From: Pseudolabrys sp.
Lineage (GTDB): Bacteria > Pseudomonadota > Alphaproteobacteria > Rhizobiales > Xanthobacteraceae
Reading direction: 5' to 3'
Assembly (NCBI GenBank): GCA_009694265.1
Contig: SHVM01000019.1
Location: forward strand, 1 to 34,261
DNA: 34,261 nucleotides
Under the pieces are notes generated by a model. The model was not told where the DNA came from. It saw only the letters and a program-made list of their open reading frames with translations, and did not search any database. Position 1 is the stretch's first letter, and the number at the start of each line of letters is the position of its first letter. The translations under genes were made by a program, and so were the position numbers. Below are positions 1 to 34,261 of this stretch, in pieces.

Positions 1-145
1 ACAAAATCGAGAATATGTTTGGTAGGCTCAAGGACTGGCGACGCGTTCATACCCGCTACGATCGATGCGCCCATACCTTTATGTCAGCAATCTGTATCGC
101 CGCAATCGTCATCTTCTGGCTATAATCAATGAGTCCTGACCCTAG
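1..145 (+). mobile_element. 3' end of an IS5-family insertion sequence (transposase C-terminus plus terminal repeat)
   Basis: From base 3 an open frame reads 40 residues to TAA at 123-125. It contains KIENMFGRLKDWRR and RYDRCAHTF and ends IVIFWL, the typical C-terminus of IS5-family (IS427-like) DDE transposases, with the catalytic Glu of the IENMFGRLKDW motif. The rest lies upstream of the window. The stretch ATGAGTCCTGACCC just after the stop looks like the terminal inverted repeat of such elements, and CTAG at 142-145 fits the preferred target of the IS427/IS870 group. The family call is recognition from motif memory; the exact element cannot be named. The boundary at 145 is inferred because homology to the neighbouring broken gene begins immediately after it. 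Confidence 0.8.
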
Positions 146-412
146 TTCGTCAACACGGAGCTCGAGAAGATGCTAAAGGAAAAGGGCATCACGGGCGTGA
201 TCGTGGTGGGGACGTTGGCGAATGGCGGGGTGATGCATACCGCTAGCGCCGCCGCGCTCAGAGGATTTAAAGTCGTCGTCCCGGTGGACGGCATGTCATC
301 CCTCAATCTTAATACACTTTATTTGGAGCAGTACACGGCGTGGCATCTGGCTAACGGGCCCGTCCTCGTCGCCAATGTGACGCTGACCAAGACCGACATG
401 ATCAAGTTCTGA
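146..412 (+). pseudogene. isochorismatase-like cysteine hydrolase, 5'-truncated by the IS element
   Basis: The frame from 146 reads FVNTELEKMLKEKGITG and continues to a normal stop at 410-412. It matches the C-terminal half of isochorismatase-family hydrolases: a GVIVVGT strand, a segment where the family's nucleophilic Cys region would sit (here NGGVMHTAS), AALRGFKVVVPVDGMSS, and a C-terminal TKTDMIKF. The family is usually about 180-230 residues; only about 88 codons remain and an in-frame TAG at 143-145 lies directly upstream at the IS junction. An ATG at 170 could start an 80-residue protein, but that would lack the N-terminal catalytic Asp and half of the fold. This is read as a gene cut by the IS insertion; the 5' part is outside the window or lost. 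Confidence 0.72.
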
Positions 413-419
413 TCTTTCG

Positions 420-440
420 CTCTCCGCCTTGCGGGGAGAG
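420..440. repeat. degenerate copy of the CTCCCCGC/GCGGGGAG palindrome
   Basis: The segment can fold with CTCTCC-GC pairing to GC-GGGGAGAG with a two-base bulge. It is a worn version of the near-perfect palindrome at 1489-1514, and the same family recurs at 14849-14872. It lies just 3' of the isochorismatase remnant and next to the duplicated gene tail at 446-560, in the same relative position as the palindrome at 1489-1514 next to the intact gene. Confidence 0.5.
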
Positions 441-445
441 GGACT

Positions 446-560
446 TCAGACCTTCCCCAACGCCCATAAAATCTTATCGGGCGTGAACGGCATATCGGTG
501 AGTGTTTTGGAGCCGAGCGGGCGCAGCGCGTCGTTGATGGCGTTCATCAAGCAAGCCGGC
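446..560 (-). pseudogene. duplicated 3' tail of a molybdenum-hydroxylase large-subunit gene
   Basis: Bases 450-560 align without gaps to 1526-1636, the 3' end of the intact large-subunit gene downstream; by eye there are 11 mismatches in 111 positions. Read on the minus strand the fragment gives PACLMNAINDALRPLG, then LTDMPFTPDKIL, ALGKV and a TGA stop at 446-448, where the intact gene has PACVMNAINDALRPLG and a TAG stop. Homology ends abruptly near 560, so only about 37 codons survive. It is either the relic of a second paralogous operon or the footprint of a recombination event that placed the dienelactone hydrolase gene between the copies. Confidence 0.8.
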
Positions 561-596
561 CGCTCAAGCGTCGGCAACTAACCACAGGGAAGACCC

Positions 597-1472
597 ATGG
601 ACCAACGCATCATCAATCTCTACGACAGCTTCACGCACGGCGGCATGAACCGCCGCGACTTCCTCGACCGGCTCGCCACGCTGGCCGGCTCGGCCGCCGC
701 CGCCGCGGCGCTATTGCCTTTCCTGCAGAACGACTACGCCCAGGCCGCCATCGTGGCGGAAAATGATGCGCGCCTGATGGCCGAACGCGTCGCCTACGAC
801 TCCCTCAAAGGTAAGATCAACGGCTATCTGGTGCGCCCGAAAGCGAAGGGCAAGCGCCCTGCCATCATTGTCATCCAGGAGAATCGCGGTCTCAATCCGC
901 ACATCGAGGATATGGCCCGGCTGCTGGCGGTCGAGGGTTTCCTAGCCTTCGCTCCCGACTTGCTGTCCGTATCCGGCGGCACACCGCCTGACGAGGAGAA
1001 AGCGCGCGAGCTTCACGCCAAAACCGATCCCAAGGATATCACCGAGGCGGCCATCGCGGCGGTGCCATTTGTTCTGGCGCACGCCGAATCGAATGGCAAT
1101 GTCGGCGTCGTCGGTTATTGCTTCGGCGGCGGCGTGGCCAATCGCATGGCGGCGGCGAGGCCCGAGCTCAAAGCTGTGGCGGTTTATTACGGGCTGCAGG
1201 TCCCCGCAGACCAGGTGCCGGGCATTAACGCGCCGCTGCTCCTGCATTATGCCGAGCTCGACCAGCGCGTGAATGCCGGTATCGCGGCTTACGAGTCGGC
1301 GCTGAAGGCAAACGGCAAGCGCTACACGATTTACATGTATCCGGGCGTCAACCATGCCTTCAACAACGATACCGGCGGGGCGCGCTACAACAAGGAGGCT
1401 GCCGATCTCGCGTTGGAGCGGACGCTGGTGTTCTTTAGGGAGCATCTCGGTGCGCCGCCGCGCGCGGCCTGA
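597..1472 (+). CDS. exported dienelactone hydrolase family protein
   Basis: A 291-residue alpha/beta-hydrolase of the dienelactone hydrolase (carboxymethylenebutenolidase) family. The Cys nucleophile sits in GYCFGGG (C175); Asp222 in AELDQR and His253 in VNHAFNN complete the Cys-Asp-His triad, and Glu95 in QENRG matches the family's regulatory Glu. Classical enzymes are cytosolic and about 235 residues. This one has an N-terminal extension with a twin-arginine motif (NRRDFLDRL, residues 18-26), an Ala-rich hydrophobic stretch and an AQAA cleavage region near 48-51, so Tat export to the periplasm is likely. ATG 597 has an AGGGA site upstream. It is flanked by gene relics and converges on the molybdenum-hydroxylase operon. 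The substrate is unknown; lactone hydrolysis is inferred from the family. Confidence 0.88.
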   Translation: MDQRIINLYDSFTHGGMNRRDFLDRLATLAGSAAAAAALLPFLQNDYAQAAIVAENDARLMAERVAYDSLKGKINGYLVRPKAKGKRPAIIVIQENRGLNPHIEDMARLLAVEGFLAFAPDLLSVSGGTPPDEEKARELHAKTDPKDITEAAIAAVPFVLAHAESNGNVGVVGYCFGGGVANRMAAARPELKAVAVYYGLQVPADQVPGINAPLLLHYAELDQRVNAGIAAYESALKANGKRYTIYMYPGVNHAFNNDTGGARYNKEAADLALERTLVFFREHLGAPPRAA

Positions 1473-1488
1473 GCCGGCGATTTGCTTT

Positions 1489-1514
1489 ATCCCTCCCCGC
1501 AAGCGGGGAGGGAT
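1489..1514. terminator. perfect 12-bp palindrome between convergent genes
   Basis: ATCCCTCCCCGC (1489-1500) and GCGGGGAGGGAT (1503-1514) are perfect reverse complements separated by AA. The element lies 17 bases after the dienelactone hydrolase stop and 7 bases before the stop of the convergent large-subunit gene, so it could stop transcription from both sides. It has no clear U-tract and related palindromes occur at 420-440 and 14849-14872, so it may instead be a dispersed repeat. Confidence 0.5.
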
Positions 1515-1521
1515 AGGGTGG

Positions 1522-3918
1522 CTACACCTTCCCCAGCGCCCTTAAAATCTTATCCGGCGTGAACGGCATGTCGGTGAGGCCTTTCGCACCGAGCGGGCGC
1601 AGCGCGTCGTTGATGGCGTTCATCACGCAAGCCGGCGCGCCGGCGGTGCCGGCTTCGCCCGCGCCCTTGGCGCCAAGCTCGCTGTCGGCGGTGGGCGAAA
1701 CCACGTGGCCGCAGTCGATGTCGGGCATTTCCGCCGCCATCGGCACCAGATAGTCGGCCATGTTGCCGTTTAGCATCTGCCCGCGATCGTCATAGAGGCA
1801 ATGCTCGAACAGCGCGGCGCCGATGCCCTGCACCACGCCGCCACGAATTTGTTCGTCGACAAGTTGCGGATTGATGATGGTGCCGCAATCCTCGACGCAC
1901 CAATGTTTCAGGAGTTTGACAAATCCGGTATCGGTATCGACTTCCAGATAGCTCGCCTGAATGCCGTTGGTGAAGGCGAACGGCCAGGCGCGCGGCACGT
2001 AATGGCGCGTCGCCATCAGCTCGGCCTGGAAGCCGGGCGGCAGCGTGTCGGGCCGGAAATAGGCGATGCGCGCCAGCTCGTCGAGCGGCAGGCGTTCGGT
2101 GCCGTTCGCCTTGTCGACGACAATGCCGTTGCGGATGTCGAGTTCTTCCGGTTTGGCCTGCAAGATGCTGGCGGCAACGGCGAGCACATTTCCGCGCAAC
2201 GCCTTGCCGGCCTGCCAGGCCGCTTCGCCGCCAATGCCGGCGGCGCGCGAGGCCCAGGTGCCGCCGCCGTAAGGCGTGTTGTCGGTGTCGCCGGTGACGA
2301 CGCGCACTTTGTCGATCGAGACGCCGAACGAGCTGGCGACGCATTGCGCCAGCACGGCTTCGGCGCCCTGGCCCTGTTCGGTGACGCCGCTGTGCACGAC
2401 GATGGCGCCCTGCGCGTCGAGTTTCACGGTGGCGCCGTCCTGCGAACTGATCTTGGCGCCGCCGACGCCGTAGAAGGCGGCCGACGGATTGGTCACTTCG
2501 ATAAATGACGCAAAGCCAATGCCGCGATAAATTTTTTGCGCACGCAGCTTTTTCTGCTCGGCGCGTAATCCGGCGTAATTCATCATCGAGTCGAGATGGG
2601 CGAGCGACTCGTGATGCGACAGCTTCTCGAATTTGAGCCCCGAGGCCGAGGCGCACGGATAGGCGTCGTCGGCGATTAGATTGCGGCGGCGAATTTCCAG
2701 CGGGTCCATGCCGATCTTGGCCGCCGCAAGCTCGACCAGGCCTTCGGTCACGGCCACCGCGATAGGGTGACCGACCGCGCGGTATTGGCACATGACGTTC
2801 TTATTCTGGAACACCACGCGCGCCTGTGCGCGGTAGTTCGCGCAGGCGTAGGGGCCGCCGACCAGATTGACCACCTGGTTGGCCTCGATGCCGCTGGTGC
2901 GCGGATAGACCGAATAGGGGCCGATGCCGGTCAGGGCGTCGATCTCGAAAGCGGTGATGGTGCCGTCCTTGTTGACGCCAATCTTGGCCTTGACGCGATG
3001 GTCGCGGGCATGGATGTCGGTGACGAAACTCTCGATGCGGTCGGCGACGAATTTTACCGGCCGCTTGAGCAGTTTCGACAGCGCGACCGTCGCCATTTCG
3101 TCGGCGTAGGTGTGCACCTTGATGCCGAACGAGCCGCCGACATCCTTGGTCAACACGCGCACCTGTTGCTCGGCGAGATCGAGATGCTTTGCGAACAGGT
3201 TCTGCATCATGTGCGGCGCCTGCGTGCCGTGATAGACGGTCATGCGCTGCTCGCCCTCGTTCCAGTCAGCGACCACGGAGCGCGGCTCGGTGCAGACGCC
3301 GGTGTGGCGGCCGAACATGAAGGTGGTTTCCACCACGGCGTCGGATTCCGCGAAGGCTTTGTCAACCGCGCCGACATCGAGCTTGCGCTCGAAGCACAGA
3401 TTGTCGCCGAGCGACGAATGGATTACCGGCGTTTTCTTGTCGAGCGCGGTTTCCGGATCGGTGACGGCGGGCAGCGCCTCGTATTTCACGTCCACCAGCT
3501 CGCAGCCGTCCTCGGCCTCGGCGCGCGTGCGGGCGACGACGGCGCATACCGCTTCGCCCTGCCAGCAGGCGCGCTCGATCGCGATCGGGTATTGCGGGGC
3601 CGATTTCAGGCCTTTGAGATGCGTGAGCACGCCGACCCAGGGCGTCATGACCTTGGCGAGTTCCGCGCCGGTGACAACCGCGATCACGCCGAGCGATTTT
3701 TTGGTAGCGGCTGCGGTAATGGATTTGATGCGCGCGTGCGCGTGCGGCGAGCGTACGAAGGCGACATGCGCCATGCGCGGCAGCGTGACGTCGCTGATAT
3801 ATTGCCCGCGGCCTTGCGTCAGGCGTTGCAGATTTGGCCGCGGCACCGAGCGGCCGATATACGAGTTGGGCCGGTCGAGCGCGGTGAGCACGGGCGGGGA
3901 GTCGCCGGTGATTTTCAT
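1522..3918 (-). CDS. xanthine oxidase-family molybdopterin-binding large subunit
   Basis: A 798-residue large subunit of a three-part molybdenum hydroxylase, which would oxidise a C-H bond of an organic substrate and pass electrons to the [2Fe-2S] and FAD subunits encoded just upstream. Moco-binding signatures are visible: KDVGGSFGIK, GVTEQGQGAEA, and near the C-terminus GAKGAGEAGTAGAP with the catalytic Glu. The loop that reads AYXCSFR in form I CO dehydrogenase and AYRGAGR in form II enzymes reads QYRAVGHP here, so it should not be called CoxL; the substrate is unknown. The open frame extends 60 codons further upstream, but that part overlaps the small-subunit gene. ATG 3916-3918 has GGAGG eight bases upstream and an ATGA overlap with the small-subunit stop, so it is the likely start. 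There is no signal peptide; the enzyme is cytoplasmic. Confidence 0.9.
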   Translation of the reverse strand: MKITGDSPPVLTALDRPNSYIGRSVPRPNLQRLTQGRGQYISDVTLPRMAHVAFVRSPHAHARIKSITAAATKKSLGVIAVVTGAELAKVMTPWVGVLTHLKGLKSAPQYPIAIERACWQGEAVCAVVARTRAEAEDGCELVDVKYEALPAVTDPETALDKKTPVIHSSLGDNLCFERKLDVGAVDKAFAESDAVVETTFMFGRHTGVCTEPRSVVADWNEGEQRMTVYHGTQAPHMMQNLFAKHLDLAEQQVRVLTKDVGGSFGIKVHTYADEMATVALSKLLKRPVKFVADRIESFVTDIHARDHRVKAKIGVNKDGTITAFEIDALTGIGPYSVYPRTSGIEANQVVNLVGGPYACANYRAQARVVFQNKNVMCQYRAVGHPIAVAVTEGLVELAAAKIGMDPLEIRRRNLIADDAYPCASASGLKFEKLSHHESLAHLDSMMNYAGLRAEQKKLRAQKIYRGIGFASFIEVTNPSAAFYGVGGAKISSQDGATVKLDAQGAIVVHSGVTEQGQGAEAVLAQCVASSFGVSIDKVRVVTGDTDNTPYGGGTWASRAAGIGGEAAWQAGKALRGNVLAVAASILQAKPEELDIRNGIVVDKANGTERLPLDELARIAYFRPDTLPPGFQAELMATRHYVPRAWPFAFTNGIQASYLEVDTDTGFVKLLKHWCVEDCGTIINPQLVDEQIRGGVVQGIGAALFEHCLYDDRGQMLNGNMADYLVPMAAEMPDIDCGHVVSPTADSELGAKGAGEAGTAGAPACVMNAINDALRPLGAKGLTDMPFTPDKILRALGKV

Positions 3919-4415
3919 TGTTTGCCTCCCGCGCGCGCTTGCGCCACCGACTCCACCGCATCGATGATGGCGTGGTAGCCGGTGCAGCGGCAGTAGTTGC
4001 CCGACAGACGCTCGCGGATCTCGTCGCGGCTCGGCACGCCGCCACGCTTCAATAAATCCTGCGCTGCGGCGATCATGCCGGGCGTGCAATAGCCGCATTG
4101 CAAAGCGTTGCGCTGCTCGAACGCCAATTGCAGATCGGCGATCTCGCCGCTATCGGACAGCCCCTCGATGGTCTCGACCATGGCGCCGTCGCATTGCACC
4201 GCCAGCATGAGGCAGCCGCGCACGATCTCGCCATCCACGCGCACGGTGCAGGCGCCGCAGACGCCATGCTCACAGCCGACATGGCTGCCGGTCAGCCCCA
4301 GATCGTCGCGCAGGAAATCGACCAGCGTCTTGCGCGCTTCGACGCGCTCGCGCACCTGCTCGCCGTTGACGGTCAATGCAATGTCGAGGGCAAGATTGAG
4401 AGGAAGTTCGCTCAT
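3915..4415 (-). CDS. [2Fe-2S] small subunit of the molybdenum hydroxylase
   Basis: A 166-residue electron-transfer subunit with two [2Fe-2S] clusters. The plant-ferredoxin-like cluster uses C48, C53, C56 and C68 (CEHGVCGAC and GC); the C-terminal helical cluster uses C107, C110, C142 and C144 (CGYC and CRCTGYH). Spacing and length are standard for CoxS/XdhA-type subunits. A GTG one codon upstream (4418) is also possible, but the GGAGG at 4422-4426 is better spaced for ATG 4413-4415. The start overlaps the FAD-subunit stop as TGATG and the end overlaps the large-subunit start as ATGA, indicating coupled translation in the order medium-small-large. Confidence 0.92.
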   Translation of the reverse strand: MSELPLNLALDIALTVNGEQVRERVEARKTLVDFLRDDLGLTGSHVGCEHGVCGACTVRVDGEIVRGCLMLAVQCDGAMVETIEGLSDSGEIADLQLAFEQRNALQCGYCTPGMIAAAQDLLKRGGVPSRDEIRERLSGNYCRCTGYHAIIDAVESVAQARAGGKQ

Positions 4416-5254
4416 CACCGCGCCTCCATTAACTGCTTCGCCACGCGCCGCAGCAGAACGCCGGCGAGGTGCTTCTTGACCGCGCCGCTGGCCTGTACGT
4501 CGTCATCCGGATCGAGATCGAGCGCGGCGACGGCGGCATCGACATCGCCATCCGCCAGCGCCGCTTCCGCCTTGCGCACGCGCATGGGTGTGGCGCCGAC
4601 GCCGAAAAAAGCCAGCCGCACATTGGAAAGCCCCTTGCCGTTGGCACGCGCGTAGGCCGCTAAGCCGACAATGGCGTAGTCGCCGTGCCGCCGCGCCAGT
4701 TCGGCAAAGCCGGCGCGGCTATTCTTGTCGGCAATGGGGATGCGAATGGCGGTGAGCACGTCTTTCGACCCCAGCGCCGTTTCGAACAGCCCCTTGAAAA
4801 AGTTTTCCGCCTTGATCGTGCGTTTGCCCTTCGGACCGGTCGCCACCACCTCGCCGCCAAGCGCCAGCAGGCAGGCGGGCAGCTCCGCCGCCGGATCGGC
4901 GAAGGCGATCGAGCCGCCGAAAGTGCCGCGGTTGCGGATGGCGGCGTGGCCGATATGCGGCATGGCGAGCGCGATCAGCGGCGCGTGCTTGGCGATCAGA
5001 TCGGAGCGCTCGACCTGGGAGTGCCGCGCCAGCGCGCCGATCTCGATGAACTTGCCTTTCCTGGCGATGCCATCGAGGCCCTTGATGCCGTTGATGTCGA
5101 TCAGCAGGTCCGGCGCGGACAGCCGCATATTGAGCGTGGCGATCAGGCTCTGCCCGCCGGCCAGCAGCCGGGCGTCATCCTTATGCTTGGCCAGCAGCGC
5201 AATGGCTTCCTTCAGCGTGCGCACTTTTTTGTAGGCAAATGGCGCCGGCTTCAC
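4415..5254 (-). CDS. FAD-binding medium subunit of the molybdenum hydroxylase
   Basis: A 279-residue FAD subunit of the CoxM/XdhB type, passing electrons from the iron-sulfur subunit to the terminal acceptor. The FAD pyrophosphate motifs are AGGQSLIATLNMRL near the N-terminus and IRNRGTFGGSIAFADPAAELP about 80 residues later; the C-terminal CO_deh_flav_C region follows. The frame opens four codons earlier at a TTG (5266), but GTG 5252-5254, giving MKPAPFAYKKV as in most homologues, sits four bases after a run of six G, so the GTG is preferred. It is the first gene of the three-gene operon. The 142-base gap to the divergent SDR gene should hold both promoters; no clear boxes are seen. Confidence 0.9.
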   Translation of the reverse strand: MKPAPFAYKKVRTLKEAIALLAKHKDDARLLAGGQSLIATLNMRLSAPDLLIDINGIKGLDGIARKGKFIEIGALARHSQVERSDLIAKHAPLIALAMPHIGHAAIRNRGTFGGSIAFADPAAELPACLLALGGEVVATGPKGKRTIKAENFFKGLFETALGSKDVLTAIRIPIADKNSRAGFAELARRHGDYAIVGLAAYARANGKGLSNVRLAFFGVGATPMRVRKAEAALADGDVDAAVAALDLDPDDDVQASGAVKKHLAGVLLRRVAKQLMEAR

Positions 5255-5396
5255 GTTTCCCCCCAAAATTCCCCAGCAAGTCTTTTTTTCTTATTGTGAC
5301 CGGAAAAGCGGGCAGGTCAATGCGGGGAGCCTTGGCTCTCGCCGGCCGCGTGGTTGCCCGCTATAAAGCCGCATCAGAACAGGGGAGGTTGAGCCA

Positions 5397-6185
5397 GTGC
5401 CGAAGGAATTCGAGGAAAAAGTCGTCGTGGTCAGCGGAGGCAGCCGCGGGATCGGCCGCGCCATCGCGGCCGCATTCGCGCGCGAGGGGGCGCAAACCGT
5501 GCTGGCGGCATCCAATGCTGCCAACCTCGCCGAAGGGGCGAAAGCGGTGGGCGCCGCCGGCGGGCCGGCGCCGATGACCGTCGCCGGCGACCTGCGCACG
5601 CTTGCAGGCTGCGAGCAGGTGTTCACACGCGTCAATGAGCGCTTCAAGCGCTGCGACGTGCTGGTCAATAATGCGGGCGCCACCAAGGGCGGCAAATTTT
5701 TCGAACAGCCGGACGATTTCTGGGCCGACGGTTTCGCTTTGAAATTCCACGGCGCGGTGCGGCTGACGAGGGCATTCTGGCCGCTGTTGAAGGAAGCGCA
5801 CGGCAATATCGTCAATATCATCGGCGGCGCCGCGCGCACGCCGGGTCCGGATTTTCTGATCGGCGGCGCGGTCAACGCCGCGCTGGGTAATTTCGCCAAG
5901 GGCCTCACGGCGCTCGGCAATCGCGACGACATCAATATCAATGTCATTCATCCCGGCCAGACGCAGACCGACCGCGTTGAACAATTATTCGCGCAGTTCG
6001 CCAAGGCACAGAACAAGACGGTGGAGCAAATTCGCGCCGAGGGGCTGAGCAAGAGCGGCTTGCGCCGCATCGGCCAGCCCGAGGACGTGGCCGAGCTCGC
6101 GGTCTTCCTGTGCAGCGCGCGGGCGCGCCATATCCAGGGCACCGCGATCGCCGTCGATGGCGGCGGCACGCCGGGGTATTACTAG
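5397..6185 (+). CDS. SDR-fold protein lacking the canonical catalytic tetrad
   Basis: A 262-residue short-chain dehydrogenase/reductase fold. The dinucleotide motif SGGSRGIGRA (13-22) and the NNAG motif (91-94) are intact, so NAD(P) is probably bound. The four catalytic positions are all changed: the Asn position holds K116 (LKFHG), the Ser position falls in NIIGG (142-143), and YxxxK is F153-L-I-G-G157. The C-terminal substrate-loop signature HPGQTQTDR and the final VDGGG are present. It starts at GTG 5397 with GGGGAGG upstream; there is no nearby ATG. Likely a non-classical reductase, dehydratase-like enzyme or binding protein; the reaction is unknown. It is divergent from the molybdenum hydroxylase operon, so co-regulation is possible. 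Confidence 0.85.
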   Translation: MPKEFEEKVVVVSGGSRGIGRAIAAAFAREGAQTVLAASNAANLAEGAKAVGAAGGPAPMTVAGDLRTLAGCEQVFTRVNERFKRCDVLVNNAGATKGGKFFEQPDDFWADGFALKFHGAVRLTRAFWPLLKEAHGNIVNIIGGAARTPGPDFLIGGAVNAALGNFAKGLTALGNRDDININVIHPGQTQTDRVEQLFAQFAKAQNKTVEQIRAEGLSKSGLRRIGQPEDVAELAVFLCSARARHIQGTAIAVDGGGTPGYY

Positions 6186-6191
6186 TTTTTT

Positions 6192-6333
6192 GTCATTCCG
6201 GGGCGCGAGCCAACGGGTCCGCGCGAAGCGCGGCCCGATGACAGGCTCCGCGAGCGAACCCGGAATCCAGAAACACATTCAGAATATGCATCTGGATTCC
6301 GGGTCCGGCCCTTCGGGCCGGACCCGGAATGAC
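6192..6333. repeat. Hyphomicrobiales-type palindromic repeat (GTCATTCCGG...CCGGAATGAC)
   Basis: Terminal inverted repeats GTCATTCCGG (6192-6201) and CCGGAATGAC (6324-6333) enclose nested complementary blocks, CCCGGAATCCAG near 6259-6270 and CTGGATTCCGGG near 6292-6303, plus a GGTCCGGCC/GGCCGGACC stem. The same family occurs at 32792-32894. It lies between two convergent genes and its last base overlaps the stop codon of the hydroxyacid dehydrogenase (TAG complement at 6333-6335). Its stem-loops may act as a transcription end. Confidence 0.85.
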
Positions 6334-7229
6334 TAGGAAATTGTCTTCACAATATCGATCGCCCGCCGCAGCAGCGTCATCGAGGCCTCCAGCGTGCGGA
6401 AGGCGGCATGCGCCGTGAGCGTGACGTTCTGCATTGCCGTCAAAGGATGATCCGCTTTCAACGGCTCGGCGTGAAACACATCGAGCCCGGCGTGACGGAT
6501 GGCGCCGCTTTTAAGCGCCGCCAGCAACGCGGCCTCATCCACCAGCGCCCCGCGCGCGGTGTTGATGAAGATGACGCCCGGCTTCATGTGCGCGATGCGC
6601 TCCGCGCTGAGAAAACCGCGGGTCTCGTCGCCGAGTGTGAGATTCATCGACACCACGTCGGATTTCGCGAGTAACGCATCGATGTCGACCAGCGGAACGC
6701 CCGGACGCCGCGTGCGGTTCCAGGCGATCACGTTCATCCCCATCCCCTTGCCGATGCGCGCGACCTCGGCGCCGATGCCGCCAAGGCCGATTACGCCCAG
6801 GGTTTTTCCGAGCAGCTGCACGCCCTCATGCGGCGTCCAGGTGCCGCTTCGCACCTCGCGGTCCATGCGTGCGATGTTGCGGGCGCAGGCGACCATCAAT
6901 GCGATCGCGTGCTCCGCCACCGCGGTGTCGCCATAGCCCTTGATGATGTGAACCTTGACGCCGCGGTCATTGAGTTCGCCGACATTCATGTAGCTCGCCG
7001 GGCCGGTGCCGAGGAACACGATGTGTTTGAGCTGCTTGCAGCGCGCCACCAGCTCGGTCGGCATATAAGAGTGATCGTCGATCGCGATGTCGTAACCGGC
7101 AAGCACCAGCGGCAGCTCCTCGCGTTCGAACGGCGTCATATTGACGTCGATTTTCGGATCGTCCGGGCGAATGACCCGCGCCCACACCGGCGCCAGTTGA
7201 TCGTTGCAATCGAGGAAGATGGATTTCAT
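6333..7229 (-). CDS. NAD-dependent D-2-hydroxyacid dehydrogenase family protein
   Basis: A 298-residue member of the D-isomer 2-hydroxyacid dehydrogenase family, which interconverts 2-oxo acids and D-2-hydroxy acids. The nucleotide-binding motif GVIGLGGIG (145-153) lies in the Rossmann domain. The catalytic residues are R226 (NTARGALVDE), E255 (FHAEPL) and H274 in LTAHAAF, where most relatives have PHxAG. The open frame runs 76 codons further upstream into non-conserved sequence; ATG 7227-7229, giving MKSIFLDCNDQL, is the sensible start. It is divergent from aroE and convergent with the SDR gene. The specific substrate cannot be told; glyoxylate/hydroxypyruvate reductase-like or phosphoglycerate dehydrogenase-like activity is possible. 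Confidence 0.85.
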   Translation of the reverse strand: MKSIFLDCNDQLAPVWARVIRPDDPKIDVNMTPFEREELPLVLAGYDIAIDDHSYMPTELVARCKQLKHIVFLGTGPASYMNVGELNDRGVKVHIIKGYGDTAVAEHAIALMVACARNIARMDREVRSGTWTPHEGVQLLGKTLGVIGLGGIGAEVARIGKGMGMNVIAWNRTRRPGVPLVDIDALLAKSDVVSMNLTLGDETRGFLSAERIAHMKPGVIFINTARGALVDEAALLAALKSGAIRHAGLDVFHAEPLKADHPLTAMQNVTLTAHAAFRTLEASMTLLRRAIDIVKTIS

Positions 7230-7309
7230 AAGGTCAGAAGTCCTGCGGCAAACTCGTTGACGGCGCGGCAAGCGGAGAATACATGCTGCGGGCGCTTTGC
7301 GGCAACATC

Positions 7310-7333
7310 GCAACTCGGGCTTGCCCGAGTTGC
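7310..7333. promoter_or_regulatory. 10-bp dyad in the divergent hydroxyacid dehydrogenase/aroE gap
   Basis: GCAACTCGGG (7310-7319) and CCCGAGTTGC (7324-7333) are perfect reverse complements around CTTG. A smaller hairpin, AGCCGG/CCGGCT followed by TTTT, sits at 7353-7373. Both lie in the 177-base gap between two divergent starts, so they are either operator or leader structure for aroE, or a terminator-like relic. Function is inferred from position only. Confidence 0.4.
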
Positions 7334-7406
7334 GTAAATTTTGAATGCCAAGAGCCGGATAGACCCGGCTTTTGGATGTGCCGCACAATACGGTGGTGAT
7401 GGAATC

Positions 7407-8243
7407 ATGAGCGACGAACGAAAATTGGCCTGCATCATCGCCTGGCCGGCGGGCCATTCACGCTCGCCCTTGATCCACAATTACTGGATCAAGCAGCATG
7501 GGCTGAACGCCGAATACCGGCGCGAGGCGGTGCCGCCGGAAAAATTCGTCGACTTCATCGCGCACTTTCGCGACAACGGTTATGTCGGCGGCAATGTCAC
7601 CGTTCCGCATAAGGTGGTAGCGCTTGGCTTGACGGAGCCGGACGAACGCGCCCGCGCGGTCGGGGCCGCCAATTGCTTGTGGTATGACGGCGACACGCTG
7701 CGCTCCACCAATACCGACGTCGAGGGCTTCCTCGCCAATCTTGACGCCACGGCGCCGGGATGGGACCGCGGGCTTGAGAGCGCCATGGTGCTCGGCGCCG
7801 GCGGCGGCGCACGCGCCGTGATTTATGCGCTGATCGCGCGCGAGGTGCAGCGCATCTATGTGATCAACCGCACGCGCGAGCGCGCGCAAGTCCTGCAGAA
7901 GCAATTCGGGGCGCGTGTGCATGTCGCCGGCTGGGAGGAGACCACCGGCCTGCTCGGCGGCACGGGACTTTTGGTCAACACCACGACGCTCGGCATGGTC
8001 GGCCAGCCGCCGCTTGAGCTCAATCTGCGCTGCCCGGCCTCGCTGGTGGCGGCGGATCTGGTCTATGCGCCGCTGGAAACCGGGTTGCTGAAACTGGCGC
8101 GCGCGCGCGGCCTGCGCACAGCCGACGGGCTCGGCATGCTGCTGCATCAGGCGGTGCGCGGGTTTGAGCGCTGGTTCGGCGTGACGCCCGAAGTGACGGC
8201 GGAATTGCGCGCTTTGGTCGAGGCCGATCTGCTCAAGAAATAA
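7407..8243 (+). CDS. aroE: shikimate dehydrogenase (NADP+)
   Basis: A 278-residue AroE, which reduces 3-dehydroshikimate to shikimate with NADPH in aromatic amino acid synthesis. The shikimate-binding SRSPLIHN (S18, S20), the catalytic Lys69 in NVTVPHK and Asp104 in NTD are present. The NADP glycine loop is GAGGGARA (130-137) and the basic NRTRER that follows fits NADPH preference. The C-terminal GLGMLLHQAVRGFERW helix is typical. The frame extends 22 codons upstream, but ATG 7407 (MSDERKLACIIAWP) fits the family N-terminus. In many relatives aroE is followed by coaE and dnaQ; here it is followed by a small exported protein, so the local order differs. Confidence 0.93.
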   Translation: MSDERKLACIIAWPAGHSRSPLIHNYWIKQHGLNAEYRREAVPPEKFVDFIAHFRDNGYVGGNVTVPHKVVALGLTEPDERARAVGAANCLWYDGDTLRSTNTDVEGFLANLDATAPGWDRGLESAMVLGAGGGARAVIYALIAREVQRIYVINRTRERAQVLQKQFGARVHVAGWEETTGLLGGTGLLVNTTTLGMVGQPPLELNLRCPASLVAADLVYAPLETGLLKLARARGLRTADGLGMLLHQAVRGFERWFGVTPEVTAELRALVEADLLKK

Positions 8244-8349
8244 CGGACTTTTTGCCCACTCCCGCCCGCCGGAATAATGCGCCGGGCGCGGGGTTATTGG
8301 GCTGACAGCTCTGACTTAAAGGGCGGCAAACATCTCAGGGAAGAACACC

Positions 8350-8796
8350 ATGAAAATGTCACACAAGGCTTTGATCGGCGCTGGCCTGGCACTCGTGCTG
8401 GCAACCAGCGCCTTCGCGCAGGCACCCGGCCGCATTCGCGGCCAGATCGAGAAAGCCGACGGCGCCATGCTGGTGCTCAAGACGCGCGACGGCGCCATGC
8501 TGAACGTGAAGCTCGCCGACGACGTGCGCGTATCCGCGCTGGTCAAGGCCTCGCTCTCCGACCTCAAGAATGACACCTTCATCGCCATCGCCGGCGTGCC
8601 GGAGCCGAACGGCAGCATCAAGGCTTATTCGGTTCATATCTTCCTGCCCGCCCAGCGCGGTGTGGTGCCGGATCGCCATGGACCCTGGGACGGGCGGCCG
8701 AACAGCACCATGACCAACGCCTATGTCGCGAACATGGTGACCGGTAAGGACGGCGCCACTGGCAATGCGTTGGCCTATGGATTGAAGGAGGAGTGA
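8350..8796 (+). CDS. small exported protein of unknown function
   Basis: 148 residues beginning with a clear Sec signal peptide (hydrophobic core ALIGAGLALVLATSAFAQA, cleavage after AFA or AQA near residue 24). The mature part starts GRIRGQIEKADGAMLVLKTRDG and looks like a small beta-barrel (OB-like or DUF5666-like) repeat of short strands up to about residue 95, followed by a polar tail. No catalytic or metal motif is visible. ATG 8350 has an AGGGAAG site upstream. It ends three bases before the convergent alpha-hydroxyacid dehydrogenase stop. A periplasmic location is likely; the function is not recognised. Confidence 0.75.
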   Translation: MKMSHKALIGAGLALVLATSAFAQAPGRIRGQIEKADGAMLVLKTRDGAMLNVKLADDVRVSALVKASLSDLKNDTFIAIAGVPEPNGSIKAYSVHIFLPAQRGVVPDRHGPWDGRPNSTMTNAYVANMVTGKDGATGNALAYGLKEE

Positions 8797-8799
8797 GGA

Positions 8800-9984
8800 C
8801 TAGCGCCGTTTGCGCGCCGCCTTCTTCTTCGGCTTTTTCGATTCTTTGCCACCGACGATCACCCGGCCGTCAATGTCTTTAATGTTGTTGGTGCCGGTCA
8901 GCGCCATGGTGACGCTGAGCTCGCTCTTGAGGATGTCGATCGCCTTGGCGACGCCGGGCCTGCCGCCGGCGCCGAGCCCGTAGATGTAGGGCCGGCCGAC
9001 CAGGCAGGCGCGCGCGCCCAGCGCCAGCGCGCGCATCATGTCCGATCCGGTGCGGATGCCGCCGTCGAACAGTACCTCGGTACCGGAGCCGAGCGCGTCG
9101 GCGACCTTCGGCAGCGCCGAAATCGAGGATGGCGCGCCGTCGAGCTGGCGGCCGCCATGGTTCGATACCACGATGGCGTCGGCGCCGAGCTTGACCGCGG
9201 TCTTGGCGTCATCGGCGTCGAGAATGCCCTTCAAGATCAGTTTGCCGGGCCAGATCTTCTTGATCCACTCGACATCCTTCCACGACAGCGCCGGATCGAA
9301 CTGGCTGCCGACCCACTTGGCGAGCTCGTTGACATTGTCCATGCCCTTCACGTGGCCGGCGAGGTTGCCGAAGGTCTTGCGCTTGCCGGTAAGGATGCTC
9401 CAGGCCCAGGCCGGCTTGGTCGCCACGTCGATAATGTTCTTCAACCGGATTTGCGGCGGCACCGTCATGCCGTTCTTGATGTCGCGGTGGCGTTGGCCGA
9501 GCACTTGCAGATCGACGGTGAGCACCAGCGCGCTGCATTTCGCGGCTACCGCGCGCGACAAGATCTCCTTCGAGAAGCCGCGGTCGCGGATCACGTAAAG
9601 CTGGAACCAGAACGGCTTGCGCGTCGCTTCCGCCACGTCTTCGATGGAGCATATCGACATGGTCGAGAGCGTGAACGGGATGCCGGCCTCATAGGCTGCC
9701 TGCGCGGCGAGGATTTCGCCATTGCCGCGCTGCATGCCGCACAGGCCGATGGGGGCGAGCACCAGCGGCGCCGCCACCTTCTGTCCAACGATGGTCGTGG
9801 CGAGGCTGCGGGCCGAGACATCCACCAGCACGCGCTGGCGTAGCTTGATGCCTTCGAGGTCGGCCCGGTTGGCGCGCAGCGTTTCCTCATTATACGAGCC
9901 GCTGTCGGCGTAATCGAAAAACGCGCGCGGAACCTTGCGGCGGGCAAGGTCGCGCAAGTCCGCGATGCAGGTGACATTCTTCAT
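8800..9984 (-). CDS. FMN-dependent alpha-hydroxyacid dehydrogenase (L-lactate dehydrogenase type)
   Basis: A 394-residue member of the LldD/glycolate oxidase family, which oxidises L-2-hydroxyacids with FMN. The N-terminal FFDYADSGSYNEETLRAN fits the family. The catalytic His276 and substrate Arg279 lie in SNHGGRQLD, Lys252 in LILKG contacts FMN, and the phosphate site is FDGGIRTGSDMMRALALGA. The protein ends in an unusual Lys/Arg-rich tail (KKPKKKAARKRR), which is not part of the enzyme fold and might aid membrane or nucleic-acid association. A TTG two codons upstream (9990) is possible, but ATG 9982-9984 (MKNVTCIADL) is preferred. Lactate or a related hydroxyacid is the likely substrate. 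Confidence 0.88.
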   Translation of the reverse strand: MKNVTCIADLRDLARRKVPRAFFDYADSGSYNEETLRANRADLEGIKLRQRVLVDVSARSLATTIVGQKVAAPLVLAPIGLCGMQRGNGEILAAQAAYEAGIPFTLSTMSICSIEDVAEATRKPFWFQLYVIRDRGFSKEILSRAVAAKCSALVLTVDLQVLGQRHRDIKNGMTVPPQIRLKNIIDVATKPAWAWSILTGKRKTFGNLAGHVKGMDNVNELAKWVGSQFDPALSWKDVEWIKKIWPGKLILKGILDADDAKTAVKLGADAIVVSNHGGRQLDGAPSSISALPKVADALGSGTEVLFDGGIRTGSDMMRALALGARACLVGRPYIYGLGAGGRPGVAKAIDILKSELSVTMALTGTNNIKDIDGRVIVGGKESKKPKKKAARKRR

Positions 9985-10242
9985 GGGCAAACTCTGTGGG
10001 GCGACTGTGGTTAATCGGGTAGCACAGGGGCAAGGGCTGCGAAATGGCCCGCTTCAAGCCCCGTTGGCGGTGGAAAAGCCGTGGTTTTGGGCCCCGGTTA
10101 ACCGCAGTCGGTAATGATTCCTCACAATTGTTGAAGTAAATTCGATGCATTGGCCTATATACATCCGTGCGGGGCAGGCTTGGGCTTGGCCGTCCGCTCA
10201 TTCAAAGCTGGGCGTCACGCGTTAGGCGTCGAGGGGCAGTTC

Positions 10243-11586
<1,344 letters not shown>

Positions 11587-11808
11587 GCTGCCGCTCAAGC
11601 CGCTGCCGAAATCGTAAATGATTTCTTAAATACCGCTTTCCGCACGCCGGAGTCGTTTTTCGGCGCGTGCGCTGCCGCGTCCGCGCCGATAAATTCGTTA
11701 AGCGACGTGGTTAAAAAATAAGGTTAAGAGCCACTTAAGAATTTTCTGCCATCGTCCCTCATCTTTCACCGCCTGGGCAACCGGGCGGATTCGACAGGGG
11801 ACGATTGC

Positions 11809-12649
11809 ATGTTTGGTGCGCGTCTTTCGGTTTCGGCCTTGGCGATGGTCGCTGCGTTCTCTACGAGCGCTGCGCGTGCCGCCGATTATTCGCTGCCACT
11901 GCCACCGCCGCAACAGCAACCGGTCTACATTTAGCAGCAGCCGCAGGTGATCGAGGAATTTTCCTCGGGCTGGTATCTGCGCGGCGATGTAGGCATCGGC
12001 ATGTCGAGTTCCTACAAGCTCGGCTACCTGCCGGCTCCGGCCAATGTCGGCAACGGTTTTGTGCTCGAGCACAATTCGCGCGGCGATCAGTTCTTCATCG
12101 GCGGCGGCATCGGCATGAATGGAACAACTGGCTGCGCTTCGACTTTACCGGCGAGTACCGCGCCAAGTCGCGCGTCTACGCCTTCGGCAGCTACCCCGGC
12201 GGCATCGACACTTACGAGGGAAACCTGAAGTCTTGGGTGTTTCTCACCAACGCCTATGTCGATCTCGGAACCTGGAATTGCTTCACGCCGTTCGTCGGCG
12301 CCGGCATTGGCGCGACACGCAATAGCTTGACCGACTTCACCGACATCAATCCGAACGGCGGGCGCGGCTTCGGGCGCAATCCAAGCGAATGGCATCTGGC
12401 CTGGGCGCTGCATGCCGGCGTCGCCTACACCGTGACCAAGAATTTAAAGATCGAGCTGGCCTACCCTATCTCAATCTTGGCTCGATCACCGACACCATCG
12501 ATTGCGTCGGTGGCTGCAGTCCGGATTCCTACAAGTTCAGCAATCTCTATTTGAACGATATCAAGATCGGCCTGCGCTGGACCTGCTGCGATACGCCGCC
12601 GTCGCCGCCGGTCTACATGCCGCCGCCGCCGCTGCGCAGCAAAGGCTAG
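11809..12649 (+). pseudogene. outer-membrane beta-barrel protein (Omp25/31-like), copy A, one stop and two frameshifts
   Basis: ATG 11809 starts a signal peptide (MFGARLSVSALAMVAAFSTSAARA) and a Pro/Gln-rich linker, then an in-frame TAG at 11932-11934. The same frame continues with EEFSSGWYLRGDVG and FFIGGGIGM. At about 12118-12120 one base is missing and the barrel continues in another frame (WNNWLRFDFTGEYRAKS, then LGTWNCFTPFVGAGIG, WHLAWALHAGVAYTV). Near 12464-12466 a second base is missing and the reading moves again to YLNLGSITDTIDC and IGLRWTCCD, ending in a Pro-rich tail with stop at 12647-12649. All parts together make a full-length surface antigen of about 280 residues. It is either decaying or affected by sequencing errors; its neighbour is a paralogue. 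Confidence 0.85.
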
Positions 12650-12650
12650 C

Positions 12651-12686
12651 GCGCATGATCCCGAAGCGTGGAAACCGATCATGCGC
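12651..12686. repeat. short GCGCATGAT...ATCATGCGC palindrome
   Basis: GCGCATGAT (12651-12659) and ATCATGCGC (12678-12686) are inverted around CCCGAAGCGTGGAAACCG. This resembles a shortened member of the GAGCATGAT repeat family at 18504-18551, with the shared CCGAA.....GTGG..ACCG core. It begins one base after the stop of outer-membrane protein copy A. Confidence 0.65.
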
Positions 12687-12813
12687 CAATAAAAGGGCTT
12701 CGCCGGCTGAGCGATGATGTGAGCGAGGCGCGGACTTGGTGAAAACGTATGTTTAGCGCCGCATTGTCTTCCTGCGGCAAGATCGAACGGAACGCAACGA
12801 AGGATTGGGTGTC

Positions 12814-13545
12814 ATGAGTTGGTTGCGGATCTTGGTCGTCTCCGGTGCGGCATTGACGGTTCTCAGCGCAAATGCGCGTGGCGCCGACGTGCCAGGCTAT
12901 CCCACGCTGCCGATGCCGCTTCCCTCGTGAAAACGGCCGCTACAGAATGTGGAGATTTTTTCCGGCTGGTATTTGCGCGGCGACATCGCCTACCGCTTTC
13001 AGCGCAGCGGAACCTCCTCGAGCGGCAACACGGCGCAGGTTCCCAACCCCAACAGCGTCAAACTCGACAACACCATGCTGGGCGGCTTCGGCGTCGGCTA
13101 TAAGGCGCAGTGGTTTCGCGTCGATCTGACCGGCGATTATGGCTGGCGCAGCAAATACGTCGCCACCACCAGCGCCGGCACCACCTTTTCCGGCAAGGTC
13201 GAAAGTTTCACGGTGATGGCCAATGGCTATTTCGATCTCGGCACCTGGGGCGGCTTCACCCCTTATGTCGGCGCCGGCATTGGCGGCGCCAATGTCATTT
13301 TCTCCGGTTATAAGAATTCGGCGGCCGTTTCGCCGATGCCATCGACTGCGGTGCCGGTCCATCGATGGAATCTGGCCTGGGCCGCCATGGCTGGCATGAG
13401 CTATAATTTTTCGCAAAATATTCTGCTTGATATCGGTTACCGCCATGTCGATATGGGCGATGTCAACGGCGGACCGAACGGCCAGTTGACGATCAAGCGC
13501 CTGACCGGCGACGAAATTCGGATCGGCTTCCGCTACCTGCTCTAA
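12814..13545 (+). pseudogene. outer-membrane beta-barrel protein (Omp25/31-like), copy B, one in-frame TGA
   Basis: ATG 12814 starts a signal peptide (LRILVVSGAALTVLSANARGA) and a Pro-rich linker ending PMPLPS, then TGA at 12928-12930. The same frame then runs without interruption to TAA at 13543-13545: KRPLQNVEIFSGWYLRGD, FTVMANGYFDLGTWGGFTPYVGAGIGGANV, WNLAWAAMAGMSYNF, and a last barrel strand IRIGFRYLL. Removing the single stop gives about 243 codons, normal for this family. Without readthrough the barrel could only begin at an internal GTG (12949) and would have no signal peptide. The stop may be a null mutation (CGA to TGA is one transition), a sequencing error, or a readthrough site; see the findings for the matching stop in copy A. 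Confidence 0.82.
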
Positions 13546-13610
13546 CGGGCCCACCGGCGCAATTTCCAGCATCGCTTCAGGCGGCTTGACGCGCCGCCCG
13601 TCATTGCCTA

Positions 13611-13667
13611 TTCCCGCCAGTGGGACACCCCTCCCCAACGAGGGGCACCTATCTGGAAGGATAGACC
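13611..13667 (+). promoter_or_regulatory. structured 5' leader of serC (serC RNA motif candidate)
   Basis: Immediately before serC a compact fold is visible. CCAG (13617-13620) can pair with CTGG (13653-13656), enclosing a hairpin CCCCTC (13628-13633)/GAGGGG (13640-13645) with loop CCCAAC. An alternative hairpin CTATC/GATAG (13649-13665 region) would hold the GGAAGG ribosome-binding site in its loop. Alphaproteobacteria are known to carry a conserved 'serC' RNA motif upstream of serC-serA, and position, size and the CCCGCCAGTGGGAC and CTGGAAGGAT blocks agree with my memory of it. The ligand, if any, is not known. The assignment needs a covariance-model match. Confidence 0.5.
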
Positions 13668-14840
13668 ATGAGCGCGACCAAGCCCGGCGTGCGGCCGGCC
13701 CTCCCGCACTTTTCGTCCGGCCCCTGCGCCAAGCGCCCCGGCTGGAGCCTGCAAGCCCTCACCGACGCGGTTCTCGCACGCTCGCACCGGTCCAAGATCG
13801 GCAGAGCGAAGCTCAAGCGCGCCATCGATCTCACCCGCGAAGTGCTGCAAATACCCGCCGACTATCGCATCGCCATTGTGCCGGCGTCCGACACCGGCGC
13901 GGTGGAGATGGCGTTGTGGTCGCTGCTGGGCGCTAAGCCGGTGACCATGCTGGCCTGGGAATCCTTCGGCGAAGGCTGGGTCAGCGATGTCGTCAAGGAG
14001 CTCAAGCTCAAGGACGTCACGGTACTCAAGGCGCCCTATGGCGAGCTGCCTGACTTTTCAAAAATCGACTTTGCGAGTGACGTGGTGTTCACCTGGAACG
14101 GCACCACCTCCGGCGTGTGCGTGCCGAACGGCGACTGGATCGCCGCCAAGCGCACCGGCCTCACTATTTGCGACGCCACCTCGGCGGCCTTCGCGCAAAA
14201 GCTCGATTGGCCCAAGCTCGATGCCGTCACCTTCTCCTGGCAGAAGGCGCTCGGCGGCGAGGGCGCGCATGGCATGCTCATTCTCTCACCGCGTGCGGCC
14301 GCGCGGCTGGAAAGTTACAAGCCGGCCTGGCCGCTGCCGAAACTTTTCCGCCTGACCAAAGGTGGCAAGATCAACGAAGGCATTTTCGCCGGCGAGACCA
14401 TCAACACGCCGTCGATGCTCTGCGTCGAGGACTATCTCGATACGCTCGGCTGGGCGAAATCGATCGGCGGACTGGAAGCGACGGTCGCTCGCTCGGATGC
14501 CAATGCCAAGGCCTTGGCCTCCTGGGTCGCGGGCACGCCCTGGATTGCCCATCTCGCCAAAAATGCCAATGAGCGCTCCAACACCTCAATGTGTCTGGTC
14601 GTGACCGATCCGGCGGTGACGCGGCTGCCGGCCGACGATCAGGCCGCCTTTGCCAAGACGCTGGCGAGCCTGCTGGAGAAGGAAGGCGTCGCCTACGACA
14701 TCGCCTATTACCGCGACGCGCCGCCGGGCCTGCGCATCTGGTGCGGCGCCACGGTGGAGACGCGCGACATCGAGGCGCTGACGCCCTGGCTCGATTGGGC
14801 GTTTGCGGAAGCAAAGGCCGCGCTGCCGAAGGCGGCGTGA
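13668..14840 (+). CDS. serC: phosphoserine transaminase
   Basis: A 390-residue class V aminotransferase of the alphaproteobacterial SerC type, converting 3-phosphohydroxypyruvate and glutamate to O-phosphoserine and 2-oxoglutarate in serine synthesis. It begins [20 protein letters not shown]-contact residues are in ASDTGAVE (73-80) and in CDATSAAFA, and the Schiff-base lysine is K193 in [10 protein letters not shown]. The C-terminal GLRIWCG is typical of this subgroup, which differs from the E. coli enzyme by about 30 extra residues. ATG 13668 follows GGAAGG. It is followed by serA after 70 bases, a standard operon in this order, and both are probably controlled by the leader at 13611-13667. 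Confidence 0.94.
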
Positions 14841-14848
14841 GTTTTTTT

Positions 14849-14872
14849 CTTCTCCCCGCCAGCGGGGAGAAG
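14849..14872. repeat. CTTCTCCCCGC/GCGGGGAGAAG palindrome in the serC-serA gap
   Basis: CTTCTCCCCGC (14849-14859) and GCGGGGAGAAG (14862-14872) are perfect reverse complements with CA between them. It is the third member of the palindrome family at 420-440 and 1489-1514. The T-run lies upstream on the plus strand (14842-14848), so it is not a good intrinsic terminator for serC and probably lets transcription pass to serA. Confidence 0.6.
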
Positions 14873-14910
14873 TGCCAACAACTGAACCCATTCAAAAAGC
14901 AGTCGTAGCC

Positions 14911-16494
14911 ATGCCCAAAGTTCTCATCTCTGATGCGCTCTCGCCCGCCGCCGTTCAAATATTTAAGGATCGCGGCATCGAGGTCGATTTCCAGCCCAAT
15001 CTCGGCAAGGATAAGGACAGACTCGCCGAATTGATCGGCGGTTTCGACGGCCTCGCCATCCGCTCGGTCACCAAGGTCAGCCCTAAAATTCTCGAGCGTG
15101 CAAAAAACCTGAAGGTGATCGGCCGCGCCGGCATCGGCGTCGACAATGTCGATATTCCGGCGGCGACCGCGCGCGGCATCATCGTGATGAACACGCCGTT
15201 CGGCAATTCGATCACCACCGCCGAGCACGCCATCACGCTGATGCTGGCCTTGGCGCGTCAGATTCCGCAGGCCGACGCCTCGACACAGGCCGGCAAGTGG
15301 GAGAAGAACCGCTTTATGGGCGTCGAGATCACCGGCAAGACGCTGGGCGTCATCGGCTGCGGAAATATCGGCACGATTGTCGCCGACCGCGCGCTCGGTT
15401 TGCGCATGAAGGTGATCGCCTACGATCCGTTCCTGTCGATTGAGCGCGCCGTCGATCTCGGCGTCGAGAAGGTCGAGCTGGAGGAGCTGTTCAAGCGCTC
15501 CGACTTCATCACGCTGCACACGCCGCTCACCGACAAGACCCGCAACATCATCGACGCGCGGGCGATGGCGAAAATGAAGCCGAGCGTGCGCATCGTCAAT
15601 TGCGCGCGCGGCGGACTGGTGGATGAGGTAGCGCTGCGCGCAGCCCTCGATGCCGGCAAAGTCGCGGGCGCCGCCTTTGACGTCTTCGTCACCGAGCCGG
15701 CGACCGAGAATGTGCTGTTCGGCCATCCCAATGTGGTGTCGACGCCGCATCTTGGCGCCGCCACCAGCGAGGCGCAGGAAAACGTCGCGTTGCAGGTCGC
15801 CGAACAAATGTCGGATTACCTGCTGCGCGGCGCGATTTCCAATGCGGTCAACTTCCCCTCGATCAGCGCCGAGGAGGCGCCCAAGCTGCGGCCGTTCATC
15901 GCGCTGGCCGAAAAGCTCGGCTCGTTCGCCGGCCAGTTGACCGAAACGGGCTTGAGCAAGGTGCAGCTCACTTACGAAGGCGAGGTGGCGCGCATGAACA
16001 CCAAGGCGCTGACGTCTGCCGCGGTGGCCGGTCTGCTGCGCCCGATGTTGCAGGACGTGAACGTGGTGTCGGCGCCGGTGGTGGCCAAGGAGCGCGGCAT
16101 CATGGTCGAGGAAACCACGCGCGAAATGGCCGGCGACTACGAGAGCCTGATCACGGTGACGGTCGTCACACAGTCGCAGACGCGCTCGGTCTCGGGCACC
16201 GTGTTCGCCGATGGCCGCCCGCGCATCGTCAACATCAAGGGCATCCGCATGGACGCCGAGTTCGGCCCCTCGATGATCTACATCACCAATCTCGACAAGC
16301 CGGGCTTCATCGGCCGTTTCTCGTCCACGCTGGGCGAGGCCGGCATCAACATCGCCACCTTCCATGTCGGCCGCGAGGCGCCCGGCGGCAGCGCGGTCGC
16401 GCTGATCGAGATCGACGGCGAACTGCCGGCCGAGGTGCTGGCCAAGGTGCGCGCGCTGCCCCAGGTGCAGCAGGCTAAGCCGCTGCATTTTTGA
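14911..16494 (+). CDS. serA: D-3-phosphoglycerate dehydrogenase
   Basis: A 527-residue SerA, oxidising 3-phosphoglycerate to 3-phosphohydroxypyruvate with NAD in the first step of serine synthesis. The catalytic domain has the Rossmann motif GVIGCGNIG (146-154) and the residues R233 (NCARGG), E262 (VTEPAT) and H280 (STPHLGA). An allosteric substrate-binding domain follows (about 320-450), then a C-terminal ACT domain (MIYITNLDKPGFIGRF to the end) expected to bind serine for feedback control. This is the long type-1 form found in Mycobacterium and alphaproteobacteria. ATG 14911 fits the family start MPKVLISDALS; the 36 in-frame codons upstream run through the palindrome and are not protein-like. 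Confidence 0.95.
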   Translation: MPKVLISDALSPAAVQIFKDRGIEVDFQPNLGKDKDRLAELIGGFDGLAIRSVTKVSPKILERAKNLKVIGRAGIGVDNVDIPAATARGIIVMNTPFGNSITTAEHAITLMLALARQIPQADASTQAGKWEKNRFMGVEITGKTLGVIGCGNIGTIVADRALGLRMKVIAYDPFLSIERAVDLGVEKVELEELFKRSDFITLHTPLTDKTRNIIDARAMAKMKPSVRIVNCARGGLVDEVALRAALDAGKVAGAAFDVFVTEPATENVLFGHPNVVSTPHLGAATSEAQENVALQVAEQMSDYLLRGAISNAVNFPSISAEEAPKLRPFIALAEKLGSFAGQLTETGLSKVQLTYEGEVARMNTKALTSAAVAGLLRPMLQDVNVVSAPVVAKERGIMVEETTREMAGDYESLITVTVVTQSQTRSVSGTVFADGRPRIVNIKGIRMDAEFGPSMIYITNLDKPGFIGRFSSTLGEAGINIATFHVGREAPGGSAVALIEIDGELPAEVLAKVRALPQVQQAKPLHF

Positions 16495-16547
16495 ATCACT
16501 CGCGCTGACCCCTTTAATTGGACGCCGGGAACGTCTATTCTGGTGAC

Positions 16548-16775
16548 ATGACAAGGCTCCTGCAAAAAGCGCTCGAAGCGGTGCGTCTATTGCCGCCTGA
16601 GAATCAGGATGAAATCGCGCGCGCCATGCTTGCTTTGGCGGGCAACGATTCCGAGCCGGAAGACATCGACCCAGCCCATTTGGCGGATATTCTGGAAAGC
16701 TTGGCCCAGGCCAAGCGCGGCGAATTTGCAACCGATGCCGAGGTCGAGATCGCGTTCCGCCGTTTTGATCGATGA
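16548..16775 (+). CDS. putative antitoxin of a type II toxin-antitoxin pair
   Basis: 75 residues, all alpha-helical in appearance, beginning MTRLLQKALEAVRLLPPENQDEIARAML and ending DAEVEIAFRRFDR. This resembles small antitoxins paired with RelE/ParE toxins in Rhizobiales, where a helix rich in LP..EQ..IA is followed by an acidic linker and a C-terminal toxin-binding segment. No ribbon-helix-helix motif is obvious, so DNA binding is uncertain. A TTG ten codons upstream is also in frame, but ATG 16548 is simpler. The stop overlaps the toxin ATG (ATGA). It lies between serA and purA, an insertion in a usually compact region. Confidence 0.6.
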   Translation: MTRLLQKALEAVRLLPPENQDEIARAMLALAGNDSEPEDIDPAHLADILESLAQAKRGEFATDAEVEIAFRRFDR

Positions 16776-17064
16776 AGCTGCGTTTTACGACGCGCGCCAC
16801 CAAAAATCTCGTCGAGATCGCCGACACCTCTATGAACGCAATCCTGCTGCCGCGCGTCGTGTGTGTGCGGCCATCTATGAAGCCTTGCAAAACCTGATTT
16901 TGTTTCCTGCGGCCGGCAGACTGCAAAAGGTTGAAAGAGTGCGAAAATTGGTGACAAGCAAATACGCCTACCTGATCTATTACACCCTCGATGAAGCGGC
17001 GGATGAAATCGTGGTCCTCAATGTGAAGCACCCCGCCCGTGAGCGCGACCATGAGGATGCATGA
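16772..17064 (+). pseudogene. RelE/ParE-type toxin with a single-base frameshift
   Basis: ATG 16772 reads MKLRFTTRATKNLVEIAD, the classical ParE/RelE N-terminus. One base is then missing after GAC at 16823-16825 (a T there would give DYLYERNPAAA). In the other frame the protein continues with YERNPAAARRVCAAIYEALQ, FPAAGRLQKVERVRKLV and YLIYYTLDEAADEIVVLNVKHPAR to TGA at 17062-17064. Restoring the base gives a complete toxin of about 97 residues with its core strands and conserved Arg. As written the toxin is broken while the antitoxin is intact, a stable state for the host. A sequencing error is the main alternative. Confidence 0.72.
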
Positions 17065-17218
17065 TAGCCAGGCCCCTGCATTTCTAGAAAAACGGGTGTA
17101 AAATCAACTCGTTGCGACTGGCGCCTGGAGCGCGCGGGGCGCGCCCGTGCGCCTTGCCTCGGCCGGAGCCTTCCTTTATCCGATGGGGGCGCCCGAAGAA
17201 GTTTAAGAAGGGATTCTG

Positions 17219-18505
17219 ATGGCGAATGTCGTGGTGGTCGGATCCCAGTGGGGCGACGAGGGCAAAGGCAAGATCGTCGACTGGCTGTCCGAACAGGCCG
17301 ACGTCGTGGTCCGCTTTCAGGGCGGCCATAATGCAGGTCATACGCTGGTGATCGGCAAGGCGACTTACAAGCTGTCGTTGCTGCCGTCCGGCGTGGTGCG
17401 CGGCGGCAAGCTGTCAGTCATCGGCAATGGCGTGGTGATCGACCCGCAGGCGCTGCTCAACGAGATTGCCACGCTCAAGAAACAAGGCGTCGCGGTGACG
17501 CCGGAAAATCTGCGTATCGCCGAAAACGCCACGCTGATCCTGCCGCTGCATCAGGAACTCGACGCGCACCGGGAATCCGGAACGTCGAAGATCGGCACCA
17601 CCAAACGCGGCATCGGTCCGGCCTATGAAGATAAAGTTGGCCGCCGTGCTATCCGCTTCATGGACCTTGCCGACTTGCCAGCGCTGTCGGCCAAGATCGA
17701 CCGGCTGCTGGCGCATCATAATGCGCTGCGCCGCGGGCTCGGCCTCGAACAACTCGACGGCGCCGCGATCTATCAGTATCTCGCGGGCGTCGCGCCGAAG
17801 GTGCTGCCGTTCATGGATTCGGTCTGGTTGCTGCTTGACGGCAAGCGGCGCGAGGGCAAGCGCATTCTGTTCGAAGGTGCGCAGGGCGCGCTGCTTGACA
17901 TCGACCACGGCACGTACCCTTACGTCACCTCGTCCAATACCGTGGCCGCGCAGGCGGCAACCGGCTCGGGGCTCGGTCCCAACGCCATCGATTACGTACT
18001 CGGCATCTGCAAGGCCTACACCACGCGGGTAGGTGAGGGGCCGTTCCCGACCGAGCAGAAGAACAATGTCGGCCGCATGCTCGGCGAGCGCGGCAAAGAA
18101 TTCGGCACGGTGACCGGCCGGCCGCGCCGCTGCGGATGGTTCGACGCCGTTCTCGTGCGCCAGACCTGCCGTACCTGCGGCATCGACGGGTTGGCGCTCA
18201 CCAAGCTCGACATTCTCGACGGTTTCGATGAAATCAAGGTCTGTGTGGGGTATCGTCTGGACGGCCGCGAACTCGATTATCTTCCCGCCGGCGAGCAGGC
18301 GCAGGCGCGCGTGGAGCCGGTCTACGAAACGATCGCCGGCTGGAAGGAGCCTACCGCGTGCGCACGTTCCTGGGCGCAATTGCCGGCGCAGGCGATAAAA
18401 TACGTCCGCCGAATCGAGGAATTGGTTGGCTGTCCGGTGGCCCTGCTGTCGACCAGTCCGGAGCGCGAGGACACCATTCTGATGATGAATCCGTTCGAAA
18501 CATGA
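17219..18505 (+). CDS. purA: adenylosuccinate synthetase
   Basis: A 428-residue PurA, joining IMP and aspartate with GTP hydrolysis to make adenylosuccinate in AMP synthesis. The N-terminal P-loop-like signature QWGDEGKGK (10-18) and the GGHNAGHT motif (35-42) carry the catalytic Asp and His. The IMP-binding segment [14 protein letters not shown], the switch region [22 protein letters not shown] and the C-terminal [10 protein letters not shown] and LLSTSPER are all intact. Length is standard. ATG 17219 follows AAGAAGGGA. Its stop TGA (18503-18505) overlaps by two bases a GAGCATGAT palindrome. Confidence 0.96.
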
Positions 18506-18551
18506 GCATGATTCCGAAAAGTGGTACCGGTTTTCGGATAAGATCATGCTC
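18504..18551. repeat. GAGCATGAT...ATCATGCTC interspersed palindrome
   Basis: GAGCATGAT (18504-18512) and ATCATGCTC (18543-18551) form the ends of a 48-base imperfect palindrome whose core has CCGAAAA and TTTTCGG around GTGGTACCGG. This element is very common in genomes of Bradyrhizobium-like bacteria. It starts inside the purA stop codon and may serve as its transcription end. A related short copy lies at 12651-12686. Confidence 0.85.
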
Positions 18552-18600
18552 AAACAAAAAGACCCCGAAAAGACACGAAGCAGAGGCACTTTAACGCGCA

Positions 18601-19971
18601 ATGGCTGATTATTATCCCTTGATCGCCCGTGCCGTCGCCGGCCTCGACAAGAACACCGGCGAGAACCGCCGTACGCTGTACGACCGCGCGCGCAACGCGC
18701 TGGTCGCCCAGTTGCGCAGCGTCGAGCCCGCGCTCAACGAATCCGAGATCACGCGCGAGCGGCTGGCGCTGGAAGAATCGATCCGCAAGGTGGAGGCGGA
18801 AGCGGCAAAGCGTACGCGGCCGGATTCGCCCGATGGCGAGGAGCCGCGCGGTTCGCTGCGCGATCATGGCTTGCGCGATTTTCACGACACCGTGGCCGAG
18901 GCGCAAGGCTTGGGCGACGCTGCCTCGCAGGCCAATCGTTCCGCGCACGCGACCTACGATGCGGTGCCAAGCGAACATCCGCGGAATTTCGGCGACGGCG
19001 ATCGCGCGGCCGCCGAGCATTACTTCGAGCCGCCCGCCACTGAGCCGGCGGCCTCGCCGGAGATGCAAGACCATCACGCGGCGCTGCATGGGGATGCGCA
19101 GGATAAGCCGCCGGAGGACAGCTGGCGGCCGCGGCCGGCCGCGCGCTACGGCGACGCAGACGACGACGCGGCCTATGGCCGGCCGGCGCGTTCCTATGGT
19201 CGCATCGTCAAGTACATACTGCTGCCGCTGGTGATTGCCGGCCTTGCCGGCGCTGGCTACTGGCAGCGAAATAATATCACGACGATGGTGGCGAGCTTGC
19301 GCAGCTATGTCACCGCGCCCACGCCGAAACCGCAGCAAGCGGCACAGCCGGCCGGCCGCCCGAAGATCGCCGACCGCATCGGCGGCCCAGGCGATGCTGG
19401 CTCGAGTACCGCCAATGCGCCGGCCGCGGCGGTCGCGCAGAAGGTCGTGTTCTACGACGAGGATCCGAGCGACCCGCAGGGCAAGCGTTACGTCGGCTCG
19501 GCGCTCTGGCGCACCGAGACCGTGTCGCCGGGACCGGGTCTTGCGCCCGAGCTGGCGGTGCGCGCCGATGTGGAAATTCCCGAGCGGCGCTTGCGCATGA
19601 CCTGGTCGCTCCGCCGCAACACCGACAAGGCGCTGCCGGCGAGCCACACCATCGAGATCATGTTCACGCTGCCGGCGGATTTTGTCGAAGGCGGTATCGG
19701 CAATGTACCCGGCTTGCTGATGAAGCAAAACGAAGGCGTGCGCGGCTCGCCGCTCGCCGGCCAGGCGGTGAAGGTGACCAACGGCTATTTCCTGATCGGC
19801 CTGTCCGCGGTCGACATCGATGTCCAGCGCAATATTCAATTGCTCAAGGAGCGCGACTGGTTCGACATCCCGATCGTCTATACCACCGGCAAGCGCGCCA
19901 TTCTCGCGATGGAGAAAGGCACATCCGGCGCCCGCGCGTTCGAGGAAGCGCTCAGGGCCTGGGGGCAGTAG
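18601..19971 (+). CDS. single-pass membrane protein of unknown function
   Basis: 456 residues. The N-terminal part (1-70) is helical and charged (LYDRARNALVAQLRS, ITRERLALEESIRKVEAEAAK, possibly a coiled coil). Residues about 75-200 are acidic, Pro/Ala-rich and low-complexity. One transmembrane helix lies at 204-220 (YILLPLVIAGLAGAGYW). After a Pro-rich spacer a C-terminal domain (about 280-456) has many beta strands, including VVFYDEDPSDPQGKRYVGSALWRTE and HTIEIMFTLPADFVEGGIGNVPGLLMK. A cytoplasmic N-terminus and periplasmic domain is the likely topology. Proteins of this build regularly follow purA in Bradyrhizobium relatives; I know of no assigned function. Confidence 0.8.
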   Translation: MADYYPLIARAVAGLDKNTGENRRTLYDRARNALVAQLRSVEPALNESEITRERLALEESIRKVEAEAAKRTRPDSPDGEEPRGSLRDHGLRDFHDTVAEAQGLGDAASQANRSAHATYDAVPSEHPRNFGDGDRAAAEHYFEPPATEPAASPEMQDHHAALHGDAQDKPPEDSWRPRPAARYGDADDDAAYGRPARSYGRIVKYILLPLVIAGLAGAGYWQRNNITTMVASLRSYVTAPTPKPQQAAQPAGRPKIADRIGGPGDAGSSTANAPAAAVAQKVVFYDEDPSDPQGKRYVGSALWRTETVSPGPGLAPELAVRADVEIPERRLRMTWSLRRNTDKALPASHTIEIMFTLPADFVEGGIGNVPGLLMKQNEGVRGSPLAGQAVKVTNGYFLIGLSAVDIDVQRNIQLLKERDWFDIPIVYTTGKRAILAMEKGTSGARAFEEALRAWGQ

Positions 19972-20010
19972 CGGATCGCTCCCTTTGGGAGAGGGAAGCG
20001 GCCCGCAAAA

Positions 20011-20046
20011 ACAAAAATGGCCGGGGCAAAGCCCGGCCATTTGAAT
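20011..20046 (-). terminator. intrinsic terminator of rpoH
   Basis: AAATGGCCGGG (20015-20025) pairs with CCCGGCCATTT (20032-20042) with loop GCAAAG. Read on the minus strand, that is downstream of rpoH, the stem is followed by TTTTTGTTTTT, the classic Rho-independent form. On the plus strand it may also end transcription of the convergent membrane protein gene, though the T-tract there is weaker (TTTGAATTTCTT). Confidence 0.82.
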
Positions 20047-20068
20047 TTCTTAAGTCGCAGCGCGTGCC

Positions 20069-20986
20069 TTAATGCATCGTCGCCGAGGGAATCGCCGGCG
20101 TGGCCGCCGGCTGTTCCAGGGTGGCGATGCGGCTCTTCACCGCCTTCTGCACCTTCTCGAAGGCGCGCACCTCGATCTGGCGCACGCGCTCGCGCGAAAC
20201 GCCGAATTCTGCGGCGAGATCCTCGAGCGTGATCGGATCGTCGGCCAGGCGGCGCGCCTGGAAGATGCGCTTCTCGCGATCGTTGAGCACATCGAGCGCG
20301 GAGATCAACGCCTTGTGGCGGTTATCGCTTTCCTCACTGTCGGCCAGCAGGCGCTCCTGGCTCGGCGTGTCGTCGACCAGCCAATCCATCCATTCGCCGG
20401 CTTCGCCGTCGTCGCGGATCGGCGCGTTTAGCGAAGCATCGCCGCCGAGACGGCGGTTCATGTCGACCACATCTTGTTCTGTTACGCCAAGACGTTTGGC
20501 GATTAGCTTGACCTGATCGGGCCGCAGATCGCCTTCCTCGAGCGCGGAAATCTTGCTCTTGGCTTTGCGCAGATTGAAGAACAGCTTCTTCTGATTGGCG
20601 GTGGTGCCCATCTTCACCAGCGACCACGAGCGCAGGATGTATTCCTGGATCGCGGCCTTGATCCACCACATGGCGTAAGTGGCGAGCCGGAAGCCCTTCT
20701 CGGGCTCGAAGCGCTTGACCGCCTGCATCAGGCCGACATTACCTTCGGACACGACTTCCGAAATCGGCAGGCCGTAGCCGCGATAGCCCATGGCGATCTT
20801 GGCAACCAAACGGAGATGGCTGGTGACGAGCTTGTGCGCGGCTTCACGATCGCCGTGCTCACGCCAGCTGCGCGCCAGCATGTATTCTTCCTGCGGTTCC
20901 AGCATGGGGAACCGGCGGATTTCTTCGAGATAGTGTGAAAGGCCGGATTCGACCTTGAGTGCCGGCATTGCGGCAGAACGGGCCAT
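20069..20986 (-). CDS. rpoH: RNA polymerase heat-shock sigma factor sigma-32
   Basis: A 305-residue sigma-70 family factor. Region 2 (LVTSHLRLVAKIAMGYRGYG, EGNVGLMQAVKRFEPEKGFRLATYAMWWIKAAIQEYIL) contacts core enzyme and the -10 box. The RpoH box QKKLFFNLR at 132-140 identifies it as sigma-32 rather than RpoD or RpoS. Region 4 has the helix-turn-helix TLEDLAAEFGVSRERVRQIEVRAFEKVQ. It directs transcription of chaperone and protease genes on heat stress. ATG 20984-20986 has AGGAGG upstream; longer in-frame sequence exists but is not conserved in character. Alphaproteobacteria often have two or more rpoH copies, so which paralogue this is cannot be said. Confidence 0.95.
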   Translation of the reverse strand: MARSAAMPALKVESGLSHYLEEIRRFPMLEPQEEYMLARSWREHGDREAAHKLVTSHLRLVAKIAMGYRGYGLPISEVVSEGNVGLMQAVKRFEPEKGFRLATYAMWWIKAAIQEYILRSWSLVKMGTTANQKKLFFNLRKAKSKISALEEGDLRPDQVKLIAKRLGVTEQDVVDMNRRLGGDASLNAPIRDDGEAGEWMDWLVDDTPSQERLLADSEESDNRHKALISALDVLNDREKRIFQARRLADDPITLEDLAAEFGVSRERVRQIEVRAFEKVQKAVKSRIATLEQPAATPAIPSATMH

Positions 20987-21202
20987 GATAGCGCCCTCCT
21001 TAATGATGCCCCCGAGTGATCGGCAGGCGGTTGTCGCCGCCGCTCCCCGAGCCGACGGCGCGCATCGATTGTGCGACCGCGAAGGTTTGATCGCAGGTGC
21101 AGCATAGCGGACTGGACCGGCGAAATAAAGTGTCTCGCCCGTCACGTCGCCGTGACCTCGGCACATGCCGCTAGATACGCCCAAACCTTTGGTATGGTTG
21201 AT

Positions 21203-22234
21203 CTATTTTGAACGTTGCAGCCCTGCTTCGGGGCTTTCCGCGACCAGGGCATCACGTAAACGGCGCAAGTCGCCCGGTAGTTCCGAATGGAACTCCAGCA
21301 CGTCTCCAGCCGCTGAATCGGGGTGTTCAATAGCCAGTAAATAAGCATGCAAAGCCTGTCTGCCAAGGGCTGCCAGGGCGGCTTGCGCCTGGGGACCGAG
21401 CAGGCCCGCCTTGGTCTTGAAGCCGGTGCCATAGGTGGCATCGCCCAGGATCGGGTGCCCGATATGGGCCAAATGGACCCGGATCTGGTGGGTGCGGCCG
21501 GTCTCCAGGGTGCAGGCGAGCAGGCTGGCGACCGGCTTGCCGTCACGGCCTTTGAAGCTTTCCAGCAGCTGCCAATGGGTGATGGCCTGGCGGCCGCCCT
21601 CGCGCACGGCGCGCTTGTCGCGGGCATGCGGACTTCGATCGAGCGGGGCATCGATCGTCCCCTTCGGCCGGTCGGGCGCCCCCCAGACGAAGGCGAGATA
21701 GCCGCGCTTGAGCGGCCCCTCGCGGCCATGATCGGCGAATTGCTTGCTGAGCGCGCGGTGGGCGCGGTCGTTCTTGGCCACCACCAGCAGGCCGGTGGTG
21801 TCCTTGTCGAGCCGGTGCACGATGCCCGGCCGCTTGACGCCGCCGATGCCGGACAGGCTGTCGCCGCAATGGGCGATCAGCGCATTGACCAGCGTGCCGC
21901 TGGCGTGCCCGGCGGAGGGGTGCACCACCAGGCCGCTCGGTTTGTCGACCACGATCAGCGCGTCGTCCTCAAAGACAATAGTGAGCGGGATCGATTCGCC
22001 TTGCGGCGCGGCCGCTTCGGGCTCCGGCAGCGTCACGGTGACGGTGTCGCCGGATTTGACCTGCGTGGCCGGATCGCGGATCGTGCGCGTCTCGATCGCC
22101 ACCTGGCCGCCCAGGATCAGCGCCTTCAGGCGCGAGCGCGACAGCGCCGGGAGGCGCGCGGCCAGCACGCGATCGAGCCGCCCGTCCGCCTCATCGGCGG
22201 CGATAATCACTGTCTCGATGGCGCTATCCGTCAT
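21203..22234 (-). CDS. RluA/RluD-family pseudouridine synthase
   Basis: A 343-residue pseudouridine synthase of the RluA family. An N-terminal S4-like RNA-binding domain (about 17-70; GRLDRVLAARLPALSRSRLKALI) is followed by the catalytic domain with Asp143 in HRLDKDTTGLLVVAK. The motifs YLAFVWG, LETGRTHQIRVHLAHIGHPILGD and RQALHAY are typical. The S4 domain and length point to an RluC/RluD-like enzyme modifying 23S rRNA; the exact uridines are inferred, so no symbol is given. It lies upstream of rpoH on the same strand with a 216-base gap, and is divergent from a small membrane protein gene 22 bases away. Confidence 0.9.
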   Translation of the reverse strand: MTDSAIETVIIAADEADGRLDRVLAARLPALSRSRLKALILGGQVAIETRTIRDPATQVKSGDTVTVTLPEPEAAAPQGESIPLTIVFEDDALIVVDKPSGLVVHPSAGHASGTLVNALIAHCGDSLSGIGGVKRPGIVHRLDKDTTGLLVVAKNDRAHRALSKQFADHGREGPLKRGYLAFVWGAPDRPKGTIDAPLDRSPHARDKRAVREGGRQAITHWQLLESFKGRDGKPVASLLACTLETGRTHQIRVHLAHIGHPILGDATYGTGFKTKAGLLGPQAQAALAALGRQALHAYLLAIEHPDSAAGDVLEFHSELPGDLRRLRDALVAESPEAGLQRSK

Positions 22235-22256
22235 ATCTAAAACTTTGGCTCAATCG

Positions 22257-22583
22257 ATGTCCGACGACGAAAAACCTCTCGAACCCGAAGCGGCGCGCGC
22301 CGTAGCTCAAGTGCGCCGCCTGATGATAATCGCGACCGCGACCACCTTCCTTGCCGTCGCGGTGGTCATAGGCGTCATCGGCTACCGTGTTTTCAAGTCG
22401 GGGGGAAGTGCGCCGCCTGCGGCCAATGTCACGGCCACGCTTCCCGCTGGCGCCAAGGTGGTCTCAACCGCGGTCGGCGATGGCCGCATCGTGTTGACGG
22501 TCGAAATCGCAGGCGCCATCGAACTGCGCACCTTCGACCTCAATACGCTTAAGCCGCTCGGTCAACTACGCCTGAATCCCTAA
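22257..22583 (+). CDS. small single-pass membrane protein (DUF6476-like)
   Basis: 108 residues. A short acidic N-terminus (MSDDEKPLEPEAARAVAQVRR) precedes one transmembrane helix at about 23-44 (MIIATATTFLAVAVVIGVIGY), then a short domain beginning LPAGAKVVSTAVGDGRIVLTVE and ending FDLNTLKPLGQLRL. Its build and its divergent position beside an RluA-type gene match a small conserved alphaproteobacterial family that I remember as DUF6476; the name is uncertain and there is no known function. The start lies 22 bases from the divergent gene, so the promoters overlap. Confidence 0.75.
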   Translation: MSDDEKPLEPEAARAVAQVRRLMIIATATTFLAVAVVIGVIGYRVFKSGGSAPPAANVTATLPAGAKVVSTAVGDGRIVLTVEIAGAIELRTFDLNTLKPLGQLRLNP

Positions 22584-22702
22584 GGGTCGAAATCGCACGC
22601 TCTGTTCGGCGGCAGTCTGCGGTGCCCTCATCTGTTTCCAGCCTTACCCACGCTGTGGCAAAGCCTAGCGTGCAAGCTCCCCCAACCTTGGAGAAAATGC
22701 TT

Positions 22703-23023
22703 ATGCGTATGTTACGACTTGCCGGTGCCTTGGCCCTGTCGATATTTATTGCTGCGCCGGTCAGCGCGCAAACGCCGGCGACCAAGGTGGCCCCCGCCGC
22801 GACGTCCGCTCCCGCCGCCAAGCCCGCAGCGGCGGCTCTGCTCGACATCAATTCTGCGACGAAAGCGGAACTCGACAAATTGCCGCAAATCGGCCCCGCA
22901 CGCGCCGATGCAATCATCAAAGGCCGTCCGTACAAAGGCAAGGACGACCTGATCAACAAGAAGATCATCCCGCAGAACGCCTACGACGCCATCAAAGACA
23001 AGATCATCGCGAAGCAGAAATAG
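22703..23023 (+). CDS. exported helix-hairpin-helix (ComEA-like) protein
   Basis: About 106 residues with a Sec signal peptide (RLAGALALSIFIAAPVSAQ) and an Ala/Pro/Lys-rich linker, then a helix-hairpin-helix domain: LDINSATKAELDKLPQIGPARADAIIKGRPYKGKDDLINKKI is the classical ComEA/HHH pattern with the hairpin at QIGPARA. Such domains bind DNA non-specifically; ComEA acts in DNA uptake, but stand-alone exported HHH proteins in this order have no proven role. In-frame ATGs occur at 22697, 22703 and 22709; GGAG at 22690-22693 fits 22703 best. It ends in a strong hairpin shared with the convergent hydrolase operon. Confidence 0.8.
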   Translation: MRMLRLAGALALSIFIAAPVSAQTPATKVAPAATSAPAAKPAAAALLDINSATKAELDKLPQIGPARADAIIKGRPYKGKDDLINKKIIPQNAYDAIKDKIIAKQK

Positions 23024-23031
23024 CCCGCAGT

Positions 23032-23064
23032 CCCGGCGCATGTTCGGGGTGAACGTGCGCCGGG
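23032..23064. terminator. strong hairpin between convergent genes
   Basis: CCCGGCGCA (23032-23040) pairs with TGCGCCGGG (23056-23064) and inside it GTTC (23042-23045) pairs with GAAC (23051-23054), leaving a GGGGT loop. It lies between the HHH-protein stop and the stop of the convergent alpha/beta hydrolase. There is no T-run, so it may be a structural or Rho-assisted end rather than a classical intrinsic terminator. Confidence 0.55.
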
Positions 23065-23083
23065 CGCCGCTGCGGCGGCAAGG

Positions 23084-23929
23084 TTATTGGCTGCGAATTT
23101 TCTCCAGCACCGGCAGCAGATAGGACACGAATTTCTCCGGGTCCTCGCTCATGGGGAAATGGCCGAGCCCTTTCATGATGGTGGCCGATGCGCCGGTGCG
23201 CTTGGCGATATCGAGCGTGGCCTCAGCTGTGCAGGAATAGTCGTATTCGCCGGTGAGCAAAAACAGCGGACAGCGCTTGATGTCGATTTCGCCCACACGA
23301 CTGCGAATGTCGCCGTCGATCATGTAGAAATGCAGATCGCCCTTGAACACGCCGGGCCCGCTTTGCATGTAGTGCCACAAAGTCTCCCAGCGCTCGGCAA
23401 TGGGCGCTACCGGCGCCACCAGGCCGGACACCACGCCGGCGCAGACCATGCCGCCATGCACGTCGGGCCGGTTGAGCCAGGACAAATCGTAATAGGCCTC
23501 GGTGTGCGCCGCCGACTCCAACCCGATCAGCGCGCTGAATTTTTCCGGATGATCGTGCGCGAGATGCAGCACGATGCGCCCGCCGATCGAGCAGCCTATG
23601 GCGACCGGTCTGTCGAGCGCGAGCGCATCGGAAACTTCGAGGATCATGCGCACATAGTCGCGCGAGGTGAGCTGGTATTCTCCATCTTGCCAGCCGGCCG
23701 GCGGCGATGATTTGCCATGCCACGGCATGTCGAAGGCGATGACGCGAAAGTTCTTCAGCACGCGCGGATCGTTCATCAGACCGCGGTATTGTCGTGCATC
23801 GGATCCCGCCGTATGCAGGCACAACAGCGGAATGCCGGCGCCCGCTTCCTCGACATAGAGCCGGTGCGGCTTGCCGAGCAGATCGAGATGTAGATAGCGG
23901 CCGGTTATCGGCTCGAAGCGCGGGCTCAT
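23084..23929 (-). CDS. alpha/beta hydrolase
   Basis: A 281-residue alpha/beta-hydrolase. The nucleophile elbow is GCSIGG with Ser114, the acid is Asp230 in TGEYDYSC and the base is His257 in GLGHFPMSE; the oxyanion region is LHTAGSDAR. This is the fold of esterases, C-C bond hydrolases and haloperoxidase-like enzymes. The frame extends 54 codons upstream through the neighbouring gene; ATG 23927-23929 overlaps that gene's stop (ATGA), fixing the start. The partner gene encodes a 121-residue protein of unknown role, so the two probably act in one pathway. The substrate is unknown. Confidence 0.85.
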   Translation of the reverse strand: MSPRFEPITGRYLHLDLLGKPHRLYVEEAGAGIPLLCLHTAGSDARQYRGLMNDPRVLKNFRVIAFDMPWHGKSSPPAGWQDGEYQLTSRDYVRMILEVSDALALDRPVAIGCSIGGRIVLHLAHDHPEKFSALIGLESAAHTEAYYDLSWLNRPDVHGGMVCAGVVSGLVAPVAPIAERWETLWHYMQSGPGVFKGDLHFYMIDGDIRSRVGEIDIKRCPLFLLTGEYDYSCTAEATLDIAKRTGASATIMKGLGHFPMSEDPEKFVSYLLPVLEKIRSQ

Positions 23930-24291
23930 CGCGCTCCCTCCTTGCGCGGCGCCGCGATCACGTCCTTGAAATAAAGCAGGTTCGCCATGAAGGGATGAAT
24001 GTCGCCTTCCACGCGCATGAGTTTTTGTTTCACCAGCGCGAACACGTCGGTGAAGCCGAGCGGCGGCAGCGGCTGCCAGAATTTTTCCCACACGCTACGC
24101 GAGGCCCGCAGCGAAAAGCTGTAGTCGGGCGTGATGAACGGGCCGGGCGTAAATTTGGTCACGCGGCCGCCCTCGATGCGGATCAGAGTATAGGCGTCGT
24201 CGATGGCGATCATGAAAGTGGTGTCAATGAGCCGGCCGCGCCGCACCAGATTGGCGTCGGCGTTCACGTGTTTGGGGATGCTGTCGATCAT
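23926..24291 (-). CDS. conserved small protein upstream of the hydrolase, function unknown
   Basis: 121 residues with no signal peptide or transmembrane helix. The pattern of short strands (TTFMIAIDDAYTLIRIEGGRVTKFTPG), a middle helix with SVWEKFWQPLPPLGFTDVFALVK, and the closing GDIHPFMANLLYFKDVI resembles the size and layout of SCP2-type lipid-carrier domains, but I cannot confirm that. GAGG sits eight bases before ATG 24289-24291. It is translationally coupled to the alpha/beta hydrolase by an ATGA overlap, which suggests substrate binding or delivery for it. Confidence 0.65.
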   Translation of the reverse strand: MIDSIPKHVNADANLVRRGRLIDTTFMIAIDDAYTLIRIEGGRVTKFTPGPFITPDYSFSLRASRSVWEKFWQPLPPLGFTDVFALVKQKLMRVEGDIHPFMANLLYFKDVIAAPRKEGAR

Positions 24292-24405
24292 GCGCTGCGC
24301 CTCATGGGAACGAGGATTATAGGGTGGAATTTAGCGCTCCCGGCTGCAAGAGCCGGCGCGCTTGCCTGGCCACAGGATCGAGGCTACTCGTAGCGTCCTG
24401 GCGAG

Positions 24406-24481
24406 GCTCCCTTCGTCTAGCGGCCCAGGACGTCGCCCTCTCACGGCGAAAACAGGGGTTCGAGTCCCCTAGGGAGCGCCA
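24406..24481 (+). tRNA. tRNA-Glu (anticodon CUC)
   Basis: A 76-base cloverleaf can be drawn: acceptor GCTCCCT/AGGGAGC, D-arm GTC...GAC, anticodon stem TCGCC/GGCGA with loop CTCTCAC (anticodon CTC), T-arm AGGGG/CCCCT with loop TTCGAGT, discriminator G and an encoded CCA at 24479-24481. It decodes GAG. The gene stands alone after the divergent hydrolase operon and directly before an accessory operon; its 3' end is a typical integrase target. Confidence 0.95.
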
Positions 24482-24777
24482 ATGATTTCAATAACTTAAC
24501 GTTTTAAATATCTGCAGTGTCCAAGTGGTGTCCAAGGGACGGGGATGGACGCTTGTGGACTTTTGGCTCTAATTAACCCGCTGGTGCGCGCGCCGCGGTG
24601 GCCTGCTCGCGTCCGCCCACGCGCCGTACCCGCGGACAATTGAATTGTCCGTGATTAGGGACGGAATATCTCTATATGGCGATTGTTGGTTGAAAATAAT
24701 CTAATTAGACTTTCGTCTAGCCGAGTTCTTGCGGCCCGCACATAAGTGGCTGCAACGCCGGTCTGGGAGGTAACAGC
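24482..24777. other. non-coding gap between tRNA-Glu and the sulfur operon
   Basis: 296 bases without a credible gene. They contain a direct repeat GTGTCCAAG (about 24516 and 24527), a 19-base perfect dyad at 24633-24651, and an AT-rich stretch at 24664-24712 with a small TAGAC/GTCTA dyad (24706-24719) before the ribosome-binding site GGGAGG of the first operon gene. No integrase gene or second copy of the tRNA 3' end was found nearby. Confidence 0.6.
24633..24651. promoter_or_regulatory. 19-bp perfect dyad, candidate operator of the sulfur operon
   Basis: CGGACAATTGAATTGTCCG reads the same on both strands around a central G, with 9-base arms. It lies 127 bases before the first ATG of the molybdenum hydroxylase/Sox operon. 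Perfect dyads of this size are typical binding sites for dimeric regulators. No regulator gene is seen beside it, so the assignment rests on symmetry and position. Confidence 0.45.
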
Positions 24778-25245
24778 ATGGCGCGTCTCAACATCAATGG
24801 AAAAAATGTCAACGTCGATGTCGACCCGAACACCCCGCTCTTGTGGGCGATTCGGGAAAACGTCGGACTCACCGGAACCAAATACGGATGCGGTATCGCG
24901 CAATGCGGGGCCTGCACCGTTCATGTCGACGGCGTTGCTACCCGTTCCTGCTCGCTTCCAGTAAGCGCCGCGGTTGGCAAAAAGATCACCACCATCGAAG
25001 GCCTCGCGCAGAGCGGCAAGCTGCACAAGGTGCAACAGGCCTGGATCGCCAATGAGGTGCCGCAATGCGGCTATTGCCAGAGCGGCATGATCATGGCGGT
25101 CGCGGAGCTGCTCAAGAAAAAGCCGAAGCCGACCGACGCCGACATCGACCGCGAGATCACGAACATCTGCCGGTGCGGCACTTTCCAACAAGTACGCGCG
25201 GCGATCCATGCCGCGGCGAACGGTGGAACAGGGAGGCAATCATGA
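24778..25245 (+). CDS. [2Fe-2S] subunit of an isoquinoline 1-oxidoreductase-type molybdenum hydroxylase
   Basis: A 155-residue IorA-type subunit with two [2Fe-2S] clusters: C38, C43, C46, C58 ([10 protein letters not shown]) and C97, C100, C131, C133 (CGYC, CRCG). It shuttles electrons from the Moco subunit encoded next (ATGA overlap) to an external acceptor. The system has no FAD subunit, unlike the operon at 1522-5254, so the acceptor is probably a c-type cytochrome such as the one at 27485. GGGAGG lies eight bases before ATG 24778. No signal peptide is present; by analogy it would be exported by hitch-hiking with the Tat-bearing partner. Confidence 0.92.
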
Positions 25246-27425
25246 ATTACGTTCCGAAAATGAATCGCCGCGCCTTCGTGGTCGGTAGCGCCGCCTTCGG
25301 TGGCGGGCTCGCACTCGGCCTCGACATCCCGCTTGGACCGCAAGATGCCAGCGCTCAGGCCGCCACGCCTGAACTCGGCGTCTGGGTCGTGGTCAAGCCC
25401 GACGACACTGTCGTCATCCGCATTGCCCGCTCTGAAATGGGCCAGGGCACCATCACCGGCCTCGCGCAGCTCGTCGCCGAGGAACTGGAATGCGACTGGT
25501 CGAAGGTCACGTACGAATACCCGACGCCCGGTCAGAATGTCGCGCGCAAACGGGTGTGGCAGTCGTACTCCACCGGTGGCAGCCGCGGCATCCGCGAGTC
25601 GCACGAATACGTCCGCCAAGGCGGCGCATCGGCCCGCATGATGCTGCTGCAGGCCGCGGCCAACGAGTGGAAGGTGCCGGTCGAACAATGCAAGGCCGAG
25701 AAAAGCATCATCACCGGCCCAGGCAATCGCAAGACGACCTTTGGTAAAGTTGCCGCCGCCGCTTCCAAGCTTCCAGTGCCGGAAAAGCCCAAGCTTAAGG
25801 ATCCGAAGGATTGGAAGATCGCCGGCAAGCCAATCAAGCGGTTCGGCATCGAGGCCAAAGTGACCGGCAAGCAAGTCTACGGTTTCGACATGAAACTGCC
25901 GGGAATGCTCAACGCGGCGATCAAGGAATCGCCGGTGTTCGGCGGCAAAGTGAAGAGCTTCGACGCCGCCAAGGTCTCGGGCATGAAGGGCGTGAAGAAG
26001 GTGCTGCAGGTTGGCGATACCGCTGTCGCGGTGGTTGCCGATACCTGGTGGCAGGCCAACACCGCGCTCCAGGCGCTCCCGATCGTCTGGGACGAAGGCG
26101 CGAATGGCAAAGTCTCGAGCGCCACCATCGCCGAAACTCTCAAGGCCGGGCTCGATGCCGAGCAGGCTTTCGTTGGCAATCAGAACGGCGACATCAAAGC
26201 GGCGCTCGCCGACGCAGCCAAGAAAGTCGAGGCGGTGTACGCCTATCCCTACCAGAACCATGTCTGCATGGAGCCGATGAACGCAACCGCGCGCTACACC
26301 GCGGACAAGTGCGAGGTCTGGGTTCCCACGCAGGATGGCGAAGCCTCGTTCGCGGCGGTGCTCGCTGCTTCGGGATTGCCGGCTGAAAAGTGTGAGGTCT
26401 ACAAGCTCGATCTTGGTGGCGGCTTCGGTCGGCGTGGTGCGTTCCAGGACTACGTGCATCAGGCTGTCCGCATCGCCAAGGAGATGCCGGGCACGCCGAT
26501 CAAGCTGCTCTGGTCGCGTGAGGAGGACATGGCACAAGGCCGCTATCACCCGGTCATGCAGTGCAAGCTGGTGGGCGCGTTCGACAAGGACAACAACCTG
26601 ACGGGGCTGCACATGCGGCTGTCGGGGCAATCGATCCTTGCCAGCGTGCGTCCGGCCATCGTGGAACAGCAGAAGGGGCGCGACCCGCTGAGCTTCCAGG
26701 GTGTCGCCGACGCAGGCGAACACGCGTTCGGCTACACGATCCCGAACCTGCTCATCGACCACGCCATGCGGAACCCGCACGTTCCCCCGGGGTTCTGGCG
26801 CGGCGTGAACATCAACCAGAACGCCATCTTCCTTGAATGCTTCATGGACGAGCTCGCTTTGGCGGCCGGTCAGGACGCACTCGCATTCCGTCGTAAGTTG
26901 CTGGGCAAGCACCCCAGGAACCTCGCCGTGCTCAACGCGGTGGCAGAAAAGATCGGTTGGGGCAAGCCGGCGCCGCAAGGCGTGCATCGCGGGCTCGCGC
27001 ATATGAAAGCCTTCAACGCCTATGTCGCCGCAGCGGCGGAAGTCTCCGTGACCGGCAACAAGATCAAGGTCCACCGCATCGTTGCGGCGACCGACCCGAC
27101 CTATGCGGTCAATCCGTCGCAGATCGACCGGCAGGTCGCCGGCTCGTTCGTCTATGGCCTGTCGGCGCTGTTCTATCAGGAGTGCACGGTCAAGGATGGC
27201 CGCATCGTTGAACAAAACTTCAACAGTTACAATTCGATGCGGATTGCTCAGATGCCGAAGGTCGAGTCGATCATTATGCCAAGCGGCGGCGACGGCCCCT
27301 GGGGCGGCGTCGGCGAACCGACGATCTGCGTCGCGGCGCCGGCGGTGCTCAACGCCTATGCCGCCGCGACCGGCAAACGTATCCGGTCATTCCCGCTCAA
27401 GAACCACAACCTGGAAATGGCCTGA
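25242..27425 (+). CDS. Tat-exported molybdopterin subunit (isoquinoline 1-oxidoreductase beta type)
   Basis: A 727-residue large subunit of the IorB/aldehyde-dehydrogenase group of the xanthine oxidase family. The Tat signal is [19 protein letters not shown] near residues 8-26 with cleavage around ASAQA, so it acts in the periplasm. Moco-binding stretches include [28 protein letters not shown] and, near the C-terminus, [13 protein letters not shown] with the catalytic Glu. The frame extends 59 codons upstream inside the small-subunit gene, but ATG 25242 overlaps that gene's stop and precedes the Tat signal, so it is the start. The substrate is unknown (aldehydes or N-heterocycles are known for the group). 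A role in sulfur chemistry is only suggested by the operon. Confidence 0.92.
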
Positions 27426-27433
27426 CCAAACGG

Positions 27434-27462
27434 GAAGCGGCGGCCCAAAAAGCCGCCGCTTC
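27434..27462 (+). promoter_or_regulatory. 11-bp intercistronic hairpin
   Basis: GAAGCGGCGGC (27434-27444) pairs perfectly with GCCGCCGCTTC (27452-27462) around a CCAAAAA loop, eight bases after the large-subunit stop and 22 before the cytochrome start. It has no following T-run, so it is more likely a processing, stabilising or attenuating structure that splits expression of the molybdenum hydroxylase from the sulfur genes. Confidence 0.55.
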
Positions 27463-27484
27463 ACATTCTGACCGAGGCATACCG

Positions 27485-27778
27485 ATGAAAGCGCTGTCCG
27501 CCATCGCCGTGGCGGCGCTCGCGATTTATCCGGGCGTCCTCCTTGCGGCTTCAGATACGCCACCGGGGGCGGCCGCTTGCTCCGGCTGCCACACCACCAA
27601 TGCGGCCGTGGAATCGCCGGTGCCGAGGATCCATGGGCGCAATGCCAACGAGATCGTGACGGCCATGACGGCGTTCCGGACAGGGGCAACGCCATCGACG
27701 GTAATGGGCCGCATTGCCAAAGGCTTCACGGACGAGGAAATGCAACCGATCGCTGCCTGGCTCGCGGCGCAGAAGTAG
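27485..27778 (+). CDS. periplasmic class I cytochrome c
   Basis: A 97-residue single-heme cytochrome with a Sec signal (LSAIAVAALAIYPGVLLAA) and heme-binding CSGCH (C32, C35, H36); Met74 in STVMGRIAKGF is the likely sixth ligand. Small cytochromes of this kind serve as the partner subunit of flavocytochrome c sulfide dehydrogenase (FccA/SoxE-like), and the flavoprotein gene starts 9 bases later. It could also accept electrons from the molybdenum hydroxylase encoded upstream. A GAGG ribosome site precedes ATG 27485. Confidence 0.85.
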   Translation: MKALSAIAVAALAIYPGVLLAASDTPPGAAACSGCHTTNAAVESPVPRIHGRNANEIVTAMTAFRTGATPSTVMGRIAKGFTDEEMQPIAAWLAAQK

Positions 27779-27787
27779 GAGGACGTT

Positions 27788-29059
27788 GTGACGATGCACC
27801 CGACACGACGAAACTTCCTTCGCAGTTCAGCGGCAATTGCCTCCGCGACGTTGCTCCCGCTTCCGGCCCTCGCACAGGCGGCGCCCCGGGTGATCGTCGT
27901 CGGCGGCGGATTTGGCGGCGCGACCGTTGCCCGAGAGATCAAGGCAATCGATCCGAAATTCCACGTCACGCTGGTCGAATCCAGCGCGACATTCACCGCC
28001 TGCCCATTCAGCAATGCCGTCATCGGCGGCTTGCGCGATCTGAAGGCGCAGCAATTCGGTTACGACAAGGTCCGCGCCGCGGGCGTCAACGTCGTCATCG
28101 GCTCGGCGATCGGCGTGAACACAGTGGGCCGCACGGTCCGACTTACGGACGCGACGTTGCCCTATGACCGGCTGGTGCTCGCGCCTGGCATCGACATTCG
28201 CTGGGACGGCTTGCCCGGTTACAACGAAGCCGCGTCCGCGAAAATGCCGCATGCCTGGCGGGCCGGCGACCAGACCACGCTGCTGCGCAGCCAGCTCGAG
28301 GCGATGGAGGACGGCGGTCTGGTGGTCATGTCGGCGCCAGCCAATCCGTTCCGCTGCCCGCCGGGCCCATACGAGCGCGCAAGTCTGATCGCGCACTATC
28401 TCAAGACCAAGAAGCCGAAATCGAAGCTCATCGTGCTCGACGCCAAGGACCAGTTCTCCAAGCAGCGTCTGTTCCAGAACGCCTGGAAGGAGCTCTATCC
28501 AGATCACCTGGAATGGGTTTCGCTCTCGGCCGGCGGCAAGGTGACATCGGTCGATCCGGCGACCAATACGCTGACGACCGACTTCGGCAAACACGTGGCC
28601 AAGGTTGCCAACGTGATCCCGCCGCAGAAAGCCGGCCGCATCGCCGAACTTGCGGGCGTTGCCAACCAGACCGGCTGGTGTCCGATCGATCCGGTAACGT
28701 TCGAGTCGTCGCTGGTGCCCGGCATCCATGTCGTCGGCGACGCGATTATCGCCGGTGCGATGCCGAAGTCCGCCTTTAGCGCGAATGCGCAAGGCAAAGT
28801 GTGCGCCGCCGCGGTGGCGAAGCTGCTGACCGGCGCCAAGCCGCCAGAGCCAAAGCTAATCAATACCTGCTACAGTCTGGTCGCCCCCGACTACGGCATC
28901 AGCGTGGCGGGTGTTTACATTCCGGCGAAGGGAATGTTGGCGGAGGTGCAAGGCTCAGGCGGCGTCAGTCCATTGGATGCGCCACGCGACGTCCGCGCCG
29001 CCGAAGCGGCCTATGCCGAAGCCTGGTTCCGGACGATCACCAGCGAGGTCTTTGGCTGA
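27788..29059 (+). CDS. fccB: flavocytochrome c-type sulfide dehydrogenase flavoprotein
   Basis: 423 residues. It begins with a Tat signal (TRRNFLRSSAAIASATLLPLPALAQA). The FAD-binding motif is VVGGGFGGATVA. C72 in TACPFSN matches the Cys that carries covalent FAD in flavocytochrome c, and C190 (FRCPPGPYERA) and C361 (NTCYS) match the redox-active disulfide pair. It would oxidise sulfide to polysulfide or sulfur in the periplasm and pass electrons to the cytochrome encoded just before it; in Sox loci the same protein is called SoxF. AGGAGG lies five bases before GTG 27788; an ATG two codons later is the alternative. The soxX start overlaps or directly follows its end. Confidence 0.88.
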   Translation: MTMHPTRRNFLRSSAAIASATLLPLPALAQAAPRVIVVGGGFGGATVAREIKAIDPKFHVTLVESSATFTACPFSNAVIGGLRDLKAQQFGYDKVRAAGVNVVIGSAIGVNTVGRTVRLTDATLPYDRLVLAPGIDIRWDGLPGYNEAASAKMPHAWRAGDQTTLLRSQLEAMEDGGLVVMSAPANPFRCPPGPYERASLIAHYLKTKKPKSKLIVLDAKDQFSKQRLFQNAWKELYPDHLEWVSLSAGGKVTSVDPATNTLTTDFGKHVAKVANVIPPQKAGRIAELAGVANQTGWCPIDPVTFESSLVPGIHVVGDAIIAGAMPKSAFSANAQGKVCAAAVAKLLTGAKPPEPKLINTCYSLVAPDYGISVAGVYIPAKGMLAEVQGSGGVSPLDAPRDVRAAEAAYAEAWFRTITSEVFG

Positions 29060-29060
29060 C

Positions 29061-29519
29061 GTGCGCGCGAACTTTGCTTACGCGATATTGGCAGGTGCGA
29101 TCGGCATGACGGCTGCACTTGAGCAGGCGTCTGCGCAGTCCCTGCTGCGCCCCTTTCAAGTCGTTGGCGACGCCATTCCGGCTTCGCTGACCGGCGTGGC
29201 CGGCGATCCCGTTCGCGGCCGGGCCATCGTGGTGAAGCGTGAAAACACCTGCCTGCTTTGTCATTCCGGACCGTTTCCGGAGGAGCGGTTTCAGGGCGAT
29301 CTTTCGTCCGATCTGACAGGAACCGGCGCGCGCTGGACGCAAGGGCAGCTGCGGCTGCGGCTGGTCGATGCGAGCCGCGTCAATCCGGCAACGATCATGC
29401 CGTCCTATTATCGGGTCGAGGGCTTCAATCGCGTCGGGCCGGCTTGGCGCGGCAAGCCGATCCTATCGGCCGAACAGATCGAGGATGTGGTAGCCTATCT
29501 TGCAACGTTGCGTGACTAA
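29061..29519 (+). CDS. soxX: SoxX, cytochrome subunit of the SoxAX complex
   Basis: About 152 residues with a Sec signal (YAILAGAIGMTAALEQASAQ), the heme site CLLCH (C64, C67, H68) and Met113 in ATIMPSYY as the likely axial ligand, the usual SoxX pattern. With SoxA it joins thiosulfate to the SoxY carrier cysteine in the periplasm. Starts TTG 29052 and GTG 29061 are both in frame; GAGG at 29045-29048 is near both. GTG 29061 is chosen because it lies just after the fccB stop, but the nine-base longer form is possible. Operon order here is X-Y-Z-A. Confidence 0.86.
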   Translation: MRANFAYAILAGAIGMTAALEQASAQSLLRPFQVVGDAIPASLTGVAGDPVRGRAIVVKRENTCLLCHSGPFPEERFQGDLSSDLTGTGARWTQGQLRLRLVDASRVNPATIMPSYYRVEGFNRVGPAWRGKPILSAEQIEDVVAYLATLRD

Positions 29520-29528
29520 ACCAGAGCC

Positions 29529-30038
29529 ATGACCGACAAGCGCACCGAAAATCTTGCAACCCGTCGCGATGTCCTGGCGAGCGCCGGAAGCCTCGTCGGC
29601 GGCGGCCTGGTCAGCGGTTTGGGCTTGGCGACCATCTCGGTGGCGCACGCACAGGCACAGTCGACACCTGCGGCCATGGCGCTCGCGATCCACAAGATCG
29701 CCGGCGAGGCGACGGTGAAGCCGGGCAAGGTCAAACTCGACATGCCGCCGCTGAGCGAGAATGGCAATTCGGTGTCACTGACCGTCACGGTCGACAGTCC
29801 GATGACGCCGGCGAACCATGTAAAGGCCATCCACGTCGTCACAGAAAAGAATCCACAGCCCTATGTGATCAGCGTCCGGCTGGGGCCCCGCGCCGGACAA
29901 GCCAATATCTCGACCCGCATGCGGCTGTCCGATACGCAGATCGTCGTCGCGATTGCCGAATTGAGCGACGGCTCGTTCTGGTCGGATACTCGAACGGTCA
30001 TCGTCACGCTCGGCGCCTGCCTCGAGGAGCTCATCTGA
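29529..30038 (+). CDS. soxY: SoxY, sulfur carrier subunit with an atypical C-terminus
   Basis: 169 residues. A Tat signal (ATRRDVLASAGSLVGGGLVSGLG) precedes the SoxY immunoglobulin-like domain (KIAGEATVKPGKVKLDMPPLSENGNSVSLTVTVDSPM, then ADISTRMRLS-like and VVAIAELSDGSFWSDTRTVIVTLGAC). SoxY normally ends in a flexible GGCGG whose Cys carries the sulfur substrate. Here the end is LGAC164 followed by LEELI, so the carrier Cys is present but not in the Gly swinging arm. The stop shares a base with the soxZ start (TGATG). It is identified by domain and by soxZ beside it. Confidence 0.83.
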   Translation: MTDKRTENLATRRDVLASAGSLVGGGLVSGLGLATISVAHAQAQSTPAAMALAIHKIAGEATVKPGKVKLDMPPLSENGNSVSLTVTVDSPMTPANHVKAIHVVTEKNPQPYVISVRLGPRAGQANISTRMRLSDTQIVVAIAELSDGSFWSDTRTVIVTLGACLEELI

Positions 30039-30358
30039 TGGCACGCGCCTTGATCAATGTTCCGGCCAAAGCCAAACGCGGCGAGGTCATCACCATCAAG
30101 ACGCTGATCTCGCACGTCATGGAGTCGGGCTTCCGCCACAACCAGATCGGCGTCAGAATCCCGCGCGACATCATCACCTCGTTCACTTGCACTTACAACG
30201 GCGAGGAAATATTCCAGGCTGATCTCCATCCGGCCATCACCGCCAATCCATTCATCGCCTTCACCACGATCGCAACCGAGAGCGGCACGATCGCCTTTAC
30301 ATGGCGGGGAGACAACGGATTCTCGGCGGCCGAGTCGGTCAACATCACCGTCGAATGA
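30038..30358 (+). CDS. soxZ: SoxZ, partner of the SoxY carrier
   Basis: 106 residues, no signal peptide. The family pattern is clear: PAKAKRGEVITIKTLISHVMESGFR, IITSFTCTYNGEEIFQADLHPAITANPFIAF and GTIAFTWRGDNGFSA. SoxZ binds SoxY and travels with it through the Tat system. Coupled translation with soxY (TGATG) and soxA (ATGA) supports equal expression. Length is standard. Confidence 0.93.
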   Translation: MARALINVPAKAKRGEVITIKTLISHVMESGFRHNQIGVRIPRDIITSFTCTYNGEEIFQADLHPAITANPFIAFTTIATESGTIAFTWRGDNGFSAAESVNITVE

Positions 30359-31152
30359 ACGCCGTTCGCAAGCGCGCGCGATGGCTCGCACCGGCTGCCG
30401 TGCTGCTGGCCCTCGCCGCGGTGATTTCAGCGCGCGCCGAGATTCCGCTGGCGGAACGCCGCTCCGGCTACGCGGACCTCGCCCCGGACACCAAGGCGAT
30501 GCAGGACGACGACACCAGCAACCCGGGCATGCTGGCGGTGCTCGACGGCGAAGCGCTATGGAAAACCAAGGCCGGCAATGCCGGCCGTGCCTGCGCCGAC
30601 TGTCACGCCGACGCCCGCGTGAGCATGAAGGGCGTCGCCGCGCGCTATCCGGCCTTCGAGCCAACGTTGAGCCGCCCGGTCAATCTCGAACAGCGTATCA
30701 ACATCTGCCGGACGGAGCGCCAGCAGGCTCAACCCTTCGCCTCCGAAAGCAAGGACCTGCTCGCGCTGACCGCCTTTGTCGGCATGCAGTCGCGCGGACA
30801 GCCGATTGCGCCGCCGGCCGACGAGCGGTTGCGGCCGTTTCTCGACGCTGGCCGCGAGGCGTTCAGCCGCCGGCTGGGCCAGTTCAACCTGTCGTGCGGC
30901 CAATGCCACGACGACAATTGGGGCAAGCGGCTCATCGGCAATATCATCCCGCAAGCACATCCGAACGGCTATCCGCTCTACCGGCTGGAGTGGCAGAGCA
31001 TCGGCTCGCTGCAACGCCGGCTGCGCAACTGCATGATCGGCTTGCGCGCGGAGCCGTATGAATACGGCGCGCCGGAGTATGTTTCGTTGGAGCTATATCT
31101 CATGTGGCGCGCGCGCGGCCTGCCGGCCGAAACCCCGGCGGTGCGACCGTGA
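30355..31152 (+). CDS. soxA: SoxA, diheme cytochrome subunit of SoxAX
   Basis: 265 residues with a Sec signal (LAPAAVLLALAAVISARAE). Heme 1 binds at CADCH (C80, C83, H84) with C118 (NICRTER) in the place of its distal cysteine ligand; heme 2 binds at CGQCH (C181, C184, H185); the catalytic cysteine that becomes a persulfide is C226 in RRLRNCMIGLRAEP. All key residues of diheme SoxA are thus present. With SoxX it conjugates thiosulfate to SoxY. The start ATG 30355 overlaps the soxZ stop. It is the last gene of the operon; no soxB follows. Confidence 0.92.
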   Translation: MNAVRKRARWLAPAAVLLALAAVISARAEIPLAERRSGYADLAPDTKAMQDDDTSNPGMLAVLDGEALWKTKAGNAGRACADCHADARVSMKGVAARYPAFEPTLSRPVNLEQRINICRTERQQAQPFASESKDLLALTAFVGMQSRGQPIAPPADERLRPFLDAGREAFSRRLGQFNLSCGQCHDDNWGKRLIGNIIPQAHPNGYPLYRLEWQSIGSLQRRLRNCMIGLRAEPYEYGAPEYVSLELYLMWRARGLPAETPAVRP

Positions 31153-31500
31153 TGCTGCAAGCGACGCGTTGATATGGGAATTTGTAGCTATCGCCCGCTT
31201 ATGGCACTTCGCGTCATTCCGCCAAGCCGCAAAATTTGTCAGCTATTGGGTGCACAGCGGACAAGCGGCGATGCTGGCCTTGGCCAGCTAGGCCGTCAAT
31301 GACCCAGCTCGGACATATGGCCGGACATATGGGATGCCGGGGACGGCCCAAACGCCAGAATGTACTGCGCAGCCCGCCTATGGCTTACCGGGAATCCCGC
31401 CGTCTGCTATTGCCCACGCTGTTTCAGAGTTCATCTTTGGAATGTCGATTTAGAGTCGCTAGGATGGCGTGATGCCTGCGCCTGCGCCTATACTGTCGCC
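31153..31500. other. 348-base gap with repeat remnants before the nitrile hydratase genes
   Basis: No convincing gene. There is a direct repeat GGACATATGG (31311-31320 and 31323-31332) and a stretch around 31240-31290 resembling the non-coding dispersed sequence often misread as short ORFs in Bradyrhizobium-like genomes. The open frame of the alpha subunit extends to 31360, but that part is Cys-rich and without protein character. The gap could mark the place where the rest of the sox cluster was lost; that is inference. Confidence 0.5.
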
Positions 31501-32133
31501 ATGACCCACGATCACGGTGACAATCATCACCACGATCACGGCTCGGACCTCTCCGAGATGCAATTGCGCACGCGAGCGCTGGAATCGATTCTACTCGAAA
31601 AGGGCTATATCGATCCCGCGGCGCTCGACGTGCTGATCGAGACCTATGAAAAAAAGATCGGCCCGCGCAACGGCGCGCAGGTGGTGGCGAAAGCCTGGGT
31701 CGATCCGAAATTCCGCAAATGGCTATTCGAGGACGGCACCGCGGCGATCGGCTCGCTCGGCTTCGGCGGGCGCTCCGGCAATCATCTCGTCGCGCTTGAG
31801 AACACGCCGTCGGTCCACAACATGGTCGTCTGCACACTGTGCTCCTGCTATCCCTGGGCGGTGCTGGGCCTGCCGCCGCTCTGGTACAAGTCGGCGCCCT
31901 ATCGCTCGCGCACCGTCGCCGATCCGCGCGGCGTGCTGCGCGATTTCGGACTCGAATTGCCGAAAGACACCGAAATCCGCGTGTGGGATTCGACCGCCGA
32001 GCTGCGCTACCTGGTGGTGCCGATGCGCCCCGCCGGCACTGACGGCTGGAACGAGGACAAGCTCGCCGATCTCGTCACCCGCGACAGCATGATCGGCACC
32101 GGGCTGCCGAAGCAGCCGAAGGATCTGAAATGA
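31501..32133 (+). CDS. nthA: nitrile hydratase alpha subunit, cobalt type
   Basis: 210 residues. The metal site [10 protein letters not shown] (C111, C114, C116, S115) binds the non-corrin metal through two post-translationally oxidised cysteines. Thr in CTLCSC followed by Tyr marks the cobalt type; iron types read CSLCSCT. It converts nitriles to amides with the beta subunit. The N-terminus [14 protein letters not shown] has seven His in 14 residues, a probable metal-collecting tail. ATG 31501 is the start because upstream in-frame sequence is non-conserved. The stop overlaps the beta-subunit start (ATGA). Confidence 0.94.
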
Positions 32134-32789
32134 ACGGCGCCGCGGACATGGGCGGGATGCATGGCTTCGGGCCGGTCGTGCCGGAGCCGAACGAGCCGGT
32201 GTTTCACGCCGACTGGGAAAAGACTTCGTTCGCGCTCAACATGGTGACCGGCGTCGCCAAGCTTTGGAATCTGGACGCTTTCCGATTTAAGCGCGAGAGT
32301 ATCCCGCCGCCGCAATATCTCAATCTCAGCTACTACGGCCTGTGGACTGTCACGCTCGAACACATGATGCTCGAATACGGCATCGCCACGCCGGAGGAAA
32401 TCGCGGCCGGGCATGCAATTGCGCCGGTGAAGAAGGCGGCGCGGACGGTAACCGCGGACGACATGACAAACATGGTGCGCTGCGGCTCGCCCTATAATCG
32501 GCCCGCGCCCGCGCCCGCACTGTTCAAGGTTGGCGACAAGGTGCGCGCCAAAAATATCCATCCGAAGACGCATACAAGGCTGCCGCGTTACGCGCGTGGC
32601 CATGTCGGCGAAGTCGTGCGCATCGTCGGCTGCCACGTTTTTCCCGACAGTAATGCCAGCAATGCCGGCGAGGATCCGCACTGGCTCTACACCGTGCGCT
32701 TCGACGGCCGCGAATTGTGGGGAGAGGATTCCGACCCGATGGTGCGGGTCTGCATCGAGGCCTGGGAGCCGTATCTGGAGCGATTGTAA
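32130..32789 (+). CDS. nthB: nitrile hydratase beta subunit
   Basis: 219 residues. The start [16 protein letters not shown] is the family signature; the helical N-terminal domain includes [15 protein letters not shown] and [17 protein letters not shown], and the C-terminal SH3-like barrel has [46 protein letters not shown] and [11 protein letters not shown]. Arg residues in the [10 protein letters not shown] region contact the oxidised cysteines of the alpha subunit. It is coupled to nthA by a 4-base overlap and followed by a palindromic repeat before the accessory gene. Confidence 0.95.
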
Positions 32790-32791
32790 CT

Positions 32792-32894
32792 GTCTTTCCG
32801 GGACGCTGCGAAGCAGCGAACCCGGAATCCAGACGAAAGCTCCGCATATGTATCTGGATTCCGGGTCTGGCCCTTCGGGTCGTCCCGGAATGAC
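32792..32894. repeat. Hyphomicrobiales-type palindromic repeat, second copy
   Basis: The element has the same ends and inner blocks as 6192-6333: TTTCCGGGACGC, CCCGGAATCCAG, then CTGGATTCCGGGTC and CCCGGAATGAC. It is about 40 bases shorter. It sits two bases after the nthB stop and 12 bases before the accessory gene, so it splits the nitrile hydratase operon and may reduce expression of the downstream part. Confidence 0.85.
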
Positions 32895-32906
32895 GAAGGA
32901 ATTAAG

Positions 32907-33293
32907 ATGATCGACAAAACCGCAGCCCGCCGCGCCATCGAGCAGGTGCCAAGCATCCCGCGCGACGCCGACGGGCCGGTGTTCCGCGAGCCGTGGGAAG
33001 CGCAGGCCTTCGCCATGGCGCTGGCGCTGCACGAGCGCGGTTTGTTCACCTGGACCGAATGGGCGGCGGCACTTTCAACCGAGATCAAGCGCGCGCAGGC
33101 GGCCGGTGATCCCGACACCGGCGAGACCTATTATTCACACTGGCTCACCGCGCTAGAAAAACTGGTGGAGGACAAAGGCGTGACGACGCAAGCAACCTTG
33201 CGTCGCTATTGTGACGCATGGGACCACGCTTGCGACCGCACACCGCACGGCCAGCCGATCGAATTGCGGGCGGACGATTTTCGGTCAAGCTGA
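32907..33293 (+). CDS. nitrile hydratase accessory (activator/cobalt-transfer) protein
   Basis: 128 residues related to the N-terminal domain of nitrile hydratase beta subunits: PVFREPWEAQAFAMALALHERGLFTWTEWAAALSTEI and YYSHWLTALEKLVEDKGV are the recognisable blocks. Proteins of this kind (P14K/NhlE-type) help insert cobalt into the alpha subunit, by exchange of alpha subunits between complexes in well-studied cases. ATG 32907 lies just beyond the palindromic repeat. It is followed after 39 bases by the HupE-type permease gene. Confidence 0.88.
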   Translation: MIDKTAARRAIEQVPSIPRDADGPVFREPWEAQAFAMALALHERGLFTWTEWAAALSTEIKRAQAAGDPDTGETYYSHWLTALEKLVEDKGVTTQATLRRYCDAWDHACDRTPHGQPIELRADDFRSS

Positions 33294-33332
33294 ACCGGAA
33301 AGGCTATTCTGCAGGTCTTGGAGGAGTTTGTC

Positions 33333-33959
33333 GTGAACAAAAAGACACTGATTGTCGGGCTAATTCTAGCGTCCATCGCGCTAATGGCCGATCCGGCCTT
33401 TGCCCATCACGTCATGCGCGGCCGCATACCGGTGACCTTCGTGGACGGCTTGTTGTCTGGGCTTGGCCATCCCGTCATCGGGCTCGATCATTTCGCGGCG
33501 GTGGTGGCGGTCGGCTGCCTCGCGGCAGCGCATCGAGCCGGCCCCGCGCTCGCCATCGGCTTCGTACTGGCAATGATCACCGGCGTTGCCGTTCATGTGC
33601 CCGGCACCACGGTGCCGGGCGCTGAAATCATGGTGGCGCTTTCGGTAATTATTCTTGGCGCAATGTTGTTGCGCAAGCGTCAAATGGCCGCGGGCGCCGC
33701 GTTTGGCTTGTTCATCGCTGTCGGGCTCATCCACGGCTATGTGCTGGGTGAATCGATCTACGGCGCTGAGGCCGCGCCGTTGACCGCCTATTTCATCGGA
33801 CTTGCTGTGATTCAGAGCGCGGTAGCGCTGGCCGCCTTATTTGCGACGCGTGCGGTGGCGCAACGGCAAGCCGATGTTCTGACCTTGCGGCTAGTCGGCG
33901 CAGGTATCACCGGCATCGGGCTCGCCGTACTGATGCAGCAGGTGATTCCTGCCGTCTGA
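33333..33959 (+). CDS. hupE: HupE/UreJ-family metal permease
   Basis: 208 residues with a signal peptide (MNKKTLIVGLILASIALMADPAFA) and about six transmembrane helices. The family motif GHPVIGLDHFAAVVAVG (H46, P47, D52, H53) and HGYVLGES are the metal-binding segments. HupE/UreJ proteins bring nickel or cobalt across the inner membrane. Position next to a cobalt-type nitrile hydratase suggests cobalt supply, a role often held by the unrelated NhlF permease. GTG 33333 is the start, with GGAGGAG six bases upstream; a TTG five codons earlier would include that ribosome site. Confidence 0.88.
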   Translation: MNKKTLIVGLILASIALMADPAFAHHVMRGRIPVTFVDGLLSGLGHPVIGLDHFAAVVAVGCLAAAHRAGPALAIGFVLAMITGVAVHVPGTTVPGAEIMVALSVIILGAMLLRKRQMAAGAAFGLFIAVGLIHGYVLGESIYGAEAAPLTAYFIGLAVIQSAVALAALFATRAVAQRQADVLTLRLVGAGITGIGLAVLMQQVIPAV

Positions 33960-34124
33960 CGGGGTCAGCTTGGATGACCAGCCTTCATTGAGTGGTCGGG
34001 TCCGATGTTAGGACGTGGACTCATCAAGGCGCAGCTTTCGGAGGCAAACCGCACGTGTGGTTCCCGAAAATTCTATCCGGCCGGATTCGCTCGGTAAGGC
34101 AGAATCAGCGCATCATCCGATACG

Positions 34125-34261
34125 ATGCGTGTGATCGTCCACCTGCTTGGATCGTATGTCGCCGACCTGTTCAAGTCGCGGCACCGGCTTGAAGTTGAGA
34201 ACCTCTTTCTTCGTCATCAACTCAACATCGCTCTGAGGTGGGCACCGCAACGTCTACGGCT
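34125..34261 (+). mobile_element. integrase-catalytic-region transposase, 5' part cut by the window edge
   Basis: From ATG 34125 the frame reads MRVIVHLLGSYVADLF, KSRHRLEVENLFLRHQLNIAL and APQRLRL to the window end without stop. This N-terminus is familiar from IS3/IS481-like 'integrase catalytic region' transposases of Bradyrhizobium relatives, where a short helical segment precedes the DDE domain. The 165 bases upstream (33960-34124) hold no gene and may contain the element's left end; no inverted repeat could be fixed without the other end. Confidence 0.7.

Follow-up and report, generated by a model that had tools for sequence, protein, structure and literature searches.

The tandem copies A and B

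The window analysed here, the whole 34,261-nucleotide stretch of Pseudolabrys sp. DNA (genome G000), carries on its plus strand two tandem genes, copy A and copy B, each of which encodes a signal peptide, a Pro/Gln-rich linker, and an outer-membrane barrel. The pair is flanked upstream by glmM and downstream by a 390-residue frame at positions 13668-14840, which has no Pfam match and which we take to encode an aminotransferase. Copy A (11809-12649) starts with the ATG at 11809 and contains an in-frame TAG at 11932-11934, within the linker and 11 codons before the motif GWYLRGD. In copy B (12814-13545), which starts with the ATG at 12814, the linker is interrupted by an in-frame TGA at 12928-12930, and again 11 codons separate the stop from GWYLRGD. 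An earlier examination of the letters of this DNA (referred to here as the sequence-only reading) had reported both stops and their equal distance from GWYLRGD, and its coordinates are confirmed.

Beyond the stops, the two copies differ. After its TGA the copy B frame is open, as the sequence-only reading had also claimed, as far as the TAA at 13543-13545, leaving an uninterrupted barrel at 12949-13542. Copy B aligns with its G008 orthologue in a single frame (59% identity across query residues 6-236, a stretch that includes one stop), and within the barrel (62% identity) the frame is shared throughout. A pair of compensating slips at approximately 13320-13360 was considered and rejected, because the G008 orthologue runs in the same frame there. 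Copy A had been described as carrying a single stop, a description that overlooked two further frame slips in the barrel. The gene matches intact orthologues successively in frames 3, 2, and 1, which places the first frame change at about 12109-12126 and the second at about 12437-12470 (both positions are approximate); the best pieces have 73% and 65% identity to copy A of G062. Copy A is thus broken three times.

Several other features of the window may be mentioned. A small gene at 16548-16775 precedes a ParE-like gene at 16772-17064, which is broken by a frame slip at approximately 16772-16831 and whose 3' portion aligns with PF05016 starting at profile position 21. The left edge of the window (1-560) contains gene remnants: on the minus strand, approximately 448-547 is near-identical to the end of a CoxL-like protein encoded at 1522-4098, and a plus-strand fragment is, by its look, presumably the end of a cysteine hydrolase. 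Sulfur oxidation genes, encoding a flavocytochrome c sulfide dehydrogenase, SoxY, SoxZ, and a SoxA/TsdA cytochrome, occupy 27788-33959 and adjoin genes for a nitrile hydratase and a HupE-type transporter.

Distribution and breakage of the pair

The A-B tandem occurs widely across the genus. In a sample of 43 genomes, copy A could be assessed in 36 and copy B in 31, both counts including G000. (Left out of the count for A were G015, G021, and G061, in which a contig end cuts the copy; G009, which gave no match; and G063, G064, and G066, in which the stretches examined contain no gene, apart from a segment in G063 that matches a portion of an A protein at 30%.) Copy A is intact in 31 of the 36 and broken in five (G000, G002, G005, G023, and G024); copy B is intact in 29 of the 31 and broken in two (G000 and G002). 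The lesions of the broken copies are unlike one another. In addition to the TAG and two slips of copy A and the TGA of copy B in G000, there is one frame slip in the barrel region of each copy in G002 (locus L073), a TGA within the barrel of copy A in G023, and a combination of deletions and a slip in copy A of G024. Copy A of G005 (locus L047) has a TAA in the linker, three codons before WYLRGD, followed by a barrel that is open to its end. This stop occupies a linker position other than that of the G000 stops, and the gene, which comes from a different species, has the same layout as copy B of G000. Among the other assessable B copies, a linker stop is found in 0 of 30. Six genomes (G003, G018, G019, G020, G024, and G034) have copy A without copy B, giving one match each and no B at its place; three of the six are drafts that are 81 to 93% complete, and the missing B could partly be a gap. 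A separate scan of 12 loci placed the best named matches to copy B (42 to 48% identity) in three metagenome genomes, two labelled Pseudorhodoplanes and one labelled Rhodoplanes.

A survey of the wider family gives a similar but coarser view. The A profile matched 197 of 248 genomes, and stops were flagged for the best-scoring 150 of these matches, a set that does not include badly broken copies such as copy A of G000. Six of the 150 were flagged with a stop. Two of these stops are internal (the G005 linker stop and a stop in the barrel of G209); the other four, in G123, G255, G138, and G153, were rejected as internal stops since the sequences show natural gene ends. The flags understate breakage, because an unflagged match, G080, is broken by a slip. 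In the corresponding search with the B profile, the profile extends past most of the stops flagged in the match listing, which suggests that these are natural ends, and only the G000 row has two stops.

Constraint on the barrels

Despite the stop, copy B retains 42 of the 43 residues that do not vary across 26 intact relatives. Copy A differs at three of 47 invariant columns, two of which are doubtful because they fall at a piece end or in a tail alignment; for comparison, 23 intact genes differ at 0 to 4 of 50 to 54 invariant columns, mostly at 0 or 1. In three codon fits, each using three taxa, omega on the copy B branch was 0.28, 0.16, and 0.26, versus 0.09, 0.15, and 0.14 elsewhere. The copy B value is higher in all three fits, and in none is the difference significant (2dlnL of 1.01, 0.01, and 0.62); the branches are saturated, which makes this a weak test in which only a long-standing relaxation would be visible. 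For copy A of G005, omega was 0.13 against a background of 0.16 with one set of relatives (2dlnL 0.35) and 0.19 against 0.10 with another (2dlnL 3.23, below the usual 3.84).

The absence of detectable relaxation, together with the retention of invariant residues, argues that any decay is recent. The lesions are therefore young, or are partly errors. The sequence-only reading had named scattered, unrelated lesions among orthologues, in combination with relaxed dN/dS, as the pattern that would speak against it. The scattered lesions are indeed present; relaxed dN/dS was not detected.

Possible sequence or assembly error

The near-intact state of the A and B residues raises the question of error. 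Variable surface genes from a mixture of strains assemble badly, and some or all of the lesions might then be absent from the cell. The source would make this plausible: the window is a single contig from a draft assembly, perhaps of metagenomic origin, that totals 2.49 Mb over 119 contigs and is 91% complete, and G000 is the sole genome of its species among those compared. (At 2.49 Mb, G000 is also smaller than all other listed genomes of the genus that are at least 90% complete, which range from 3.0 to 5.6 Mb; this may reflect genome reduction.) Against error stands the placement of the lesions, four of which fall within 1,574 of approximately 30,300 coding bases, an arrangement with a probability of 7e-6 if lesions are randomly placed. 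This value uses a hand-made gene list that counted the ParE-like frame as intact; counting its slip raises the total to five lesions, of which the pair has four. Pfam matches were obtained for 20 neighbours in further scans and for three of four neighbours in a first scan; the scanned neighbours were picked as open frames, and these matches show gene content and do not test every gene.

Two essential control genes point the same way. Of the 43 genus genomes, 39 gave a match to purA and 41 to glmM; the listed matches to either gene contained no in-frame stop, and both genes are intact in G000. (In G034 the purA gene falls into two frames, and several of the matches to glmM are shortened or come in two pieces.) Stops arising from sequencing error thus look rare in these drafts, with the proviso that the controls miss some of the broken cases: G002 has neither a purA nor a glmM match, and G023 has only a partial glmM. 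On balance, error seems an unlikely source of the lesions.

Position and origin of the linker stops

The sequence-only reading held that the two stops lie at exactly the same place. This is correct when codons are counted back, ungapped, from GWYLRGD. The homology of the column is soft, however, because orthologous linkers differ in length, with alignment gaps in this stretch. The proposed origins of the stops fare less well. Descent of the copy B TGA from CGA is unsupported: by the same ungapped count, the codons at this site in five B orthologues are TAC (G008), GAA (G021), GAC (G005), GAT (G031), and TAT (G022), none of which is one step from TGA. Descent of the copy A TAG from CAG is possible and unproven, given that two A orthologues have ATC (G031) and CAC (G022) at the site. 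(In G031, the neighbouring next column has TAT.)

How surprising is the shared position? The chance of hitting one given codon of copy B is 1/243, or 0.0041. The linker accounts for 27 of the 243 codons and for 8% of the hazard of a stop arising in one step, and in six intact relatives its share of the stop hazard is 7 to 15%. Predicted in advance as a single event, the coincidence would be improbable; it was, however, spotted post hoc. Across the genus, four in-frame stops were found in the pair, and three of them lie in the linker, which has about a tenth of the codons. This count could be taken to suggest that clean off-mutants have been selected, for example by phage or predators, with pre-barrel stops favoured because a partial barrel is toxic. 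The numbers are small, however, and were picked post hoc; when the two G000 stops that define the finding are removed, the linker has one of two stops, or one of three if the barrel stop of G209 is added. Furthermore, the slips or deletions that break G002 and G024 lie within the barrel. The stop counts do not establish a preference for the linker, and selection for clean off-mutants is considered improbable.

Possible readthrough and recoding

The sequence-only reading had also raised the idea that selected low-level readthrough limits the amount of the protein; in copy B, the TGA would then reduce the barrel protein without abolishing it. The open, conserved barrel of copy B fits this idea, as does copy A of G005, which shares the layout of a linker stop followed by an open barrel. 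In addition, the accessible part of a published survey (PMC7918605) describes bacterial in-frame stops as often lying in genes with dN/dS below 1 and as mostly short-lived. However, a stop that serves functional readthrough is expected to be conserved among orthologues, and the linker is free of stops in all 30 of the other B copies that could be assessed. Nor does G000 offer an obvious decoding apparatus. The best SelB match in this 91% complete genome scores 184.6 bits (cut-off 242.25), and no anticodon that reads a stop codon is present among its 38 tRNA-like hits (ARAGORN), from which some expected tRNAs are missing. Selenocysteine insertion and suppressor decoding were consequently rejected, as far as the incomplete G000 allows. 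(A second tRNA-Tyr with anticodon gta, locus L148 at G000:C109:11405-11477, scores 35 bits versus 51 for the other one.) Copy A cannot operate by readthrough, because its two downstream slips preclude an intact barrel, unless those slips are sequence errors. Selected readthrough of copy B is accordingly regarded as very improbable.

A broader form of this idea treats the linker as a recurrent nonsense switch point, at which a stop turns the barrel off while the coding sequence is kept, so that reversal of the stop may restore the barrel or readthrough may supply a small amount of it. Linker stops of all three kinds, TAG, TGA, and TAA, do occur in three genes of two genomes (G000 and G005), and if such stops were leaky or reversible they would provide a simple nonsense-based tuning of surface proteins. 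The likelihood of such a switch nevertheless seems remote.

Probable gene decay

Taken together, these results argue that copies A and B probably represent the independent, recent loss of two dispensable surface-barrel genes, with the shared stop position a coincidence within a short, variable linker. Measured against intact orthologues, copy A has three disabling lesions and copy B has one, as expected for pseudogenes. Among the readings offered previously, chance decay fits best, because the pair has been broken repeatedly, copy B is repeatedly missing, and the lesions are unlike one another, whereas readthrough fails for copy A. Another dispensable gene in this region has decayed as well, since the ParE-like gene is also frame-shifted.

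The course of events may be pictured as follows. Both genes would encode surface barrel proteins that are dispensable to the genus. In copy A, a nonsense change and two small indels that shift the frame would have destroyed the gene; in copy B, independently, a single nonsense change would have sufficed. In each case translation would stop in the linker, yielding only a short exported peptide and no barrel. The equal distance from stop to barrel would most likely be a coincidence in a short and variable segment; a mild bias may contribute, as a stop before the barrel would leave a harmless peptide and a stop inside it a misfolding partial barrel. Ordinary gene decay, with no new kind of gene control, is thus the most likely explanation. 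As decay the case is unexceptional, and it adds an example of the recurrent loss of a widespread surface-barrel tandem in one alphaproteobacterial genus.

Comparison with known systems

The barrel of copy B is like the small barrels described by several Pfam families. It matches PF13505 (OMP_b-brl) over residues 4-195 of 198 with 43.4 bits (cut-off 28.7), and also scores above the curated cut-offs of PF02462 (Opacity) and PF01617 (Surface_Ag_2). A piece of copy A (12126-12464) scores 17.9 bits against PF13505, which on its own falls below the same cut-off of 28.7. The difference from these families is that copies A and B are interrupted. Relation to the adhesin Adr is only distant: against NCBIfam NF052636 (cut-off 210), copy B scores 53.5 bits and the copy A piece 30.8, and four intact relatives score 40.0 to 81.3. 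A search of titles and abstract openings, with partial coverage of subscription journals, found nothing on the A-B pair or on linker stops in barrel genes of this type.

Copies A and B are presumably related to the Omp25/Omp31 family. For the Brucella members of that family, the part of a published study that was available describes a truncating mutation of omp31 in Brucella ovis (PMC2677664). The two cases are alike in that a point mutation has broken a surface barrel gene of an alphaproteobacterium; the organism and the lesions are different.

That bacterial in-frame stops may be transient and tolerated is a notion already published, according to the accessible part of Belinky et al. 2021 (PMC7918605). 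Even readthrough at this locus would consequently fall within a known class of phenomena. The stops treated there resemble those of copy B and of copy A in G005 in having a conserved frame beyond the stop. The difference, going by the same part of that work, is that it deals on a large scale with stops common to at least two species, whereas the copy B stop is present in one genome only.
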